Assembly (NCBI GenBank): GCA_017516825.1
Contig: JAFXBC010000034.1
Location: forward strand, 1 to 64,000
From: Clostridia bacterium
GTDB taxonomy: Bacteria > Bacillota > Clostridia > Oscillospirales > CAG-382
Direction of reading: 5' to 3'
DNA: 64,000 bases
The position numbers were made by a program, and so were the translations under genes. The stretch's first letter is position 1; every line of letters starts with the position of its first letter. Below the pieces are notes generated by a model. It ran no database searches. It was not told where the DNA came from and saw only the letters and a program-made list of their open reading frames with translations. Positions 1 through 64,000 of the stretch are shown here, in pieces.

Positions 1-254
1 CGAATCGTATATCCGTTCACAAGAGCTGAAGCAAGCTTCTTTCTTGCAGTATCACAAATGAGCTGTGCAGTCGCACGAGATACCTGCATATATTCAGCGC
101 ATTGCTCCTGAGAAAAACCCTGATAGTCAACGAGTCGAATGCACTCATATTCATCAACGGTCAAAACGACTGCTTCCTCTTTGGCTGAATTAGCAACGAA
201 TGTATCTGCAATGGGCATTCTGCAAACCTTGCGGCATTTTCTCGGTCTTGGCAT
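1..254 (-). CDS. UPF0251/DUF134 family helix-turn-helix protein (cut by window edge)
   Basis: About 84 codons are visible, read leftwards from the ATG at 252-254; the 3' end lies outside the window. The N-terminus MPRPRKCRKVCRMP is typical of the DUF134 (UPF0251) family, small proteins with a sigma-factor-like helix-turn-helix; here that motif (SQEQCAEYMQVSRATAQ) lies at about residues 48-64. A ribosome site AAGGAG precedes the start by 8 bases. The gene has its own strong promoter with duplicated operator-like boxes. The family is seen as DNA-binding from its fold; its regulon is unknown. The DNA is more AT-rich than the genes to the right. Confidence 0.85.
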   Translation of the reverse strand, partial: MPRPRKCRKVCRMPIADTFVANSAKEEAVVLTVDEYECIRLVDYQGFSQEQCAEYMQVSRATAQLICDTARKKLASALVNGYTI

Positions 255-271
255 TTTACACAGCTCCTTGC

Positions 272-315
272 TTTTGGTATATGCTAATTATAGCATGGTT
301 TTTGGTATATGTCAA
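272..315 (-). promoter_or_regulatory. Sigma-A promoter and repeated operator-like boxes of the DUF134 gene
   Basis: Read leftwards: -35 TTGACA (310-315), a 17-base spacer, -10 TATAAT (287-292). The 12-base word CATATACCAAAA occurs twice in direct orientation (300-311 and 272-283), 28 bases apart. One copy overlaps the -35 and spacer; the other lies at the expected transcription start. This arrangement suggests autoregulation by the DUF134 protein, which is inference. Confidence 0.8.
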
Positions 316-318
316 TAA

Positions 319-660
319 TGCTTTTTATAAGTCAACAATTAGCTTTATTTGTTTTGAGAATAATCATAGAAAATACGAAACGAAAGTGTGATTTCAATAT
401 CAGTAATTTAACGAATAGCGGTCTTTTAACGATAGGAAGGCACTACACCTTGACGGGGAGTAGTGCTTTTCTGCATTTTGGGACATACAAGACACAAGAT
501 ATAGGTACCGCAAATACCGAAATGCACCAACAAAGCAAAAAAGCCCTTGTGAATCAAGGACTTTCGGATCATTAGGATCATGCACCCTGACGGGTGGTTG
601 CAGGATTCCATACACCGCACTTCGCGCGGAGATTCCATACCAAGCCTGCGGATTGGATAG
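319..660. other. AT-rich intergenic stretch with two hairpins and no convincing gene
   Basis: No reading frame here has a ribosome site plus a recognisable product. One hairpin (GCACTAC at 440-446 with GTAGTGC at 460-466) is followed by four T on the plus strand. A second (CCTTG/CAAGG, 540-557) is followed on the minus strand by GCTTTTTT and looks like a terminator. The first 240 bases are clearly AT-richer than the rest of the window. It may be the decayed edge of an accessory region beside tRNA-Leu. Confidence 0.5.
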
Positions 661-690
661 AAAAAAGCACTTCTTGCGAAGCGCTTTTTT
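661..690 (-). terminator. Terminator of tRNA-Leu
   Basis: A hairpin with arms GCGCTTC and GAAGTGC and a four-base loop is followed on the minus strand by TTTTTTC, directly downstream of the encoded CCA end of the tRNA. The run of A on the other side could also make it work on the plus strand. Confidence 0.85.
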
Positions 691-691
691 C

Positions 692-777
692 TGGTGCCGG
701 CGGTGGGACTTGAACCCACACGGTATCGCTACCAACGGATTTTGAGTCCGTCACGTCTGCCATTCCATCACGCCGGC
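692..777 (-). tRNA. tRNA-Leu (anticodon CAA)
   Basis: A class II tRNA reading UUG codons. The acceptor arms GCCGGCG (771-777) and CGCCGGC (696-702) pair fully, with discriminator A and an encoded CCA end (692-694). The anticodon stem ACGGA/TCCGT encloses the loop CTCAAAA, giving anticodon CAA. The long variable arm (TTGGTAGCGATACC) and the GGTTCAAGTCC T-loop are present. It stands alone with its own promoter and terminator. Confidence 0.97.
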
Positions 778-797
778 ATTTCTCTTGGCACTCGGGT

Positions 798-826
798 ATT
801 ATAGCATATCTTTTTGGAAATTGCAA
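798..826 (-). promoter_or_regulatory. Promoter of tRNA-Leu
   Basis: Read leftwards: -35 TTGCAA (821-826), 17-base spacer, -10 TATAAT (798-803), about 20 bases before the 5' end of the tRNA. Confidence 0.85.
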
Positions 827-881
827 GTCTTTTTTGAAAGAAAATAGGGTGTGTTTGTAAAAACTTTTTTGCCCATGTAGT

Positions 882-902
882 GCCACCCCCCGAGGGGATG
901 GC
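882..902 (-). terminator. Possible terminator hairpin after the small membrane protein
   Basis: A GC-rich hairpin (GCCATCCCC on the minus strand pairing with GGGGGTGGC) directly follows the stop codon at 909. No T run follows at once, so it may be a 3'-stabilising hairpin or repeat rather than a true terminator. Confidence 0.45.
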
Positions 903-908
903 AAGGGG

Positions 909-1319
909 TCAGTTGCCGCAACCGACTTTACACCTTACGAAGCAGGCAGATCCTGCAACCGTCAGGGCAAAGGACAAGAGAAGCAGACCCACAAGGATCG
1001 CACTGAGGACGCTCCCGGCAGTCACGCCCAAGCCGAGAAGCACCACGGAGAACAGGACGGTTCCCAGCACGCCTGCAAGCAGGACGTTCAGCAGGGTACA
1101 GAGGCAGGCGCAACCGTTCTCCCATCGGGAAAGGGCTGCTGACACCACCAGCACCGCCAGATAGACCACGGCGATCCCCAAAAGAACCCACAGGAAGGCC
1201 GGGGTGACGGTGATCTGCCCTGTGATCTGCAAAAAGGCCGCCAGGACGCCCACCGCCACAGCGGCGATGACAGACCAGAGGGTGCAGTTACATTTACAAC
1301 CGCATTGACAGTTTGACAT
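909..1319 (-). CDS. Small four-helix membrane protein with Cys-rich N-terminus
   Basis: 136 residues. The start at 1319 is chosen because GGAGGTGAT stands just upstream; a longer in-frame start at 1379 has no ribosome site. The N-terminus MSNCQCGCKCNC carries four CxC-spaced cysteines, followed by four hydrophobic segments (about residues 13-33, 41-62, 70-93 and 97-120) and a short tail with two more cysteines (CFVRCKVGC). This layout is common among unnamed Clostridia membrane proteins. Cysteine pairs at both ends suggest metal binding or disulfides, but no function can be assigned. It appears to be transcribed alone. Confidence 0.7.
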   Translation of the reverse strand: MSNCQCGCKCNCTLWSVIAAVAVGVLAAFLQITGQITVTPAFLWVLLGIAVVYLAVLVVSAALSRWENGCACLCTLLNVLLAGVLGTVLFSVVLLGLGVTAGSVLSAILVGLLLLSFALTVAGSACFVRCKVGCGN

Positions 1320-1375
1320 ACGATTTATCACCTCCGATAGCAATATATGACGGAAAAGAGCGAAGGGTGACGGAT

Positions 1376-1435
1376 ACAATCCCCTCCGTCTCGCTGATCG
1401 CGAGACACCTCCCCTTGCTAAGGGGAGGCTTTGTT
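1376..1435 (-). repeat. Double-hairpin intergenic repeat
   Basis: On the minus strand it reads as a hairpin GCCTCCCCTT/AAGGGGAGGC, the linker TGT, a second hairpin CTCGC/GCGAG, then ACGGAGGGG. The order (CCTCCC hairpin, short linker, second hairpin, ACGGAGGG) matches, as I recall, a palindromic repeat spread widely in Oscillospirales genomes. It sits between the pyr operon terminator and the small membrane protein gene. Only one copy is visible in the window. Confidence 0.6.
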
Positions 1436-1504
1436 GCTTTGGATGGAAAGATTAGATAGTCCGGGAGACGCAAAGTCATTCCAAAGAAGGACTATTCCCT
1501 ACAC

Positions 1505-1537
1505 ATAACAAAAAGGACTGAAAGCTCAGTCCTTTCC
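1505..1537 (-). terminator. Terminator of the pyr operon
   Basis: Just after the pyrI stop, the minus strand forms a hairpin with arms GGACTGA and TCAGTCC followed by TTTTTGTT. This closes the ten-gene pyrimidine operon. Confidence 0.9.
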
Positions 1538-1540
1538 CCT

Positions 1541-1957
1541 TTATTTCGCTTTGGTGTCGCAATAGATGCAACGGTATTCTCCGCTGTCGGGAGAGTGGAG
1601 GCGGAAGATCTGGTGGATCCCCTGCTCGGTGGTGGTGATGCAACGGGGATTCTTGCAGACCAGGATGTCCGTCAGGGTCTGGGGAAGGGAGATCTCCTTC
1701 TTTTCGATAACCTTTTCGTCGCGGATGATGCACACCGTGGCCTTGGGGCAGACGAAGCTCACCAGGTCCATGTCCAGCTCTACGGCGGCGTCGATCTTGA
1801 TAATGTCCTTTTTGCCAAGCTTGGGGCTGTTCACGTTCTGCAGAACCGCCACGGGGCAATCGAAGGCGCTCAGTCCCAGCATATGGTAGAGGGTCATGGC
1901 CTTCCCTGCGGGGATGTGGTCGATGACGATGCCGTTTTTGATGCTGTCGATTCTCAT
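1541..1957 (-). CDS. pyrI: Aspartate carbamoyltransferase regulatory subunit PyrI
   Basis: 138 residues. It is the non-catalytic regulatory chain of aspartate transcarbamoylase, which binds nucleotides and holds the catalytic trimers together through a zinc domain. The zinc site is visible near the C-terminus: a CKNPRC pair followed by CIYC. The N-terminal nucleotide-binding domain starts [15 protein letters not shown]. The start overlaps the pyrB stop by four bases (ATGA), so the two are translationally coupled. Having PyrI in an operon that also encodes PyrR means both allosteric and transcriptional control of pyrimidine synthesis. It is the last gene of the operon. Confidence 0.96.
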
Positions 1958-2871
1958 ACCTGCACCTCCAGGAGTTTCAAGATCAGCGCCATACGGATGA
2001 ACTTACCGTAGTAGGCCTGGCGGAAATAGCAAGCTCTGGGATCGCCGTCCACACGGGTGTCGATCTCGTTGACACGGGGAAGCGGGTGCATGACGATCAT
2101 GTCTTCTTTGGCGTTCTTCAGCTTCTCGGGGGTGAGGATGTAGGAATCCTTCAGGCGGAGGTAATCCTCCTCGTTAAAGAAGCGCTCTCTCTGCACGCGG
2201 GTCATATACAGGATGTCCAGCTCCGGCATGACCTCCTCAAGAGAGGTGGACTGGACGTACTCGATGCCCTTCTCCTTGATGTAGGTCTGCTTCACGAAGC
2301 CGGGAAGCTTCAGCTCCTCGGGAGAGATGAGGACGAACTTAACGCCTTGGTAGCGGGACATGGCCTCGATGAGGGAGTGTACCGTTCTGCCGAACTTCAA
2401 GTCCCCGCACAAGCCCACGGTAAGGCCTTCAAATCTGCCTTTTTCGTGATGGATGGTCAGCAGGTCGGTGAGGGTCTGGGTGGGGTGGAAATGTCCACCG
2501 TCCCCTGCGTTGATGATGGGAATCAAAGAGTGCATGGAGGCCACCATGGGGGCGCCCTCCTTGGGGTGGCGCATGGCGATGATGTCGGCATAGCCGCTGA
2601 CCACCGCTACGGTGTCGGCAACGCTCTCCCCCTTCTTGGCGGAGCTGGAATTAGAGTCGGAAAAGCCCAGCACGTTGCCGCCCAAGCCCAGCATAGCGGA
2701 TTCAAAGCTCAGTCTGGTACGGGTAGAGGGCTCGAAGAACAGGGTGGCCAGGGTCTTGTACTTGCAGGCCTCCCGATATTTTACGGGACTGGCAATGATA
2801 TCGTCCGCCACACGGATCAGCTCGTCGATCTCCTCTACGGAAAGATCAAGAATGTCGATCAAGTGCTTCAT
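1954..2871 (-). CDS. pyrB: Aspartate carbamoyltransferase catalytic subunit PyrB
   Basis: 305 residues, normal family length. It joins carbamoyl phosphate and aspartate to make carbamoyl aspartate, the committed step of pyrimidine synthesis, in the cytoplasm. Visible motifs are the carbamoyl-phosphate loop [14 protein letters not shown] (about 46-59), MRHP near residue 100 and HPLPRVNEI near 265. The start at 2871 has AGGAGGAAACGACT just before it. It follows pyrE by 72 bases, a gap with a small TCTGAAAACG/CGTTTTCAGA hairpin across the pyrE stop, and overlaps pyrI by four bases. The presence of PyrI points to the class B dodecameric enzyme known from E. coli. Confidence 0.97.
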
Positions 2872-2943
2872 AGTCGTTTCCTCCTAAAGTAGTGATCAGT
2901 TTTGCGGCTTTGCGGCAAAACCATGTCTGAAAACGATCCGTTT

Positions 2944-3600
2944 TCAGATTTTTGCCCCATTGATAGCGAGGTAGTTCTTGATACGGGTAACGTTCTCTTG
3001 ATTGGCGGGGTCTTCCTCCAGGTACTCGATGATATCGTAAACGTCAACCACGGAGTATACGGGGAAACCGTACTCGTCGGAAAGCTCCTGCATAGCGGAT
3101 TTCTCGGTCTTGCCCTTCTCTTTTCTGTCTACCATAACGAACACGGCGGAGATCTTCACGCCCTCCAGGGGGGACAGGATCTCCATGCTCTCGCGGATGG
3201 CGGTGCCTGCGGTGATCACGTCTTCAACGATGACCACTTCTTCCCCGGCTTTCGGCTTGTAGCCTACGAACATACCGCCTTCACCGTGGTCTTTGACCTC
3301 CTTGCGGTTGAAGAAGAAGGGGACGTCCAGCCCGTTCTTTGCCAGCGCGACGGCGGAGGAGACGGCGATGGAGATGCCCTTGTAGGCGGGGCCGTAGAGG
3401 ACGGTGCGCTTGTTGCCAACCTTTTCCAGGTAGCTCTTGGCGTAGAACTCGCCCAGCTTTGCGATCTGCTCGCCGGTCTTGATGTCACCTGCATTGATGA
3501 AGTAAGGGATCTTTCTGCCGCTCTTGGCGGTGAAATCGCCAAACTTCAAAACCCCTGCGGACTCCAAGAACTGTATAAATTCTCTCTTGTAGCTTTCCAT
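2944..3600 (-). CDS. pyrE: Orotate phosphoribosyltransferase PyrE
   Basis: 218 residues. It makes orotidine monophosphate from orotate and PRPP. The PRPP-binding motif VVIVEDVITAGTA is plain, as are the KSGRKIPYF substrate loop and the hood region around FNRKEVKDHGEGG. The start at 3600 is chosen because AGAAAGGA lies eight bases upstream and family alignment begins there; an in-frame ATG at 3714 would add 38 residues translated from a palindromic repeat. That repeat (3641-3785) separates it from pyrF inside the operon. Confidence 0.95.
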   Translation of the reverse strand: MESYKREFIQFLESAGVLKFGDFTAKSGRKIPYFINAGDIKTGEQIAKLGEFYAKSYLEKVGNKRTVLYGPAYKGISIAVSSAVALAKNGLDVPFFFNRKEVKDHGEGGMFVGYKPKAGEEVVIVEDVITAGTAIRESMEILSPLEGVKISAVFVMVDRKEKGKTEKSAMQELSDEYGFPVYSVVDVYDIIEYLEEDPANQENVTRIKNYLAINGAKI

Positions 3601-3640
3601 ATTGTTTTTCCTTTCTTTGAGGCGCTGCCTCAAGCTCCGT

Positions 3641-3785
3641 TTAAGAACCTTTCTTTGAAAAGAAAGGTTCTTAAAAATCTTCAAAGAAACTTGATTGCCA
3701 AACCCGATGTTCATCGGGTTTGGAGGGAAAAGTTTTTGAGGATTCCTAAGGAACTTTTTCCAAAAAGTTCCTTAGGCGTTCCTGC
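3641..3785 (-). repeat. Three-hairpin intergenic element, copy A
   Basis: Read on the minus strand: hairpin 1 (3745-3776, 15 bp with arm CCTAAGGAACTTTTT), a linker, hairpin 2 (3698-3723, arm CCAAACCCGATG), a linker, hairpin 3 (3643-3672, arm AAGAACCTTTCTTT). The two linkers (around AATCCTCAAAAACTT and AAGTTTCTTTGAAGATT) can pair with each other, enclosing hairpin 2. No T run follows, so it is not a simple terminator. It lies between pyrF and pyrE in operon sense. Related copies are at 13631, 14410, 23961, 31167 and 62291. Confidence 0.8.
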
Positions 3786-3799
3786 TCTTTCGTATCCCT

Positions 3800-4498
3800 T
3801 TAATCTACAAACTCGGCCACGCAGCGCTCGTAGGCGGCAACGGGGTCGGGAGCGGCGGTGATGGGTCTGCCCACCACGATGTAGTCGGAGCCGATCTCCT
3901 TGGCCTGTGCGGGGGTCATAACCCGCTTCTGGTCGCCGATGTCCCCGTCTGCAAAGCGCACGCCGGGGGTGATGGTCAAAAAGCTCTTACCACAGGTGTT
4001 GTGGACAGCCTCTGCCTCCAGGGGGGAGCAGACAACGCCGTCCAAGCCTGCCTTTGCGGCGTTGGAAGCGTAGTGCATGACAACGTCTGCCATAGGCTTT
4101 TCGATCCACAGATCCTTCTCCAGGCTCTCCTGGTCGGTGGAGGTAAGCTGGGTCACGGCGATGAGCAGAGGACGGGTGCCGTCGGGACGGGTCAGCCCCT
4201 CCAAAGCGGCCTCCATCATGCGAACGGTGCCTGCGGCGTGAAGGTTGGTGATGTCAACACCCAGGGTGGAAAGCACCTTCATGGACTTTTTAACGGTGTT
4301 GGGAATGTCGTGAAGCTTGAGGTCCAAGAAGATCTTGTGTCCTCTCTCCTTGATCTCCCGAACGATGGCAGGGCCTTCTGCGTAGTACAGCTCCATGCCG
4401 ATCTTGACGAAGGGCTTTCTCCCCTCGAACTTGTCCAAGAAGTTCAAAACCTCTTCTTTGCTTGCAAAGTCGCAAGCGACGATGACGTCCTTACCCAT
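3800..4498 (-). CDS. pyrF: Orotidine-5'-phosphate decarboxylase PyrF
   Basis: 232 residues. It catalyses the last step to UMP, removing CO2 from OMP. The catalytic DxKxxD motif is present as DLKLHDIPNT (about residues 58-67), with the Lys as proton donor, and the phosphate-binding end reads YIVVGRPITAA. The N-terminus VIVACDF matches the first barrel strand of the short bacterial form. Its start overlaps the pyrD stop by eight bases, so it is coupled to pyrD. A repeat element follows before pyrE. Confidence 0.96.
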   Translation of the reverse strand: MGKDVIVACDFASKEEVLNFLDKFEGRKPFVKIGMELYYAEGPAIVREIKERGHKIFLDLKLHDIPNTVKKSMKVLSTLGVDITNLHAAGTVRMMEAALEGLTRPDGTRPLLIAVTQLTSTDQESLEKDLWIEKPMADVVMHYASNAAKAGLDGVVCSPLEAEAVHNTCGKSFLTITPGVRFADGDIGDQKRVMTPAQAKEIGSDYIVVGRPITAAPDPVAAYERCVAEFVD

Positions 4499-5408
4499 GA
4501 TGTGCTCCTCCTATGATATCCGTTAAATTGTGAATTCCGTATTTTTCCATGACACGGGGCAGGTCTGCCACCATGTCTCTGCAGGCGTAGGGATCGATGA
4601 GGTTTGCCGCACCCACCTGAACGGCGGTGGCGCCTGCCAGCATCAGCTCGATCACGTCCTCCGCATCAGATACACCGCCCATGCCGATGATGGGGATGTT
4701 CACAGCCTCGTACACCTGGTAGACCATGCGTACCGCCACGGGGAAGATCCCCTTGCCGGAGTAGCCCCCCATTTTGTTGGCGATGACGGGCTTTTTGGTC
4801 TTAAGATCGATACGCATACCCATCATGGTGTTGATGAGGCTGATGCCGTCCGCCCCTGCCTCCTCGCAAGCCTTGGCAATGGAGACGATATCCGTGACGT
4901 TGGGGCTGAGCTTGATGTAGACGGGCTTGGTGGTGACGGCCTTCACCGCCTTGGTCACCTCTGCGGTGGAGGCGGGAGAGGTGCCGAAGCTCATGCCGCC
5001 GTGGTGGACGTTGGGACAGCTGACGTTTACCTCCAGGATGCCTACCTGGTCTTCTTTGTCCAGCTTTTCGCAGGTGTAGGCGTACTCCTCGATAGAGAAG
5101 CCGCTGACGTTGGCGATGACCTTCTTGCGGAAGTAGTTCTTCATCTCGGGAAGCTCGTGGGCGATGACGTGATCCACACCGGGGTTCTGCAAGCCCACGG
5201 AATTGATCATCCCTGCGGGACATTCCGCGATGCGTGGGGTGGGATTGCCGAAGCGTTCGTCACGGGTGGTTCCCTTGAAGGAGAAGGTGCCCAGGCAGTT
5301 GATGTCGTACAGCTCCGCAAATTCCTTGCCGAAGCCGAAGGTGCCGCTGGCGGGGATGATGGGGTTATCCAGCTCCCAGCCGGACAGGGTTACGCGTGTG
5401 CTTCCCAT
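4491..5408 (-). CDS. pyrD: Dihydroorotate dehydrogenase B (NAD+), catalytic subunit PyrD
   Basis: 305 residues. It is the FMN subunit of the class 1B enzyme that oxidises dihydroorotate to orotate and passes electrons through PyrK to NAD+. Seen are NPIIPASGTFGFG near the N-terminus, the active-site loop with Cys in EVNVSCPNVHHGG (about 128-140), and the FMN-phosphate region IPIIGMGGVSDAEDV. The Cys base and the neighbouring pyrK gene both point to class 1B rather than 1A or 2. It overlaps pyrK upstream by 19 bases and pyrF downstream by eight. Confidence 0.96.
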   Translation of the reverse strand: MGSTRVTLSGWELDNPIIPASGTFGFGKEFAELYDINCLGTFSFKGTTRDERFGNPTPRIAECPAGMINSVGLQNPGVDHVIAHELPEMKNYFRKKVIANVSGFSIEEYAYTCEKLDKEDQVGILEVNVSCPNVHHGGMSFGTSPASTAEVTKAVKAVTTKPVYIKLSPNVTDIVSIAKACEEAGADGISLINTMMGMRIDLKTKKPVIANKMGGYSGKGIFPVAVRMVYQVYEAVNIPIIGMGGVSDAEDVIELMLAGATAVQVGAANLIDPYACRDMVADLPRVMEKYGIHNLTDIIGGAHHG

Positions 5409-6133
5409 ATGATCTCCTCCCTTTCCAGAACGGGGCCGTCCTTGCAGATCCGCTTGTTGCCGTAATAGGTCTTACAGCTACAGCCCATGCAGGCGCCGAA
5501 GCCGCAACCCATGCGTTCCTCAAAGCTATACTGACCGGAAGTCTTTGCCGTCTTTTCGATGGCATGGAACATGGGCATGGGACCGCAGGTGTAGAAATAG
5601 GTGTAGTCAAGCTCCTTCAGTACGTCGGTGACGAAGCCCTTGGTGCCGTAGCTTCCGTCGGCAGTCGCCACATAGGTGGGAACGCCAAGAGCCTTGAAGT
5701 CCTCCTCCAGGAAGATCTCGCTTGCCTTATTGAAGCCCAGGATCACGGCGGGGTGCTTTCCCTCTCCCAACAGCTTCTTGCACAGGTTATACAGAGGGGG
5801 TACCCCTACCCCGCCGCCGATGAGAACGGGGTTCTCGCCGCTTTTTGCGGTGTCGTAGCCGTTGCCCAGACCCAGCAGGGTATCTATTTCCGTGCCTGTG
5901 GGGATCTTTTCCATGGCTTCCGTGCCGTGACCTACGATCTTATACAGGATGGTCACGGTGTTTTCGGTATAATCGCACACCGAGATGGGGCGGCGGAGGG
6001 TGAAGCCCTCCAGCTTCAGGTTGATGAACTGCCCGGGAGCGGTGATGGCAGAGGTATCCCCCGCCAGCACCATGCGGCAGACGTCAGCCGTGAGGTGGAT
6101 ATTCTCGGTGACGGTAAGTTTGGTTTGTATCAT
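5390..6133 (-). CDS. pyrK: Dihydroorotate dehydrogenase B electron-transfer subunit PyrK
   Basis: 247 residues. This FAD and [2Fe-2S] subunit carries electrons from PyrD to NAD+. The N-terminal FAD domain holds LRRPISVCDY, the NAD domain holds LIGGGVGVPPLYNL, and the C-terminus holds the iron-sulfur ligands in MGCGFGACMGCSCK followed by RICKDGPV. The start at 6133 is supported by GAGGATC upstream and by the start of family homology; a longer in-frame start at 6304 would run through the carB 3' end. It lies 13 bases after carB. Confidence 0.96.
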   Translation of the reverse strand: MIQTKLTVTENIHLTADVCRMVLAGDTSAITAPGQFINLKLEGFTLRRPISVCDYTENTVTILYKIVGHGTEAMEKIPTGTEIDTLLGLGNGYDTAKSGENPVLIGGGVGVPPLYNLCKKLLGEGKHPAVILGFNKASEIFLEEDFKALGVPTYVATADGSYGTKGFVTDVLKELDYTYFYTCGPMPMFHAIEKTAKTSGQYSFEERMGCGFGACMGCSCKTYYGNKRICKDGPVLEREEIIWEAHA

Positions 6134-6146
6134 GTGTTGATCCTCA

Positions 6147-9100
6147 TCAGGAATCGATGGTGGAGATCTCCATGGTGATCTCTTCCAGAACGTCCAGCAG
6201 AACGCGGACGGTATCCAGGGCGGTGAAGATGGTGACACCGTTTTCCACGGCGCAACGGCGGATGTCGATGCCATCGGTTGCCGCGCCTGCGGACTGGTAG
6301 TCACGGGTGTTGATGACGTAGTTCACGTAGCCCTGGCGGATGGATTCGAAGATCTCCTCACTACCCTCGTTCAGCTTCTTCTTCACACGGGTACGGATGC
6401 CGTTTTCCTTCAAGAACTTGGCGGTACCGCTGGTGGCTTCGATGTTGAAGCCCATCTGATAGAAGCGGCGGATGAGGGGCAGGGCTTCTTCCTTGTCCTT
6501 GTCGGCAATGGTGGCCAGCAGGGTGCCGTAGTTCACCACCTGCATACCGGAGGCCTGGAGGGCCTTGTAAAGAGCGCGGTTCAGCCTTCTGTCGTAGCCG
6601 ATGGCCTCGCCGGTGGACTTCATTTCGGGAGAGAGGTAGGCATCCATGCCGCGGAGCTTCTGGAAGGAGAAGGCGGGAACCTTGACGTACCACTTATCCT
6701 TGTCGCCGGGGTAGATATCGTTGATGCCCTGCTCCTTCAAGGACTTGCCCAGGATCACCAGGGTACCGATGTCTGCCAGGCAGTAGCCGGTGGACTTGGA
6801 GAGGAAGGGAACGGTACGGGAGGAACGGGGGTTGACCTCGATGATATAGACGTTGTCTTCCTTGTCTACGATGAACTGGATGTTGTAAAGGCCTACGATG
6901 CCGATGCCCAGACCCAGCTTTTTGGTGTAATCCAGAATGGTATCGCGGACAGCCTGGGACAGGGTGAAGGTGGGATACACGCTGATGGAGTCGCCGGAGT
7001 GGATACCGGTACGCTCTACCAGCTCCATGATGCCGGGGACGAATACGTCCTTGCCGTCGCAGACGGCGTCCACCTCAACCTCTTTACCGATGATATACTT
7101 ATCTACCAGCACGGGGCGATCCTCGTCGATCTCCACGGCGGTCTTGAGATACTGGCGGAGCTGTTGCTCGTTGGCAACGATCTGCATGGCTCTGCCGCCC
7201 AACACGAAGGAGGGACGCACCAGCACGGGATAGCCGATCTCGGAGGCGGCGGTGATACCGTCCTCCACGCAGGTGACGGCTCTGCCCTTGGGCTGGGGAA
7301 TGTTCAGAGAGAAAAGCACCTTCTCGAAGGAATCACGGTTTTCCGCGCGCTCGATGGCCTCGCAGTCGGTACCGATGATGGTCACGCCGCGGTTGCGGAG
7401 AGGCTCTGCCAGGTTGATGGCGGTCTGACCGCCCAGGGAGGCGATGACACCGTAGGGCTTTTCCAGCTCGATGATGTTGCAAACGTCCTCGGTGGTAAGG
7501 GGCTCGAAATACAGCTTGTCCGAGCAGGTGTAGTCGGTGGACACCGTTTCGGGGTTGTTGTTGATGATGATGGCCTCGTAGCCGTTGGCCTTGATGGTCA
7601 TGACCGCGTGGACGGTGGAATAGTCGAATTCCACGCCCTGGCCGATACGGATGGGGCCGGAGCCCAGCACGATGATCTTCTTGCGGTCGGAGGCTACGGA
7701 CTCGTTTTCGTCGCCGTAGGTGGAGTACAGGTAGGGAACGTCTGCGGCGTACTCACCTGCACAGGTGTCGATCATTTTATATACGGGGAACAGGCCGTTT
7801 TCCTTGCGGAAGTTCCAGACGGCGTCCTCGGTGGTCTTCCAGCAATCTGCCACGGCTCTGTCGCAGAAGCCGTAGTGCTTGGCTTCCTTCAGAGTTTCCA
7901 GGTCGAAGGGCTTTTCGGCGATCTCCTTTTCCAGATCCACGATGTGGCGGAGGATATCCACGAACAACAGATCGATCATGGTGGCCTTGCAGATGGTATC
8001 GGAATCCACGCCGCGGCGCAACAGCTCGGCCATGGCGTAGAGACGGTCGTCGGTGCCGTCGCAGATATAGGTGAGAAGCTCCTCGGTGGGAGTATGGTCG
8101 AACTTCTTCATGTGGAGGTGGTACACGCCGATCTCCAGGGAACGGATGGCCTTGAGGAAGCTTTCCTCCACGGTTCTGCCGATGGACATGACCTCGCCGG
8201 TAGCCTTCATCTGGGTGGAAAGCTTGTTGCTGGCGTCGGCAAATTTATCGAAGGGGAAACGGGGCATTTTGGTAACCACGTAGTCCAGAGTAGGCTCACA
8301 GCAGGCAGGGATGGCGGGGAGCTTGATCTCGTCCAGGGTCATACCCACGGCAATCTTGGCGGTCACTCTCGCGATGGGGTAGCCGCTGGCCTTGGAGGCC
8401 AATGCGGAGGAACGGGACACGCGGGGGTTGACCTCGATAACGTAATAGCGGAAGGACTGGGGATCCAGCGCAAACTGCACGTTACAGCCGCCCTCGATCT
8501 TGAGAGCGCGGATGATCTTCAAGGCGCTGTCCCGAAGGAGCTGTGCTTCCTTGTTGGTGAGGGTCTGGCAGGGGCAGACCACCACGGAGTCGCCGGTATG
8601 GATGCCCACGGGGTCCACGTTTTCCATGTTACAGATGGCAATGGCGGTGTCGTTGGCGTCGCGCATCACCTCGTATTCGATCTCCTTGTAGCCCTTGATG
8701 CTCTTTTCGATGAGCACCTGATGCACGGGAGAAAGCTTGAGAGCGTTCTTCATGATCTCGCGAAGCTCTTCCACGTTGTCCGCAAAGCCGCCGCCGGTGC
8801 CGCCCAGGGTGAAGGCGGGACGGAGCACTACGGGGTAGCCGATCTGCTCGGCAACCTTTTCCGCTTGGGGAATGGATTCCGCGATGTCGGAGGGGCAGAT
8901 GGGCTCGCCGATCTCCTCGCAAAGCTTTTTGAACAGGTCGCGGTCCTCTGCGCGCTCAATGCTTTCCGCGGGGGTGCCCAGCAGCTCTACGCGGCATTCC
9001 TTCAGAACGCCCTTCTTTTCCAGCTGCATGGCAAGGTTCAGACCCGTCTGGCCGCCGATGCCGGGAACGATGGCGTCGGGACGCTCGTGGCGGATGATCT

Positions 9101-9326
9101 TGGCCACGTATTCCAGGGTAAGGGGCTCCATGTAGATCTTATCCGCAATGGCGGTATCCGTCATGATGGTGGCGGGATTGGAGTTGGCAAGGACTACCTC
9201 GTAGCCCTCCTCCTTCAAAGCGAGGCAGGCCTGGGTGCCTGCATAGTCGAACTCGGCGGCCTGGCCGATGACGATAGGGCCGGAGCCGATGACCATGACT
9301 TTTTTGATATCTGTTCTCTTAGGCAT
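6147..9326 (-). CDS. carB: Carbamoyl phosphate synthase large subunit CarB
   Basis: 1,059 residues, close to the usual 1,070. It makes carbamoyl phosphate from bicarbonate, two ATP and ammonia, using two homologous ATP-grasp halves plus a C-terminal MGS-like allosteric domain (about residue 930 onward). The start is [20 protein letters not shown], and the second half repeats the motif as [17 protein letters not shown] near residue 553. ATP-grasp signatures such as [11 protein letters not shown]-type strings occur in both halves. Normally ammonia arrives by tunnel from the CarA glutaminase, but the CarA here lacks catalytic residues. One base separates it from carA. Confidence 0.97.
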
Positions 9327-9327
9327 T

Positions 9328-10416
9328 TTACTTGGCCTCCTTCATGGCGGTGATGAACATATCGAAGAGGTAAGCGCTGTCCTGGGGACCGGGGGCGCTT
9401 TCGGGGTAGTACTGGACGGAGAAGATGTTGTCCTCCTTGCAGGCCAGACCCTCCACGGAGCCGTCTACCACGCAGGTGTGGGTGACGGTGAGGGGAGTGC
9501 TTGCCAGGGAAGCCTCGTCCACCACGTAGCCGTGGCTTTGAGAGGTGATCTCGATCTTGCCGGTGACCAGGTTGCGGACGGGATAGGTGCCGCCTCTGTG
9601 TCCCGTCTTCATGGCTACGATCTTGGCGCCGTAGGCCATGGCGATGAGCTGATGTCCCAAGCCGGTACCGAAGATGGGCTTCTTGCCCTTCAGCTTGTTG
9701 ATGAGATCACAGACCGGGGAGGCGTCTGCGGGGTCCCCGGGACCGTCGGAGATGAGGATGCCGTCGGGCTTGTTGGCCAGGACGGATTCCACGGTGGAAT
9801 CCCAGGGCATCACGGTGACGTTACAGCCCAGCTTGTTGAAGGTGCGGATGACGGAAAGCTTGGTGCCGCAGTCGATAACCACCACGTTGAAGATATGGTC
9901 GGGGGTGCGGGAGAACCAGCGCTTGCGACAGCTGACACGGGCAACCAGATCCTTGACCACGGGGGTCTCGGCGATGATCTTCAGCCCTTCCTCCAGGGAG
10001 GTCTCTACCCCTGTGATGAGACAGCGGCAGTTGCCGTTGTCACGGAGGTGGCGGGCCAGCTTGCGGGTGTCGATGCCCTCCATACCGGGAATATCGTCTT
10101 CCTCCAAAATCTCCGCCAGCGTCTTGGTGGTACGGAAGTTGGAGGGGTTGTCGCAGTAGCTCCCCACGATCAAGGCACCCAGAGAGGGGGTGCGGGACTC
10201 AAAGTCCTCGTCGGTGATGCCGTAGCCGCCGATGAGGGGGTAGGTCATGACCAACGCCATACCTGCGGCAGAGGGGTCGGAGATGATCTCCTGGTAGCCC
10301 GTCATGGAGGTATGGAATGCGAGCTCGCACACGCGGTCGCAGGTTGCACCGAAGCCGTAGCCGTAATATTCGCTACCGTCTTCCAGAATCAGTTTGCGGT
10401 CAAATTGTCTTGCCAT
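9328..10416 (-). CDS. carA: Carbamoyl phosphate synthase small subunit CarA with a degenerate glutaminase site
   Basis: 362 residues, full family length. The fold is intact: [11 protein letters not shown] and GIDTRKL in the N-terminal domain, SDGPGDP and the amidotransferase core after residue 175. The nucleophile motif, normally GICLGHQ, reads GTGLGHQ, so the catalytic Cys is Gly252. The HPE motif reads YYPE, so the catalytic His is Tyr337; Glu339 is kept. The glutamine-site motif QNHGF reads QSHGY. This subunit should not hydrolyse glutamine and may only stabilise CarB or guide free ammonia. The nucleotide codons (GGC and TAC) are unambiguous. Mammalian CPS1 offers a known precedent for an ammonia-only enzyme. 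Confidence 0.95.
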
Positions 10417-10448
10417 ACTGTTTTACACCTTTCTATATCAATGGAAAC

Positions 10449-11651
10449 TTATCGGGTATAGTACTTGTCGCCTATGGAGGTGAGCACCCATCTGCCCAGG
10501 ACTTCCATGCCCTTGAAGGGAGTGCTTCTGCCTTTGGTGGCGAAGGTATCGGGATCGATGACGTAGGGGGTCTTTACCTCAAAGACGGTAAAGCCCGGGT
10601 CGGCGGTGATGCCGAATCTTGCTCTGGGGTTGGTACAAAGGAGATCCACCAGCTTTTCTAAGGGGAGGATCCCCGTTTTGACCAGGTGGGTATACAGCAC
10701 CGGGAAGGCGGTCTCCAGACCTACCACGCCCATCAGGCTCTTTTCCAGCCCCTTCCCCTTCTCCTCGGCGGAGTGGGGAGCGTGGTCAGTGGCGATCATA
10801 TCGATGGTGCCGTCCAGGATGCCCGCAATCAGGGCTTCCCGGTCTTCCCTGCCACGGAGAGGCGGGTTCATTTTGAAGCGGCCGTCCTCCTGCAGATCCT
10901 CGTCACACAGCACCAGGTAGTGGGGGCCCGTTTCGCAGGTGACGTTCAAACCCTCTGCCTTTGCCTTGCGGATCAGCTCTACGCTCTCTTTTGCGGAGAC
11001 GTGACAGACGTGGTAGGCACATCCCGTCTCTCTTACCAGCTCCAGGTCTCTGGCGATGGGCAGGTATTCACTTTCACTGCAGATGCCTCTGTGGCCGTGC
11101 CGTTTTGCGTAAACACCGTCGTGGATATAGCCGCCCTTCAAAAGACTGTTATCCTCACAATGGGCAACGATCATCTTCCCCAAAGCCTTGGCGCGAAGCA
11201 TGGCGTCCCGCATCATCTCACGGCTTTGGACGCCTCTGCCGTCGTCGGAGAAGGCTACGACCTTCTCGGCCATTTCCTCCAGGTCTGCCAGGGTCTCCCC
11301 TTTTTCTCCCACCGTGATGGCGCCGTAGGGCAGGACGGCGATACGACCGTCTTCCCGGATGGCATCCAACTGGAGCTGAAGATGCTCTGCGGAGTCGGGA
11401 ACGGGGTTCAGGTTGGGCATGGTGCAGACTGCGGTATATCCCCCGCTTATGGCGGCATCGCATCCTGTATGCACCGTTTCCTTATAAAAATATCCCGGCT
11501 CTCGGAAATGCACGTGCACATCACAAAAACCGGGCAATATCAAATAGGAATGGGAAAGGATGGGAGAAAAACCTCCCGCTTCCAGAAACGTGCGGATGGC
11601 TTCGGACAAGGCTTGATTCTGCATGACCTGCTCTCTTTCTGCCTGCTTCAT
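10449..11651 (-). CDS. pyrC: Dihydroorotase PyrC (class I)
   Basis: 400 residues. It cyclises carbamoyl aspartate to dihydroorotate using zinc. The metal-binding DVHVHFREPG motif is near residue 44, further metal ligands lie in VAHCEDN and CHVSAKE, and the catalytic Asp is in ATDHAPHS. The start at 11651 has GGAAAGGA upstream; the open frame runs on to 12053 but only because it crosses pyrR in another frame. Length and motifs fit class I dihydroorotase, the Firmicutes type. It lies 14 bases after pyrR and 32 bases before carA. Confidence 0.95.
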   Translation of the reverse strand: MKQAEREQVMQNQALSEAIRTFLEAGGFSPILSHSYLILPGFCDVHVHFREPGYFYKETVHTGCDAAISGGYTAVCTMPNLNPVPDSAEHLQLQLDAIREDGRIAVLPYGAITVGEKGETLADLEEMAEKVVAFSDDGRGVQSREMMRDAMLRAKALGKMIVAHCEDNSLLKGGYIHDGVYAKRHGHRGICSESEYLPIARDLELVRETGCAYHVCHVSAKESVELIRKAKAEGLNVTCETGPHYLVLCDEDLQEDGRFKMNPPLRGREDREALIAGILDGTIDMIATDHAPHSAEEKGKGLEKSLMGVVGLETAFPVLYTHLVKTGILPLEKLVDLLCTNPRARFGITADPGFTVFEVKTPYVIDPDTFATKGRSTPFKGMEVLGRWVLTSIGDKYYTR

Positions 11652-11665
11652 GTTTTTTCCTTTCC

Positions 11666-12202
11666 TTATCTGTCGCAAATGTAGACGGCGGATTCTCCGT
11701 CGATGCAATGGGTCAATACGGTAACCACCTCGGTCTTGGCAGTGGGAAGGTTCTTCCCCACATAGTCCGGGCGGATGGGAAGCTCTCTGTGGCCTCTGTC
11801 CACCAAGGCTACCAGCTGGACAGAACGGGGTCTTCCGAAGGAGAACACCGTCTCGATGGCGGCACGGGCGGTTCTGCCTGTGTACATCACGTCGTCCACA
11901 ATGAGGACGTCCTTGTCCGTCACGTCGAAGGGGATCTGGCTCCCCACCAGGGCGGCCTGCTTCTCCTCGGGCGGGAGATCGTCGCGATGGAGGGTCACGT
12001 CCAACGTACCCATAGGCACAGTCTTGCCCTCGAAGCGAAGGATGTTCTCGCACAAGGTACGGGCAAGAGGGACTCCCCTGCGGAGGACGCCTAAGATACA
12101 GATCTCATCCACACCGCGGTTGCGCTCGATGATCTCGTGGGTGATACGGGCAAGGGCACGGGAGACCGCCGCCTCGTCCATCACCTGGGCTTTACGAACC
12201 AT
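11666..12202 (-). CDS. pyrR: Bifunctional pyr operon attenuation regulator / uracil phosphoribosyltransferase PyrR
   Basis: 178 residues. PyrR binds UMP and the pyr leader RNA, promoting termination, and has weak uracil phosphoribosyltransferase activity. The PRPP loop VLIVDDVMYTGRTARA is clear, as is the basic LGVLRRGVPLA segment. The start at 12202 has ACGGAGT upstream; the frame stays open to 12364 through the leader RNA, which is not coding. As first gene of the operon, directly behind a PyrR-type attenuator, it controls the whole UMP pathway. Confidence 0.96.
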   Translation of the reverse strand: MVRKAQVMDEAAVSRALARITHEIIERNRGVDEICILGVLRRGVPLARTLCENILRFEGKTVPMGTLDVTLHRDDLPPEEKQAALVGSQIPFDVTDKDVLIVDDVMYTGRTARAAIETVFSFGRPRSVQLVALVDRGHRELPIRPDYVGKNLPTAKTEVVTVLTHCIDGESAVYICDR

Positions 12203-12234
12203 GTCAAAACTCCGTAAAAACAAATTTCTGCAAC

Positions 12235-12335
12235 AAAAAATCTTGCCAAGGCGGCAAGACGACACAACAAACCTGTGGGCATACTCCCACCGGAATTTTT
12301 TTATGACATCTTGCCGGTCTCTCTGTACCGAGTTA
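12235..12335 (-). promoter_or_regulatory. PyrR-dependent transcription attenuator in the pyr leader
   Basis: Read leftwards from the promoter: a PyrR-type loop CAGAGAGACC (12316-12325), then CGGCAAGATG which can pair with CGTCTTGCCG further on to form an antiterminator, then a terminator hairpin TCTTGCC/GGCAAGA (12241-12259) followed by six T. The two structures share CTTGCC and exclude each other. This is the known Bacillus pyr logic: PyrR-UMP holds the first loop and lets the terminator form. Sequence and position just before pyrR make the call firm. Confidence 0.9.
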
Positions 12336-12354
12336 AAGATTTTTACTGTCCTAT

Positions 12355-12383
12355 ATTGTACCACCCAAATCCCCTCTTGTCAA
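12355..12383 (-). promoter_or_regulatory. Promoter of the pyr operon
   Basis: Read leftwards: -35 TTGACA (12378-12383), a 17-base spacer, -10 TACAAT (12355-12360). The predicted start near 12348 gives a leader of about 145 bases before pyrR. Confidence 0.9.
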
Positions 12384-12424
12384 GGGTTAAAAACAAGTTT
12401 TTTGAAGATTTTTCGGAAAACCCC

Positions 12425-12470
12425 TTGACAGCGTAACAATGTTATGCTACAATATGCGTAACAATGTTAC
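12425..12470 (+). promoter_or_regulatory. Promoter with tandem palindromic operators, YhbD-like/bactofilin operon
   Basis: -35 TTGACA (12425-12430), 17-base spacer, -10 TACAAT (12448-12453). The spacer is filled by the palindrome GTAACAATGTTAT (12433-12445) and a second copy, GTAACAATGTTAC, follows at 12458-12470, 25 bases on. A palindrome inside the spacer is where MerR-type regulators act, and the first gene encodes a MerR-like protein, so autoregulation is likely. Confidence 0.85.
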
Positions 12471-12485
12471 GAAAGGCGTGATGAA

Positions 12486-12860
12486 GTGGAGCAGGAGCTG
12501 ATTTCCAAGAAGGATCTGCTAGCCAAATACGGCATTTCCTACGGGGCCTTGTACCGCTGGAAGCGGATGGGGCTGATCCCGGAGGATTGGTTTTTGAAGA
12601 AGGCCGCGGTGACAGGGCAGGAGACGTTTTTCCCGAGGGGGCTCATCTGTGAACGGGTGGAGCTGATCTTAGGAAAGAAGGACGTTTCCCTGGAGGAGCT
12701 GGCGGCGGAGCTGAACGGCAAGGAACGGGCGGAGGCGGTGCTTTCCCTTTCCACGGTATACGGCGAGAAGCAATTTAAGGTATCGGAGCTTTTGCAGGTG
12801 AAGGTGATCTGCGGGGGCAAGGAGAAGGATCTGACGACGATCATCAAGGAGGAATTTTGA
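12486..12860 (+). CDS. YhbD-like (DUF4004) MerR-type DNA-binding protein
   Basis: 124 residues. The N-terminal winged-helix motif (SKKDLLAKYGISYGALYRW, about 7-25) followed by KRMGLIPEDWF matches the DUF4004 family known from Bacillus YhbD, which is encoded next to bactofilin genes just as here. The GTG start at 12486 is chosen because it gives this N-terminus and follows AAAGG by nine bases; the ATG at 12481 is in another frame. The C-terminal half is charged with no clear effector domain. It probably binds the two palindromes in its own promoter. The stop is one base from the bactofilin start. Confidence 0.85.
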   Translation: MEQELISKKDLLAKYGISYGALYRWKRMGLIPEDWFLKKAAVTGQETFFPRGLICERVELILGKKDVSLEELAAELNGKERAEAVLSLSTVYGEKQFKVSELLQVKVICGGKEKDLTTIIKEEF

Positions 12861-12861
12861 G

Positions 12862-13620
12862 ATGGATATGAGGATTTCCGGCAGCGGAAGCATTTCCGGC
12901 GGGGTCTACGACAACGTAAGAGTAAGCGGCAGCGGAAACTGCCAAGGGGATATCAAGTGCAAGAGTTTCCATGGCTCGGGGGCTACCCATTGCAGGGGAA
13001 GTCTGGAGTGCGAGCAGGATCTCCATATTTCCGGCAGCGGGCATATTGACGGCGACGTGAAGGCAAACGAGATCCATTGCTCCGGCAGTCTCCACGCAGG
13101 CGGCGGTCTGGAGGCTACGGTGGAGCTTCACGCTTCGGGAAGCTGTCACGTGGAGAAGGACTGTATCTCCCACGGGACGTTACACGCTTCGGGCAGTCTT
13201 TCCGTGGAGGGCGGGATCGAGGCGGAAAAGGCCGTGGTCTCCGGAAAGCTACTATGCAAGGGGCTTTTGAACGCGGAGCAGGTGGAGATGAAGCTAGAGA
13301 GCCGCAATCCCTCAAAGGTGGGAGCCATCGGCGGCAGTCAGATCATTGTGGAATACGGGAACGACACCCACAGAGGCGGTGTGCGGATCTTCGGGCTGTG
13401 GATCGGAAGCGCCAAGGCCGCACAGGAAAAGGGTATCATCCTGAAGGTGGCGGAATCCATCGAAGGAGACGTTCTGAACCTGGAAGGGGTGGAGACGCCT
13501 TTGGTGGTGGGCAAGGACGTGCGGATCGGAGACGGCTGCCGCATCGGGACGGTACGTTACAGCGGTATTTTGGAGGTTTCCGAAAATGCCGTGGTGGAAA
13601 ACAAAGAGTTTATTGGATGA
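12862..13620 (+). CDS. Bactofilin family cytoskeletal protein
   Basis: 252 residues. It is almost wholly made of short beta-helix repeats of the type GSGSISGG, GNCQGDI, GSGHIDGDV, GSLHAGG, GSCHVEKD, the pattern of bactofilins, which polymerise into membrane-associated filaments without nucleotide. Repeats cover about residues 3-150, then a different segment (AIGGSQIIVEYGND), then a second repeat block to the C-terminus. Length exceeds minimal bactofilins and suits the YhbE/YhbF type. It has an unusual number of Cys and His for this fold. It shares the operon and operators of the YhbD-like gene. Confidence 0.88.
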   Translation: MDMRISGSGSISGGVYDNVRVSGSGNCQGDIKCKSFHGSGATHCRGSLECEQDLHISGSGHIDGDVKANEIHCSGSLHAGGGLEATVELHASGSCHVEKDCISHGTLHASGSLSVEGGIEAEKAVVSGKLLCKGLLNAEQVEMKLESRNPSKVGAIGGSQIIVEYGNDTHRGGVRIFGLWIGSAKAAQEKGIILKVAESIEGDVLNLEGVETPLVVGKDVRIGDGCRIGTVRYSGILEVSENAVVENKEFIG

Positions 13621-13630
13621 AGAACGAAGC

Positions 13631-13775
13631 AGGGAACCTTCTTTTCGGAAAAAGAAGGTTCCCTGTACCCTCCAAGAAAACCTGTTGCCAAACACATTTC
13701 ATGTGTTTGGAGGGGAAAGTTTTAGAGGAGGGCGTTTGAGGGAGGTACCTTTTTCAAAAGGTGCCTCCCTCATTT
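13631..13775 (-). repeat. Three-hairpin intergenic element, copy B
   Basis: On the minus strand: hairpin 1 (13737-13772, 17 bp with one G-T pair), hairpin 2 (13688-13710, arm CCAAACACAT), hairpin 3 (13631-13664, arm AGGGAACCTTCTTTT). The linkers CCCTCC and GGAGGG can pair around hairpin 2, as in copy A, though the bases differ. It lies in the convergent gap between the bactofilin and flavoprotein genes and may act as a two-way barrier. Confidence 0.8.
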
Positions 13776-13777
13776 CG

Positions 13778-14395
13778 TTACCGTATAAAATTCGTTCTTG
13801 CCTTGGTTTGCTCGGGAGGGGTGATCCCCTGCTCCTTCCCTGCGTGGATGCACTGCAGAAGCCAGGCCATATTCTTGCCGATGTTTTCCATAGCGGCCAT
13901 CCCCTCTGCATCCTGCTGTGCCTGCTCCCCGTTTCCGCCGAAGACGTTGTTCCAATAGGTAGAGGACACCACGGGCATGGAGGAGATGGTGAAGTATTTG
14001 TTCAGCACGTCGAAGGATGCCACGGTACCTGCACGGCGGGCCACCGCCACGGATGCTCCGGGCTTGAACATAAAGGCGGGCTTGCCGCTGTAAAAGGCGC
14101 GGTCCAGGAAGGACAATACCCTGCCGGAGGGATGGGCGTAATAGACGGGGGTGCCGAACACAAAGCCGTCGGCTTCCCTTGCCTTCTCTACGAACGCGTT
14201 CACGGCGTCGTCGATGACGCACTTCCCTGTTTTCACGCATTGCATACAGGCAAGGCAATCGGAAACAGGCTCTCCGCCGATGTGGAAGATCTCCGCTTCG
14301 ATGCCGTTTGCTTCCAAAGCTTTTGCGATCTTTGACAAAGCGGCGTAGGTAGTACCGTTTTTGTGGATACTGCCGTTCAACAACAATACCTTCAT
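13778..14395 (-). CDS. Flavodoxin-fold NAD(P)H-dependent oxidoreductase / iron-sulfur flavoprotein family
   Basis: 205 residues. The N-terminus MKVLLLNGSIHKNGTTYAAL is the FMN phosphate loop of the NADPH-dependent FMN reductase superfamily. A cysteine cluster CLACMQCVKTGKC (about 47-59) resembles that of iron-sulfur flavoproteins and of two-domain reductases whose cysteines hold 4Fe-4S. GTPVYYAHPSG near residue 80 is the second flavin loop. It likely reduces an unknown small acceptor in the cytoplasm. It stands alone, bounded on both sides by inverted copies of the three-hairpin element (full copy B downstream, partial copy C upstream). Confidence 0.85.
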   Translation of the reverse strand: MKVLLLNGSIHKNGTTYAALSKIAKALEANGIEAEIFHIGGEPVSDCLACMQCVKTGKCVIDDAVNAFVEKAREADGFVFGTPVYYAHPSGRVLSFLDRAFYSGKPAFMFKPGASVAVARRAGTVASFDVLNKYFTISSMPVVSSTYWNNVFGGNGEQAQQDAEGMAAMENIGKNMAWLLQCIHAGKEQGITPPEQTKARTNFIR

Positions 14396-14409
14396 ACTTA
14401 TCTCCTTTG

Positions 14410-14464
14410 GGGTAGGTTTTCTTGGAGGGTGCGGGAACCTTCTTTTTCCGAAAAGAAGGTTCCC
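14410..14464 (+). repeat. Three-hairpin intergenic element, partial copy C
   Basis: Holds only the last linker (GGTTTTCTTGGAGGGT) and hairpin 3 (14433-14464, arm GGGAACCTTCTTTT, loop tccg). Both parts nearly match copy B, but in the opposite orientation. It lies between the flavoprotein start and the ilvN stop. Confidence 0.75.
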
Positions 14465-14479
14465 ATAAATCGCTCTTTA

Positions 14480-14956
14480 TTATCCTCTGTCCATTGCCGT
14501 AACACCCGTGCGGGCGATCTCCACGATGCCGTAGGTCTTCATCATCTCGAAGAAGGACTCCAGCTTGGAGCGGTCGCCGCAGATCTCGAAGACCAAGGTC
14601 TCGGGGGTGACGTCCAGAGGACGGGCGCGGTAGATCTCCGCAACCCCCATAACGGCGGTACGGTTGGTATCGTTGGCGCGGACCTTCACCAGGAACAATT
14701 CCCTGCAGACGGCATCCGCCTTCAGCTCCTCCACGGAGATCACGTCCACCACCTTGCGGAGCTGGCTCTTGATCTGGGTGATGATCTGGGCGTCCCCGAT
14801 GCACTCGATGGTCATACGGGAGACAGCGGGGTTTTCGGTCTCACCAACGGTAAGACTTTTGATGTTGTAGCCGCGGCGGGCAAACAGCCCGGAAATGCGG
14901 GTCAATACGCCAACGCAGTTGTTGACGAATACGGATAAAACGTGAATCTGTTCCAT
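14480..14956 (-). CDS. ilvN: Acetolactate synthase small (regulatory) subunit
   Basis: 158 residues. It holds an N-terminal ACT domain (VLSVFVNNCVGVLTRISGLF) that binds branched-chain amino acids and a C-terminal domain that activates the large subunit. Length matches the IlvH/IlvN class of 155-165 residues. The start at 14956 has GAGGAAC upstream; the in-frame start at 14998 would overlap ilvB and lacks a ribosome site. It follows ilvB by 11 bases, so the two subunits are co-expressed. Confidence 0.94.
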   Translation of the reverse strand: MEQIHVLSVFVNNCVGVLTRISGLFARRGYNIKSLTVGETENPAVSRMTIECIGDAQIITQIKSQLRKVVDVISVEELKADAVCRELFLVKVRANDTNRTAVMGVAEIYRARPLDVTPETLVFEICGDRSKLESFFEMMKTYGIVEIARTGVTAMDRG

Positions 14957-14967
14957 AAATACGTTCC

Positions 14968-16497
14968 TCAATGATCGGTTAGAACTTCGATGAAGCAAAC
15001 GCCCTTCTCCTTGCGGGCTTCTGTCAACACGGCGGGAAGGCCTTCGCCTTCCGTAGAGCGGACGAAGGGTACGCCCATAGCGGTTGCCATGGCGGGAAGA
15101 TCCATGGCGGGAGTCTCCGTGAGGATGTGTCTGCCTTCGTAGTCCCGATCCTGCAAATCGCAGATCATGCCCAGACGGCGGTTGTTGAACACCACCTGGG
15201 TGATAGGCAGGCGATACTTCACGGCGGTGGAAAGCTCCTGGAGGTTCATGGCGAAGCTACCGTCCCCTGCCAGATTCACCACTCGTTTTCCCGTGGCGAT
15301 GGCGGCGCCAATGGCGGCGGGAAGTCCGAAGCCCATGGTGCCAAGTCCTCCGCTGGTGATGAAATGACGGGGCTTTACAATAGGTAAGCTGTGGCAGGCC
15401 TTGATCTGATGCGCGCCAACCTCGGTGGTATAGACAGCATCGGGGAAGGCGCCGAAAATTTGAGTATACAGCGGATCTCTGGGTACCGCATCGGGGTAGT
15501 AGCGGGGCGCTTTTGCGGAAACCAGGGGCAAAAGGGATTCCAGCACCGCAAAGAGATCCCCTACCACTGCGGAATAGGCGGGGAGGTTCTTGCCGATCTC
15601 CGCTTCGTCGATGTCCAGATGGAGGATCTTGCAATGGGGGGAATGGAGGCGGAGATTTTCCAGCATCCGCTCGGAGAAGCGCAGGCCTGCACCGATGAAT
15701 AAGTCGCAATCGCGGAGCGCCTGCAGGGTGGAGGGGTTGGGTTGTAAGCCCACAAGACCAAGATACTGTTCGTCATCCTGTGGAAAGCTGCCGATGCCCA
15801 TGGCCGTGGTGATCACGGGGGTGCCCAGCTTTTTGGCGAAGGTATAGACCTTCTCTGCGGCGTTCGATGCGATGACGCCTCCGCCCAAGCAAAGGACGGG
15901 GCGGGAGGAACGGTCGATCAGCTCTGCCGCCTCACGAAGCTCCTCTCCCCGGGGCAGGGGGAAGACTTCCTCCGAGGGAGTGGCGGGAACATATTTGGCA
16001 CATTCGTCAAAAATATTTTTGGGAATGTCCACCAGGACGGGGCCTTTCCGACCCGACGAGGCGATACGGAAGGCGCTTCGCAGGGTGTCTGCCAGACTCT
16101 CCACGGACTTGACGATGAAATTGTGCTTGGTGATGGACATGGTCACGCCGTAGATGTCGATCTCCTGGAAGGCGTCCCTGCCCAGAAGGTGCAGGGGAAC
16201 GTTTCCGGTGATGGCCACCATGGGGGTGCTGTCCATATAGGCGTTGGCAAGACCTGTGACCAGGTTGGTGGCACCGGGGCCGGAGGTGGCGGTGACCACG
16301 CCGGGCTTTCCGGTAGCGCGAGCGTAGCCCTCGGCGGCGTGGGTGCAGAACTGCTCGTGGCAGTTGGTATACAGCTTGATCCCCCGTTTGTTTCGCAAGG
16401 CATCCAGCAGAGAGAGGATGGTCCCCCCCGGGTATCCGAAGACGGTATCCACCTTTTGCTCTTGCAAGACCTTGACGATGATCTCGGCACCTTTCAT
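14968..16497 (-). CDS. ilvB: Acetolactate synthase large (catalytic) subunit
   Basis: 509 residues, somewhat shorter than the common 550-590. It uses thiamine diphosphate to make acetolactate for valine and leucine or acetohydroxybutyrate for isoleucine. Seen are the catalytic Glu region GYPGGTILSLLDAL, HEQFCTHAAEGYARATG, and the thiamine-Mg motif GDGSFAMN followed by NN about 27 residues on. The C-terminal segment after the NN is LGMICDLQDRDYEGRH, differing from the usual LGMVRQWQ, so substrate preference may differ. The start at 16497 has AGGAG upstream; a longer frame to 16614 crosses the promoter. Confidence 0.93.
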   Translation of the reverse strand: MKGAEIIVKVLQEQKVDTVFGYPGGTILSLLDALRNKRGIKLYTNCHEQFCTHAAEGYARATGKPGVVTATSGPGATNLVTGLANAYMDSTPMVAITGNVPLHLLGRDAFQEIDIYGVTMSITKHNFIVKSVESLADTLRSAFRIASSGRKGPVLVDIPKNIFDECAKYVPATPSEEVFPLPRGEELREAAELIDRSSRPVLCLGGGVIASNAAEKVYTFAKKLGTPVITTAMGIGSFPQDDEQYLGLVGLQPNPSTLQALRDCDLFIGAGLRFSERMLENLRLHSPHCKILHLDIDEAEIGKNLPAYSAVVGDLFAVLESLLPLVSAKAPRYYPDAVPRDPLYTQIFGAFPDAVYTTEVGAHQIKACHSLPIVKPRHFITSGGLGTMGFGLPAAIGAAIATGKRVVNLAGDGSFAMNLQELSTAVKYRLPITQVVFNNRRLGMICDLQDRDYEGRHILTETPAMDLPAMATAMGVPFVRSTEGEGLPAVLTEARKEKGVCFIEVLTDH

Positions 16498-16534
16498 GGG
16501 AAGAACTCCTTTCTTTTTGTACTTGGATAGGGAT

Positions 16535-16563
16535 ATGATAACACGTGAGAAGAAAAAAAGCAA
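16535..16563 (-). promoter_or_regulatory. Promoter of ilvBN
   Basis: Read leftwards: -35 TTGCTT (16558-16563), 17-base spacer, -10 TATCAT (16535-16540). The leader before ilvB is only about 30 bases, too short for a T-box or leader peptide. Confidence 0.7.
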
Positions 16564-16573
16564 GTATAAACGC

Positions 16574-16600
16574 AAAAAAAGCCTCCGAAAAGGCTTTTCT
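16574..16600 (-). terminator. Terminator of the zinc-ribbon gene
   Basis: Minus-strand hairpin with arms AAGCCT and AGGCTT and loop ttcgg-like, followed by a run of seven T. It separates the zinc-ribbon gene from the ilvBN promoter. Confidence 0.8.
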
Positions 16601-16642
16601 TGTCCCGAGATCAATAAATCTGACTTACAATTTATAAGTTGA

Positions 16643-16918
16643 TTAGTTTGCTCTCTTTGCCGCGAAACACTCGCTGCAAAGTACCGGTCTGTCGGTCGAC
16701 GGCTGGAAAGGAACTCTCGCTACTTTACCGCAGTTGGCGCATACGGTCTCGAACATCTCTCTGGGCGCTCTTGCAGCGTTCTTCTTTGCGTCTCTGCAAG
16801 CTTTGCATCTCTGAGGCTCGTTCTGGAAGCCCTTTTCAGCATAGAATGCCTGCTCACCGGCGGTGAACACGAATTCGTTACCGCAGTCTTTGCAAACCAA
16901 AGTCTTGTCTTCGTACAT
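16643..16918 (-). CDS. Small zinc-ribbon protein with four CxxC motifs
   Basis: 91 residues. Four CxxC pairs are visible: CKDCG (about 9-13), CKACR (38-42), CANCG (61-65) and CSECF (82-86), enough for two zinc ribbons. The N-terminal half (DKTLVCKDCGNEFVFTAGEQ) matches the widespread probable zinc-binding domain zf-trcl of Clostridia; the second half matches its usual CxxC partner. Such proteins are abundant in this group with no known role, perhaps in RNA or DNA binding. AAGGAG precedes the ATG. The next upstream gene is the SigH-like sigma factor, 72 bases away. Confidence 0.85.
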   Translation of the reverse strand: MYEDKTLVCKDCGNEFVFTAGEQAFYAEKGFQNEPQRCKACRDAKKNAARAPREMFETVCANCGKVARVPFQPSTDRPVLCSECFAAKRAN

Positions 16919-16990
16919 TTGCTTACTCCTTGTAGTATTTTTATAATACTCCCGGGGAAGACCCGGAAAATATTAGCGATGGGAACCCGT

Positions 16991-17560
16991 TCACGCAAGA
17001 AGGGCTTTTAACTTCCTGCGGATACGGCAGACGGCGTTGGCGATGCTTTTTTCCGACCTGCCCATAACGCGGGCGATATCGGCATAGGAACGGTCGCTGA
17101 GATAGAGCTCAAACACGGAACGCTCATACCCCGAAAGTTCGGCAAAAACACGCTCGTAGAGCAGAGAACTGCTCTCGCGATCTAAAAACTCGCTTTCCGG
17201 CGAGGTGCCCGACACCAGCTCTGTATCGTCCAACGGGACGACGTCACCGTTTTGCTTCCGAAGGCGGCGGGCCGCGCTGATCACGCTGTGGCAGATACAG
17301 GAGGAAGCATAGGTCGCGAATGCGGAGGAAACACCGTCGTAGGTGCGGACGGCCTTCAGCAGGCCAACCAGACCTTCCTGGTAAAGATCCTCCCCATCGG
17401 CGGCGGGGACAAAGGATGCGGAATGAGAGATATGCCAATATACCAAGCGCTTATAGGATTCCACCAAGGCGGCAAAGGCCTCCCCGTCACCCAAGCGCGC
17501 GCGGGCGATCAACCGTGCCTCGTCGGCAACGGGCTGCCCTATTCCGGAATCGGAAAACAT
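16991..17560 (-). CDS. SigH-like RNA polymerase sigma factor
   Basis: 189 residues. Region 2 (about 20-90) holds EDLYQEGLVGLLKAVRTYD, and region 4 (about 138-188) holds LSGYERSVFELYLSDRSYAD with the helix-turn-helix IARVMGRSEKSIANAVCRI. These closely resemble sporulation sigma-H, which directs early sporulation genes. The start at 17560 is chosen because a strong promoter -10 at 17620-17625 puts transcription start after the longer candidate at 17617; a TTG at 17566, seven bases after GGTGG, is also possible. It could instead be an SigH-related factor for a species-specific response. Confidence 0.85.
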   Translation of the reverse strand: MFSDSGIGQPVADEARLIARARLGDGEAFAALVESYKRLVYWHISHSASFVPAADGEDLYQEGLVGLLKAVRTYDGVSSAFATYASSCICHSVISAARRLRKQNGDVVPLDDTELVSGTSPESEFLDRESSSLLYERVFAELSGYERSVFELYLSDRSYADIARVMGRSEKSIANAVCRIRRKLKALLA

Positions 17561-17619
17561 CTTCAAAGGCGCACCACCGATCTTACTGCAGTACAGAATA
17601 TTCCATACCACATTCATTC

Positions 17620-17647
17620 ATTATACACAATTTTTTATATTTGTCAA
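17620..17647 (-). promoter_or_regulatory. Promoter of the SigH-like gene
   Basis: Read leftwards: -35 TTGACA (17642-17647), 16-base AT-rich spacer, -10 TATAAT (17620-17625). Both hexamers match the sigma-A consensus. Confidence 0.88.
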
Positions 17648-17665
17648 CAGTTTTTCTGATTTTCT

Positions 17666-18823
17666 TTAGAATTTTTGTCGCATTTCACAATTCTTAAATT
17701 TTTTTTGAACGGAAAGAGCGGTTAAGATCTCCTTCATCTCCCCCATTTTTCCCTCCATATCCTTCGCCAGAGCGATCTGACAGCGGGCACGGATCAGGTT
17801 ATGGGAGGGCTTGCGGCATTTGAAATACACGTCTCCGTCCAAATAATCCTTTAAGAATCTGGAGGCAAGCTCCAGGGTGATGATCAACACGCCGTCGGGC
17901 AGGGTGAAAAATTCCTTTTCCGTCAAAATGTCCAAAAGCGGGGAAACGAATCCCTCTGCCAGCTTCCTGTAAGCCTGCAGGTTCAAAGAGACCTTGGAAA
18001 GGTCCTCCTCATCCTCGGCGGCGGTATTGCAGGCGAAGCGGACGGCATCCCCGAAATCGTGGGCCGCGTAGCCCGGCATCACCGTGTCCAGGTCGATCAC
18101 CGCCAAGGGGGTGCGGGTCTCGGCATCGAACATCACGTTGTTGCATTTGGTGTCGTTATGCACAACACGCAAGGGCAGCTCCCCTTCTCTGTGGAGATCC
18201 TCCAGCAAAGAGATATATCCCTCTTTGGAAAGCAGATACTCCAGCTCTGCTTCCACCTCTCCCCTTCTGCCCACGGCGTCCCGCAAGGCGGACTCCCGCA
18301 AGGCGGCAAACCGTTTTGGAGTATTGTGGAAATCGGGGATGGTGCGGTGAAGCCGTTCCGCAGGGAAATCCGAAAGATCTCTTTGGAACTCCCCGAAGGC
18401 GTAGCCCGTGCCGTAGAGGATCTCCTCGTCGGCAACGTTCACGCAACGGGAATCGTACACGTAGGAAAGAACGCGCCAGTAGTCCCCCTCCTCACTGCGG
18501 TGGAAGAACTCCCCGTTTTCCTTGCGGTAGAGGTGCAACACCTTGCGGCGGAGATCTTTTTCTCCCGCGGATAACAGCTTTTGCTCCATGTGAGAGGTGA
18601 CGGCGTAGGCGTTTTCCGCCACCTGATGGGGATTTTGGAACACCTTGTGGTTCAGCCTTTGCAGGGTGTAGTCCCGCCGTTTGCCCAAGGCGTCCCTGGT
18701 GCCGATAAAATAGGTATCATTGATATTTCCCACCTTTACCACGCGGTAGTCCTCCAATTCACCCTTCAGGTGAAAGGCCTCCATGATGGAGCGGAAGATG
18801 GAAAGCAATGCTTGCTCGGTCAT
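17666..18823 (-). CDS. NahK-like sugar kinase (aminoglycoside phosphotransferase fold)
   Basis: 385 residues. It has the phosphotransferase fold: the nucleotide loop region VVKVGNINDTYFIG near residue 28, the catalytic Brenner motif RVVHNDTKCNNVMFD (about 219-233) and the metal-binding VIDLDTVMPG (about 241-250). The string HNDTK-NNV followed by DLDTVMPG is typical of N-acetylhexosamine 1-kinase (NahK) of the lacto-N-biose pathway and its gut relatives rather than of antibiotic kinases. It probably phosphorylates a sugar or amino sugar. It is the last gene of the glycogen operon, 33 bases after the AAC(3)-like gene. Confidence 0.8.
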   Translation of the reverse strand: MTEQALLSIFRSIMEAFHLKGELEDYRVVKVGNINDTYFIGTRDALGKRRDYTLQRLNHKVFQNPHQVAENAYAVTSHMEQKLLSAGEKDLRRKVLHLYRKENGEFFHRSEEGDYWRVLSYVYDSRCVNVADEEILYGTGYAFGEFQRDLSDFPAERLHRTIPDFHNTPKRFAALRESALRDAVGRRGEVEAELEYLLSKEGYISLLEDLHREGELPLRVVHNDTKCNNVMFDAETRTPLAVIDLDTVMPGYAAHDFGDAVRFACNTAAEDEEDLSKVSLNLQAYRKLAEGFVSPLLDILTEKEFFTLPDGVLIITLELASRFLKDYLDGDVYFKCRKPSHNLIRARCQIALAKDMEGKMGEMKEILTALSVQKKFKNCEMRQKF

Positions 18824-18856
18824 AGGTTCAATAACAGCTCCCGGTTGGAAAACCTC

Positions 18857-19612
18857 TTACAGCTTTCCGATAAAAGAATGGGGATCTTCACGATACTTGG
18901 CGTCCGCCTTTTCCCACAAGGGAACCGCACGCATGAGATGGCAGGAGGCGGAGAGGATGTTGCCCTTTTGCAGCTCTTTATCGGTGAGGATATTCTCCAT
19001 GCGGCTGTAAGCCTGGTAAACGCCCTTGAAGTCGTGGGCGTAGCAGGGCTGTTCGTAGGTACTGCCGTCCTCCTTCACCATGGTATAGGTGTAGCATTCC
19101 TCGAACAGGTAGTCCGGGCGGGAAAGCTCCTCGATGGCGTGCATGGAGGTGTTGCAGTTGGTGCCGCACCCCAAGAACAGGATACTGCCGTCCAGCTCCA
19201 TCACCCGATGGAAGGGGGAATTGGGCCCGCAGGGGGTATTGTCCAGGTGATGCCCGCCTACCACGGCCTCCTGCAGTTCACCGATGGCGGCGCAGGAATG
19301 GGTGGGACAGAGACTTCTCTTTGCCCCTGCAACGGAGGTACGGAAATACTCGGGAATGGCACCCACGCAGGAGGGGGTGTTCTTCACGTCGAAGGTGAGG
19401 GAATGAGCGGGGCCGCAGGACATATAGCTGAGGGTGGGGAACACCAGGGTTCCGTGGTCCCCCAGGGCGAGACGGAGGCCTTCGATAACGTGGGCGGGGG
19501 TCAAGCCCTGTCTGCCCATAGATTTCAGAGAGGAATGGACCAGCAGAACGCTTCCCTCTCTCACACCCAAAGCGCGGGCGTCTGCGGCGATCTGTTTTAC
19601 AAATTCGTTCAT
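18857..19612 (-). CDS. AAC(3)-family acetyltransferase
   Basis: 251 residues. The AAC(3) fold is visible: VLLVHSSLKSMG near residue 23, GTLVFPTLSYMS near 52, the catalytic-His string RSLCPTHSCAAIG near 100 and DGSILFLGCGTNCNTSMHAIE near 140. The family acetylates amino groups from acetyl-CoA; many chromosomal members act on amino sugars or unknown amines rather than on drugs. Its ATG overlaps the GH13 stop by four bases. Tight coupling to an amylase, and a NahK-like kinase after it, argue for a carbohydrate role. Confidence 0.85.
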   Translation of the reverse strand: MNEFVKQIAADARALGVREGSVLLVHSSLKSMGRQGLTPAHVIEGLRLALGDHGTLVFPTLSYMSCGPAHSLTFDVKNTPSCVGAIPEYFRTSVAGAKRSLCPTHSCAAIGELQEAVVGGHHLDNTPCGPNSPFHRVMELDGSILFLGCGTNCNTSMHAIEELSRPDYLFEECYTYTMVKEDGSTYEQPCYAHDFKGVYQAYSRMENILTDKELQKGNILSASCHLMRAVPLWEKADAKYREDPHSFIGKL

Positions 19613-21456
19613 ACAGTTAGATCCTTCAAAATTCTTGTGGTTCCGGCGGAAATCAGAAGCTCACCGCTGACGGTCTCCCCCGTCATCAGATCGGTCACGG
19701 GGCCGCCCGGACGGTGGAGATAGGCATCCTCGGAGGCGTTGGAAAGCACCGTCAATCTGCCATTTTCGTCAAAGCGTTGGAAGGCGAAGACTCCCTCGGG
19801 GGTGTCCAGCACGGCAAAGCCTTCTGCGCCGAACAGCTTTTCTCTGGCGCGGAGGCGGTTCACAGCGCGAAAAGCGTTATGAAGCTTGCTGTCGATGGCG
19901 TGCCAAGGAAAGGGGCGGCGGTTAAAGGGGTCGTGATAGCCCTCCATCCCCGCTTCGTCTCCGTAGTAGATACAGGGAACGCCGGGGAGGCAGGCCAGCA
20001 GGGTATATCCGTTTATCAGGGTGTTCGCCGCTTTTTCACGCTGCTTTTTGGTCATACGGCGGACCGCCAAAACCTCGTTGGGTTCGCCAAAATCTCCCTC
20101 TCCCCCCAGCACGGTAAGAATACGCTCGGTATCGTGAGTCCCGATACTATTCATGGTATGCAACAGTGCCTTGGGAGGATAATGCTGATGTAAGGTCTCG
20201 GTGACCTCCCGCAGGAGAGAGGCGTCCCCATACTTCAAGAAATGGATCAGCCCGTTGCGGAAGGGATAGTTCATCACCCCCGAGAGCTGTTTCCCTCGGA
20301 AGTAGCGCTTTCTTTGGTCGTAGGCGATCTTGTTGGAGGCATCCTCCCACACCTCGCCGATGATGGCGGCATCGGGCTTGGCCTTCTTCACCGCGGAAAC
20401 GATCTCTTCCAGGAAATCGCTTTCCAGCTCGTCCACCACGTCCAGGCGGTAGCCGTCGATGCCAAGAGCCATGTATTTGGGAATCACCCGTTCGCAGATA
20501 AAGGAGCGGAATTCCTTGCACTTTTTGGGCTTGGGGAGGTTCTTGATCCCCCACCAGCTTTCGTAGTCGTCACGGGTCTGCCCGAAGGTAAACCAAGGAT
20601 AGTAGGGGGATTCCTCGGATTGATAAGCGCCGAGGCTTTGGTACTTGCCGTAACGGTTGAAGTACACGCTGTCGTCCCCTACGTGGTTGAACACTCCGTC
20701 CAGGATGATGCGGATGCCCATGGAATGGGCCTTTTCCACCAGCTCGGAAAGGGCTTTTTCCCCGCCGAAGGTGGGATCCACGGTGAGGTAATCCCCGGTG
20801 TCGTACTTATGGTTGGAATAGGCATCGGCAATGGGGCTTAAGTAAATGACGGTGACCCCCAGATCCTTGAGGTAGCTGAGCTTATCCGCCACGCCGTAAA
20901 GATCCCCGCCGAAGTGGGTGTTGTTGGGGAAGGCCTGGCCGTTGACGGGGGGATATTCGGGAGTGCCGTTTTCCCAATCCTCGTTGTACACCGCGTCGGT
21001 GCGGCGCATGGATCTGCCGCTTTTGCAGAAGCGGTCCACGAAGATATGGTAGAACACGCCCCGGGTGAGCCAATCGGGAGCGGGATATTCGTCCTTGTAC
21101 ACCGTCAATTGGAATTCATTGACGAAGCGGTCGGAAAGGGCTACGTGAGAGCGGTCGCAAACGGTATACCGTCTGCCTGCGGGGGTCTCCCCCTCGAAAT
21201 GGAAGAAGAACAGTCCGTCTCCCTCCGGGGCGATCTCACGGGTATCCAGGGACAAGGAAAAGAAGGAAAGCTCCCCTTCCTTGTGCAGGAAAGGCGCTTC
21301 CCTGGCGAGAAGCACCTTTTCGTCGTTGCCCAGATAAAACCAAGCCCGGGTTGCCCCCTGCATCCCCAGGGTCAACTCTACCGTATCTCCGAAGGAGCAG
21401 GTAAAGGACCCCGTGGGCTTGCCGTTGCGGCTAACCTGTAAAAAGACGTTGTTCAT
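19609..21456 (-). CDS. GH13 alpha-glucosidase/neopullulanase-type amylase (cytoplasmic)
   Basis: 615 residues without a signal peptide. An N-terminal beta domain (1-125) precedes the barrel. Catalytic residues are visible: the nucleophile Asp in GIDGYRLDVVDE, the acid Glu in AIIGEVWED and the third carboxylate in NSIGTHDTERI; region I reads DGVFNHVG. Layout fits the neopullulanase/cyclomaltodextrinase/maltogenic amylase group, which trims branched maltodextrins released from glycogen. The start at 21456 overlaps the glgP stop by four bases and follows AAGAAAG; an in-frame start at 21483 lies inside glgP. It would complement GlgP in glycogen breakdown. Confidence 0.92.
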   Translation of the reverse strand: MNNVFLQVSRNGKPTGSFTCSFGDTVELTLGMQGATRAWFYLGNDEKVLLAREAPFLHKEGELSFFSLSLDTREIAPEGDGLFFFHFEGETPAGRRYTVCDRSHVALSDRFVNEFQLTVYKDEYPAPDWLTRGVFYHIFVDRFCKSGRSMRRTDAVYNEDWENGTPEYPPVNGQAFPNNTHFGGDLYGVADKLSYLKDLGVTVIYLSPIADAYSNHKYDTGDYLTVDPTFGGEKALSELVEKAHSMGIRIILDGVFNHVGDDSVYFNRYGKYQSLGAYQSEESPYYPWFTFGQTRDDYESWWGIKNLPKPKKCKEFRSFICERVIPKYMALGIDGYRLDVVDELESDFLEEIVSAVKKAKPDAAIIGEVWEDASNKIAYDQRKRYFRGKQLSGVMNYPFRNGLIHFLKYGDASLLREVTETLHQHYPPKALLHTMNSIGTHDTERILTVLGGEGDFGEPNEVLAVRRMTKKQREKAANTLINGYTLLACLPGVPCIYYGDEAGMEGYHDPFNRRPFPWHAIDSKLHNAFRAVNRLRAREKLFGAEGFAVLDTPEGVFAFQRFDENGRLTVLSNASEDAYLHRPGGPVTDLMTGETVSGELLISAGTTRILKDLTV

Positions 21457-23882
21457 ACTTTCTTGATGGGCTTGATACCCCAAATGTTGTCCGCATACTC
21501 ACGGATACTGCGGTCTGCGGCAAAGAAGCCTGCCTTGGCAATGTTGGTAAGAGACATCTTGTTCCAACGCTTGCGGTCGCCGTAAGCCTCCAGCATGCGG
21601 TCGTGAGCGTCTGCGTAGAAGCTGTAATCCGCCAGGCACATGAAGGGGTCGGAAACGCCGTGGGAATACAGCAGGTATCTGGCGATGTCCGCGAAGGATC
21701 TGCCTGCGTAGCCTGCCTGCATACTGTCGATGGCGCGCTTCAGGTTGGGGTTGCTGTTGTAATAATCGGAAGAAGAGTAGCCCTTACGCCACAGCTCCTC
21801 CACCTCTTCTGCCGTGTGGCCGAAGATGAAGATATTGTCCTTGCCCAGGAGAGAAGCCATTTCCACGTTGGCACCGTCCAGAGTACCGATGGTCAAGGCA
21901 CCGTTGATCATGAACTTCATGTTGCCGGTACCGCTGGCCTCCTTACCTGCCAGGGAGATCTGCTCGGAGATCTCTGCGGCGGGCATAAGATGCTCTGCCA
22001 GGGTGACGTTGTAGTTTTCCAGGAAGACTACGCGGAGCTTCTTGCGGATGATGGGATCCTTTTCGATCTCCGCACCCACGTAACAGATCAGACGGAGGAT
22101 GTCCTTCGCCAGATAATAGCCGGGAGCCGCCTTAGCCGCGAACAGGAAGGTCTGGGGCGGGATATCCAGGTTGGGATTCTCTTTCAACTGCTGATACAGG
22201 TCGATGATGTGGATGGCGTTGAGAAGCTGGCGCTTATACTCGTGGAGACGCTTTGCCTGCACGTCGAAAATGCTGTCGGGATCCAGCTGGATGCCCTTGG
22301 TATCCTTGATATACTTGGCAAAATCCGCTTTGTTCTGCTTCTTGATCTTTTCCAGGCGCTCCAGAACGGAGGCATCCTCGGAGAAGGCAAGGAATTTTTC
22401 CAACTGAGCGGGGTCCTTGCGGTACTCCTTGCCGATGCACTCATCCAACAGAGAGGCCAGACGGGGGTTGGAATAGCACAGCCACTTGCGGTGTGCGATG
22501 CCGTTGGTCACGTTGGTGAAGCGGTTGGGGTACATATCGTTGTAATCCTTGAACACGGTGGTCTTCAGGATATCGGAATGCAGGCCGGATACGCCGTTGA
22601 TATGGTGGGAGCCGATGACGGACAGGTTTGCCATACGTACCATGCCGTGACCCAGGATGGACATTCTGCCCACCTTGTCCCAATCCCCCATGAAGGTCTC
22701 CCAGGCTTCCTTGCAGAAGCGCTCGTTGATCTCCTTGATGATGGAGTGGATTCTGGGGAGCTTGATGGCAAAGAGGTTTTCGTTCCACATCTCCAGCGCC
22801 TCGGGCAACACGGTGTGGTTGGTGTAGGAGACGGTGGCAGTGGTGATCTCCCAGGCGTGCTCCCAGGAGAAGTGGTGCTGATCCATAAGGATACGCATCA
22901 GCTCGGGGATGGCCAGGGCGGGATGGGTGTCGTTGATGTGGATGGCAACCTTGTCGGGCAGGTTCTCCAGGGTCTTGTACTGGGCCAGATGGTTGCCCAG
23001 GATGTTCTGCAGAGAAGCGGACACCAGGAAATACTGCTGAGAAAGGCGCAGCAATTTGCCCTCGTGGTGGTTATCCGCGGGGTAAAGCACCTTGCACAGG
23101 GTATCCGCCATGGTGCTTTCCTCCAGAGCCTTGATATACTGGCCCTGGGAGAAGGCCTTCATGTCGAAGCCGTCCTTGTCCTTTGCCTTCCAGAGGCGCA
23201 GGGTGTTGACGGTATCCGTACCGCCGCCGGTGATGAACATATCGTAGGGAACTGCCTCGATCTCGTCGCAATTTTCGTGGATGACGTGGCAATGGCCGTC
23301 TCTCCACTCCTCGCGGACCACGCCGCCGAAGCGGACGGTCACCTTTTTGTCCTGTCTGGGAACGAGCCAGCAGTTGCCGTCGGGAAGCCAGATATCGGGA
23401 AGCTCAAGCTGTTCTCCGTCTACGATACGCTGCTTGAACAGACCGTACTCGTACAAAAGAGAAAAGCCCTTTGCAGGATAGTCCTGGGAGGTCAGCGCGT
23501 CCAGGAAGCAAGCGGCAAGTCTGCCCAAGCCGCCGTTGCCCAAACCGGGGTCCGGCTCCAGCTCGTAGATCTCGTTAAGGGAAAAGCCGTGCTTCTTCAG
23601 CGCTTTGCGGTAGATCTCCTCGATCCCCAGGTTGCAAAGGTTGAGTTTCAGGGTACGACCCATCAGGAACTCCATGCACAGGTAGAATACCTGCTTGGAA
23701 GCCTGTTCTTTGGATTTTTGGATGAGCTCCTTGTTCCGGGAGCCCAGCAGGTCACGGACGGACAAAACGACCGCCTGGTACATCTGCTGAGGAGTCGCCT
23801 CCTCCGGCGCAATACCGAAGTAGCGGGAAAGTTTGTTGAGAAGTGCCTCGTCTACGTGAGCCTGTTTGATCTGTTGTGCCAT
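21453..23882 (-). CDS. glgP: Glycogen phosphorylase GlgP
   Basis: 809 residues, normal length for the GT35 family. It releases glucose-1-phosphate from glycogen ends. The pyridoxal-phosphate lysine lies in EASGTGNMKFMINGALTIGT near residue 645, and FLMGRTLKLNL plus DPGLGNGGLGRLAACF are family signatures in the N-terminal third. The start has GGAG 11 bases upstream. It comes 321 bases after glgA, separated by element copy D, and is coupled to the GH13 gene. Synthesis and breakdown genes share one operon. Confidence 0.97.
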   Translation of the reverse strand: MAQQIKQAHVDEALLNKLSRYFGIAPEEATPQQMYQAVVLSVRDLLGSRNKELIQKSKEQASKQVFYLCMEFLMGRTLKLNLCNLGIEEIYRKALKKHGFSLNEIYELEPDPGLGNGGLGRLAACFLDALTSQDYPAKGFSLLYEYGLFKQRIVDGEQLELPDIWLPDGNCWLVPRQDKKVTVRFGGVVREEWRDGHCHVIHENCDEIEAVPYDMFITGGGTDTVNTLRLWKAKDKDGFDMKAFSQGQYIKALEESTMADTLCKVLYPADNHHEGKLLRLSQQYFLVSASLQNILGNHLAQYKTLENLPDKVAIHINDTHPALAIPELMRILMDQHHFSWEHAWEITTATVSYTNHTVLPEALEMWNENLFAIKLPRIHSIIKEINERFCKEAWETFMGDWDKVGRMSILGHGMVRMANLSVIGSHHINGVSGLHSDILKTTVFKDYNDMYPNRFTNVTNGIAHRKWLCYSNPRLASLLDECIGKEYRKDPAQLEKFLAFSEDASVLERLEKIKKQNKADFAKYIKDTKGIQLDPDSIFDVQAKRLHEYKRQLLNAIHIIDLYQQLKENPNLDIPPQTFLFAAKAAPGYYLAKDILRLICYVGAEIEKDPIIRKKLRVVFLENYNVTLAEHLMPAAEISEQISLAGKEASGTGNMKFMINGALTIGTLDGANVEMASLLGKDNIFIFGHTAEEVEELWRKGYSSSDYYNSNPNLKRAIDSMQAGYAGRSFADIARYLLYSHGVSDPFMCLADYSFYADAHDRMLEAYGDRKRWNKMSLTNIAKAGFFAADRSIREYADNIWGIKPIKKV

Positions 23883-23960
23883 GGTAATGGTTTCTCCAAG
23901 ATGTTTCTTAATTTTAGGATATATTCTTAATCAAAACGATCATGCACCCTTTATTTTACG

Positions 23961-24117
23961 AGAGAGGTGCCTTTTGAAAAAGGCGCCTCCCTCGCACTCC
24001 CTCCGCGAAAACTTTTCTTCAATAAATAAAAGAAAAGTTTTTGGGGTTTCCAAAGGGGGCTTTTTTCAAAAAAACACCTTTGGCGGGGAGTACCGGGACG
24101 GTACGGGGCAGGGCCCC
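23961..24117 (+). repeat. Three-hairpin intergenic element, copy D
   Basis: Hairpin 1 (23962-23993, GGTGCCTTTT with AAAGGCGCC), hairpin 2 (24008-24042, AAAACTTTTCTT with its complement), hairpin 3 (24050-24083, CCAAAGG with CCTTTGG around an A/T-rich stem), then two short GC hairpins (GTACC/GGTAC near 24090-24104, GGGGC/GCCCC after it). Hairpin 1 nearly equals that of copy B. It is antisense to the glg operon and fills most of the 322-base gap between glgP and glgA; nothing else was found in this gap. Confidence 0.75.
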
Positions 24118-24204
24118 TTTCTCATAACCTCGTTTTGTTTTAAGCAAAAATAATGGAGTACGGGGGAGAAAGGTTTCTCCCCCATCCGTCTTTTTTAATG
24201 GAAA

Positions 24205-25626
24205 TTACAGGGAACGGTACAGGTCTGCGTACTGAACGGCAGAGCTGTCCCAAGAGAAGTCGGTGAGCATGACGCGGCGCACCAGCTTCTTCCAGGCCGC
24301 CTTGTCAGCGTAGCAGTTCAGAGCGTTCCGCAAAGCGCACAGCATATCCCAGGCGCTGTAAGACGCGAAGGTAAAGCCGTTGCCGCCGCCCTCACAGCCT
24401 GCGTCCTTGATGCTGTCGTACAATCCGCCGGTCTCGTGGATCACGGGGACGGTGCCGTAGCGGGAGCAGATCATCTGTGCCAAGCCGCAGGGCTCGGTAC
24501 GGGAGGGCATCAGGAAGATATCGGCGCCTGCATAGATCTGCTTTGCCAGAGTCTGGTCAAAGCGGAGCAACACGCGGCAATTGTCGGGATGGCGTTCTGC
24601 CAGGTGCCAGAAATAATCCTCGTAGTAGAAGTCGCCCTTGCCCAGCAGGATGAGCTGAACGTTCTCCTGCAGCAGGTCGTCCGCCGCCAGGGTGAGCAGA
24701 TCCAAGCCCTTGGAATCCACCAGACGGGTGATCATGGCCACCACGGGCTTGTCGGGATCTACGGGAAGGCCAACGGACTTCTGCAGCTCCGCCTTGCACA
24801 CCGCCTTACCCGCCATCTTGTTCACGTGGAAGGATGCGGGAAGCTCGGTATTCTTGGAGGGGCTGTAATAGTCCTTATCGATGCCGTTGAGGATGCCGGA
24901 AAGCTTGCCCTCGAACATCTTCAGGATGGGATCCAGGCCGTGGGAGAACTTGGGGTTCAAAATTTCCTTAGCGTAGGTGGGGCTGACGGTGGTCACCTTA
25001 TCGGAACAGATGATGGCGCCCTTCATCAGGTTGATACAGCCGCCGTATTCCACGATCTCGTGGTCGGAGGGCATCAGGTCGAACACGTCGGCCAGGGAAT
25101 CCAGGCCGAACTTGCCCTGGTACTGGATGTTATGGATGGTGAAGGCGGTACGGATGCCCGAATAGCCCTCCATGTAGCCGTACTTACGCTTCAGATAGAT
25201 CACCGCAAGGGCGGCCTGCCAGTCGTGGGCGTGAAGCACGTCCGGGAAGAAATCCAGGTCGGGCAACAGATCCACCACGGCACGGCAGAAGAAGGCGAAA
25301 CGCTCACCGTCGTCAAATTCGCCGTACAGGGAGGCGCGCTTGAAGTAATACTCGTTATCCAGGAAATAATAGGTAACGTTGCGATACACCACGGAGTAAA
25401 CGCCGCAGTACTGGTTTCTCCAGTTCAGGGTGACGTTACGGCTGGTGAGGAAAGTAAGTTTTTCACGCCAGGAGGCATCCATGGTGCCGTAGAGGGGCAT
25501 GATCACACGGATATCGTCCTCGGGATTCTGCTTTTTGAGAGCGGCGGGAAGGGAGCCGATGACGTCGGCAAGTCCGCCGGAGGCGGCAAAGGGAGTGGAC
25601 TCCGATGCTACGTATAAGATCTTCAT
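24205..25626 (-). CDS. glgA: Glycogen synthase GlgA (GT5)
   Basis: 473 residues. It extends glycogen chains from ADP-glucose. The N-terminal GT5 domain starts MKILYVASESTPFAASGGLA; the usual KxGGL motif reads AASGGL here, so the ADP-glucose-contacting Lys is replaced by Ala. The C-terminal domain keeps PSRTEPCGLAQM and HETGGLYDSI, including the catalytic Glu. The start at 25626 has AAAAGGA upstream. It follows glgD by 21 bases. The Lys change is also, as I recall, seen in some Firmicutes enzymes, so activity is likely kept. Confidence 0.94.
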   Translation of the reverse strand: MKILYVASESTPFAASGGLADVIGSLPAALKKQNPEDDIRVIMPLYGTMDASWREKLTFLTSRNVTLNWRNQYCGVYSVVYRNVTYYFLDNEYYFKRASLYGEFDDGERFAFFCRAVVDLLPDLDFFPDVLHAHDWQAALAVIYLKRKYGYMEGYSGIRTAFTIHNIQYQGKFGLDSLADVFDLMPSDHEIVEYGGCINLMKGAIICSDKVTTVSPTYAKEILNPKFSHGLDPILKMFEGKLSGILNGIDKDYYSPSKNTELPASFHVNKMAGKAVCKAELQKSVGLPVDPDKPVVAMITRLVDSKGLDLLTLAADDLLQENVQLILLGKGDFYYEDYFWHLAERHPDNCRVLLRFDQTLAKQIYAGADIFLMPSRTEPCGLAQMICSRYGTVPVIHETGGLYDSIKDAGCEGGGNGFTFASYSAWDMLCALRNALNCYADKAAWKKLVRRVMLTDFSWDSSAVQYADLYRSL

Positions 25627-25647
25627 AAACGGTTCAAATCCTTTTCA

Positions 25648-26772
25648 TTAAACTTCGCTGGATTTTTCAATATAGAAGGGACGGTTCTCATGGCCGGACA
25701 GGACTCTGCCGTCGCGGATGGTGACTCCCTTGTCGGTAATCACGCAGTTCATATACACGTTGTTGCCTACGTAAGTATCCTGCATGAGGATGCAGTTTTC
25801 CACGCTGGTGTTCTTCCCCACGTGGACGCCGCGGAAGATGATGGAGTTTTCCACGATGCCCTCGATGACGCATCCGTCGGCGATCATGGAGTTCTTCACC
25901 ATGGAGTTGGCGGCGTAGACGGTAGGAGCGGAGTTCTGCACCTTGGTGAGCACGGGACGGTTCTTCTGGCGGAACAGGGCGTCCTGGGCCTCGGTGGTGA
26001 GCAGATCCATGTTGCGGTGGTAGTACTCGGAAAGGCTACGCACCGTCTCGCAATAGCCCTCGTAGCGGTAGATGCGGAAGTTGTTGGTCGCGGCGCCTCT
26101 GGTGAGGATATCCTTGGCGATGCTGGTATAGCCGTGGGCCAGGGCCTCGGTGAGCCGGGAAAGCAAGAACTGACGGTTCATCACCAGAATATGGATCTGA
26201 ATGTCCTTTTCCCCTTCGCCGTTGTCGTTATAGTTGGTGACGTTGATGATCCGGCCGCTTTCGTCGGAATTGACGATGCTGATATCGGACAGATCGTCCA
26301 CGGGGCTCTTCTTCACCGCAACGGTGGCCATAGCGCCGCTTTCCTTGTGGGAACGGAGCATATCCGCCAGATCCAGATTGCAGATCAGATCGCAATCGCA
26401 CAACAGGACGTCGTCCTCGGTGCATTCGCTGATGAACTGGCGGGCGCTGATCAGTGCTTCCAGACGGGAGGCGAACAAGGTATTCCCCCGGTTGGCAAAG
26501 GCGGTGATAAAGGGAGGGAGGATCTTGATGCCGCCGTTTCTGCGGGCCAGATCCCAATCCTTACCGGTGCCCAGGTGATCCATCAGGGATTGGTAGTTGT
26601 AATGAGTCAGCACGCCCACCTTGGTGATGCCTGCGTTGACCACGTTGGAAAGGGTAAAGTCGATGAGACGGTAGCGGCATCCAAAGGGAACGGATGCCAT
26701 GGTGCGATCCTCGGTCAACTCGGGAACGCGGCGTTCGTTTAAGCCTGCAAACAGAATGGCAACGGTACTCAT
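25648..26772 (-). CDS. glgD: GlgD, regulatory-type subunit of glucose-1-phosphate adenylyltransferase
   Basis: 374 residues. It is a GlgC paralogue found in Firmicutes that forms a heteromer with GlgC and stimulates ADP-glucose synthesis. The nucleotide loop, GGQGSRL in GlgC, reads [16 protein letters not shown], so the catalytic signature is lost. The C-terminal half shows left-handed beta-helix repeats ([18 protein letters not shown]). The start at 26772 has AAGGAGGAG upstream and overlaps the glgC stop by four bases; the in-frame start at 26862 lies inside glgC. Confidence 0.95.
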
Positions 26773-27983
26773 ACGGTCTCCTCCTTCTTCATAGCTTCCA
26801 ATTCGTCCTTGCCGAAGCGGACGTTGTCGGGAATGGTTGCCCCGGCGGGGATGTTCAGCCAACCGCCCACCAGGGTGATGCCGGCAGATTCCTCGATGGG
26901 CTTACCGATGGTGGCGTTTTCACCCACCACGGTGTTGCCGTCCATCACGGCGTAGTTGACCTCCGCCCCCTCGCCGATGATGACGTCGTCGAAGATCACG
27001 CTGTCGCGAACAACGGCGTTTCTGCCAACTACCACGCCGGGAGAGAGGACGCTGTTGATCACGGTGCCGTAGATCTCACAGCCCTCGGTGACCACGGAGT
27101 TCTTCACGGAGCCGCCTGCGCCGATGAACTGGGGAGGACGGGCGTTGTTACGGGAATAGATGCGCCATGCGGACTGCAAGGACAGAGCGGGATTCTCGCC
27201 CAGAAGATCCATATTGGCCTCCCAAAGGCTCTGGATGGTACCAACGTCCTTCCAATAACCCTCGAAGCGGTAAGCGAAGAGACGCTCGCCGTTGTTCAGC
27301 ATGGCGGGGATGATGTTCTTGCCGAAGTCGTTGGAGGAGTTGGGGTCGGCCTCGTCCTCGATGAGGTAGGAATACAGCTTATCCTTGGAGAACACGTACA
27401 CGCCCATGGAGGCCTGGGTGCTCTTGGGTTCCTTGGGTTTTTCGGCAAACTCGGTGATCCTGCCTTCGGCGTCACTGCTCATGATACCGAAGCGGCTGGC
27501 CTCCTCCAGAGGCACGTCGAAGACGGCGATGGTACAATCCGCCTTGTTGGCCTTGTGGAAGTCCACCATCTTGGAGTAGTCCATGCGGTAGATATGGTCA
27601 CCGGAAAGGACGACCACGTAATCCGGGTCAAATTTATCGATGAAATGAAGGTTCTGGTAAATAGCGTTGGCCGTGCCTTTATACCACTCGGAGCGGTTCA
27701 TGGCCTGATACGGGGGCAAGGTCATGGCGCCGCCGTAGGTGCGGTCCAAGTCCCAGGGCTGGCCGTTGCCGATGTACTCGTTCAGCTTCAGGGGCTGATA
27801 CTGGGTCAGCACGCCCACTGCGTCGATGCCGGAGTTGACACAGTTGGAGAGAGGAAAATCAATGATGCGGTATTTGCCGCCAAAGTTCACGGCGGGCTTT
27901 GCAATACGCTCGGTGAGAAGATACAGTCTGCTGCCTTGTCCGCCGGCAAGCAGCATGGCTACAGTTTCTTTCTTTTTTGCCAT
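26769..27983 (-). CDS. glgC: Glucose-1-phosphate adenylyltransferase GlgC
   Basis: 404 residues. It makes ADP-glucose from ATP and glucose-1-phosphate, the committed step of glycogen synthesis. The motif [20 protein letters not shown] carries the catalytic loop, followed by [32 protein letters not shown] and [11 protein letters not shown] are further signatures. The C-terminal third is a beta-helix of the hexapeptide type. AAAGGGAATCACC precedes the ATG. It follows a small membrane-protein gene by 28 bases and is coupled to glgD. Confidence 0.97.
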
Positions 27984-28011
27984 GGTGATTCCCTTTCGTT
28001 TGTTTTGTTGA

Positions 28012-28191
28012 TTATTCTTCGGAAGACGCTTCTTCCGGTTGGCTCAGGTATACGGTGCCGAAGACGTCGCCATCCTCCTGGTAGGGAAGCAATTCCCCGC
28101 GGAAAGCAAAGAGCAACGCCAGGGTCAGCCCCACCAGCACCGCAAGTCCGATGAGCTGGGTGAGACGATCGTAAACTTTGTCACTTTTCAC
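28012..28191 (-). CDS. Small single-pass membrane protein heading the glycogen operon
   Basis: About 59 residues from a GTG start at 28191; a TTG at 28212 is open in frame but would contain the ribosome site GGGAGG. One hydrophobic helix (about residues 14-35, [18 protein letters not shown]) is followed by an acidic tail ending EEASSEE. I do not recognise the family. Its position directly behind the operon promoter and 28 bases before glgC suggests co-transcription with glycogen genes. Start choice is uncertain. Confidence 0.5.
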
Positions 28192-28244
28192 GTCGGGTCG
28201 CAAACCTCCCAAATAGACTATATAGGTATACCCATACAGAAAGA

Positions 28245-28273
28245 ATTATATCACAAATATTTCCGTTTGGCAA
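28245..28273 (-). promoter_or_regulatory. Promoter of the glycogen operon
   Basis: Read leftwards: -35 TTGCCA (28268-28273), 17-base spacer, -10 TATAAT (28245-28250). It serves the small membrane gene and probably glgC-glgD-glgA-glgP-GH13-AAC(3)-NahK. Confidence 0.8.
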
Positions 28274-28381
28274 GAGGGTTTCGGGATTTATTGGCAGGAG
28301 ATGGGAGATTTTTTCCGTCAAAACCCCTAAAAGTTGACAAAAAGGCGCGGAAAGTTTTTTCGAGAAAATTTTCAAATCCCC

Positions 28382-28410
28382 TTTACAAAGCGGGAAGAAT
28401 ATGTTATACT
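28382..28410 (+). promoter_or_regulatory. Promoter of rpsO-pnp
   Basis: -35 TTTACA (28382-28387), 17-base spacer, -10 TATACT (28405-28410). Predicted start near 28417 leaves a leader of about 125 bases before rpsO. Confidence 0.85.
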
Positions 28411-28414
28411 ACGC

Positions 28415-28525
28415 TGAACGGATTTTGAGGTCCGTTCCGAAAATCAGATAGGCTGGGTCCGAGGCATTTTGGGTCTCCCATCCGTTCACCGGACCTCCCG
28501 CTCGGCTTATCTACACTATTATTTA
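28415..28525 (+). promoter_or_regulatory. Structured rpsO leader, candidate S15 autoregulatory RNA
   Basis: Two helices are visible. The first is GAACGGA pairing with TCCGTTC (28416-28437). The second closes GATAGGCT and GGTCCG with CGGACC and GGCTTATC across about 60 bases. S15 is known to repress its own messenger through leader structures that differ between lineages. No match to a described class was recognised; the call rests on position and pairing. Confidence 0.55.
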
Positions 28526-28540
28526 CGGAGGTGAACACAC

Positions 28541-28807
28541 ATGCTTTTGAAGGATGAGAAGCAGCAGATCATTAAGGATTATGCTGTACACGAAGGCGAC
28601 ACCGGTTCCGCAGAGGTGCAGATCGCGATTCTGACCACCAGAATCAAGCAGCTCACCGAGCATCTGAAGGCAAACCCCAAGGATAACCATTCCAGAAGAG
28701 GTCTGCACATGATGGTCAGCAAGAGAAAGAAATTCCTCGGCTATCTGCAGAAGAAGGACATCAATCGTTACCGTGCGATCATTGAGAGCCTTGGTCTGAG
28801 AAAGTAA
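28541..28807 (+). CDS. rpsO: 30S ribosomal protein S15
   Basis: 88 residues, exact family length. It binds 16S rRNA in the central domain and nucleates platform assembly. The signature [17 protein letters not shown] and [20 protein letters not shown] is unmistakable. GGAGGTG lies ten bases before the ATG. rpsO followed by pnp is a conserved pair in many bacteria; here 182 bases with strong hairpins lie between them. Confidence 0.98.
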
Positions 28808-28822
28808 TCCCCCAAGCAACGT

Positions 28823-28932
28823 GATGCAGGCAATACGGCTCAAAACGTGTTGCCTGCGTTACACCGTATACGCCCGTGAGCCGGTTTATCATTTAGATAC
28901 CCTCCCGAAGGCTGCTTCGGAAGGGTATCTAA
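28823..28932 (+). other. Structured rpsO-pnp intergenic RNA
   Basis: Holds CAGGCAA/TTGCCTG, then GGCTCA which can pair with TGAGCC, and a long hairpin (28893-28932) with arms TTAGATACCCT and AGGGTATCTAA. No T run follows, so it is probably a processing or control site. In E. coli the pnp leader is cut by RNase III and pnp autoregulates there; the same role here is inference. Confidence 0.5.
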
Positions 28933-28989
28933 GTGTTAAACTTCGCTTGCGGCACCTAAAAAAACAAATTCAGAAGGGAAACGCAAAAG

Positions 28990-31089
28990 ATGTTTGAACA
29001 GTTCAAGAAATTCGAGTATACCCTTGCCGGCAGACCTCTGGTCATCGAGACCGGTAAGATGGCTCAGCTTGCCAACGGCTCCTGCCTGGTCCGTTACGGC
29101 GAGACCGCGGTGCTTTGTACCGCAACCGCTTCCGCAACCCCCAGAGACGGCATCGACTTCCTGCCCCTGGCAGTAGACTATGAGGAAAAGCTGTACTCCG
29201 TAGGCCGCATCCCCGGCAGCTGGAATCGCCGCGAGGGCAGACCCACCGAGCACGCTATCCTTTCCTCCCGCGTTATCGACCGTCCTATCCGTCCCCTGTT
29301 CCCCAAGGATCTCCGCAACGACATCGTCCTGTCCCTGACCGTTATGTCCGTGGATCAGGACTGCTCTCCCGAGATCGCCGCTATGTTCGGCGCATCCCTG
29401 GCACTCACCATCTCCGATATTCCGTGGAACGGCCCCATCGCAGGCGTGTTCGTAGGTCTGGTTGACGGTGAGATCATCATCAACCCCACCGAGGCACAGC
29501 GTGCCAACAGCGATCTGCAGCTGACCGTTGCAGGCTCCGCAAAGAAGGTGGTTATGATCGAGGCAGGCGCCAACGAGGTTGACGACCAGGTGATGTTCGA
29601 CGCCATCATGCAGGCTCACGAGGAGATCAAGGGTCTGGTGGCATTCATCGAATCCATCCGCGCAGAGATCGGCAAGCCCAAGTTTGAATACGCTTCCTGC
29701 GAAGTAGACCACGATATGTTCGACAAGATCGAGGCTATGGTGGCAGAGGAAGTGATGGAGGCTCTGAACACCGACGACAAGAAGGTGCGTGATGCAAGAC
29801 TCCAGCCCATTTACCAGAAGGTCTACGAGGCGCTTGAGGAGGAATATCCCGAAAGCAAGCCCATGATCAACGAGTGTCTCTACAAGCTCCAGAAGAAGAT
29901 CGTCCGCAACTGGCTGCTCACCGAGCAGAAGCGCGTTGACGGCAGACGTATGGATCAGATCCGTCCCTTGGACGCAGAGGTTTCTCTCCTGCCCCGCGTA
30001 CACGGCTCCGGTATGTTCACCCGCGGTCAGACCCAGGTGCTCACCACCTGCACCCTGGCTCCCATGAGCGAGGTTCAGCTGCTGGACGGCATCGACGTGG
30101 AAGAAACCAAGCGTTATATGCACCACTACAATATGCCCGGCTTCTCCGTAGGTGAGGCCAAGTCTTCCCGCGGTGCCGGCAGACGCGAGATCGGTCACGG
30201 TGCTTTGGCAGAGCGTTCTCTGCTCCCCGTGCTTCCCTCCGTTGAGGAATTCCCCTACGCCATCCGCTGCGTATCCGAGGTCATCTCCTCCAACGGCTCC
30301 ACCTCCCAGGCTTCCGTTTGCGGTTCTACCCTGGCGCTGATGGATGCAGGCGTTCCGATCAAGGCTCCCGTTGCAGGTATCTCCTGCGGTCTGATCACCG
30401 AGGGCGAGCGTTGGATGACCATGATCGACATCCAGGGTCTGGAAGACTTCTTCGGCGACATGGACTTCAAGGTTGCAGGTACCAAGAAGGGTATCACCTC
30501 CATTCAGATGGACCTGAAGATCGACGGTCTGACTCCCGAGATCATCAAGAACGCATTTGAGACCACCAAGAAGGGTCGCTTCTATATCATCGACGAGTAT
30601 ATTCTGAAGACGCTGCCCGCTCCTCGCGAGGACGTTTCCAAGTATGCGCCCAAGATGATCACCACCAAGATCGATCCCGATAAGATCCGCGAGGTCATCG
30701 GCTCCGGCGGTAAGGTGATCCAGAAGATCTGTGCAGACACCAACTGTAAGATCGACATCGAGGACGATGGCTCCATCTTCATCGCCGCTGTGAACAAGGA
30801 CGACGGTTACCGCGCTCTTGCCATCATCGACGCCATCGCAAGAGATCCCGAGCCCGGTACCATCTTCCTGGGCACCGTTACCCGCTTGATGAACTTCGGT
30901 GCATTCGTTGAGATCGCTCCCGGTAAGGAGGGTCTGGTGCACATTTCTCAGCTGGATAAGAAGCGCGTTGCTAAGGTTGAGGACGTCGTTTCCGTTGGCG
31001 ATCAGATCAAGGTCATGGTTACCGAGATCGACGAGAAGGGCAGACTGAACCTCTCCAGAAGAGACGCTCTGGATGCTTTCGAAGGCTAA
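28990..31089 (+). CDS. pnp: Polynucleotide phosphorylase
   Basis: 699 residues. This trimeric 3'-5' exoribonuclease uses phosphate to degrade RNA. Two RNase PH-like domains (about 10-230 and 310-540) flank an all-helical linker; FTRGQTQVLTTCTLAPMSE and GRREIGHGALAERSL mark the active second core. A KH domain (DKIREVIGSGGKVIQKI) and an S1 domain (GTVTRLMNFGAFVEIAPGKE) end the protein, all complete. Base use is rich in GTT, GCT and GCA codons, as in other strongly expressed genes here. AGAAGGGAAACGC precedes the ATG. Confidence 0.98.
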   Translation: MFEQFKKFEYTLAGRPLVIETGKMAQLANGSCLVRYGETAVLCTATASATPRDGIDFLPLAVDYEEKLYSVGRIPGSWNRREGRPTEHAILSSRVIDRPIRPLFPKDLRNDIVLSLTVMSVDQDCSPEIAAMFGASLALTISDIPWNGPIAGVFVGLVDGEIIINPTEAQRANSDLQLTVAGSAKKVVMIEAGANEVDDQVMFDAIMQAHEEIKGLVAFIESIRAEIGKPKFEYASCEVDHDMFDKIEAMVAEEVMEALNTDDKKVRDARLQPIYQKVYEALEEEYPESKPMINECLYKLQKKIVRNWLLTEQKRVDGRRMDQIRPLDAEVSLLPRVHGSGMFTRGQTQVLTTCTLAPMSEVQLLDGIDVEETKRYMHHYNMPGFSVGEAKSSRGAGRREIGHGALAERSLLPVLPSVEEFPYAIRCVSEVISSNGSTSQASVCGSTLALMDAGVPIKAPVAGISCGLITEGERWMTMIDIQGLEDFFGDMDFKVAGTKKGITSIQMDLKIDGLTPEIIKNAFETTKKGRFYIIDEYILKTLPAPREDVSKYAPKMITTKIDPDKIREVIGSGGKVIQKICADTNCKIDIEDDGSIFIAAVNKDDGYRALAIIDAIARDPEPGTIFLGTVTRLMNFGAFVEIAPGKEGLVHISQLDKKRVAKVEDVVSVGDQIKVMVTEIDEKGRLNLSRRDALDAFEG

Positions 31090-31105
31090 TTGAATCAAAG
31101 ATACG

Positions 31106-31137
31106 CAAGGAGTGCCAAAAGCACTCCTTGTTTTTTA
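31106..31137 (+). terminator. Terminator of rpsO-pnp
   Basis: Ten-base-pair hairpin CAAGGAGTGC/GCACTCCTTG with loop caaaa-like, followed by TTTTTT, 17 bases after the pnp stop. Confidence 0.95.
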
Positions 31138-31166
31138 TGGAATACGAGTTTGTGGGGGACGGTTTG

Positions 31167-31245
31167 TGGGGGGTGCTTTTAGAAAAAAGCACCCCCCACT
31201 CCCCCCGAAAACCTCAATGCCGAAAACTGTCGTTTTCGGAGGAGG
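31167..31245 (+). repeat. Three-hairpin intergenic element, partial copy E
   Basis: Holds hairpin 1 (31167-31198, arm TGGGGGGTGCTTTT) and hairpin 2 (31220-31239, CCGAAAAC/GTTTTCGG); the third hairpin is missing. Hairpin 2 uses the same stem as copy F. It lies between the pnp terminator and the next gene's promoter. Confidence 0.7.
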
Positions 31246-31292
31246 AAAGAAAAAATAATGGTCAGTTGACTGCAAAATAGGTGCAAATGGTC

Positions 31293-31321
31293 TTGACAAG
31301 GTGGCAATTGTATGGTATACT
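31293..31321 (+). promoter_or_regulatory. Promoter of the 31349 membrane-protein gene
   Basis: -35 TTGACA (31293-31298), 17-base spacer, -10 TATACT (31316-31321), about 20 bases before the ribosome site GAGGAGG. Confidence 0.85.
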
Positions 31322-31348
31322 GGGTTTGAAAAAGAGAGGAGGAAAGCA

Positions 31349-32071
31349 ATGAAAAACGATCTTGCCTATTGGGAAAAGCATAAAGAACATTTGCAGAAGC
31401 ATTTTCTGGATTGGGAAGAGTTTGTGGCGGTGGAGAAGCTGCGTACCCACCTTCCGTGGAGGGTTTTCATCCTGTTTGCCGCTGTTCTCTCCGTGGGGCT
31501 TGTCTTCGTTTTGCTGATCCGCCGTCCTTTTACCAAGATCGAGGTATTCTTTTTAAGCGTATGGGCAGGCGGAATGCTGTTATCCGTCCTGATGGAGCTC
31601 TTTTCATGGGGTTCCAATCAAAAATGGATGGTCTTGACCACACGGGGATTTTACGTCTGCGTGGGGAAGGAATGCGAGCTGATCTTCGACAGGAGCTTTT
31701 CCTCCATCGAAGGCATATCTTACCGCTATTCTCCCGGCCGGATCCTGTTAAACGTCTACTCGGGCGAGCTTCCCGCAAAGACGGAGACTTCCTACCGAGG
31801 CTTGCCTTGGAAGGGACAAAAGGCGTATATCAAGAATCGATTCCGCAAGCTCTGCGGGACGCCCTTGGAGCGTAAAATCTTTTCCCTATCCGTGGTCAGC
31901 GTCATTACGCCGATCCAGCACTCCCGCAGACAGTTTTGCTGTTATCTCCTGGACTTGCCCAAGGAATCGGAGACCGCCGAAAAGCTTTTGCATTTGCTGA
32001 AGGGCTTCCCAAGCGTCCGCTGTATGGAGCTTACGAGAGAATCGGAGTATTCCTTCTTCGATCGGTTGTGA
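31349..32071 (+). CDS. Unknown two-helix membrane protein
   Basis: 240 residues. The start at 31349 follows GAGGAGGAAAGCA; an earlier in-frame start at 31301 lies inside the promoter. A charged N-terminus (about 1-30) is followed by two hydrophobic segments (about 36-56 and 66-86), then a cytoplasmic-like domain with LVLTTRGFYVCVGKE-type beta strands resembling PH-like bacterial domains in layout. I do not recognise the family. It is a single-gene unit with its own promoter and terminator. Confidence 0.7.
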   Translation: MKNDLAYWEKHKEHLQKHFLDWEEFVAVEKLRTHLPWRVFILFAAVLSVGLVFVLLIRRPFTKIEVFFLSVWAGGMLLSVLMELFSWGSNQKWMVLTTRGFYVCVGKECELIFDRSFSSIEGISYRYSPGRILLNVYSGELPAKTETSYRGLPWKGQKAYIKNRFRKLCGTPLERKIFSLSVVSVITPIQHSRRQFCCYLLDLPKESETAEKLLHLLKGFPSVRCMELTRESEYSFFDRL

Positions 32072-32108
32072 GGGATTCTCAAAGTAGTATTGAACCATAC
32101 AATAAACA

Positions 32109-32146
32109 ACGCCCTTTCGTTCATGAGAACGAAAGGGCGTAATTTT
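32109..32146 (+). terminator. Two-way terminator between the 31349 gene and the GT2 gene
   Basis: A 13-bp hairpin, ACGCCCTTTCGTT with AACGAAAGGGCGT, followed by AATTTTAT on the plus strand. It is symmetrical enough to act for the converging GT2 operon as well. Confidence 0.75.
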
Positions 32147-32159
32147 ATATTCACAATAC

Positions 32160-32210
32160 CGGGTGCAGGGGACGGGTCCCCTGCCGGGGGTCAAGGGGGC
32201 GGAGCCCCAT
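32160..32210 (-). repeat. GC-rich hairpin pair related to the three-hairpin element (copy G)
   Basis: On the minus strand: GGGGCTCCGCCCC, a linker CTTGACCCCCGG, then hairpin GCAGGGGA/TCCCCTGC. The same order (GGGGCTCCGCCCC, an A/T linker with CCCC, a GGGGA/TCCCC hairpin) opens copy F at 62296-62341. It lies just after the GT2 stop. Confidence 0.6.
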
Positions 32211-32220
32211 TGCGCTCCCC

Positions 32221-33258
32221 TCAGTTAAAGGGCACGATCTTGTGGGAGAACCAGAAGAAGAATCTGCAAAGCCCGCGGCCGATCGGGCCGGGCATGGAGA
32301 GGATCAGCACGCCTGCGCGGCTGAACACACGCATCTTCTTGGCTTTTTTGGGATTGATCTCGATGAGCCCATCCCAGAACTCTTTGACCAGCTTGTCCCC
32401 CTCCTTGCCGTGCCCGATACGGGTAAACAAAACGGCAACGATGAGCATAAAGCTCATGGAATGGTGGAGGTATTTGGCAAGTTTTTTGTCCCGCTTACGG
32501 ATCTCGTCGATGTCGTGGGCGGCAAAGATGAGGGTGGAGACCAGACGTTGATCTCCCGAACGCTTCCCTACCTGGGCCATGGATTGCCCTTCTCTGCCCA
32601 CGTAGTAGCGGTAGAAATCCGCGTTTAAGTAATACAGCGTTTTCACGTAAGGCAAGGGGGTGTAAACGAAGAGGTTATCCTCGTAGAACACCTTGCGGGG
32701 AAGGTGCAGCCCGCTCTTGCGGATGATCTCCGTGCGGTAGATGCAGGAATGGAGGGAAAGCTGCTGGGTGATATGGAAGCCCTTGGTGTCCGCCCAGGTA
32801 ATGACCCGGTCTTCGGGCAAGGCGTTGGCAAAGCGAATAACCTTTTGGTAGCCCGTCTCCAGCTGTTCGTAAACGTAGTTGCAGATCATCAGATCCACGT
32901 CGTAGTCCCTTTCCAGATACAGGAGGGCATTTACCACCCGGTTCAGGGCGTTGAGATCTACCCAGTCGTCGGAATCCACCACCTTGAAGTAGCGGCCCCT
33001 TGCGCGGGCAAGGCCGCTGTTGATCCCCTCTCCGTGGCCGCCGTTGGGCTGATGCACCACTTCGATGCAATCGGGGTGCGCTTCGGCGTAGGCATCGGCG
33101 ATGGCCCCGGTCTCGTCGGTGGAGCCGTCGTCAATAATGATGATCTGGCAATGCTTCTCCGCGGGAAGCAGGCTGTCGATGCACTTACGCATATACGCTT
33201 CGGAATTATAACAAGGGACGACGAAGGTTATTAATTTCTCTCCATTCGTCATGATCAT
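32221..33258 (-). CDS. GT2-family glycosyltransferase
   Basis: 345 residues. The GT-A domain begins LITFVVPCYNSEAYMRKCI and holds IIIDDGSTDETG and the metal-binding VVDSDDWVD, all family GT2 marks. After about residue 220 the sequence turns helical and basic, with a hydrophobic stretch near the C-terminus (VLILSMPGPIGRGLCRFFFW) that may touch the membrane. ATG at 33258 is chosen because AAAGGAGC lies eight bases upstream. It follows the galactopyranose mutase gene by 13 bases, so it may transfer galactofuranose or build a glycan containing it. Confidence 0.88.
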   Translation of the reverse strand: MIMTNGEKLITFVVPCYNSEAYMRKCIDSLLPAEKHCQIIIIDDGSTDETGAIADAYAEAHPDCIEVVHQPNGGHGEGINSGLARARGRYFKVVDSDDWVDLNALNRVVNALLYLERDYDVDLMICNYVYEQLETGYQKVIRFANALPEDRVITWADTKGFHITQQLSLHSCIYRTEIIRKSGLHLPRKVFYEDNLFVYTPLPYVKTLYYLNADFYRYYVGREGQSMAQVGKRSGDQRLVSTLIFAAHDIDEIRKRDKKLAKYLHHSMSFMLIVAVLFTRIGHGKEGDKLVKEFWDGLIEINPKKAKKMRVFSRAGVLILSMPGPIGRGLCRFFFWFSHKIVPFN

Positions 33259-33271
33259 GATCGTTGCTCCT

Positions 33272-34408
33272 TTATAAATGGCTACGGCAAAGACGCAACG
33301 CGCTGGCCGCGGCGGCATCCATGTTGTAATAGCGGAACTCCCCAAGTCTGCCCCCCGGGATCAATGCGGGGTACTTTGCCGCCTCGGCGGCGTAGCGGGC
33401 GTACAGGGCGTGGGATTCCTCGTTGGCTACGGGGTAGTAGGGTATATCCGTCTCCCCGCAGGGCTTGGAATACTCCTTCATAATGGTGGTCACGGGGCAT
33501 TTCTGTCCTGTGAGGTGCTTGAATTCGGTGATGCGGGTGTAATCCTCGCTGACGGTGTAGTTCACCGTGCCGCAAAGCTGAGCGTACTCTTTTTTCAAAG
33601 TCTCGAACTTGAAGTCCAAAGAGCGGTAAGGCAGTCTGCCGAAGGTAAAGCCGAACAGCTCGTCCAGGGGGCCGGTATACAGCACCTTGCCGCCGAAAGG
33701 TGCGCCCTCAAAGAGGATCTTTCCCTCCGTAAAGGCAAGGAGTGCGCCTGCATGGGCATTCAGCCTCACGGTGATGGCGGGATGCTTCAGCATGGAGGCG
33801 AACATGGCGGTATAGCCGTCCCCGGGTATGCCCTGGTATTGATCGGTGAAATAGCCGTTTTCCTTGGAAAGGCGGATGGGTACCCGGGCGGTGACAGCAG
33901 GATCGATGTCCTCCGGCTTCATGCCCCATTGCTTCACAGTGTAGTATTTGAACACGTTCTCGTATACGAACTCCGCAAGCTCCCCCAAAAGGGGTTCATC
34001 CGCGGAGCGAAGCTCTAAGATAGAGACGTTGTTTCCCTCTCCGTATTTTTCAAACAGAACCTTCTTCATTTGCTCCGCCTTGCGGTAGCCGAAGGCGATG
34101 ACCAGAGAGTTCAGGTTGAAGGGCACAGGCATATATTCCCCGTCGATCTCCGCCAGCACCTTGTGGCGATAGGTGCGCCACTCCGTGAAGCGGGAGAGGA
34201 ACTGCCACACCTCCTCGTCGTTGGTGTGGAAGATATGGGGGCCGTAGCGGTGGATCAGCACCCCTGCGTCGTCAAGCTCGTCGTAGGCGTTGCCTGCGAT
34301 ATGATCCCGTTTTTCCAGAACCAGCACGCTCTTCCCTGCTTCCGCAAGGGTACGTGCCGCCACGGCGCCGGTGATCCCCGCGCCCACTATGATCCAATCG
34401 TACTGCAT
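33272..34408 (-). CDS. glf: UDP-galactopyranose mutase
   Basis: 378 residues, normal length. This FAD enzyme converts UDP-galactopyranose to UDP-galactofuranose for surface glycans. The dinucleotide loop WIIVGAGITGAVAARTLAEA starts the protein, followed by EKRDHIAGNAYDE; YGPHIFHTNDEEVW and the C-terminal GRLGEFRYYNMD are family signatures with substrate-binding Tyr and Arg. GAGGT precedes the ATG. It sits 26 bases after glnS and 13 before the GT2 gene, so a two-gene glycan module appears to ride on the gltX-glnS operon. Confidence 0.95.
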   Translation of the reverse strand: MQYDWIIVGAGITGAVAARTLAEAGKSVLVLEKRDHIAGNAYDELDDAGVLIHRYGPHIFHTNDEEVWQFLSRFTEWRTYRHKVLAEIDGEYMPVPFNLNSLVIAFGYRKAEQMKKVLFEKYGEGNNVSILELRSADEPLLGELAEFVYENVFKYYTVKQWGMKPEDIDPAVTARVPIRLSKENGYFTDQYQGIPGDGYTAMFASMLKHPAITVRLNAHAGALLAFTEGKILFEGAPFGGKVLYTGPLDELFGFTFGRLPYRSLDFKFETLKKEYAQLCGTVNYTVSEDYTRITEFKHLTGQKCPVTTIMKEYSKPCGETDIPYYPVANEESHALYARYAAEAAKYPALIPGGRLGEFRYYNMDAAAASALRLCRSHL

Positions 34409-34434
34409 GGGTAGTACCTCATATGGGTAAGATT

Positions 34435-36075
34435 TCAGAACTTCTTGCTATCCTTCAGTTCTACGATCCGCAAGAAGGCGTTCCGCTTGGTGTCCTTGGC
34501 GAAATAGCCGGTACGGACGAACTGGAACTTCTCCCCCGGCTGTGCTTCCGCAAGGGCTTTTTCCATACGGCATCCGGTGAGCTTCACTTCGGATTCGGGG
34601 TTGATATAGTCGTCGTAGGTCTTATCCTCGGGGATGGCGCCGGTGTTTTCGATGGTGAACAGGCGGTTGTAGAGATACACGTCGGTCTCCACGGACTCGG
34701 TGGCGGATACCCAATGGATGGTGCCCTTGATCTTACGGCCGTCCACGGGGTTGCCGCAACCGCTTTCCAGGTCGGCGGTAACGGTGATCTCGGTGACCTT
34801 GCCGCAATCGTCGGTCTTGCAGGACTGATACTTCACGATATAGGAGCCCATCAGGCGGACTTCCCCATCGGGCTTGAGGCGGAAGAACTTGGGAGGAGGC
34901 TCTAATGCGAAGTCGGAGGAATCGATATACAGCTCCTTGGTGAAGGCCACCTTGCGGGTGCCTGCGGTCTCGTCCTTGGGGTTGTTGGGCAGGTCGAAAT
35001 ACTCCACCTTGTCCTCGGGGTAGTTTTCCACCACCACGCGGATGGGATCCAGAACGGCAACGCGGCGGAGAGCGGTCTCGTTGAGATCCTCGCGGACGCA
35101 ATGCTCCAGCAGGGCGATGTCTACCAGGCTGTCGGACTTTGCCACGCCGATACGGCGGCAGAAGTCACGGATGGAAGCGGGGGTGTAGCCACGTCTGCGG
35201 AGACCGCAGAGGGTGGGCATACGGGGGTCGTCCCAGCCGTCCACCAAACCGCCCTCCACCAGAGAACGCAGGAAGCGCTTGCTCATCACGGTGTAGGTCA
35301 GGTTCAGGCGGGCGAACTCGATCTGACGGGGCTTGTGGGGAACGGAAACGTTCTGCACCACCCAGTCGTAGAGAGGACGGTGGATTTCAAATTCCAAGGA
35401 GCACATGGAGTGGGTGATGCCCTCCAAAGCGTCCTGGATGGGGTGAGCGAAGTCGTAGGTGGGATAGATGCACCACTTATCCCCCTGGCGGTGATGGTGG
35501 GCGTACTTGATGCGGTAGATGACAGGGTCACGCATCCAGAAGTTGCCGGACGCCAGATCGATCTTGGCGCGGAGGGTGTATTTGCCCTCGGGGAACTCCC
35601 CTGCCCGCATACGGGCAAAGAGATCCAGGTTCTCCTCCATGGGTCTGTCGCGGTAAGGAGAGATGGCGGGATGGCTAAGATCGCCGCGGTATTCGCGGAA
35701 CTGCTCGGGGGTAAGCTCACAAACGTAAGCCAGACCCTTTTTGATCAGCTCCACGGCAAATTCGTAGTCTTTTTCGAAATAATCGGAGCCGTAGAAGAAA
35801 CGGTCGCCCCAATCGAAGCCCAGCCAGCGGATATCCTCCTGAATGGCGTCAACGTACTCGGTATCTTCCTTGGTGGGGTTGGTGTCGTCCATACGCAGGT
35901 TGCAAAGGCCGCCGTACTTCAAGGCGGTGCCGAAGTCGATGGTCAAGGCCTTACAATGGCCGATGTGGAGGTAACCGTTGGGCTCGGGAGGGAAACGGGT
36001 ATGCACGGTTTCCGCCTTGCCCTCCGCAAGGTCAAGATTGATGGCTTCTTCGATAAAATTGGTTGCTTCTATCAT
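34435..36075 (-). CDS. glnS: Glutaminyl-tRNA synthetase
   Basis: 546 residues, full length. It charges tRNA-Gln directly with glutamine. The class I HIGH motif appears in PPEPNGYLHIGHCKALTID and the KMSKS-type loop in VMSKRFL; FDWGDRFFYGSDYFE and the C-terminal anticodon beta barrels are complete. The ATG at 36075 has GAAGGA eight bases upstream; a TTG at 36081 would overlap gltX. Most Firmicutes lack GlnRS and amidate Glu-tRNA-Gln instead, so this gene was probably acquired; several Clostridia have it. Confidence 0.96.
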   Translation of the reverse strand: MIEATNFIEEAINLDLAEGKAETVHTRFPPEPNGYLHIGHCKALTIDFGTALKYGGLCNLRMDDTNPTKEDTEYVDAIQEDIRWLGFDWGDRFFYGSDYFEKDYEFAVELIKKGLAYVCELTPEQFREYRGDLSHPAISPYRDRPMEENLDLFARMRAGEFPEGKYTLRAKIDLASGNFWMRDPVIYRIKYAHHHRQGDKWCIYPTYDFAHPIQDALEGITHSMCSLEFEIHRPLYDWVVQNVSVPHKPRQIEFARLNLTYTVMSKRFLRSLVEGGLVDGWDDPRMPTLCGLRRRGYTPASIRDFCRRIGVAKSDSLVDIALLEHCVREDLNETALRRVAVLDPIRVVVENYPEDKVEYFDLPNNPKDETAGTRKVAFTKELYIDSSDFALEPPPKFFRLKPDGEVRLMGSYIVKYQSCKTDDCGKVTEITVTADLESGCGNPVDGRKIKGTIHWVSATESVETDVYLYNRLFTIENTGAIPEDKTYDDYINPESEVKLTGCRMEKALAEAQPGEKFQFVRTGYFAKDTKRNAFLRIVELKDSKKF

Positions 36076-36077
36076 AA

Positions 36078-37760
36078 TCAAAGTCCTTCGTAGTAAGAAT
36101 GGATACGGGAAAGAGCTTCCTCTCTGCCCAGGATCTGCATGACGGTGTAAAGGTCGGGAGAGTTGGTTCTGCCCGTCAGCGCCACGCGGATGAAGGTGCT
36201 GATATCACCTACGTTGCCGGGATAAGCGTCGGGGTTGGCCTTGTACTCCTTCATGTTGGAGCAATAGCCCAGCTCCTCTGCGATGGCCTTCACCTTGTCG
36301 AACCAAGCCGTGGAATCGTCGGCTTCGGAATAGGTGGCCTCGAACTTGGTAAGAGCCGCCTTGATATCCTCCTTGGCAAAGCCCGTGATCTCGTCCTCAA
36401 TGGTGTAATAGGACGGGAAGAAGAAGGAGATGAACTTCTTGGCCTCTGCCCAGGTGGCGAAGTCCTTACGGGGCTTCTTGCCTCCTCTGCCGATGGCAAA
36501 AGCGGCGACGGCGCGGTCCTTGTAGGCTTCCAGGGTCTCGGCAAAGGGAGCGTCGTACTCCTTCGCCCAGGCCAGAACGTAAGCGTATACTTCCTCGGCG
36601 GTCATGCGGGAGATGACGTTCTTGGAAACGTCGTCCAGCTTGTTGAAATCAAAGAGACAGCCGGAGGTGGAAAGCTTTTTGATGGTCACGGGGAACTCGG
36701 TATAGGGCAGGGTGGGGTTGGCGGCGTGCCATTCCTCGTAGTTGGAGTTCAGCAGGGTCATCAGATACTCGATGACGCTGACGGGAGGATAGCCCAGTGC
36801 GTCGTAGTCCTCCATCTTGGCGCCCATGTCACGCTTGGAGAGCTTTTTCTTGTTGCCGTTCTCGTCAAGGCGCAACACCTGTGCGGTGTGGAGGTACTTG
36901 GGAGCGCGGAAGCCCAGGTAGCGGAACAGCTGGAGATGCTTGGGCAGACTGGGGAGCCATTCCTCACCGCGGATTACGTGGGTGGTGCCCATAAGGTGAT
37001 CGTCCACGGCGTGGGCGAAGTGGTAGGTGGGGATGCCGTCGGACTTCAGCAAAACGAAGTCCTCGTCGTTCTCGGGCAGCTCCAAAGCGCCCTTGATCTG
37101 GTCGACCACCTTCACCTTCTTTTCCCCGTCCCCGTCGGACAGGATACGCAGAACGAAGGGGTGGCCTGCGGCCAGCTCCGCCTGTACCTGCTCGAGGGTG
37201 ATCTCACGGTTGGCCAGCATTTCCTTGCGGGTCTCCTCGGCGGTGGCGGACCAATCCTTGGTCTTGTTTTCCGTCTTCTTATCCACGGCCAGGGCTTCTT
37301 CCAGCTCTTGGGCAGTGGTGAACACGGGGTAGGCCTTGCCTTCCTTTACCAGCTTCTTGGCGTAGGTCTGATAGATCTCCGCACGCTGGGACTGCTTATG
37401 AGGGCCGTAGATGCCCTTGCTGACGATGGAGCCGTCTTCCCCGATGGAAGCGCCCTCGTCAAACTCTGCGCCGTAATGAGCAAGGGTCTTGATCACACCC
37501 TGTGCCGCACCCTCCACCTCGCGCTTGGCGTCGGTATCCTCGATTCTCAGGTAGAACACGCCGCCGGATTGGTGGGCAAGACGTTCCCCGATCATCACCT
37601 GGTACATACCGCCGAAATGGACGAAGCCGGTGGGGCTGGGAGCGAAGCGGGTGACCTTGGCACCCTCGGGAAGGTTACGGGGCGGATATTGGGATTCGTA
37701 GTCCTCTACGGATTTCGTGATCTGCGGAAACAGCAGTTCCGCCAGCAATTCTGTATTCAT
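36078..37760 (-). CDS. gltX: Glutamyl-tRNA synthetase (probably discriminating)
   Basis: 560 residues, longer than the usual 470-500. The HIGH motif reads FAPSPTGFVHFGGMY and the KMSKS loop KKKLSKRDMGAK. Extra length comes from an insertion around residues 140-200 and a long helical C-terminus. With GlnRS encoded two bases downstream, this enzyme need only charge tRNA-Glu. The ATG at 37760 has AAGAAAGG upstream; the frame stays open to 37820 across the promoter. It is the first gene of gltX-glnS-glf-GT2. Confidence 0.95.
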   Translation of the reverse strand: MNTELLAELLFPQITKSVEDYESQYPPRNLPEGAKVTRFAPSPTGFVHFGGMYQVMIGERLAHQSGGVFYLRIEDTDAKREVEGAAQGVIKTLAHYGAEFDEGASIGEDGSIVSKGIYGPHKQSQRAEIYQTYAKKLVKEGKAYPVFTTAQELEEALAVDKKTENKTKDWSATAEETRKEMLANREITLEQVQAELAAGHPFVLRILSDGDGEKKVKVVDQIKGALELPENDEDFVLLKSDGIPTYHFAHAVDDHLMGTTHVIRGEEWLPSLPKHLQLFRYLGFRAPKYLHTAQVLRLDENGNKKKLSKRDMGAKMEDYDALGYPPVSVIEYLMTLLNSNYEEWHAANPTLPYTEFPVTIKKLSTSGCLFDFNKLDDVSKNVISRMTAEEVYAYVLAWAKEYDAPFAETLEAYKDRAVAAFAIGRGGKKPRKDFATWAEAKKFISFFFPSYYTIEDEITGFAKEDIKAALTKFEATYSEADDSTAWFDKVKAIAEELGYCSNMKEYKANPDAYPGNVGDISTFIRVALTGRTNSPDLYTVMQILGREEALSRIHSYYEGL

Positions 37761-37791
37761 GGCAAAGCCTTTCTTGTTAAGTGTTCTTATT

Positions 37792-37820
37792 ATTATACTC
37801 CTTCCGTTCTTCTTTGTCAA
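37792..37820 (-). promoter_or_regulatory. Promoter of the gltX operon
   Basis: Read leftwards: -35 TTGACA (37815-37820), 17-base spacer, -10 TATAAT (37792-37797). Both hexamers are perfect; the leader is about 25 bases, so no T-box fits. Confidence 0.92.
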
Positions 37821-37858
37821 GAAGCAAGGAGGGATGAAATGGGGTTTTTACCCAAAAA

Positions 37859-39751
37859 TCAAGGGTTAAAAGCCTCCATCCAAAGGGCAAAGTCGCTATC
37901 GGAGGGCATACGCAAGCCGCCTCTGGGAGACAGGGAGATGGGCCCTGCCTGGGGGGCATCGGGAGAGCAGGAGCGCTTGAACTGGGAGGTGAAGAAGCGG
38001 CGCAGGAAGATCTTCAGCCAATGGTCCACGGTCTCCCCGTCGTAGATTCCCTCAAAAGCCTTCTTCGCCAGGAAGGAGATCTTCTCGGGAGTGAAGCCGA
38101 AGGAGAAGAAGTGGTACAGGAAGAAATCATGCAATCGGTAAGGCCCGATCTTATCCTCGGTCTTCTGGGCGATGTTCCCCTCTCCGTCGGGAGGCAACAG
38201 CTCGGGGCTGACGGGGGTATCCACAATATCATGCAAGATAGCGCCCGCTTCCCCGCCCATTTCGTTTGCCACGTGGGTCACCATATGGCGCATCAGGGTC
38301 TTGGGGATGCTTGCGTTGACGCCGTACATGGACATATGGTCTCCGTTGTAGGTGCACCAGCCCATGGCGATCTCGGAAAGGTCTCCCGTACCCACCAAAA
38401 CGGCGTTTTCTTTGTTGGCAAGATCCATAAGGATCTGGGTGCGTTCTCTGGCCTGGGAATTTTCGTAGGTCACGTCGTGGACCGATTCTTCCTGGCCGAT
38501 GTCCTTGAAATGCCGGCGGACGGCGGCGGCGATGGAGATCTCCCGCAAAGTGATGCCCAGAGCCTTCATGAGGGCAAGGGCGTTTTGGTAGGTGCGGTCG
38601 GAAGTACCGAAGCCCGGCAGGGTGACGCCCAAAACGTTCTCACGGGGGAGACCCAGCAGGTCGGCGGTGTTGACGGCCACCAGCAAGGCAAGGGTGGAAT
38701 CCAAGCCCCCGGAAACGCCCAGGATCATCTTCTTTCCGCCGATGTGCTCCATCCGCTTGGCAAGTCCTGCGGTCTGGATGGCAAGGGTGGTGTCGCACCA
38801 CGCGGGATCACGGGGCAGGCAGGGATCGGGATCCACGAGATCGTCGTATGCGGAAAGCTCCATGGGAGGAACTTCACGAATTTCCAGCCAATAATGATCG
38901 TTGGTTTCGCCGAAGGTCTTCTGCTTCATACGCAAGCCGTTCAGCTTTTGCAGATCGAAGATTGCGGTGGTGAGATGGGTATCTCTGCGGAACAGCTTCC
39001 CTTTTTTCAGGGTCTTGCCGTTTTCGCAAAGGAGAGTAGCACCCGCAAAAACTTGGTCGGTGGTGGATTCGTACACCCCGGCGCCGCAATAGGCGTAGGC
39101 ACACTGCAAAAGCCCGCTTTGGGCTCGGAGCTGCAGCTCCCGGTATTCTTCACTGCCCACGATCTCGTTTTCCGCGGCAATGTTCAAAATCAGATTTGCG
39201 CCGTCTTCCGCCATTTTTGCGGCAATGGAATCAGGTGCGTGAAGCTCATTTCCGATGATGATACCGAAGCACAATTCACCGCAACGGTACACAGTTCTGG
39301 CACAGAAAACATCCTCCCCTTGGAAGAATGCGTCGTGGTTAGCCTCCCCCAAACAGGGAACGGAGGTAAAGCAAGTATCCCGAGAGGACAAATATTCCTT
39401 AGGCGTAAAGCCCAAAAGGTTACCGTCCTGCACCACAGCGGCGCAGTTATACAGCTTGCCTGCGGTCGTCACGGGAAGACCTACCACGGTGATCATGGAA
39501 GACTCTTTGGAGGCTTCCAGAATGGTTTCCATTGCCGTTTCGCAGGCATTCAAAAGAGAACGCTGATAAAACAGGTCGCCGCAGGTAGCGCCGGAAAGAG
39601 ACAGCTCGGGAGTGACCAGCAGGGAACAGCCCGCTTCCTTTGCCTGCGCCATCAATTTGATAATCTCCCCTGCGTTGTAGGCGGGGTTTGCCACCTTGAT
39701 GCGGGGGACGCCGCAACCCACTTTATAGAAGCCGAAGTCCTGTGTTTTCAT
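37859..39751 (-). CDS. nadE: NAD+ synthetase NadE with a degenerate glutaminase domain
   Basis: 630 residues, the two-domain glutamine-type layout. The C-terminal synthetase domain is intact: SGGLDSTLALL (347-357), then DLSEIAMGW and the later KTLMRHMV segment. The N-terminal nitrilase-like domain (1-280) keeps Glu49 (TPELSLSG) and Lys118 (TPKEY), but the nucleophile motif, normally GVEICEDLW, reads GIIIGNELH, so the catalytic Cys is Gly167 (codon GGA). Glutamine hydrolysis should be lost and NAD made from free ammonia. AAAGGAATC precedes the ATG. It is a single-gene unit beside the gltX operon. Confidence 0.93.
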   Translation of the reverse strand: MKTQDFGFYKVGCGVPRIKVANPAYNAGEIIKLMAQAKEAGCSLLVTPELSLSGATCGDLFYQRSLLNACETAMETILEASKESSMITVVGLPVTTAGKLYNCAAVVQDGNLLGFTPKEYLSSRDTCFTSVPCLGEANHDAFFQGEDVFCARTVYRCGELCFGIIIGNELHAPDSIAAKMAEDGANLILNIAAENEIVGSEEYRELQLRAQSGLLQCAYAYCGAGVYESTTDQVFAGATLLCENGKTLKKGKLFRRDTHLTTAIFDLQKLNGLRMKQKTFGETNDHYWLEIREVPPMELSAYDDLVDPDPCLPRDPAWCDTTLAIQTAGLAKRMEHIGGKKMILGVSGGLDSTLALLVAVNTADLLGLPRENVLGVTLPGFGTSDRTYQNALALMKALGITLREISIAAAVRRHFKDIGQEESVHDVTYENSQARERTQILMDLANKENAVLVGTGDLSEIAMGWCTYNGDHMSMYGVNASIPKTLMRHMVTHVANEMGGEAGAILHDIVDTPVSPELLPPDGEGNIAQKTEDKIGPYRLHDFFLYHFFSFGFTPEKISFLAKKAFEGIYDGETVDHWLKIFLRRFFTSQFKRSCSPDAPQAGPISLSPRGGLRMPSDSDFALWMEAFNP

Positions 39752-39791
39752 AGAAAAGATTCCTTTCTACAGGCAGAATGATCCAAGTGTC

Positions 39792-39820
39792 ATTATACTC
39801 CATTTGGAAGGCGTTGTCAA
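39792..39820 (-). promoter_or_regulatory. Promoter of nadE
   Basis: Read leftwards: -35 TTGACA (39815-39820), 17-base spacer, -10 TATAAT (39792-39797). The leader is about 35 bases and holds no NAD riboswitch. Confidence 0.92.
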
Positions 39821-39907
39821 TCGTTTTCTGCGGGTTCTTTTTGGAGTTTTTCAAGTCCCTTCGGGGGATTTTTTGCATATACTGCCACCAAGGAGTTGAC
39901 GAACCGC

Positions 39908-40132
39908 ATGGACGTGATCTTTGTGCTTTCCTCCGTCACCTACGCCATGAAGGGGCGGGACGTTCTGAAGGACGGCGGGATCCCTGCCGTGCTGACCCGT
40001 TCCGCCGCCATCCGCAGGGTGCGGGGGTGCGGCTACGGCTTACAGGTGAAGGACGCCCACAGACAAAGGGCGGAGAGCTTATTGAAGCAGGCGGGGATCA
40101 CCATTCTGGGAGTTGTTTCCCTCCCCCGCTGA
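39908..40132 (+). CDS. DUF3343 putative Se/S carrier-like protein
   Basis: 74 residues. It fits the DUF3343 family of tiny proteins common in anaerobes next to selenium or sulfur genes. The core motif is AMKGRDVLKDGGIPAVLTRS and the C-terminal CGYGLQVKD, whose Cys is the likely thiol carrier. The ATG at 39908 is chosen because AAGGAG ends 12 bases before it; a TTG at 39896 would sit on the ribosome site. It precedes the NifS-like gene by 28 bases. Confidence 0.8.
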   Translation: MDVIFVLSSVTYAMKGRDVLKDGGIPAVLTRSAAIRRVRGCGYGLQVKDAHRQRAESLLKQAGITILGVVSLPR

Positions 40133-40160
40133 ACAAGCGGGCACCGAAAGGAGTACGGGT

Positions 40161-41267
40161 ATGATCTATCTGGACAACGCCGCTACGGGGTTTCCCAAAA
40201 GCCCCTACGTGCAGGACGCCATGAGGCAGGCCTTTTTTGCCTGCGGCAACCCCTCAAGGGGAAGCCATGCCCTCTCCGGAAGGGCGGACGAGGTACTGTA
40301 CCGCTGCAGAGTGCTGTTGGCGCAACGGTTCGGCACGGTGCCGGAGCGGGTGATCCTGACGAAAAACGCTACGGAGGCATTGAACCTCGCCATCAAGGGG
40401 CTTTATCCCGTACACGGCGAGGTTCTTACCTCGGATCTGGAGCATAACGCGGTGTTGCGTCCTCTCCACGCCCTGCGGACGGCGGGAGAGATCACCCTCA
40501 AGCAGTTCCGCGTTTCTCTTTCCGATGATCACGTCACGGTGGAGAACTTCCGCACCGCGGCGGGAAAAACCGTTTCCATGGCGGTGGTGACCCAGGGCTC
40601 CAACGTATGCGGGCGGGTGTTGCCCGTGAAGGAGATGCGGGAGTCTGTGGGACGTCGGGATTTCCTTATGATCTTAGATTGCTCCCAGACGGCGGGGCAT
40701 ATTCCCATTGACATCACAGAGCTTGGGGTTGACGCCATCTGCATCCCCGGGCACAAGGGGCTTTACGGCCCTATGGGGACGGGGGCTTTGATCTGTCATC
40801 CCACCAGACCCCTGGTGTTCCGCACCTTGATAGAGGGAGGCAGCGGGGTGCTTTCTCGCTCTGTGTTCATGCCCGAGGAGCTTCCCGAGCGGTTGGAAGC
40901 GGGAACGCCCAACGTGTACGGCATTGCGGGGCTTGGGGCGGCCTTGGAGGAGTTCTCCTACCCCACAAAAGAAAACGCCCTGTTCCAAATGCTGGTCAAG
41001 GCGCTGAAAGGGCGGAAGGATATCAATCTCCACGGCTATCACAAAAACGGCAGGTATCTGCCGGTGCTGTTGTTCAACAAGGAGGGGGAGGACTGCGAAG
41101 ACGTTGCCCGCCGTCTGGCAGAACGGGAGATCGCAGTGCGGGCGGGGCTTCATTGCGCCCCTGCGGCACATCGGGCCATCGGCACGGGAGACGTAGGCGG
41201 GGTGCGGGTCAGCCCGGGGCGGGGCAACTGCGAACGGGATATAGAGACTCTTTTAGCGGTGCTGTGA
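40161..41267 (+). CDS. Cysteine desulfurase family aminotransferase (class V, NifS/SufS-like)
   Basis: 368 residues. The N-terminus MIYLDNAATGFPKS and the pyridoxal-phosphate lysine in CIPGHKGLYGPMG mark the class V fold. The persulfide Cys sits in AGLHCAPAAHRAIGT and the C-terminal GGVRVSPGRGN closes the active site, so desulfurase or selenocysteine lyase activity is likely. AAAGGAG precedes the ATG at 40161; an earlier in-frame start at 40113 overlaps DUF3343. The DUF3343 partner suggests that it loads S or Se onto a carrier. dpaA begins 43 bases later. Confidence 0.85.
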   Translation: MIYLDNAATGFPKSPYVQDAMRQAFFACGNPSRGSHALSGRADEVLYRCRVLLAQRFGTVPERVILTKNATEALNLAIKGLYPVHGEVLTSDLEHNAVLRPLHALRTAGEITLKQFRVSLSDDHVTVENFRTAAGKTVSMAVVTQGSNVCGRVLPVKEMRESVGRRDFLMILDCSQTAGHIPIDITELGVDAICIPGHKGLYGPMGTGALICHPTRPLVFRTLIEGGSGVLSRSVFMPEELPERLEAGTPNVYGIAGLGAALEEFSYPTKENALFQMLVKALKGRKDINLHGYHKNGRYLPVLLFNKEGEDCEDVARRLAEREIAVRAGLHCAPAAHRAIGTGDVGGVRVSPGRGNCERDIETLLAVL

Positions 41268-41310
41268 AAGCGGCACCCATTACCATTTTTACGAGAGGAA
41301 GGAACGGATC

Positions 41311-42138
41311 TTGAAGCAAGAAAAAAGCACGCTGGTCTTCGCAGGGGGAGATCGGCGGATGGTGACGGCGGCGAAATGCTTTGCAGAGGAAGGGTTTCCC
41401 GTTTTGATGACGGGGTTTGACAAATACGGCAAGGGGGAGACGGGGTTACAGTTCGTACATCAGCTCCAGCAGGCCATTCCCAAGGGAGATGCGGTGATCC
41501 TGCCCCTGCCCTACACCCCCGGAGGGGGGATCCTCAACGCGCCATACAGCGAAAAGCAGATCCTTCTGGAGACGGTGTTCCGTTTGGCGGACCGTGCCAA
41601 GGTGATCTGCGGCGGGATGCTCCCCATGGAGGACGAGCGATATTTCGATTATTACGACGAGCCCATGATGTTACGCAACGCGGACGTAACGGCAGAGGCC
41701 GCCCTTTTGATGGCGGGAGAAAAGATGGAGGGCTGTCTGGGCGGTGCCTCCCTTTTGGTGGTGGGCTACGGGCGTATCGGCAAGCGGCTGGCGGCTAAGG
41801 CACGGGCGTTGGGATGCAACGTTACCGTTGCCGCCCGCAAGGAAAGCGACCACGCCCTGATCCGTATATGCGGTCATCACGCCATCGGGTTTGACAAGCT
41901 GGAGGAAGCCGTCTCCAAGGCAGGGGCGGTATGCAACACCGTGCCTGCGGAGGTGTTCTCTGAGAGGATCCTGCAGAAGATCCCCGCAGGGGTGCCCCTG
42001 ATCGATCTGGCGGGGAGCATCGTGGGGGAAAAGGTGATCCGTGCCTCGGGGTTGCCGGGGAAATACGCTCCCGAAACGGCGGGGCTGATCCTGGCGGAGA
42101 GTCTCAAACGGATCTTTAAGAGGGAGGGCTTGTTATGA
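41311..42138 (+). CDS. dpaA: Dipicolinate synthase subunit A (SpoVFA)
   Basis: 275 residues. With DpaB it makes dipicolinic acid, the calcium chelator of the spore core, in the mother cell. The N-terminus TLVFAGGDRRMVTAAKCFAE and the Rossmann loop LLVVGYGRIGKRLAAKARA (about 146-164) are family marks. The TTG start at 41311 follows AGGAAGGA by seven bases and no ATG lies nearer. The stop overlaps dpaB by four bases. In Bacillus this operon is sigma-K controlled; no such promoter was recognised here. Confidence 0.92.
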   Translation: MKQEKSTLVFAGGDRRMVTAAKCFAEEGFPVLMTGFDKYGKGETGLQFVHQLQQAIPKGDAVILPLPYTPGGGILNAPYSEKQILLETVFRLADRAKVICGGMLPMEDERYFDYYDEPMMLRNADVTAEAALLMAGEKMEGCLGGASLLVVGYGRIGKRLAAKARALGCNVTVAARKESDHALIRICGHHAIGFDKLEEAVSKAGAVCNTVPAEVFSERILQKIPAGVPLIDLAGSIVGEKVIRASGLPGKYAPETAGLILAESLKRIFKREGLL

Positions 42139-42698
42139 AGCTTGCATACGCATTCTGCGGCTCCTTTTGCACCCACAGCCGGGCGTTGGCACAACTGAAG
42201 CTGTTGTGCGGGGAACACGAGGTCTACCCCATTCTTTCGGAGATCACGGCTGTGACGGACACCCGCTTCGGGAAGGCGGCAGACCTGCGGGGGACGGTGG
42301 AGGAGCTGACGGGTCACGCCCCCATTCTCACGGTGAAGGAGGCGGAGGAAGTGATCACCCGGGGGAATTTCGACGGGCTGATCGTTTCCCCCTGCACGGG
42401 GAACACCCTGGCAAAAATGGCGCACGGCATCACCGACGGGGTGGTGACCATGGCGGTGAAGGCACAGCTCCGCAACCGCCGTCCCGTGGTGATCGCCATT
42501 GCCACCAACGACGGGCTGGGGGCCAATCTGTTCAACATCGCCATGGTGCTGGAGAAGAAGAACGTGTACTTCGTCCCCTTCGGGCAGGACGACGCCTACG
42601 GCAAGCCCACATCTCTCATCTGCGATTTCAAGCGGATCCCCGACACACTGGATGCCGCCCTGCGGGGACGGCAGCTACAGCCGGTGCTTTTGGAGTGA
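42135..42698 (+). CDS. dpaB: Dipicolinate synthase subunit B (SpoVFB)
   Basis: 187 residues. It is the flavoprotein-fold subunit of dipicolinate synthase, of the same fold as phosphopantothenoylcysteine decarboxylase. AYAFCGSFCTHSRALAQL starts the protein, and VSPCTGNTLAKMAHGITD is the nucleotide-binding loop. ATG overlaps the dpaA stop, so the subunits are made together. A strong terminator follows. Confidence 0.93.
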   Translation: MKLAYAFCGSFCTHSRALAQLKLLCGEHEVYPILSEITAVTDTRFGKAADLRGTVEELTGHAPILTVKEAEEVITRGNFDGLIVSPCTGNTLAKMAHGITDGVVTMAVKAQLRNRRPVVIAIATNDGLGANLFNIAMVLEKKNVYFVPFGQDDAYGKPTSLICDFKRIPDTLDAALRGRQLQPVLLE

Positions 42699-42707
42699 GG
42701 GGAAAGG

Positions 42708-42743
42708 AAAACCACCGAGGGTGAAGTTCCCTCGGTGGTTTTC
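42708..42743 (+). terminator. Two-way terminator after dpaB
   Basis: Hairpin CCACCGAGG/CCTCGGTGG flanked by AAAA and TTTT. It serves dpaB on the plus strand and the lipoprotein cluster on the minus strand. Confidence 0.9.
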
Positions 42744-42748
42744 GTACG

Positions 42749-43711
42749 TTATTCCGTGTAGGTGTATTTCTCTGGAATTGCGATTATTTTTGCAGAAAAC
42801 TCCGCAATTCCAGTATCGTTTTCAAGGGTGCCCATTAGGTTAAACACAGGTTGTAAAATAGTGCATCCATCGGAGAATTGGTTGACGTAGAGAAGCTTAG
42901 CCTTCTCCACCGTAAGTTTTTCGGCTTTCCCGGAAAAGTCAGTTTCTTCCGTTTCTAACGCAAACGCATCCGGTTCTTTGACCTTTTCAAACGCTTCCTC
43001 CAAAGACAACATGGGAAGTTCGTCAGTTTTGATATAGTCATAGAAATACATATAGATCTCCGTCACGCCGTCTTCGCCTACATAGATATCCACAAGATCA
43101 TTGCCGATAACACGGACTCCGTCTACCAATCGGCGGAAGCAAATGCGTTTTTTGACATCAAAGCTTCCGGCCTTAGAATGCACCGTCTGCACAGACCCAA
43201 TGCCAAGGCACTCATACTCTCCTTCGATAATGGGCAAAGCCTCAAAGATTTCTTTTGCCAGGGCAATCATTTCTTCGTCGCTTTTGGTAATCGCCTTATC
43301 AACATGCCCGGACCAAGAATAGCTAATTTCATTCTCTTCCCACCACAAGCGGTGTTCTTGCCATTCCCAATACAAACAGGTTTTCCGCGGCTCTATTTCT
43401 CCGTCCATTTGAAAGAAAGCGCCAAGTTGCGCAAACTGCTCTTCTGTAATAGTTCTTGGAGAAATCTCGTACACCGACATGGTTTTCATAAAAGCGTCTT
43501 CCGCTTTCAGCTCTGTATCCGTGCCGCGGTCAACGGTGTTTTCCCAAACGGAAAGTTCTCCATCCGCGGCAGGTGCGTTAATATCTATCCGTTTATAAAT
43601 TGCCAGCGAAGAACGGTATGCCCACAAAGCAATGCTCCCGACGGCTACCAGCAAAGCAAGAACGCATACCGATACAAGCGCCTTGCGCTTCTTGAACCAA
43701 ACTTTTGTCAT
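42749..43711 (-). CDS. Membrane-anchored extracytoplasmic protein of unknown function
   Basis: 320 residues. A basic start and one hydrophobic helix (about 9-31, ALVSVCVLALLVAVGSIAL) suggest an N-terminal anchor or uncleaved signal, with the rest outside. The outer part is acidic and mixed alpha/beta with no motif I recognise; the last third alternates strands in the manner of YcdB/PepSY-like sensor domains. AGGAGGAGACATT precedes the ATG. It is the last gene of the cluster that starts with the 1,178-residue protein. Confidence 0.7.
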   Translation of the reverse strand: MTKVWFKKRKALVSVCVLALLVAVGSIALWAYRSSLAIYKRIDINAPAADGELSVWENTVDRGTDTELKAEDAFMKTMSVYEISPRTITEEQFAQLGAFFQMDGEIEPRKTCLYWEWQEHRLWWEENEISYSWSGHVDKAITKSDEEMIALAKEIFEALPIIEGEYECLGIGSVQTVHSKAGSFDVKKRICFRRLVDGVRVIGNDLVDIYVGEDGVTEIYMYFYDYIKTDELPMLSLEEAFEKVKEPDAFALETEETDFSGKAEKLTVEKAKLLYVNQFSDGCTILQPVFNLMGTLENDTGIAEFSAKIIAIPEKYTYTE

Positions 43712-43726
43712 TTTGAATGTCTCCTC

Positions 43727-43921
43727 CTATTCCCAAATTACATCATCGTGTATCCCATTGGTCAAAATCAAAATATCATCAGCTGTATACGAATATGTTA
43801 CAGGAATGCTGAATATTGTTTCGTATCGTGCTTGAGCAACATACAGCACCTTTTGGATGTGATGATCTGTGGTTTCTTCCGCTTCTACTTGATCAACCGC
43901 CTTTTCCTCCCAGTTCTTCAT
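43727..43921 (-). pseudogene. Short ORF, possibly a C-terminal remnant of a paralogue of the 42749 protein
   Basis: 64 residues from ATG at 43921, overlapping the lipoprotein stop by 29 bases and ending at the ribosome site of the next gene. No good ribosome site precedes it. The order of residues KVLYVAQ then a run of strands weakly recalls KLLYVNQ in the C-terminal 60 residues of the 42749 product. It may be a decayed copy or a coupled small protein. Confidence 0.3.
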
Positions 43922-44234
43922 AGCAATCCACGGCAATTCCGTTTTCGTCAAAACGGATGACAAAGTATTCTTCCGGGTAGGTTCCCAACCATCCTACCCG
44001 TTCCTCTTCGATGAGGTAATAGCAGTCCGCATTTTTATAGAAGACGTCTGCGTCTGCTTGTACGTAACGGCTATCGGGCAATAACTCCACCCTGTAGAAC
44101 GTGCCGTACTGCTCCTGTATCTCCACAGAGGTCTTGCCGATGATCCACTCCTCGTCATATCCACAGCCGGAAAGAACGGTAGAAAGCAACACACAAAGAA
44201 TGAAGATGGAAATAAACCGCTTTGCTTTTTTCAT
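43893..44234 (-). CDS. Small lipoprotein
   Basis: 113 residues. Lipoprotein signal with lipobox LSGC (Cys24 or so) after a hydrophobic stretch FISIFILCVLLSTVL. The mature part reads GKTSVEIQEQYGTF, then YYLIEEERVGWLGTYPEEYF and ends YEELGGKGG, a pattern I recall from unnamed Clostridia lipoproteins. AAGGAGG lies six bases before the ATG, ten bases after the large protein's stop. It is probably anchored outside the membrane; function unknown. Confidence 0.75.
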   Translation of the reverse strand: MKKAKRFISIFILCVLLSTVLSGCGYDEEWIIGKTSVEIQEQYGTFYRVELLPDSRYVQADADVFYKNADCYYLIEEERVGWLGTYPEEYFVIRFDENGIAVDCYEELGGKGG

Positions 44235-44244
44235 TTATGCCTCC

Positions 44245-47200
44245 TTAATATTCACCATGTTCTTCAATTTGCGCTTGCACAATATTACTCGATAAATCAT
44301 AATAGTCATCAAAATAACCAGATTCGTTCTCCTCGCCAATGCCCATATCTGCACGAATCGCTGCTACATACCAATCATCACCTTTTATTGGTAAATCCGC
44401 GATTGGAAAATCCGTGATGTGAATATTGAGCATCGGAATAAAAACCATATCAACACTGATTGTTGCAGTCGTTGCACAAGCATGAAATAAAACTTCCGCT
44501 GCAAAAGAGTTAAAGGTAACATTCCCTGTGAAGCATGACAAAATCGCTTGTTTTTCATAAAGCGAGAGGTTCTGAATATCATCGATTATCAACGTGCGAG
44601 TGGATTCATCATAAATCGTTTTACCGCTTTTGGCGTTGATTCCTTCCAACGCAACAATCACTCGCCGATACTTTTCTCGACGGCTACGCAACTCTTTGGA
44701 AGCAACCGCATCAGATTGTATTGCGACACTGTCAAGCCAAGCATCAATATCGGCAATCTCATCATAAAGTTCGTTAAATCTATTTGGAGTGGCAATAATT
44801 CCATTCCCAAACTGCGAGGCAATAAACGCAACATATTTTTCCGCAATCAAATATGAGCCTTTAGACGATACCTCCGAAAAATAAGCTACCAAATCCACAT
44901 CATGATCGTATATGCCCGGCCCAGTCACTGCATCTAACGCCAAAGTTAAAGCGTACCGGTTGTCTACGGTATTTTCTTCAAAGCATGCTCTCAACTTATC
45001 AACATCCAGCGCAATAAAGGAAATCGTCACACCGGGGTCATCGTTGTCATAGCCACTTCCCGAATCATTTTCCTGTTCCCGCATTTTATAAAGCCCATAT
45101 TTCTCAGTTGACGCAGTTTTGAAAGAATATAAATACCAATCATCATACATCCTGGCTACGTATCTCGGTTTCGAATTCGCTTCATCCTCCGGTAACGTAT
45201 ATATTCCGCTTCCCTCAAGGATGCTGCTTAAGGGTGTTGTTGTTATGAATAGTCCGTCCGTTGTGTTATCACATGCGTCAGGATGCGCGAGACCGGCAGT
45301 CACCAATTCACCGAATAATGTCGGATATCCAACGCAAACACCAAACTTCACATAATAGACCGACGAATTTCGGTAAACATGTCCCGAAATCACTGCTGTA
45401 CCAGGGGATACGCCTGTGATCGTTCCAGTATTACGCTCTATAGTAACGACAGATTCATCACTCGACGTCCATGCAAAAACTTGCCCTGTCACAGAACCCG
45501 AATATGCAACGGCCACCAGACCCAAATCTTCCAATGTTGCAGTCTCACCTATTTCCACACACTTCCCCGGGTTATCGACCCAACTCTCATTTTCGATATC
45601 TACTAAAACTGCGCCTGCCGGTGGATCAGTGATCTCGATAAGGCTCCATTTGCAGTTAGCAACATTCGCATAAGCACCCACCACAACAGAGGCATATTGC
45701 GCGGTTGAAGCATCTTTGACCTGCATCGTGCGGCTCACGAAGCCGTTATTCCTGAACAGATATCCAGTGGAATCCCACTCAAGCACCCATTCGCAATAAT
45801 CAGGAACCCCTGCTTGAGTATCGGAAGTTCCAATGGGTTCCAAAACCACATTACCACCATAAACATCCAAGCCCATATCAAGCTTATGCATGGGCCGGAT
45901 GCTGTAACGTCCATCTCCCAAATAAAAGAACCTCCACATCTGCGCCAAGTTATATTTTGTTGGTTCCGCCGTTGTATATTTGTTTAACTGATTGACATCC
46001 GTGCCTTGGGAAACACCCGCATTTTTTGTATTCAAATAATAAAGAGAGTTTGTATTTTGAACATAGTAAACCGCATTGGGAAGATAAACTGTGACATTAC
46101 AGGTTGCTTCATGATCAACTCCATCACTATCCGTAAACCAAGCGGTGATGGTAGTGGTGCCCGCATGATGCGGTGCAACAACTCCCGACGGGGTAACAGA
46201 AGCCACCGCTTCGTTGCTGGAACGCCAATAAACCTGTTGGTTAGCAGGAGTCGCAGTCGCATTCAGGGTTCCAAAGGTCCCGAGTTTCACTTCCAATTCC
46301 GCCTTATCCAACACAATGTCCGCTTCGTAATTCAACACAAAATACGGTCTCTTCTCGGTGTTGCTGTGTTCAGAGGAATAGATCCCGAACTTTTTGGTAA
46401 CGTCCGTTTCGTTCTGGTTGACCAGCATGAAGCCCGCTTGTGCAGAATAGGTACCGCTCCGCCAAGCTTTCACAAGCGATGTGATATTAAAGGTCACCGC
46501 AGAAGAGGAAACGGAAGAGGTTCCCCAGTTCGTGCTGTTGGTATATAGATTTGCGTGGTAGTTCCAGGCAACGGAGTTTTCACTCCATGCAGTATCGGTA
46601 CAGAGGTACAGATTTACGTAATCCGGTACCTTAGAAGAGGATTTGGTGGTATAGAAGGTTGCAGACAAAATACGGTCTGCGGTTAAACCTTGATAGACTT
46701 CATCGTTATACAGCCCCGGCAAGCGCACAAGGATACGTCCTGCGCCGTAGGTTTCGTCCACGTAGCCGGCGGTGTTATACACCCAGTCCCCGGTGTTCAG
46801 GTTTGGGGTGCCGCTGAACAAGGTGGTATCTTCAATGGCGCCGGAGCCGTTGTTGGCATCGGAGACGGTGATGTCCGGGTCGATGGTAACGGGGTATACC
46901 GTAGCGGGATCAGACAAGAAAGCTTCGTCTGCCGAAACGGTCAGGGCGTATATGTTTCCGTCCTTTACCGTTTCCACGGCCAGGTTACCAAGACTGGGTC
47001 TGCCGACAGCGTCGTACACCACGATATCGCCTAAGTACAGCACCGCTTCCGCAGAAGCTTTGCTCTCGGTAAGGATATAGCTTCCGTCGGTGTTGTTCAA
47101 GAACAGACCGTCGGTATACAGCAGGAAGGAGAAGGATTGATTGGGAAGGTATTCTTCCAGAATAATCTCTTCCTTCACCCCGGAAAGCAAGGGGGTATAC

Positions 47201-47781
47201 ACCAAAGAAGTGCCTGCACCGAAGAAGCTTTCATACACCACGGAGTTTTCCCGCAGTGCACCGAGTGCTGTTGCAGTGAGCTTTCCTTCCGTAGCGGGGA
47301 TCAGCTTCACGTCGTAGCCTTGGTAGGTCAGTTCCACGCCATCAGTGATAGCATGGGGAAGCAACAGGTCAAACTCGTTTTCCGTGATCCGGAAGCCCTT
47401 GGTCTCGCGTTGCAGGGCATTGTCCTTTTCGCGAATATTTCCCTGCTCGTCGATATATTTTACGTTTTCGTACAGGTAGTAGATACTGCGTGTTCCGTCT
47501 GTATTCTGGAACACGTAGGTATCCAGCTCCTCTAAGTAAGGCAGATGGAAGGCGTGGTCAGCTGCCGCGAAGGCTTCTTCGTCCACGTACTGCAGGATCT
47601 TGCAATCCTCCGTCAATGTTTCAAGGGTAATGGGCTCTTCCTCTACGGGAAGGGTCACGGTTTCGTCAATTTGATCGGAAATAAGCATTTCCGTACTTTG
47701 CGCCGTGACGGGCGCGGGAGGGATGCAAAGTGTGGTCAACACCGTGCAGAGCGCCATAAAAACAGACAATATTTTTTTCAT
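44245..47781 (-). CDS. Large secreted multidomain protein (DNRLRE, two Big2, ricin-like lectin)
   Basis: 1,178 residues. A signal peptide (MKKILSVFMALCTVLTTLC) is followed by a beta-rich region (30-310), a DNRLRE-type domain (about 315-487, with SATFYTTKSSSKVPDYVNLY), a bacterial Ig-like Big2 domain (488-570), a ricin-type beta-trefoil (570-720, with AVYYVQNTNSLYYLN and QMWRFFYLGDGRYSIR), a second Big2 (727-817, with SGTAVISG-like end) and an alpha-rich C-terminal 360 residues. No LPxTG or membrane anchor was seen. It probably binds carbohydrate outside the cell. The last 1.8 kb is AT-richer than neighbours. The start at 47781 has AAGGAG upstream. Confidence 0.82.
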   Translation of the reverse strand: MKKILSVFMALCTVLTTLCIPPAPVTAQSTEMLISDQIDETVTLPVEEEPITLETLTEDCKILQYVDEEAFAAADHAFHLPYLEELDTYVFQNTDGTRSIYYLYENVKYIDEQGNIREKDNALQRETKGFRITENEFDLLLPHAITDGVELTYQGYDVKLIPATEGKLTATALGALRENSVVYESFFGAGTSLVYTPLLSGVKEEIILEEYLPNQSFSFLLYTDGLFLNNTDGSYILTESKASAEAVLYLGDIVVYDAVGRPSLGNLAVETVKDGNIYALTVSADEAFLSDPATVYPVTIDPDITVSDANNGSGAIEDTTLFSGTPNLNTGDWVYNTAGYVDETYGAGRILVRLPGLYNDEVYQGLTADRILSATFYTTKSSSKVPDYVNLYLCTDTAWSENSVAWNYHANLYTNSTNWGTSSVSSSAVTFNITSLVKAWRSGTYSAQAGFMLVNQNETDVTKKFGIYSSEHSNTEKRPYFVLNYEADIVLDKAELEVKLGTFGTLNATATPANQQVYWRSSNEAVASVTPSGVVAPHHAGTTTITAWFTDSDGVDHEATCNVTVYLPNAVYYVQNTNSLYYLNTKNAGVSQGTDVNQLNKYTTAEPTKYNLAQMWRFFYLGDGRYSIRPMHKLDMGLDVYGGNVVLEPIGTSDTQAGVPDYCEWVLEWDSTGYLFRNNGFVSRTMQVKDASTAQYASVVVGAYANVANCKWSLIEITDPPAGAVLVDIENESWVDNPGKCVEIGETATLEDLGLVAVAYSGSVTGQVFAWTSSDESVVTIERNTGTITGVSPGTAVISGHVYRNSSVYYVKFGVCVGYPTLFGELVTAGLAHPDACDNTTDGLFITTTPLSSILEGSGIYTLPEDEANSKPRYVARMYDDWYLYSFKTASTEKYGLYKMREQENDSGSGYDNDDPGVTISFIALDVDKLRACFEENTVDNRYALTLALDAVTGPGIYDHDVDLVAYFSEVSSKGSYLIAEKYVAFIASQFGNGIIATPNRFNELYDEIADIDAWLDSVAIQSDAVASKELRSRREKYRRVIVALEGINAKSGKTIYDESTRTLIIDDIQNLSLYEKQAILSCFTGNVTFNSFAAEVLFHACATTATISVDMVFIPMLNIHITDFPIADLPIKGDDWYVAAIRADMGIGEENESGYFDDYYDLSSNIVQAQIEEHGEY

Positions 47782-47908
47782 AAGGTTCTCCTTACGGGTG
47801 GGATGAAATTTACATTCCATCCGAGGCGAAAGCAGAACGTATTTGTATTCTGCTTTACTTAGCAGAAAAATGAGCCATTGGACTCCCCTCCTTGTCTGTT
47901 CGTATATT

Positions 47909-47937
47909 AGGATAGCAAACGCAGGCCGAAATGTCAA
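47909..47937 (-). promoter_or_regulatory. Promoter of the large secreted protein
   Basis: Read leftwards: -35 TTGACA (47932-47937), 17-base spacer, -10 TATCCT (47909-47914); leader about 120 bases. Confidence 0.7.
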
Positions 47938-48045
47938 GTATTTCCTGTAAGAGTTTACCCTTCGTTCAAAAAAACGGCTTGTTCGCACCCCTTCACTTGT
48001 ATTATGTCGGAAAAGCGGATTTCGTCTAAAAGTTTTTCAAAAGAA

Positions 48046-48076
48046 AGCAAAAACTCCTCCCGGCGAGGGGAGGAGG
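48046..48076 (-). terminator. Terminator of the GH20 gene
   Basis: Minus-strand hairpin CTCCTCCCC/GGGAGGAG with a short loop followed by TTTTTG, about 25 bases after the stop. Confidence 0.88.
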
Positions 48077-48097
48077 ATCTTGCGGGACATGGTCCCA

Positions 48098-49861
48098 TTA
48101 TTTCATGTTCAGGAACACGTCCAGGATACGGTAGAGCTCGGACTCCTTGTTGTCTCTTCTCCAGGAGGCGGCGTAGCGCTTGCACCACTCCTGGGTGAAT
48201 CCTGCGGGGGTCTCCTTCTTACCGCCGTTGTATCTTGCGGCGGACATACACATCAGGTACTCACCCTCTGCGGCAATGATGAGATCCTCGATGATCTCGT
48301 TCTGCACGGGCAGGGAGCGGAACTTACCGGCCAGCTTCAGCGCCTTGTTGGCACCTGCCACCAATTCCTTGGGATCGGAGCTGGACTGCATCCAGGTGGA
48401 GCCGCCGAAATACTTGACGCAGAGAACTGCCCAGTTCAGGATCTGACAGCAGTCGCCAAGCTCGCGGACGTATTCCATGGCCTTGCCGGTCTTATCGCCG
48501 TATACCAGGTAGGAAACACGGTTGTCGAACTCCTTGGAGGGAACGTTTTCGTCCTTGTTCCAGGAGAAGGCGGCGGCCAGGACGATGCCGTACAGGGTGG
48601 TGTTGATGGCGGCGGTGTGGCCGTAGTCACCCCAGGCGGTATTCAGAGAGCCCATGGCGCCGTTTTCATGGCCGGAACGGATCATCTTGATGATGTTCTG
48701 CTCGGCGTAGTTGGCGACCTCGCTCATCTGGTTCCAGCAGGAGGTGCCGGGGCAGAGGATCTGGGGATAGCCCGCCTCGCGGAACTTGCCTGCGTTCTCC
48801 ACGGGAGGCTCTGCGCTGTAATTCCAGTTCAGCATGACAACATCCTTGGGGAAGCTGTCCAGAATTTCGGGATGGTGGAGAATGATATCCCCCCACATCA
48901 TAACGGTCTTGCCCCGGGAGGTGACGTGATCGATGATCTTGCGGGTGAACTCCAGATACAGAGCGCCGCTGTCCTTACCCTGATTTCTGCCCTTGCCCAA
49001 GTCGAAGGTCTCGTCACAGCAGATGTTGAAATACTTACTGCGGAACAGGGGGATGTACTGATCGATCATGCTGCCGATGATGTTGATACTCTCGGGGTTG
49101 GAGGGGTCGATGGTATGGTGAACCATGGCATCGTACCACTTGTTGCCGGTGGGCTCGTAGGTCTCCAGCTCACGGTACTGCTTCCACTTGGGGCTTTCCA
49201 GCAGACGGTACAGGTGGCCGAAGGTGGAAAGAGAGGGAACGAAGTCGATGAAGTTATCGTAGCAATACTGATCCAGCTCCATGATCTCCGCCGCAGTCAT
49301 GGCGTTTTCGGGGCGGGCGATGCCTACGTATTCGTCAAACAGGAAGGTATGCTCGATATACAGCTGGAAGGCGTTTTCCTTATAGTAAGCCAGCATATCG
49401 ATGATCCGCTTGGTGGATTCCACGGTGGGAACTCTGCCGCGGGAAATGTCCTGGTAGAAGCCGCGGGACTTCATGTCGGGAGCGTCCTCGATATCCAGCA
49501 CGGGGATGACGCCCTTGGTGTCCTTGATGAGCTGGCGCAGGGTCTGGATGCCGTAGAACAGGCCTGCCAGAGAGTTACCGCGAACGGTGACGGACTTGGG
49601 GCAAACGGCAAGGGTGTAGCCCTCGCAATCGCAATCCCCTGCGATGAGATTCACGGCGCCGTCCAGAGCGGGCTCGCCCAGAACCTTGGTCACGGCGATC
49701 TCGGTGCGGGTCTCGGCGGAAAGCTCTGCCGCCAGCTTCTGCGCCGCCTTGAAGATACGGTAATCGCAGGTGTAGCCCAAGACGATCTTGTAGTTTTTCA
49801 GATTGGTGGTACCCTTCCCCAGGTTCAGAGTCTTGGGAGCGGGAATCAACATATGAAGCAT
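48098..49861 (-). CDS. GH20 beta-N-acetylhexosaminidase family protein (cytoplasmic)
   Basis: 587 residues, no signal peptide. An N-terminal GH20b-like domain (LIPAPKTLNLGKG to about 120) precedes the barrel, which starts IEDAPDMKSRGFYQDISRG. The catalytic Asp-Glu pair is in YFNICCDETFDLGKG, where most GH20 enzymes show GGDE. WGDIILHHPE and NWNYSAEPP follow. It likely cleaves N-acetylhexosamine residues inside the cell, and the NahK-like kinase elsewhere in the window would be a fitting partner. ATG at 49861 has AAGGAG upstream. Confidence 0.85.
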   Translation of the reverse strand: MLHMLIPAPKTLNLGKGTTNLKNYKIVLGYTCDYRIFKAAQKLAAELSAETRTEIAVTKVLGEPALDGAVNLIAGDCDCEGYTLAVCPKSVTVRGNSLAGLFYGIQTLRQLIKDTKGVIPVLDIEDAPDMKSRGFYQDISRGRVPTVESTKRIIDMLAYYKENAFQLYIEHTFLFDEYVGIARPENAMTAAEIMELDQYCYDNFIDFVPSLSTFGHLYRLLESPKWKQYRELETYEPTGNKWYDAMVHHTIDPSNPESINIIGSMIDQYIPLFRSKYFNICCDETFDLGKGRNQGKDSGALYLEFTRKIIDHVTSRGKTVMMWGDIILHHPEILDSFPKDVVMLNWNYSAEPPVENAGKFREAGYPQILCPGTSCWNQMSEVANYAEQNIIKMIRSGHENGAMGSLNTAWGDYGHTAAINTTLYGIVLAAAFSWNKDENVPSKEFDNRVSYLVYGDKTGKAMEYVRELGDCCQILNWAVLCVKYFGGSTWMQSSSDPKELVAGANKALKLAGKFRSLPVQNEIIEDLIIAAEGEYLMCMSAARYNGGKKETPAGFTQEWCKRYAASWRRDNKESELYRILDVFLNMK

Positions 49862-49897
49862 ATACGTTTCTCCTTGTAGCATTTTTTGTTCAATTCC

Positions 49898-49926
49898 TTT
49901 TTACCATAACGGAAAGGAAAAGTCAA
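49898..49926 (-). promoter_or_regulatory. Possible promoter of the GH20 gene
   Basis: Read leftwards: -35 TTGACT (49921-49926), 17-base spacer, weak -10 TAAAAA (49898-49903). The rest of the gap to 50070 holds only an AGCCAAAAA/TTTTTGGTT hairpin near 50031-50052 and no gene. Confidence 0.5.
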
Positions 49927-50073
49927 CCCGAAATCCGTTTTTTGCCAAAAAAAGCGAGGGAAAGGTCTTTGGTTGAGTTTTGGTAAAAATCCTCCACCCG
50001 GGTTGCCCCGCTTGCAGTTTTTTGTCTAAAAAGCCAAAAATGACTTTTTGGTTAAGAAATAGTAAATTTTCTC

Positions 50074-50102
50074 TTGACAGGATTGCGAATAATAAATATA
50101 AT
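50074..50102 (+). promoter_or_regulatory. Promoter of hppA
   Basis: -35 TTGACA (50074-50079), 17-base spacer, -10 TATAAT (50097-50102); both perfect. The leader to the hppA start is about 95 bases. Confidence 0.92.
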
Positions 50103-50203
50103 AGGTAGCGTGCGAAATGCGGGGTTTTGAGAGATTCCTCGATATTTCGCCCATCAACATGAATCAAAAAAAGCGGAATTACCGCAAAAGAAAGGAAAAC
50201 AGT

Positions 50204-52453
50204 ATGGGAATCGAACTCGTACTCGGTCTTGTCATTGTTGCCGCATTGGCAGGACTCGCTTACGCCGCATTCAACTTCTTCTCCGTTAAGAAGCTCCCCG
50301 AGGGCAACGAGAGAATGCAGGAAATTGCCGGCGAAATCCGTTTGGGTGCTAACACCTTCATCAACTACGAATACCGCGTGGTTGCTGTGGTTGCGGCCAT
50401 CATCGTTGTCGTTCTGGCAGCTTTGATCTCCTGGTCCTCCGCAGTTGCCTTCATCACCGGTGCTGTTATGTCTGCCATCGCAGGTTACATCGGCATGAAG
50501 ATCGCTACCTACGCAAACGTTCGCGTAACCAACAAGGCGCTGACCTCCAAGTCTCTTTCCGAGACCCTGAAGGTTGCCTTCAAGGGCGGCTCCGTTATGG
50601 GTCTGTGCGTTGCAGGCTTCGCTCTGTTGGGCGTGTTCATCGTCTTCATCGTATTCGGCGTTGTGCTGAAGCAGATCGACGCGGCTGTTGCAAGAGACGG
50701 CTCCGTTGCTCTGGCAAGCTCCTTCAAGTCCATCGTCGGTATGTTCACCGACCTGAACCTGGGCGGCTCCTTCACCATGACCCTGTCCTCCTACGCTTTG
50801 GGTTGCTCCATCATCGCTCTGTTCAACCGTATGGGCGGCGGTATCTACACCAAGGCCGCTGACATGGGTGCTGACCTGGTTGGTAAGACCGAGGCTCACC
50901 TTCCCGAGGATGACCCCCGTAACCCCGCTACCATCGCCGACAACGTTGGTGACAACGTAGGCGACGTTGCAGGTCTGGGCTCCGACCTTCTGGAAAGCTT
51001 CGTTGGCGCAATGCTGTCCGGTACCATCATGGCCATCGAGCTGTTCACCAACCTGCTGTTCCACGACACCGCACTTCTCAAGGCTCTGATCTACTTCCCC
51101 TTGGCACTGGCAGGTATCGGTCTCATCGGCTGTGTACTTGGCATCGCTTCCCTGTTCATCCGCAAGAAGCTCTCCTCCAACCCCCACAAGGAGCTGAACG
51201 CAGCTACCTGGGTTTCTGCCGGCATCACTATGATCGTTGGCTTCGTAGCTTCCTTCTTCATCTTCGGCAACCTGGAAGTTAATCTGGGCGAAGAGATCGG
51301 CTTCCGCTTCGGTTGGGTTTCTCCCATGATCGGTGCCGCTATCGGTATCGTTGCAGGTATCGTCATCGGTAAGCTTGCCGAGTACTACACCTCCGCAGAC
51401 TTCAAGCCCACCCAGGGCATCGCCAAATCCTCCGTTCAGGGTCCCGCTCTGACCGTTACCCAGGGTCTGGCAGTTGGTATGATCTCCTGTATGTGGCCCT
51501 GTATCGTTCTGGGTCTGTCCATTTTCATCTCCTACATCGTTGCAGGTCCTTACGGCGTAGCCGCAGCTGCTATGGGTATGCTGTCCTTCGTTGCTACCAC
51601 CGTATCCGTTGACGCTTACGGTCCCATCTCCGACAACGCAGGCGGTATCGCAGAGATGTCCTACCTGCCCGAGGAGGTTCGTGACATCACCGATACTCTG
51701 GACTCCGTGGGTAACACCACCGCCGCTATCGGTAAGGGCTTCGCCATCGGTTCTGCTGCAATGGCAGTTCTGTGTATGATGACCTCCTACATGTTCTCCT
51801 TCAACCACGTTGGCGTGAACAACCCCGACTTCGGCATCGAGCAGATGTTCGACGGCGTTGTGCTGAACGTTATCAACCCCTTGGGTCTGACCGGCGCCAT
51901 CTTCGGCGCGGCTATGCCCTTCCTCTTCTCCGGTATGCTGATCAACGCAGTTGCTAAGGCTGCACAGCGCATGGTTGACGAGGTTCGTCGTCAGTTCAGA
52001 GAGATCCCCGGTCTGCTGCAGGGCACCGCTCGTCCCGACACCAAGACCTGTATCCAGATCTCTACCCAGGGCGCTATCAAGGAAATGACCGCTCCCGCAG
52101 TTCTGGCTATCGCATTCCCCGTTGCTTGCGGCTTCCTCTTCGGTGCTGAATTCGTCGGCGGTATTCTGGTTGGTGCTACCCTGTCCGCTATCATGCTGGC
52201 TATCTTCTGCGGCAACGCAGGCGGCGCATGGGACAACGGTAAGAAGTACATCGAGACCGGCGTTCTCGGCGCAGAGAACGGCAAGGGCTCCGCTACCCAC
52301 GACGCAGGCGTCGTTGGCGACACCGTCGGTGACCCCCTGAAGGACACCGTAGGTCCCTGCTTGGATATTCTGATCAAGATCATGTCCAACCTGGCTCTGG
52401 TTATGGGTGCGGCTTTCGCTTCCTACAACCTGTACGACGTGATCGCGAAGTAA
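50204..52453 (+). CDS. hppA: Membrane-bound ion-pumping pyrophosphatase
   Basis: 749 residues with about 16 membrane helices. It splits pyrophosphate to drive H+ or Na+ out of the cytoplasm. Signature strings: GADLVGKTEAHLPEDDPRNP, DNVGDNVGDVAGLGSDLLES, and near the C-terminus DAGVVGDTVGDPLKDTVGP. The segment GNTTAAIGKG has Ala at the position that marks the K+-dependent class; GLGSDLLES recalls Na+ pumps, but ion choice is inference. ATG at 50204 has AAAGGAAAACAGT upstream. Codon use marks high expression, fitting an energy-saving anaerobe. Confidence 0.96.
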   Translation: MGIELVLGLVIVAALAGLAYAAFNFFSVKKLPEGNERMQEIAGEIRLGANTFINYEYRVVAVVAAIIVVVLAALISWSSAVAFITGAVMSAIAGYIGMKIATYANVRVTNKALTSKSLSETLKVAFKGGSVMGLCVAGFALLGVFIVFIVFGVVLKQIDAAVARDGSVALASSFKSIVGMFTDLNLGGSFTMTLSSYALGCSIIALFNRMGGGIYTKAADMGADLVGKTEAHLPEDDPRNPATIADNVGDNVGDVAGLGSDLLESFVGAMLSGTIMAIELFTNLLFHDTALLKALIYFPLALAGIGLIGCVLGIASLFIRKKLSSNPHKELNAATWVSAGITMIVGFVASFFIFGNLEVNLGEEIGFRFGWVSPMIGAAIGIVAGIVIGKLAEYYTSADFKPTQGIAKSSVQGPALTVTQGLAVGMISCMWPCIVLGLSIFISYIVAGPYGVAAAAMGMLSFVATTVSVDAYGPISDNAGGIAEMSYLPEEVRDITDTLDSVGNTTAAIGKGFAIGSAAMAVLCMMTSYMFSFNHVGVNNPDFGIEQMFDGVVLNVINPLGLTGAIFGAAMPFLFSGMLINAVAKAAQRMVDEVRRQFREIPGLLQGTARPDTKTCIQISTQGAIKEMTAPAVLAIAFPVACGFLFGAEFVGGILVGATLSAIMLAIFCGNAGGAWDNGKKYIETGVLGAENGKGSATHDAGVVGDTVGDPLKDTVGPCLDILIKIMSNLALVMGAAFASYNLYDVIAK

Positions 52454-52476
52454 TTTCCCTTTTTCAAAAAGCAATT

Positions 52477-52509
52477 GCCTGCCGAGGCTCCCTCGGCAGG
52501 CTTTTTGTT
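52477..52509 (+). terminator. Terminator of hppA
   Basis: Eleven-base-pair hairpin GCCTGCCGAGG/CCTCGGCAGGC followed by TTTTTGTTTT, 24 bases after the stop. Confidence 0.95.
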
Positions 52510-52543
52510 TTGCGGGAAGTCGCATGCTTTTGGAAATTCAGAC

Positions 52544-52572
52544 TTGATTCCGTGAGAAAACCGTGGTATACT
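52544..52572 (+). promoter_or_regulatory. Promoter of the amidohydrolase gene
   Basis: -35 TTGATT (52544-52549), 17-base spacer, -10 TATACT (52567-52572). Confidence 0.8.
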
Positions 52573-52611
52573 GTAAATAACAGTTTACAGCTATACTTGG
52601 AGCGCATCCCT

Positions 52612-53412
52612 ATGATCATCGATTTCCATACCCACGTTTTTCCCGATGCCTTGGCACCCAAGGCAGGGGCAAGTCTTTCCGCCACGGCAGGCTTCCCCAT
52701 GTTTTCCGATCTCACCGTTTCCGGTCAGCTTGCGGTGATGGCGGAGGACGGCATCGACCACGCCGTGGTGTTGAACACCGTCACCAACACCCGCCAGGTG
52801 GAGAAGGTAAATCTTTTTGCCCTGGAGACCGCAAAGAACTACCCTACCCTCTCCGTTTTCGGTTCCGTGCATCCCTTGGGAGAGGATCCCGCAGGGGTGT
52901 TGCAGAGGCTTTACGATCAGGGCTTGCGGGGATTGAAGCTCCACCCGGATTATCTGGGCATTCCCTTTGACGACCCTTCCTACCGTCCGGTCTTGAAGCT
53001 GGCAAGCGAATTGCAGATCCCCGTGGTGATCCACGCAGGGTTTGACCCGGTCTCTCCCGAGAAGGTACACGCCACGCCCAAGGCCATCCGTAAGGTAATG
53101 GCGGAATTCCCGGAACTGATCCTGGTGTGCGCCCACATGGGCGGCATGACGTTGTGGGAGGAGGTTCTGGAGGAACTTTGCGGACGGAGGGTGTATTTCG
53201 ACACCGCCATGTGCAGTCCCCGTACGGGGATGACCGCCGCCATGGGCAAGGCTCTGGTGTCTGCCCACGGAGCAGAGAACATCCTCTTCGGTTCGGATAT
53301 GCCCTGGGCAAGGCCTTCGGAGATCCTGGACTTCCTGGATACCTGGGGTCTGACGCCCGAGGAGCGGGAAGCCATCCTTTGGAAAAACGGAGCGGCACTC
53401 CTTCATATCTAA
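52612..53412 (+). CDS. Amidohydrolase family (COG2159-like) metal-dependent hydrolase
   Basis: 266 residues. TIM-barrel metal ligands are visible: DFHTHVFPD at residues 4-12, VVIHAGFD near 142, CAHMGG near 169 and the catalytic Asp in FGSDMPWARP near 226. The amidohydrolase_2 group includes decarboxylases and lactonases; the substrate cannot be read from sequence. ATG at 52612 has GGAG ten bases upstream; the earlier in-frame start at 52510 lies in the hppA terminator. It is a single-gene unit. Confidence 0.88.
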   Translation: MIIDFHTHVFPDALAPKAGASLSATAGFPMFSDLTVSGQLAVMAEDGIDHAVVLNTVTNTRQVEKVNLFALETAKNYPTLSVFGSVHPLGEDPAGVLQRLYDQGLRGLKLHPDYLGIPFDDPSYRPVLKLASELQIPVVIHAGFDPVSPEKVHATPKAIRKVMAEFPELILVCAHMGGMTLWEEVLEELCGRRVYFDTAMCSPRTGMTAAMGKALVSAHGAENILFGSDMPWARPSEILDFLDTWGLTPEEREAILWKNGAALLHI

Positions 53413-53558
53413 AGATATGCCGCAAGCCCAAAAAAGCGATTTTTCTGCCGTAAAAGGCTTTTGCGGGGGTGTGTTTTCCCGCTTTCGGTTGGATTTTTGG
53501 GCAATTTCCCCAATTTTTTTCGCCGTTTTTGTGCAAAGGCAAAAATCGAAAAATCCAC

Positions 53559-53587
53559 TTGATTATTTCGAAACAACATGGTATACT
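53559..53587 (+). promoter_or_regulatory. Promoter of the oligopeptide-binding lipoprotein gene
   Basis: -35 TTGATT (53559-53564), 17-base spacer, -10 TATACT (53582-53587). The 145 bases before it, after the amidohydrolase stop, hold no gene or clear terminator. Confidence 0.82.
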
Positions 53588-53603
53588 ATAACAGTATAAA
53601 AAT

Positions 53604-53666
53604 CCCTGATTGTCGGAAGCGGGGGGCTTTTCCCCTGTAAACGGCAACCCGTCGGGAATCATCAGG
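53604..53666 (+). promoter_or_regulatory. Structured 5' leader of the oligopeptide-binding gene
   Basis: CCTGAT (53605-53610) can pair with ATCAGG (53661-53666), right beside the ribosome site AGGAGG. Inside are GGGG/CCCC around a CTTTT loop and ACGG/CCGT-type short helices. The closing helix could hide or expose the ribosome site. No known riboswitch class was recognised. Confidence 0.45.
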
Positions 53667-53673
53667 AGGACAT

Positions 53674-55593
53674 ATGATGAAAAAGATTATCGCAATGACA
53701 CTGTGCCTTTGCCTCTGTCTGGCTGTTCTGACCTCTTGCGGTCTGGGCGAAGACGAGAAGGGCCCCAGCATTCAGCTGTATCTGGCGGATTTCCCCCAGA
53801 CCCTTGACCCCGCTCTGGTACATGCCAACCCTGACGTGACCCAGCTGCTCAGCCTGTTGTTCGAGCCGCTGACCACCATCGACGAGGACGGCGACGTTTC
53901 CGGCGCGCTGGCAAGCGACTGGTATTCCAGCTACGACTATGTCAACGAAGAATACGCGATCTACTTTGAGCTGGAGGAGACCTTCTGGTCCAACAGCAAC
54001 CAGGTCACCGCAGACGACGTGATCTACGCCTGGAAGCGTATCCTCTCCCCCAATACCGAAAGCCCCTACGCTTCTCTGCTGTACTGCATCAAGAACGCGA
54101 AGGCTGTTAAGGCCGGCATCATGACTTCCGACGACTTGGGCATCACCGCCGAGGACGACACTCTGCTGAAGGTGGTCTTTGAGGACGCCAAGGATTTCTC
54201 CGAGGAAGAGCAGAAGGAATACGGCATCTATCCCTACGTTTACGACGACGCTACCCACGAGGCAGCTTGCCAGCGTTTCGTTGAGACTGTTGCCAACGTT
54301 CACCTCTCTCCCGTTAAGGAAGACGTTGTAAAGCGTTACACCAACCATAAGGTTGACGGCGACGACCGTATCTATCAGTGGGGCGACTACTCCGCCGCTT
54401 CCATCGTATCCAACGGCCCCTTCAAGGTGCAGGCATACGAGATCGGTAACAAGCTGGTTCTGGAGCGTAACAACTACTACCGTCTGGAAGAGGAAATGGC
54501 TGTTGACAAGCACGTTACTCCCTACCGTCTGACCATCTACTATTACGAGGGCCAGCTTGGCTACGCGCCCAACGCGGCAGAGGGTCTGACCCAGGAGCAG
54601 TATCAGTCTCAGCGTTACGACAACGGCGAGATCTTCCTGCTTTCCGCTTTCAACAAGGACAACTACGGCAAGTATGCCGACGATATGGAGACTGCCTCCA
54701 CCACCAACGGCTACGCTTACCTGTTCAACACCAAGACCATCACCGACGCCAACGTTCGTAAGGCTCTCTCTGCGGCGCTGAACCGCAACGAGATCGTTAC
54801 CAACATCACCGCTACCGGTGAGATCGCCGCTACCGGCTACGTTCCCACCGGCGTTTACAATACCGAAAGCGGCACGGACTTCCGCGGCGTGGGCGGCGAT
54901 CTGTACGCCAACTACACCATGGACAACGCTAAGTCCTGGGCAAACGGTGCCAAGTCCTACAAGCTGATCTACCTGATCCCCGACGATATCAAGCGTTACG
55001 GCAACTACTACGATATCCGCGATAAGGTACAGGATTACAACGTTTATGCGGAGATCGCCAACTACGCAGTTGCCAAGTGGGGCGAGATCGGCATCAAGGT
55101 CACCGCTACCGGTCTGACCTACGACGCTTACATGGAAGCCTTGAAGACCGGCGATTTCGACATCATCGGTTACAGCGTGATCATGGACTCCACCGACGCG
55201 CTGGCATACCTGGCTCCCTTCGCTACCATGTACAGCGGCCGTATCGTTCCCATCAGCCTGGACGCCAAGTCCTATACTCCCGGCTACACCAACCTGGAGG
55301 ATGCTGATTACGACGCTCTGATCGACAAGGCAACTTACACCGCAGATCCCGCACAGCGCGCACAGGCTCTCCACGATGCAGAGGCAAAGCTGGTTGAGCT
55401 CTGCCCCGCTACCATGCTCTACTACCACACCACCAGCTACGTAGCTAAGGGTGATCTGAAGAGTATCGGCGACGCCGACTACTTCGGCAGCTTCTCCTTC
55501 ATCGACGCATCTCTCAAGAACTGGAGAGAGATCAACGCCAAGGAAGACGCTGAAAGTGCTGCTCTGGAAGAAGCCAACAACCCCGAAGCATAA
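53674..55593 (+). CDS. Oligopeptide-type ABC transporter substrate-binding lipoprotein
   Basis: 639 residues. A lipoprotein signal ends in the lipobox LTSC (Cys22). The mature part follows the SBP_bac_5 (OppA/DppA) plan: PQTLDPALVHANPDVTQLL near 42, FWSNSNQVTADDVIYAWKRI near 100 and the long second lobe with RKALSAALNRNEIV. It captures peptides or other solutes outside the membrane. AGGAGG precedes the ATG. No permease or ATPase gene is near, so it must share a transporter encoded elsewhere. Codon use rich in GTT and GCT indicates strong expression. Confidence 0.92.
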   Translation: MMKKIIAMTLCLCLCLAVLTSCGLGEDEKGPSIQLYLADFPQTLDPALVHANPDVTQLLSLLFEPLTTIDEDGDVSGALASDWYSSYDYVNEEYAIYFELEETFWSNSNQVTADDVIYAWKRILSPNTESPYASLLYCIKNAKAVKAGIMTSDDLGITAEDDTLLKVVFEDAKDFSEEEQKEYGIYPYVYDDATHEAACQRFVETVANVHLSPVKEDVVKRYTNHKVDGDDRIYQWGDYSAASIVSNGPFKVQAYEIGNKLVLERNNYYRLEEEMAVDKHVTPYRLTIYYYEGQLGYAPNAAEGLTQEQYQSQRYDNGEIFLLSAFNKDNYGKYADDMETASTTNGYAYLFNTKTITDANVRKALSAALNRNEIVTNITATGEIAATGYVPTGVYNTESGTDFRGVGGDLYANYTMDNAKSWANGAKSYKLIYLIPDDIKRYGNYYDIRDKVQDYNVYAEIANYAVAKWGEIGIKVTATGLTYDAYMEALKTGDFDIIGYSVIMDSTDALAYLAPFATMYSGRIVPISLDAKSYTPGYTNLEDADYDALIDKATYTADPAQRAQALHDAEAKLVELCPATMLYYHTTSYVAKGDLKSIGDADYFGSFSFIDASLKNWREINAKEDAESAALEEANNPEA

Positions 55594-55604
55594 CCGATGA
55601 ACCT

Positions 55605-55657
55605 TGAAGATCCTCTTAGCGCAGGGGCTCCCTACACTAAGGGGATCTTTCCTTTTT
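55605..55657 (+). terminator. Terminator after the oligopeptide-binding gene
   Basis: Arms AAGATCCTCTTAG and CTAAGGGGATCTT with an 17-base loop, followed by TCCTTTTTC. Strong stem, imperfect T run. Confidence 0.75.
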
Positions 55658-55682
55658 CAAAACACGAAAGGAAGTTTGCTCT

Positions 55683-58259
55683 ATGAAAAAAAGATTGCTT
55701 TCCGCGTTGCTCTTGCTTGCTCTGCTGTTGGCGGGCTGTGCAGGGGCCACCGAAAACTCCTCCGGCGGAGAGAGTTCCACCCTCCCGGAGGAACTGCCCG
55801 CATGGCAGAACCGCGTCCATCAGATCGACGCTCTGTACGGCGAGGAAGCTACCCGTTTGGACAAAGTACCCGTTATGCTTTCCAAGGGCGGCACCGTAAC
55901 CGCCTCCCGGGAGGGTGACGGAGACTTGGCGTTGCTCACCGACGGTACATTCGTAGAGGGCACCGACGACAAGATGACGGTAAAATTCTCCCAAGGGGAG
56001 GAGCTGGCCCTCACTTTGGATCTGGGGAAGGTGACCGATGGCATTTACGATCTGGGCATCGGCATGCTGTACGCGGCAAGCAAGAAGGCCAGCCTGCCCA
56101 AGGAAGTGGCCTTCTACGTTTCCGACGACGGGGAGAACTACATCCTGATAGGCATTGCCCACCGCTCTGCCGACGTGACCGCCAACGCGGGGAACAAGAT
56201 CATCCTGCCCTTGCAGAATCAGATCTCTGCCCGCTACGTGAAAGCGGTGATCACCGTGGACGCCTTTATTTCCGATGTGATCCTGGTGGACGAGCTGTTC
56301 GCTTTGACTTACGGTGAGCCCGGTAATGAGCAGGAAGAAGACGCGGTTTACGACGAATACTATAACAACCCGCCCCTGCCCACTGTGACGGAGGATCTGT
56401 TCTGGGACAAGAGCGAATCCGATTACACCAAGGCACAGAACCTGGTTTCCGGCAAAGAGTACCGCATCAAGTCTACCTTCCGCGTGGACGAGCAGTTCCA
56501 GACGGATTACTATAACTCCCCCATCACCAACAAGGCTCTCACCGACGGCAAGACCGGCGGCAGCAGCTTCGGTGACGGCGCGTACTTCCATTTCACCCGC
56601 TTCTTGGGACGTACGATCTTCTTCGACCTGGAGAAGGTCAGCGGGGTCTCCTCCGTGACCGTAGGCTTTTTGATGGATAAGCCTACCGGCATCACTCTGC
56701 CGGAGACGGTGACCGTTCTGGGCTCTATGGACGGCGTGAGCTGGGGAGAACTGGCCATCGGCACTCCCACCACCACGAGAAACGACGCGCACCGCGTATC
56801 CTTCAAGCTGGACTTTGACAAGACGGCAGTCCGCTTTATCGCCGTGAAGACCGGAGTGAACAGCCATCTCTGGATGGACGAGATCACCGTGACGGGCACC
56901 AAGGACGTTACCGGCGCTAAGAAGCTTGAGGTGAAGGAAGAGGACAAGGTATACCCCAACCAATACATCTCCCCCGACGTGTTGGGAGGCATTGAGAACA
57001 TCATTCTCATGTACACCTTCAAGAACGAAAACCCCGCCACCGGCTTGAACACCGTAGAGGAGCTTCTCCCCTACGTGGCCTACTACGATCAGACCGGCGA
57101 GATGAAGGACAGCTTCTTTGATTCCTTCCTGTTCTTGCCCTGCAGTACCACCTGCCCCTCCGGCGGACATTTGTATTACGATGCCAAGGCACCCTCCCGT
57201 GCCTCCGACTGGCTGTTGTTTGAGGACGATCTGTTCAGCGAAGGGGCCAACGTTCCCGCATTGAACCAAGCCGTCTCCATCATGGACGAGACCCTGGGCA
57301 CGGATACGGAGCTGCCCGTCTTCTTCTCCATCTTCTCCACCGTTTACGGGGATAAGGGCTTCGGTGATATTGAAGGGGAGATCGGCGGCGTCGACTTCAC
57401 CAAGATCGAGGACCGCAAGAAGGTCATCGCCTGGTGGATCGATCACCAGGCAGAGCGGTTTGAGCAGGGAGACTACGACAACCTGGCTCTCAAGGGCTTC
57501 TACTGGTATCACGAGGCCATCGAGACCTCCGATCCCCACGAGATCGAGCTGGTGAAATTTACCGCGGATTACCTCCATTCCAAGGGCTTCTACTTCATCT
57601 GGATCCCCTACTATCAGTCCAGCGGGTTCGCCAACTGGAAGAGCTACGGCTTCGACGCGGCGGTGATGCAGCCCAACTATATGTTCAGCAGCGACGTTCC
57701 CGAATCCCGTCTTTACGACAACGCGGAATACACCAAGATGCTGGGCTTGGGCGTAGAAATCGAGGCGGATTACGCCGTGACCTCCGATCCCACCAAGCGT
57801 GAGAAATACAGAGATTACCTGCGGGTAGGCGTGGAGACGGGGTATATGCACTCCATCAAGATGTACTATCAGGACGGCGGCCCCGGCGTTTACTACAACG
57901 CATACAAATCCACCAATTCCCTGTACCGCTCGGTATACGACGAGACCTACCGCTACGCCAAGGGGACGCTCTACTTCGGTATCCCCGAGCTGGAGTCCAC
58001 CGAGTTCCACGGAAAGCAGGATAAGACGCTGATCATCTTCCCCGACACGAAGAACGACACCGCAGTGACCGCCGCGCTGGTGGGCGCGCCTAAGTACGGC
58101 TCTGTGCGAGCCGCCAACAACGGACGGCTGTACTACTACCCCGCAGAAGGGTTTGTGGGCACGGACACCTTCGTGATCCGCGACGCCAACAACGAAAAAG
58201 ACCCCGGCATCTTGATCACCGTGGTCATTGAAGAAGCGGAAGCGGAAGAAAAAGAATAA
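55683..58259 (+). CDS. DUF4855 lipoprotein with discoidin-like and Ig-like domains
   Basis: 858 residues. Lipobox LAGC (Cys19). Two jelly-roll regions of F5/8 type C character follow (about 60-220 and 240-420; EVAFYVSDDGENYILIG and ETVTVLGSMDGVSWGELAIG are typical). The core (about 430-750) fits DUF4855, a putative TIM-barrel glycosidase-like domain, with KGFYWYHEAI and FIWIPYYQSSGFANWKSYG. The last 90 residues resemble a cadherin/Ig-like repeat (YYYPAEGFVGTDTFVIRD). It is likely a surface glycan-binding or glycan-cleaving protein. AAAGGAAG precedes the ATG. Confidence 0.8.
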   Translation: MKKRLLSALLLLALLLAGCAGATENSSGGESSTLPEELPAWQNRVHQIDALYGEEATRLDKVPVMLSKGGTVTASREGDGDLALLTDGTFVEGTDDKMTVKFSQGEELALTLDLGKVTDGIYDLGIGMLYAASKKASLPKEVAFYVSDDGENYILIGIAHRSADVTANAGNKIILPLQNQISARYVKAVITVDAFISDVILVDELFALTYGEPGNEQEEDAVYDEYYNNPPLPTVTEDLFWDKSESDYTKAQNLVSGKEYRIKSTFRVDEQFQTDYYNSPITNKALTDGKTGGSSFGDGAYFHFTRFLGRTIFFDLEKVSGVSSVTVGFLMDKPTGITLPETVTVLGSMDGVSWGELAIGTPTTTRNDAHRVSFKLDFDKTAVRFIAVKTGVNSHLWMDEITVTGTKDVTGAKKLEVKEEDKVYPNQYISPDVLGGIENIILMYTFKNENPATGLNTVEELLPYVAYYDQTGEMKDSFFDSFLFLPCSTTCPSGGHLYYDAKAPSRASDWLLFEDDLFSEGANVPALNQAVSIMDETLGTDTELPVFFSIFSTVYGDKGFGDIEGEIGGVDFTKIEDRKKVIAWWIDHQAERFEQGDYDNLALKGFYWYHEAIETSDPHEIELVKFTADYLHSKGFYFIWIPYYQSSGFANWKSYGFDAAVMQPNYMFSSDVPESRLYDNAEYTKMLGLGVEIEADYAVTSDPTKREKYRDYLRVGVETGYMHSIKMYYQDGGPGVYYNAYKSTNSLYRSVYDETYRYAKGTLYFGIPELESTEFHGKQDKTLIIFPDTKNDTAVTAALVGAPKYGSVRAANNGRLYYYPAEGFVGTDTFVIRDANNEKDPGILITVVIEEAEAEEKE

Positions 58260-58265
58260 GAATAC

Positions 58266-58296
58266 AAGGCCGGGTCGCGAGACTCGGCCTTATTAT
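58266..58296 (+). terminator. Terminator of the DUF4855 gene
   Basis: Hairpin AAGGCCGGGTC/GACTCGGCCTT with loop gcga, followed by ATTATAT. Stem is strong; T run weak. Confidence 0.75.
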
Positions 58297-58341
58297 ATAC
58301 CATGTACAAAAACAAGAACAAGAGTTCTGCATTTTTTACAA

Positions 58342-58371
58342 TTGACAGCGTCGAGGGAAATATGATATACT
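58342..58371 (+). promoter_or_regulatory. Promoter upstream of the 24-codon ORF
   Basis: -35 TTGACA (58342-58347), 18-base spacer, -10 TATACT (58366-58371). It precedes both the short ORF and the 58519 lipoprotein gene. Confidence 0.8.
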
Positions 58372-58415
58372 GCAAATGAGGTAGTAGACAAAAAAACGGA
58401 AAGGAAGTGAGTCCA

Positions 58416-58490
58416 ATGGGCAGTACCGATACGGAAGCGACAGAACAAGCCACGTCTTGCGGGTATTTTTATATGCCCGTAGGACACTAA
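58416..58490 (+). CDS. 24-residue peptide ORF with its own ribosome site
   Basis: ATG at 58416 follows AAAGGAAG by nine bases; stop at 58490. The peptide has an acidic Thr/Glu-rich first half (MGSTDTEATEQAT) and ends SCGYFYMPVGH, with one Cys near the middle and an aromatic C-terminus. It lies between a strong promoter and the lipoprotein gene, ending 28 bases before that start. It could be a secretion-independent signal peptide, a leader peptide controlling the lipoprotein, or a modified-peptide precursor. No family was recognised. Confidence 0.5.
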   Translation: MGSTDTEATEQATSCGYFYMPVGH

Positions 58491-58518
58491 CTATCGACTT
58501 TTTTCGGGAGGTAAGACC

Positions 58519-59721
58519 ATGAAAAAAAGGCTTATGGCAATTCTTCTTTGCCATTCCGTTCTTTTGATGGCCTGCGCCTGTGCAGCCGAAATCATGGAGC
58601 CGCCCGCCGTTTCCGAGACGGAGAGCAAGGCTTCCACACCCCAGTTTACCCTTTCCGAGGTGAACGCGGAAAGCTCCAAGACAGAGGAGCCTGCCGCCCC
58701 CTCCGAAACCGCTCCCGCGGAATCCGAACCCCAAGGAACCATCTCCATGGAGGAATCGGAGATCGAGTTGGAACCCGTCCAGCCTGTTGAGCCTGTTCAA
58801 CCCATTGAACCTATCAAGCCGGAAGAAAAAGAGACCACTTTGGAAAAGGTGCTGTCCTTTGACATCGGCGAAGACGGATTGTTCGCATACGAATTTCTTT
58901 ATCCGAACGATGGACCGGCTACCGATCCCGTAGAAATCGTATTTCCGCCTGTTCGCGCAGTGGACGAGAACGGGAATCTATACGTGCAGTACTTTATCGA
59001 TTGGGATCCGTACGTTTTTTGCGTCAACACAGGAGAAAAGGTAGCCATCAAACGCAAGGAAAATTGGGGTATGCACGTTAAGGATGGCAGGATCTTCTTG
59101 ACGTCAAACTTGATGGATACAAAGGGTATTCTGGAATATACCCTTGAGGGACTCCAGAGGGAATATATATCCAAAGCTTTCGTTTACGGCACTAAGTTGC
59201 GCTTCGACGCTCTGGGAGAACCTTACGTGGCGATCCCCGAGGTCGGGCTCCAAACGTTGGATGGCGAGATCTTGAAAATGGAGACATATCCGAAGATCAC
59301 CGCCGATGATGACGGCGTGCAGAGCCTCACCTACGGCAACTACCAGGAGGTTTTGCCCTCCGACGAACGTTACCATAGCTTTAGTATGTACGGAGATCGC
59401 ATGATTAGGGCATCGGATGGTAAGTGGAGCATTTACGACCTTTCCGATAACACCTTGTACCGCTTTACCTGTGACATTGCCGGCAACAAAAACAACAGAG
59501 CGGAATGCTATATCTCCGACGGCGAAGGGGCGATCACGTCCTATACCCGAAGATTCTTTACCTTGGGCGATACCGTTATAGAAGCGATGGAATTTGAACT
59601 CATCACTTCTTGGAACGGAGATCTGTATTTGCTGGCTTATTATCCCGACCATGGCGATCTTTACCGTTTTGAGCTGGGATATACGGAGTTTCCTGTGGAA
59701 GGTCTTGAAAATGCAGAATAA
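58519..59721 (+). CDS. Lipoprotein with Pro/Glu-rich linker and beta-propeller-like domain
   Basis: 400 residues. Signal peptide with lipobox LMAC (Cys19), followed by a low-complexity Ser/Thr/Pro/Glu linker (about 25-105, with repeated PVQPVEPVQPIEPIKPEE) that would lift the domain off the membrane. The rest (110-400) alternates strands with repeated short motifs such as DENGNLYVQYF and ALGEPYVAIPEV, typical of beta-propellers. Function unknown. GGGAGGT lies ten bases before the ATG. It is probably co-transcribed with the 24-codon ORF. Confidence 0.75.
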   Translation: MKKRLMAILLCHSVLLMACACAAEIMEPPAVSETESKASTPQFTLSEVNAESSKTEEPAAPSETAPAESEPQGTISMEESEIELEPVQPVEPVQPIEPIKPEEKETTLEKVLSFDIGEDGLFAYEFLYPNDGPATDPVEIVFPPVRAVDENGNLYVQYFIDWDPYVFCVNTGEKVAIKRKENWGMHVKDGRIFLTSNLMDTKGILEYTLEGLQREYISKAFVYGTKLRFDALGEPYVAIPEVGLQTLDGEILKMETYPKITADDDGVQSLTYGNYQEVLPSDERYHSFSMYGDRMIRASDGKWSIYDLSDNTLYRFTCDIAGNKNNRAECYISDGEGAITSYTRRFFTLGDTVIEAMEFELITSWNGDLYLLAYYPDHGDLYRFELGYTEFPVEGLENAE

Positions 59722-59728
59722 CAAAAAT

Positions 59729-59760
59729 GCGCTTCCTGCAAAACAGGAGGCGCTTTTTTG
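59729..59760 (+). terminator. Terminator of the 58519 gene
   Basis: Ten-pair hairpin GCGCTTCCTG/CAGGAGGCGC with loop caaaa, followed by TTTTTT. Confidence 0.92.
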
Positions 59761-59799
59761 GCGGGAAAGGTTCCGACCGTGCAGAACCAAAGACAGTTT

Positions 59800-60510
59800 T
59801 TACAAAGTTTTCAAATAGGCAAGCAGATCGTCAAAGCCGCCGTGAGGGATGGCAGAGAGGTCTGTTTCTTTTTTGTTGATGAGGCAATCGGTGAGCAGAA
59901 ATACGGGGATGCCCAGGGTAGCGGCGGCAAGATCCTCGGTGGCGTCGTTGCCGATCATCACACATTCCTCGGGGGTACAGCCAAGGGCCTCCAGCACGTC
60001 CCGATAATACGCGGGGTTGGGCTTGCACCGGCGGGAATTCTCGTAGGTGGTGACCAGGGCGAAGTCCTCCCTGTGAAGTCCTGCCCAGCGGATACGGCTT
60101 TCCGTAGCCACGGCGGGGAAAATGGGGTTGGTGGCCAGGGCCAGACGGAAGCCTCTTTCCTTGAGGTAGGCGATCACCTCGGCCGCTTGGGGAGCGAAGC
60201 CGCAGGATGCCTGCACCTGTGCAAACTCGTTGCGGTAATAGTGATCGAAAATGGGTTCGTCCTTCCGTACGTCCTCCCCGAACACGGTGGCAAAGGAGGC
60301 CCAGAAGGCTTCCTCGTTGGTAACACTTCCGTCGTTCTTCACCATGGCGGCGGTGCCCTGCCAGATGGCGGCAATCAGCTTTTCCGGGTCGTAGCCGTGG
60401 GGGGCAAGCTTTTTGGCAAGCAATCCGAAGTAGGCCTTGACGAAAACGTCCTGGTCCATGGGAAGGAGGGTTCCGTCCAGGTCGAACAGCACGGTGGTGA
60501 TCTTTGACAT
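59800..60510 (-). CDS. HAD-superfamily hydrolase
   Basis: 236 residues. The HAD nucleophile motif is VLFDLDGTLLP (about 6-16), motif II LALATNPIF near 113, motif III Lys in RRCKPNPAYY near 151 and motif IV MIGNDATEDLAAA near 175. A helical cap lies between motifs I and II. It dephosphorylates an unknown small molecule in the cytoplasm, in the manner of phosphoglycolate-type phosphatases. Start at 60510 follows AAAGGA; an in-frame ATG at 60537 contains that site. Confidence 0.88.
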   Translation of the reverse strand: MSKITTVLFDLDGTLLPMDQDVFVKAYFGLLAKKLAPHGYDPEKLIAAIWQGTAAMVKNDGSVTNEEAFWASFATVFGEDVRKDEPIFDHYYRNEFAQVQASCGFAPQAAEVIAYLKERGFRLALATNPIFPAVATESRIRWAGLHREDFALVTTYENSRRCKPNPAYYRDVLEALGCTPEECVMIGNDATEDLAAATLGIPVFLLTDCLINKKETDLSAIPHGGFDDLLAYLKTL

Positions 60511-60545
60511 AGGTATGACGTCCTTTTCTCGTTTCATTCCCTTAT

Positions 60546-60574
60546 AGAATAGCCTGTTTTTGCCGAAAAAGCAA
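60546..60574 (-). promoter_or_regulatory. Possible promoter of the HAD gene
   Basis: Read leftwards: -35 TTGCTT (60569-60574), 17-base spacer, -10 TATTCT (60546-60551). It lies between the M50 stop and the HAD start. Confidence 0.6.
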
Positions 60575-60601
60575 GGGGCGGGAGGATTTGTTCAAAGTCT
60601 T

Positions 60602-61186
60602 TTAACAAAAACCCGTGGCCAGCAGGATGGCGGACAGCAGGAGATACCACAAGGGGAACTCTGCCGCCCTTCCCATCGCCAACAGCAATGTGGCTAAAAG
60701 CATTGCCGTCACGCGGGAGACGATGCGGCAGGTGGTCTCGGCTGCTTCAGTCGGGAGGTGGCGGGAGAGGATGCAGGAGAGCAGTTTTCCCCCGTCCAGA
60801 GCCTGCCAGGGCAACAGATTCAAAAAGGCAAGGAATCCGTTTGCCAGGATAAAAAACAGCAGATAAGGGCTTCTCATCCCCCAAGGGAGGCAGATCAGCA
60901 GGGCCACCAGGTTTGCTCCCGCCCCTGCGAAGGCCACCCAGCCGGAGGCGGCAAGGGAGCAGAGGCTGTCGTCGTAGAGGATCACCGCGCCCATGGGGTT
61001 GAGATCCACCCGTCTCACCGGGAGGGAAAAGGCTTTCATGGCAAGGAGGTGTCCTCCCTCGTGGAGGAGGGCGGCGGTCAGCAGAAGCAGGGTTGGGAGG
61101 GGGCCTTCCAGGTACAAGGTCAGAAAAAAGGCGGGGAGGGCGAACAGGCTCACCCGCAATTTGAGTCGTGGGAAGACGGCGTACAT
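60602..61186 (-). CDS. M50-family site-2 protease (SpoIVFB-like)
   Basis: 194 residues, multi-pass membrane metalloprotease. The zinc motif HExxH is in LLHEGGHLLAMKAF (about 42-46) and the third ligand region is NLLPWQALDGGKLL (about 118-131), as in SpoIVFB. In sporulators SpoIVFB cuts pro-sigma-K in the mother cell; this protein is shorter than the Bacillus enzyme and lacks a CBS domain. Its neighbours (spoIIGA-sigE, divergent) favour a sporulation role, but that is inference. Its start abuts the stop of a 63-residue membrane protein. Confidence 0.85.
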   Translation of the reverse strand: MYAVFPRLKLRVSLFALPAFFLTLYLEGPLPTLLLLTAALLHEGGHLLAMKAFSLPVRRVDLNPMGAVILYDDSLCSLAASGWVAFAGAGANLVALLICLPWGMRSPYLLFFILANGFLAFLNLLPWQALDGGKLLSCILSRHLPTEAAETTCRIVSRVTAMLLATLLLAMGRAAEFPLWYLLLSAILLATGFC

Positions 61187-61378
61187 TCAGCCCTCCATAG
61201 CTTTCTTCAAGGTGTCAATGAGACTTTGGGGAGCAAAGGAAGACTCCCCCGCCATGGTTTGGGCGGCCTGGGAATTCAGCCAGAGCAGGCGCAACGTACA
61301 AAAGAGGAACAACAGCAAAAGCAACCACAAAAGCCACTCGTTTTTCACCTTGCGAAACAAGAGAAAGGGTTTCTTCAC
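61187..61378 (-). CDS. Small membrane protein paired with the M50 protease
   Basis: 63 residues from GTG at 61378, ending one base before the protease ATG. One hydrophobic helix (about 14-33, EWLLWLLLLLFLFCTLRLLW) follows a basic N-terminus; the tail ends SLIDTLKKAMEG. SpoIVFB in Bacillus is held inactive by the membrane protein SpoIVFA; this could be a much reduced partner, but no SpoIVFA similarity is visible. The ribosome site is weak (GGAAAGG, 13 bases away). Confidence 0.55.
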   Translation of the reverse strand: MKKPFLLFRKVKNEWLLWLLLLLFLFCTLRLLWLNSQAAQTMAGESSFAPQSLIDTLKKAMEG

Positions 61379-61424
61379 GGGAGGAACACGGCCTTTCCAA
61401 AAAAGATGGTCTTCCCCGCAGAAT

Positions 61425-61457
61425 GCGACAGGATTTTTATCCGCTTCGGTCTACAAT
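61425..61457 (+). promoter_or_regulatory. Probable Spo0A-controlled spoIIG promoter
   Basis: -10 TACAAT (61452-61457) lies 21 bases after GCGACA (61425-61430), far more than the normal 17. TGCGACA matches the Spo0A box TTCGACA at six of seven bases. The Bacillus spoIIG promoter also has an over-long spacer (22 bases) with Spo0A sites over the -35, so the arrangement is likely conserved. Confidence 0.65.
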
Positions 61458-61481
61458 AGAGGTAGCGAAGGGAGGGTTTTC

Positions 61482-62279
61482 GTGGAGACGGGAGAAGAGG
61501 TATTGATACTATATGCAGACGTTCTGGCATTTTTGAACTTCGCCATGGACTTTCTCTGCCTTTGCGCCGCGGCAAAGGTGGCGTCCCGTCGGTTTATCGG
61601 CTGGCGGGTGGTGATGGGGGCTTTGTTCGGAGCGGTGTATAGCGTGGCCGCGCCCTTCGTCCCGGGGGCTTGGCAGGCGGCTCTGCATTTACCGGCCTCG
61701 GTTTTGCTGTGCCTCATCGCCTTCCCATGGGGAAATGGGAAAACTTTTTTGAAGACCTGGGGATCGTTTTTGATGTCCTGCGCCTGCCTGGGAGGCCTTG
61801 TCAGCGGGGCGTATTACATAGGACAGCGTAGGGTGACCGCGTGGGGGATCGTCTTGACGGCGGTTTTGTGCTGTCTCCCGGTGGTGCTTTACGGTGTTCA
61901 CTGCAGAAAGAAGGTTTATGAGAAAAACATGAAGATCGAGATCGAGTTTGGCGGCAAGTCCGTGAAGGCGGATCTTTTGGTGGACAGCGGGAATCTGGTG
62001 ACGGAGCCCTTCTCTGCGCTCCCCGTGGTGATCCTCTCCTCGGAGGTGTTGCCCGCGCCCTTGAACAAGCCAACCCCGGGGAACAGCCCCGTGCCCTTGC
62101 GGGCCATTCCCATCCGTACCGAGACGGGGCTGGGGTTGCTGTACGGGTTCATCCCCGATAAGATCACCCTTTGCCCGCCCTTTGAAAAGCAACGGCAGGT
62201 GGAGGCGGTGATCGGCATCGACACGGACAACTCCGATTTTGCGGGGCTGGACGGTCTGTTGCCGGGTGCGCTGCTGTGA
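61482..62279 (+). CDS. spoIIGA: Sigma-E processing aspartic peptidase SpoIIGA
   Basis: 265 residues. The N-terminal half holds five membrane helices; the C-terminal half is an aspartic protease-like domain with the active Asp in ADLLVDSGNLVTEP (Asp168). It cuts the pro-peptide from sigma-E in the mother cell after a forespore signal. GTG at 61482 is used because GGGAGG lies six bases upstream; a TTG at 61503, eight bases after GGGAG, would give MILYADVLAFLNF, which fits family N-termini better. sigE follows after a 222-base gap filled by element copy F. Confidence 0.93.
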   Translation: METGEEVLILYADVLAFLNFAMDFLCLCAAAKVASRRFIGWRVVMGALFGAVYSVAAPFVPGAWQAALHLPASVLLCLIAFPWGNGKTFLKTWGSFLMSCACLGGLVSGAYYIGQRRVTAWGIVLTAVLCCLPVVLYGVHCRKKVYEKNMKIEIEFGGKSVKADLLVDSGNLVTEPFSALPVVILSSEVLPAPLNKPTPGNSPVPLRAIPIRTETGLGLLYGFIPDKITLCPPFEKQRQVEAVIGIDTDNSDFAGLDGLLPGALL

Positions 62280-62290
62280 TGGGTGGACGA

Positions 62291-62475
62291 TTAAGGGGCT
62301 CCGCCCCTTAAAACCCCGCCAAAGGGGATGATCCCCTTTGGAATCCCGCACCTTGTGAAGTATATATACTTTCCCGAAAACGACAGTTTTCGGAAGGGAA
62401 AGTTCTTTGGAGATTCTTTGCCCCGCGTAAGCGGGGTGTGAACCTTTTCTTTCAAGAAAGGTTCTTAAGCGTCCC
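62291..62475 (+). repeat. Three-hairpin intergenic element, copy F (longest)
   Basis: A leading hairpin AAGGGG/CCCCTT (62291-62311), hairpin 1 (62319-62341, CCAAAGGGGAT/ATCCCCTTTGG), hairpin 2 (62374-62393, CCGAAAAC/GTTTTCGG), an extra CCCCGC/GCGGGG hairpin (62421-62436) and hairpin 3 (62440-62464, GAACCTTT with AAAGGTTC), ending TTAAGCG. Linkers GAATC and GATTC can pair around hairpin 2. It lies in sense orientation between spoIIGA and sigE, which are normally co-transcribed. Confidence 0.78.
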
Positions 62476-62501
62476 CCTAACGTCCGGAAAGGAAGGATTT
62501 C

Positions 62502-63218
62502 ATGCATAACGGTATTTTAGAAAAGAACCCCCTGCGGCGGTTTTTGGAGAAGCTCCTCCCGCGGGGGGAGGTCTACTACATCAACGGCCCCCAGACCCTG
62601 CCGCCGCCCCTCTCCCAGCAGGAGGAAGCGGAGCTGATCGACCGCCTTGCCATCGACGAGGGGGCGCGGAACATTCTGGTGGAGCGGAACCTGCGGCTGG
62701 TGGTGTACATCGCTAAAAAGTTTGAAAGCTCCGCCGTGGGGATCGAGGATCTGATCTCCATCGGCACCATCGGGCTGATGAAGGCGGTAAACACCTTCCG
62801 TCCCGACAGGCAGATCAAGCTTGCCACCTACGCATCCCGCTGTATCGAAAACGAGATCCTGATGTTCTTGCGGAAAAACGCGGGGGTGAAGGCAGAGCTT
62901 TCCTTAGACGAGCCCTTGAACGTGGATTACGACGGCAACGAGCTTCTTTTGGGGGATATGCTGGGCACGGAGGTGGACGAGGTCTGTAAGGAGCTGGAGG
63001 TGAAGGAGGAGCGTTCCATGGTGCGGAAGGCTCTGGAATGCCTTTCTCCCAGAGAGAAGACCATCATCGAGCTTCGGTTCGGCCTTGCCCCCGGCAGTGA
63101 CGGCCGCGAAAAGACCCAGAAGGAGGTGGCAGATCTTCTGGGGATCTCCCAAAGCTATATTTCCCGCTTGGAGAAAAAGACCATGGCACGGCTAAAGGAG
63201 CTTTTGAAAAAGGTGTAG
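62502..63218 (+). CDS. sigE: Sporulation sigma factor SigE (pro-sigma-E)
   Basis: 238 residues. It directs early mother-cell transcription. The N-terminal pro-sequence (about 1-27) ends in [10 protein letters not shown], matching the conserved site cut by SpoIIGA. Region 2 reads [20 protein letters not shown] then [17 protein letters not shown]; region 4 ends in the helix-turn-helix [34 protein letters not shown] precedes the ATG. Gene order spoIIGA-sigE is the Bacillus/Clostridia standard; a repeat element intervenes here. Confidence 0.97.
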
Positions 63219-63221
63219 CCC

Positions 63222-63250
63222 TTGACGGCGGCGGATTTTTGTGATATCAT
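63222..63250 (+). promoter_or_regulatory. Promoter of the nucleotidyltransferase gene
   Basis: -35 TTGACG (63222-63227), 17-base spacer, -10 TATCAT (63245-63250), directly after the sigE stop. Confidence 0.75.
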
Positions 63251-63282
63251 GGGGTATCACGAAAGTCGAAAGGAGCGGGGGT

Positions 63283-64000
63283 ATGGAAGCACGGAAGCTG
63301 TTGTTTTCTCTGTTGGCCGAGGAAGTGTTTGGTACGGAATGCAAAAAGAACGTGGACGAAGGCTCCGCCGAGAGGCTTTACAGTATGTCCAAAGCTCACG
63401 ATCTCGCTCATCTGTTGGCCTCCCCCTTTGAAAGACGGGGAATCAGCCATGCAGGCTGTGAAAAGCAGGAGATGACCGCCATCTACCGCTACGAGCTCAG
63501 CCGCCACGAGCTGGCCTCCATCTGCCGGGTCTTGACCAAGGCATCCGTTCCCCATATGCTGCTGAAGGGCTCGGTGATCCGGGATCTGTATCCCAAGCCC
63601 TATCTCCGCACCAGCTGTGATATCGATCTCCTGGTCAGGGAGGGCGACCTGACGCGGGCGGCGGAGGTACTGGTGCAGGAGCTGGGATATACGGCGGAGA
63701 AGGATCCCGCCTTCCACGATCTTTCCCTGCATTCCAAAAGCGGGGTGCATTTGGAGCTTCATTTCAGCTTGAAGGAGCATTCCCAGCCCATGGACGAGGT
63801 GCTGGAGACCGTTTGGGACCACGCCGTGTTGCGGGAAGGGATGACCTACGTGCAGGACACGGAATTTTTGATCTTCCACACCGTGGCCCACATGGCGTAC
63901 CACTTCTCCCACGGGGGGTGCGGGATACGGCCGTTTATGGATCTGCGGTTGCTGGAGCAGAGAGCGACGTTTGAAAAAGAGGAGCTTCTCGCCCTTTGCC
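63283..64000 (+). CDS. NTP_transf_5-type nucleotidyltransferase (cut by window end)
   Basis: 239 codons are visible from ATG at 63283 (AAAGGAGC ten bases upstream) and the frame is open at the window end. The minimal nucleotidyltransferase core is seen as MLLKGSVIRDLYPKPYLRTS followed by CDIDLLVREGDL, giving the D-x-D metal pair near residue 110. This PF14907-like family is often found near glycan or peptide-modification genes; its target is not readable. FHTVAHMAYHFSHGG near residue 205 adds a His-rich segment. Confidence 0.8.
   Translation, partial: MEARKLLFSLLAEEVFGTECKKNVDEGSAERLYSMSKAHDLAHLLASPFERRGISHAGCEKQEMTAIYRYELSRHELASICRVLTKASVPHMLLKGSVIRDLYPKPYLRTSCDIDLLVREGDLTRAAEVLVQELGYTAEKDPAFHDLSLHSKSGVHLELHFSLKEHSQPMDEVLETVWDHAVLREGMTYVQDTEFLIFHTVAHMAYHFSHGGCGIRPFMDLRLLEQRATFEKEELLALC

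Follow-up and report, generated by a model that had tools for sequence, protein, structure and literature searches.

A conserved CarA with a broken glutaminase triad suggests ammonia-fed carbamoyl phosphate synthesis in a clostridial lineage

Introduction

According to one review, all bacterial carbamoyl-phosphate synthases draw their nitrogen physiologically from glutamine (PMC6245113), and another names glutamine as the donor of every carbamoyl-phosphate synthase (CPS) type but CPS1 (PMC4655335). The E. coli enzyme cannot hydrolyse glutamine without Cys269 and His353, and ammonia travels through a tunnel to CarB (PMC6245113). The window analysed here, a stretch of 64,000 nucleotides from a Clostridia bacterium (GCA_017516825.1, contig JAFXBC010000034.1), carries in its pyr operon a carA gene in which both residues are replaced (Table 1), raising the question of what such a small subunit is kept for and where its enzyme finds nitrogen. 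No report of a natural bacterial CarA lacking the Cys was found in the literature searched, most subscription journals lying outside that search. We consider it probable that this CarA is a dead glutaminase kept as a partner of CarB, and that CarAB makes carbamoyl phosphate from free ammonia.

Table 1. Features of the window discussed in the text, with residue equivalents
Feature	Position	Strand	Remarks
pyrB, aspartate carbamoyltransferase	1954..2871	(-)	carbamoyl phosphate sink
pyrF	3800..4498	(-)	
pyrD	4491..5408	(-)	
pyrK	5390..6133	(-)	
carB, large subunit	6147..9326	(-)	1059 aa; both ATP-grasp halves intact; 86% identical to CarB of G018
carA, carbamoyl-phosphate synthase small subunit	9328..10416	(-)	362 aa, ATG to stop; glutaminase triad broken
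Glu339 codon of carA	9400..9402	(-)	at Glu355 (E. coli), retained; alignment to E. coli CarA
Tyr337 codon of carA	9406..9408	(-)	at His353 (E. coli); alignment to E. coli CarA
Ser294 codon of carA	9535..9537	(-)	at glutamine-contact Asn311 (E. coli)
Gly252 codon of carA	9661..9663	(-)	at nucleophile Cys269 (E. coli numbering); alignment to E. coli CarA
Asp224 codon of carA	9745..9747	(-)	at invariant Asn240 (E. coli), beside oxyanion Gly241
pyrC, dihydroorotase	10449..11651	(-)	upstream of carA in operon; start from 400-aa ORF in relatives
pyrR	11666..12202	(-)	start from 178-aa ORF in relatives
GlnS, glutaminyl-tRNA synthetase	34435-36081	(-)	
nadE, NAD synthetase	37859..39751	(-)	630 aa; two domains (nitrilase-type glutaminase + synthetase)
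Gly167 codon of NadE	39251..39253	(-)	at nucleophile Cys176 of M. tuberculosis NadE (3dla)

The glutaminase site of CarA

The CarA of the window scores 398.6 bits with TIGR01368 (curated cut-off 307.35), and its PF00988 and PF00117 domains are both over their cut-offs. Its nucleophile motif reads GTGLGHQ (Gly252), residues 291-297 read TSQSHGY and the segment of the catalytic His reads SVQYYPES (Tyr337, Glu339), so that the Cys-His-Glu triad has become Gly252, Tyr337 and Glu339. A sequence-only reading of this gene had reported the change of Cys to Gly252 and of His to Tyr337 in a full-length frame that keeps Glu339, and the alignment to E. coli CarA bears this out in every part. The same reading took the rest of the protein to be intact, which is right for its full length and conserved scaffold but overlooked that Asn240 has become Asp: the window CarA reads ISDGPGDP against the usual xSNGPGDP, a change frequent among Cys-less CarA. 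The change from QNHGF to QSHGY, which had also been pointed out, is present, but its Phe to Tyr step is ordinary variation, many intact CarA reading QNHGY. Its other step, Asn294Ser, does fall at the Asn311 position, although Ser occurs there only in this species pair and the relatives at 88-89% identity read QFHGF.

Three CarA from same-genus genomes (G002, G015 and G010) are 99.7, 89 and 88% identical to that of the window, and all read GTGLGHQ and YPE. The same triad changes are seen in L017 and L018, two of these relatives' public contigs, from yak-colon and water-buffalo-caecum assemblies. Three linked changes had been taken to speak against sequencing error. Error is excluded because three related genomes share both triad changes and because dN/dS is about 0.1; one of the supposedly linked changes, Phe to Tyr, is ordinary variation. 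The AlphaFold model of the window CarA (pLDDT 92) has a TM score of 0.93 to E. coli CarA (1jdb), and also matches the structure of the E. coli C269S mutant (1c30).

Conservation and selection

In the clade of the window, dN/dS of carA is 0.007-0.13 (about 0.1), with 0 to 0.12 for the glutaminase domain, and that of carB in the same group is 0.04; carA is therefore under strong constraint. Elsewhere in the genus, G018 and G023 have an intact CarA (GICLGHQ, HPE) in the corresponding operon position, the gene order being pyrC-carA-carB-pyrK-pyrD-pyrF. Identity of the window clade to the intact congener G018 falls from 86% for CarB to 71% for the N-domain and 59% for the glutaminase domain, the corresponding values between G018 and G023, both intact, being 92, 86 and 86%. 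This contrast across domains and with CarB points to an episode of rapid change in CarA on this branch, above all in its glutaminase domain, after which constraint was renewed.

Conservation was also compared at columns that are at least 95% invariant in intact CarA. The positions least kept in Cys-less CarA are C269 (0%), H353 (6%), N240 (15%) and S47 (32%), followed by the segment after HPE (50-56%) and by Lys202 and Glu355, retained at 59%. Gly200, Gly241, Gly271, Gln351, Arg116 and Arg123 are 100% kept, and many of the core glycines, like other residues of the scaffold, are retained at 90-100%. Because the triad, Asn240 and Ser47 columns decay and the core columns stay, this pattern is what the loss of a glutaminase from a retained scaffold would leave. 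The relaxed or altered function proposed earlier for this CarA is thus supported, as far as sequences can tell, by triad loss in a gene that is conserved and under selection.

Recurrence of the loss

It had been suggested that CarA of related Oscillospirales be aligned and the altered positions mapped on a tree; when this was carried out, the loss proved recurrent. A pattern search of the order, built to catch Gly forms and hence giving no rate, matched 22 of 394 genomes in 16 genera. Nineteen of these matches are CarA; those in G104, G345 and G395 were rejected, as they are not CarA at that place. Searched with a Cys-or-Gly pattern, the phylum yielded about 130 matches, 8 of them Gly forms; some matches are TrpG-like. 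The related-locus search consists mostly of intact CarA and leaves out the window's own genome, and so yields no unbiased frequencies. Among 163 distinct CarA sampled, the Cys is present in 122 and absent from 41, where the nucleophile position is occupied by Gly (37), Ser (3) or Ala (1). All 122 Cys-containing CarA keep the His (121 HPE, 1 HPD), which is also gone from 39 of the 41 Cys-less ones, the other two having kept both His and Glu (Fisher p about 1e-35 for the joint loss, before kinship correction). The residues replacing His vary by lineage (Y, D, E, R, K, A, N and others).

On a CarA tree built without the trait columns, loss of Cys requires 16 changes by parsimony, not all of which are real events, and at least 6 are forced by well supported branches. 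A single origin of all Cys-less CarA is rejected (p 7e-5), but one for the pyr-operon Cys-less CarA of Clostridia is not (p 0.53). Cys-less CarA occur in pyr operons and arg operons alike, and the cultured Bacillaceae (Siminovitchia fortis, S. terrae and Bacillus sp. HF117) each have a pair of CarA from which the Cys is gone. The arg-operon CarA of Siminovitchia and Bacillus sp. HF117 (L251-L254, L256) has GLGLGHQ and has retained HPE. Two loci, L194 (G135) and L188 (G210), encode additional CarA-like proteins that are strongly diverged (27-29% identity) and also without the triad. In arg operons of the order (L149, L153, L160, L162), CarB and a diaminopimelate epimerase (DapF) domain form one protein of about 1345 aa, and at L243 and L245 a short gene of about 263 aa resembling a separate DapF follows carB directly.

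Operon context and copy number

The operon of the window runs pyrR-pyrC-carA-carB-pyrK-pyrD-pyrF, with carA adjoining carB, and no gene of unknown kind stands beside carA in the window or in its relatives. The remainder of the window's own genome (G000) was surveyed through family searches. A second, intact carA had been named as what would refute an ammonia-fed enzyme, and none was found with TIGR01368 over this 91%-complete draft assembly, in which the profile finds one CarA. Besides PyrB in the window, the genome encodes one further carbamoyltransferase, an OTC-like protein. Given a single CarA and two carbamoyltransferases, one CarAB probably serves both the pyrimidine and the arginine pathway. 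A CarA over the cut-off occurs in 30 of the 63 family genomes. In 14 of these 30 (G000, G002, G010, G015, G025, G033, G035-G038 and G054-G057), which are up to 98% complete, the sole CarA over the cut-off lacks the Cys, and the other 16 have at least one intact CarA.

Other glutaminases of the lineage

A further amidating enzyme is affected within the window itself. Its NadE matches the two-domain profile NF002730 with 715.8 bits (cut-off 473) and retains the Glu and Lys motifs (PELSLSG, TPKEYL), and its nitrilase-type nucleophile Cys is absent (Gly167); judged by the missing nucleophile, it is a second dead glutaminase. The GMP synthetase of G002 and G015 is a complete frame of 342 aa from which the glutaminase domain is absent. 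The same type is found in the window's own genome, where it is interrupted by the contig end, and in G054, G036, G353, G185, G216, G078 and G172; order genomes with only Cys-less CarA mostly have a GMP synthetase without this domain. A fused GuaA with GICYGMQ and HPE is present in the congeners G018, G021 and G023, and the GuaA of G095 (L291, 441 aa) has a remnant glutaminase domain that ends at the nucleophile region. Bacterial GMP synthetases of this kind, of about 340 aa and without any glutaminase domain, are seen at L298, L305, L303, L300 and L302.

The CTP synthase PyrG is normally essential. It was found in 0 of 13 order genomes with only Cys-less CarA (G000, G002, G010, G015, G025, G036, G038, G054, G078, G172, G185, G216 and G353) versus 9 of 10 with intact CarA (Fisher p 1.2e-5, kinship not corrected). 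This contrast is repeated inside three genera, g1, g2 (G025 vs G024) and g65 (G185 vs G135). Exceptions to the joint pattern exist: Bacillaceae and G638/G660 keep PyrG despite a Cys-less CarA, G025 keeps a fused GuaA, and G042 has an intact CarA but no PyrG. A (guaA)-purF-(pyrG)-carA-carB cluster with intact carA is conserved in genomes that retain intact CarA (L243, L245, L233 and the G062 loci L101 and L272), and G135, G202 and G644 combine such a glutamine-type cluster with a Cys-less CarA elsewhere in the genome.

In family searches of the window's genome, the only class I glutaminase domains to appear were those of CarA and of a PuuD-like hydrolase. The N-terminal Cys is retained in PurF and in two AsnB-like proteins of this genome, so the cell still uses glutamine in places. 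A TrpG/PabA-like protein of the Bacillaceae (Siminovitchia and Bacillus sp. HF117) has GVGLGCH and is likewise without the Cys. Three AsnB-like proteins, at L322 (G004), L324 (G054) and L325 (G353), have a missing N-terminal nucleophile Cys or a degenerate glutaminase domain. The window also encodes GlnS, which is uncommon in Clostridia; it adjoins a glutamate-tRNA-ligase-like gene at 36078-37820.

The nitrogen donor of CarAB

Glutamine could still be the donor if the window CarA were a redundant, decaying copy, its intact counterpart or a whole guaA-purF-pyrG-carA-carB cluster being missing from the assembly. Such pairs exist, since G135, G202 and G374 each have one Cys-less and one intact CarA, the latter sitting in a cluster with purF and pyrG in G135 and G202; PyrG is missing here too, as though such a cluster had dropped from the bins, and the assembly is a draft. 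We nevertheless hold this to be unlikely: the Cys-less CarA stands alone in all 14 family genomes listed above and is under purifying selection, the intact CarA of its own genus lies in the pyr operon itself and not in a purF/pyrG cluster, and the glutaminase-less GuaA and Cys-less NadE are positive observations, not absences. It is more doubtful still that a separate glutaminase, a PuuD-like class I protein or another amidase, feeds CarAB in trans with glutamine as the true donor. The one other PF00117 protein with a Cys in the genome (235 aa) would be the candidate, but it is a Peptidase C26/PuuD-like hydrolase unlinked to carAB; the pyr operon offers no unknown gene next to carA, and the co-loss in NadE and GuaA favours a general change of donor.

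Other explanations concern the protein itself and were rejected for the window CarA. That it is an early pseudogene, with CarB working alone or not at all, might be suspected from the fast divergence of its glutaminase domain on this branch, yet the ORF is intact in four genomes, both domains show the low dN/dS within the clade, and the invariant core, the confident CarA fold and the operon have all been retained, which makes decay very improbable. For sequencing or assembly error nothing could be adduced, and the same substitutions occur in independent genomes; for a triad rebuilt with other glutamine-hydrolysing residues, Thr251, Tyr337 and Glu339 are polar and near the site, but the replacement of His differs by lineage and the Gly that mostly occupies the Cys position is unable to act as nucleophile. 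We give these last two ideas hardly any credence.

If CarAB is fed by ammonia, as the sequence-only reading had expected and as is preferred here, CarA would still bind and support CarB, a scaffold role suggested by its conserved fold and invariant core. Ammonia would reach the carboxyphosphate site of CarB from the cytosol and not from CarA-bound glutamine. The precedent for this reaction is E. coli, in which the large subunit on its own can produce carbamoyl phosphate in vivo from NH3, according to the passage of a review that cites Rubino 1987 (PMC6245113), and when the tunnel is blocked or perforated, glutamine use is abolished and ammonia use is not (PMC4655335). With Cys and His essential for hydrolysis, CarB able to use NH3 and the tunnel dispensable for ammonia, CarAB should run only on free ammonia. 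E. coli CPS requires high, likely unphysiological ammonia (PMC6245113), so that either CarB or the niche must compensate. No specific adaptation of CarB to ammonia was found; plentiful free ammonia in the animal gut would be the permissive condition. The product would feed pyrimidine synthesis and, because no other CarA was found, would also supply arginine.

A dead CarA together with the loss of other glutaminases in the lineage suggests that nucleotides are built from free ammonia more generally. The sequence-only reading dealt with one gene, and the recurrent loss and the changes in NadE, GuaA and PyrG lay outside its claim. It could be that several gut Clostridia lineages and, separately, soil Bacillaceae such as Siminovitchia fortis have dismantled the glutaminase halves of many amidotransferases and now make their nucleotides and NAD with free ammonia, perhaps including a route to CTP that has gone unrecognised. 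This clade-level switch of donor, which is less certain than the ammonia-fed CarAB and to which we give about even chances, draws on the dead CarA, the deleted GuaA domain, the lost NadE nucleophile, the lost Cys of the Bacillaceae TrpG/PabA-like protein and the absence of PyrG from the Clostridia.

Significance

A bacterial CarA that is the only one found in its genome, is conserved and has neither nucleophile nor His contradicts the two review statements on glutamine cited at the outset. Because such a CarA is still called glutamine-hydrolyzing (NCBIfam), standard profile annotation hides the loss. The recurrent losses amount to a natural experiment, run several times, on a transition that vertebrates made once, for the urea cycle, and the co-loss of CarA with GuaA, NadE and PyrG would give a testable rule, namely that glutaminases decay jointly in places rich in free ammonia. 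There are also consequences for the metabolic modelling of gut bacteria and for how glutamine analogues can be expected to act on them. Testing is practical in the cultured Siminovitchia fortis DSM 16012, both of whose CarA lack the Cys.

Comparison with known systems

The window CarA has the length, both domains (TIGR01368, PF00988 and PF00117), the fold and the operon with carB in common with E. coli CarA, and differs from it in lacking the catalytic Cys and His and in its altered Asn240 and Asn311 positions. In a 2012 survey of 600-800 genomes, carAB, guaA and pyrG never occurred without their glutaminase part (PMC3376133 Table 1), genes and not residues having been counted. E. coli NadE is a precedent for a bacterial amidating enzyme working on free ammonia in vivo (PMC3376133), but it is entirely without a glutaminase domain, whereas the window CarA keeps its own. 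A convergent move of a glutamine CPS towards ammonia is known from CPS III of Alcolapia fish (PMC7657897), in which the triad is intact and a glutamine-binding residue is changed, unlike the broken triad here.

A further parallel, drawn already by the sequence-only reading, is ammonia-specific vertebrate CPS1 (human CPS1 5dot/5dou; domain fold TM 0.89), which likewise retains a glutaminase-like domain without the Cys and uses free ammonia, as is predicted for CarAB of the window. In CPS1 the Cys has become Ser, and the ammonia tunnel is blocked by Gln318 at the Gly293 position (PMC4655335). The window CarA, in contrast, keeps Gly276 (GHRGG) at this tunnel position (Gly293 in E. coli), and CPS1 keeps more of the glutaminase site than the window CarA, which has Gly for Cys and has lost the His as well. 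CPS1 is moreover one fused chain that requires N-acetylglutamate, and the window encodes carA and carB as two separate genes. The likeness between CarAB of the window and CPS1 is functional only, and their origins are separate.
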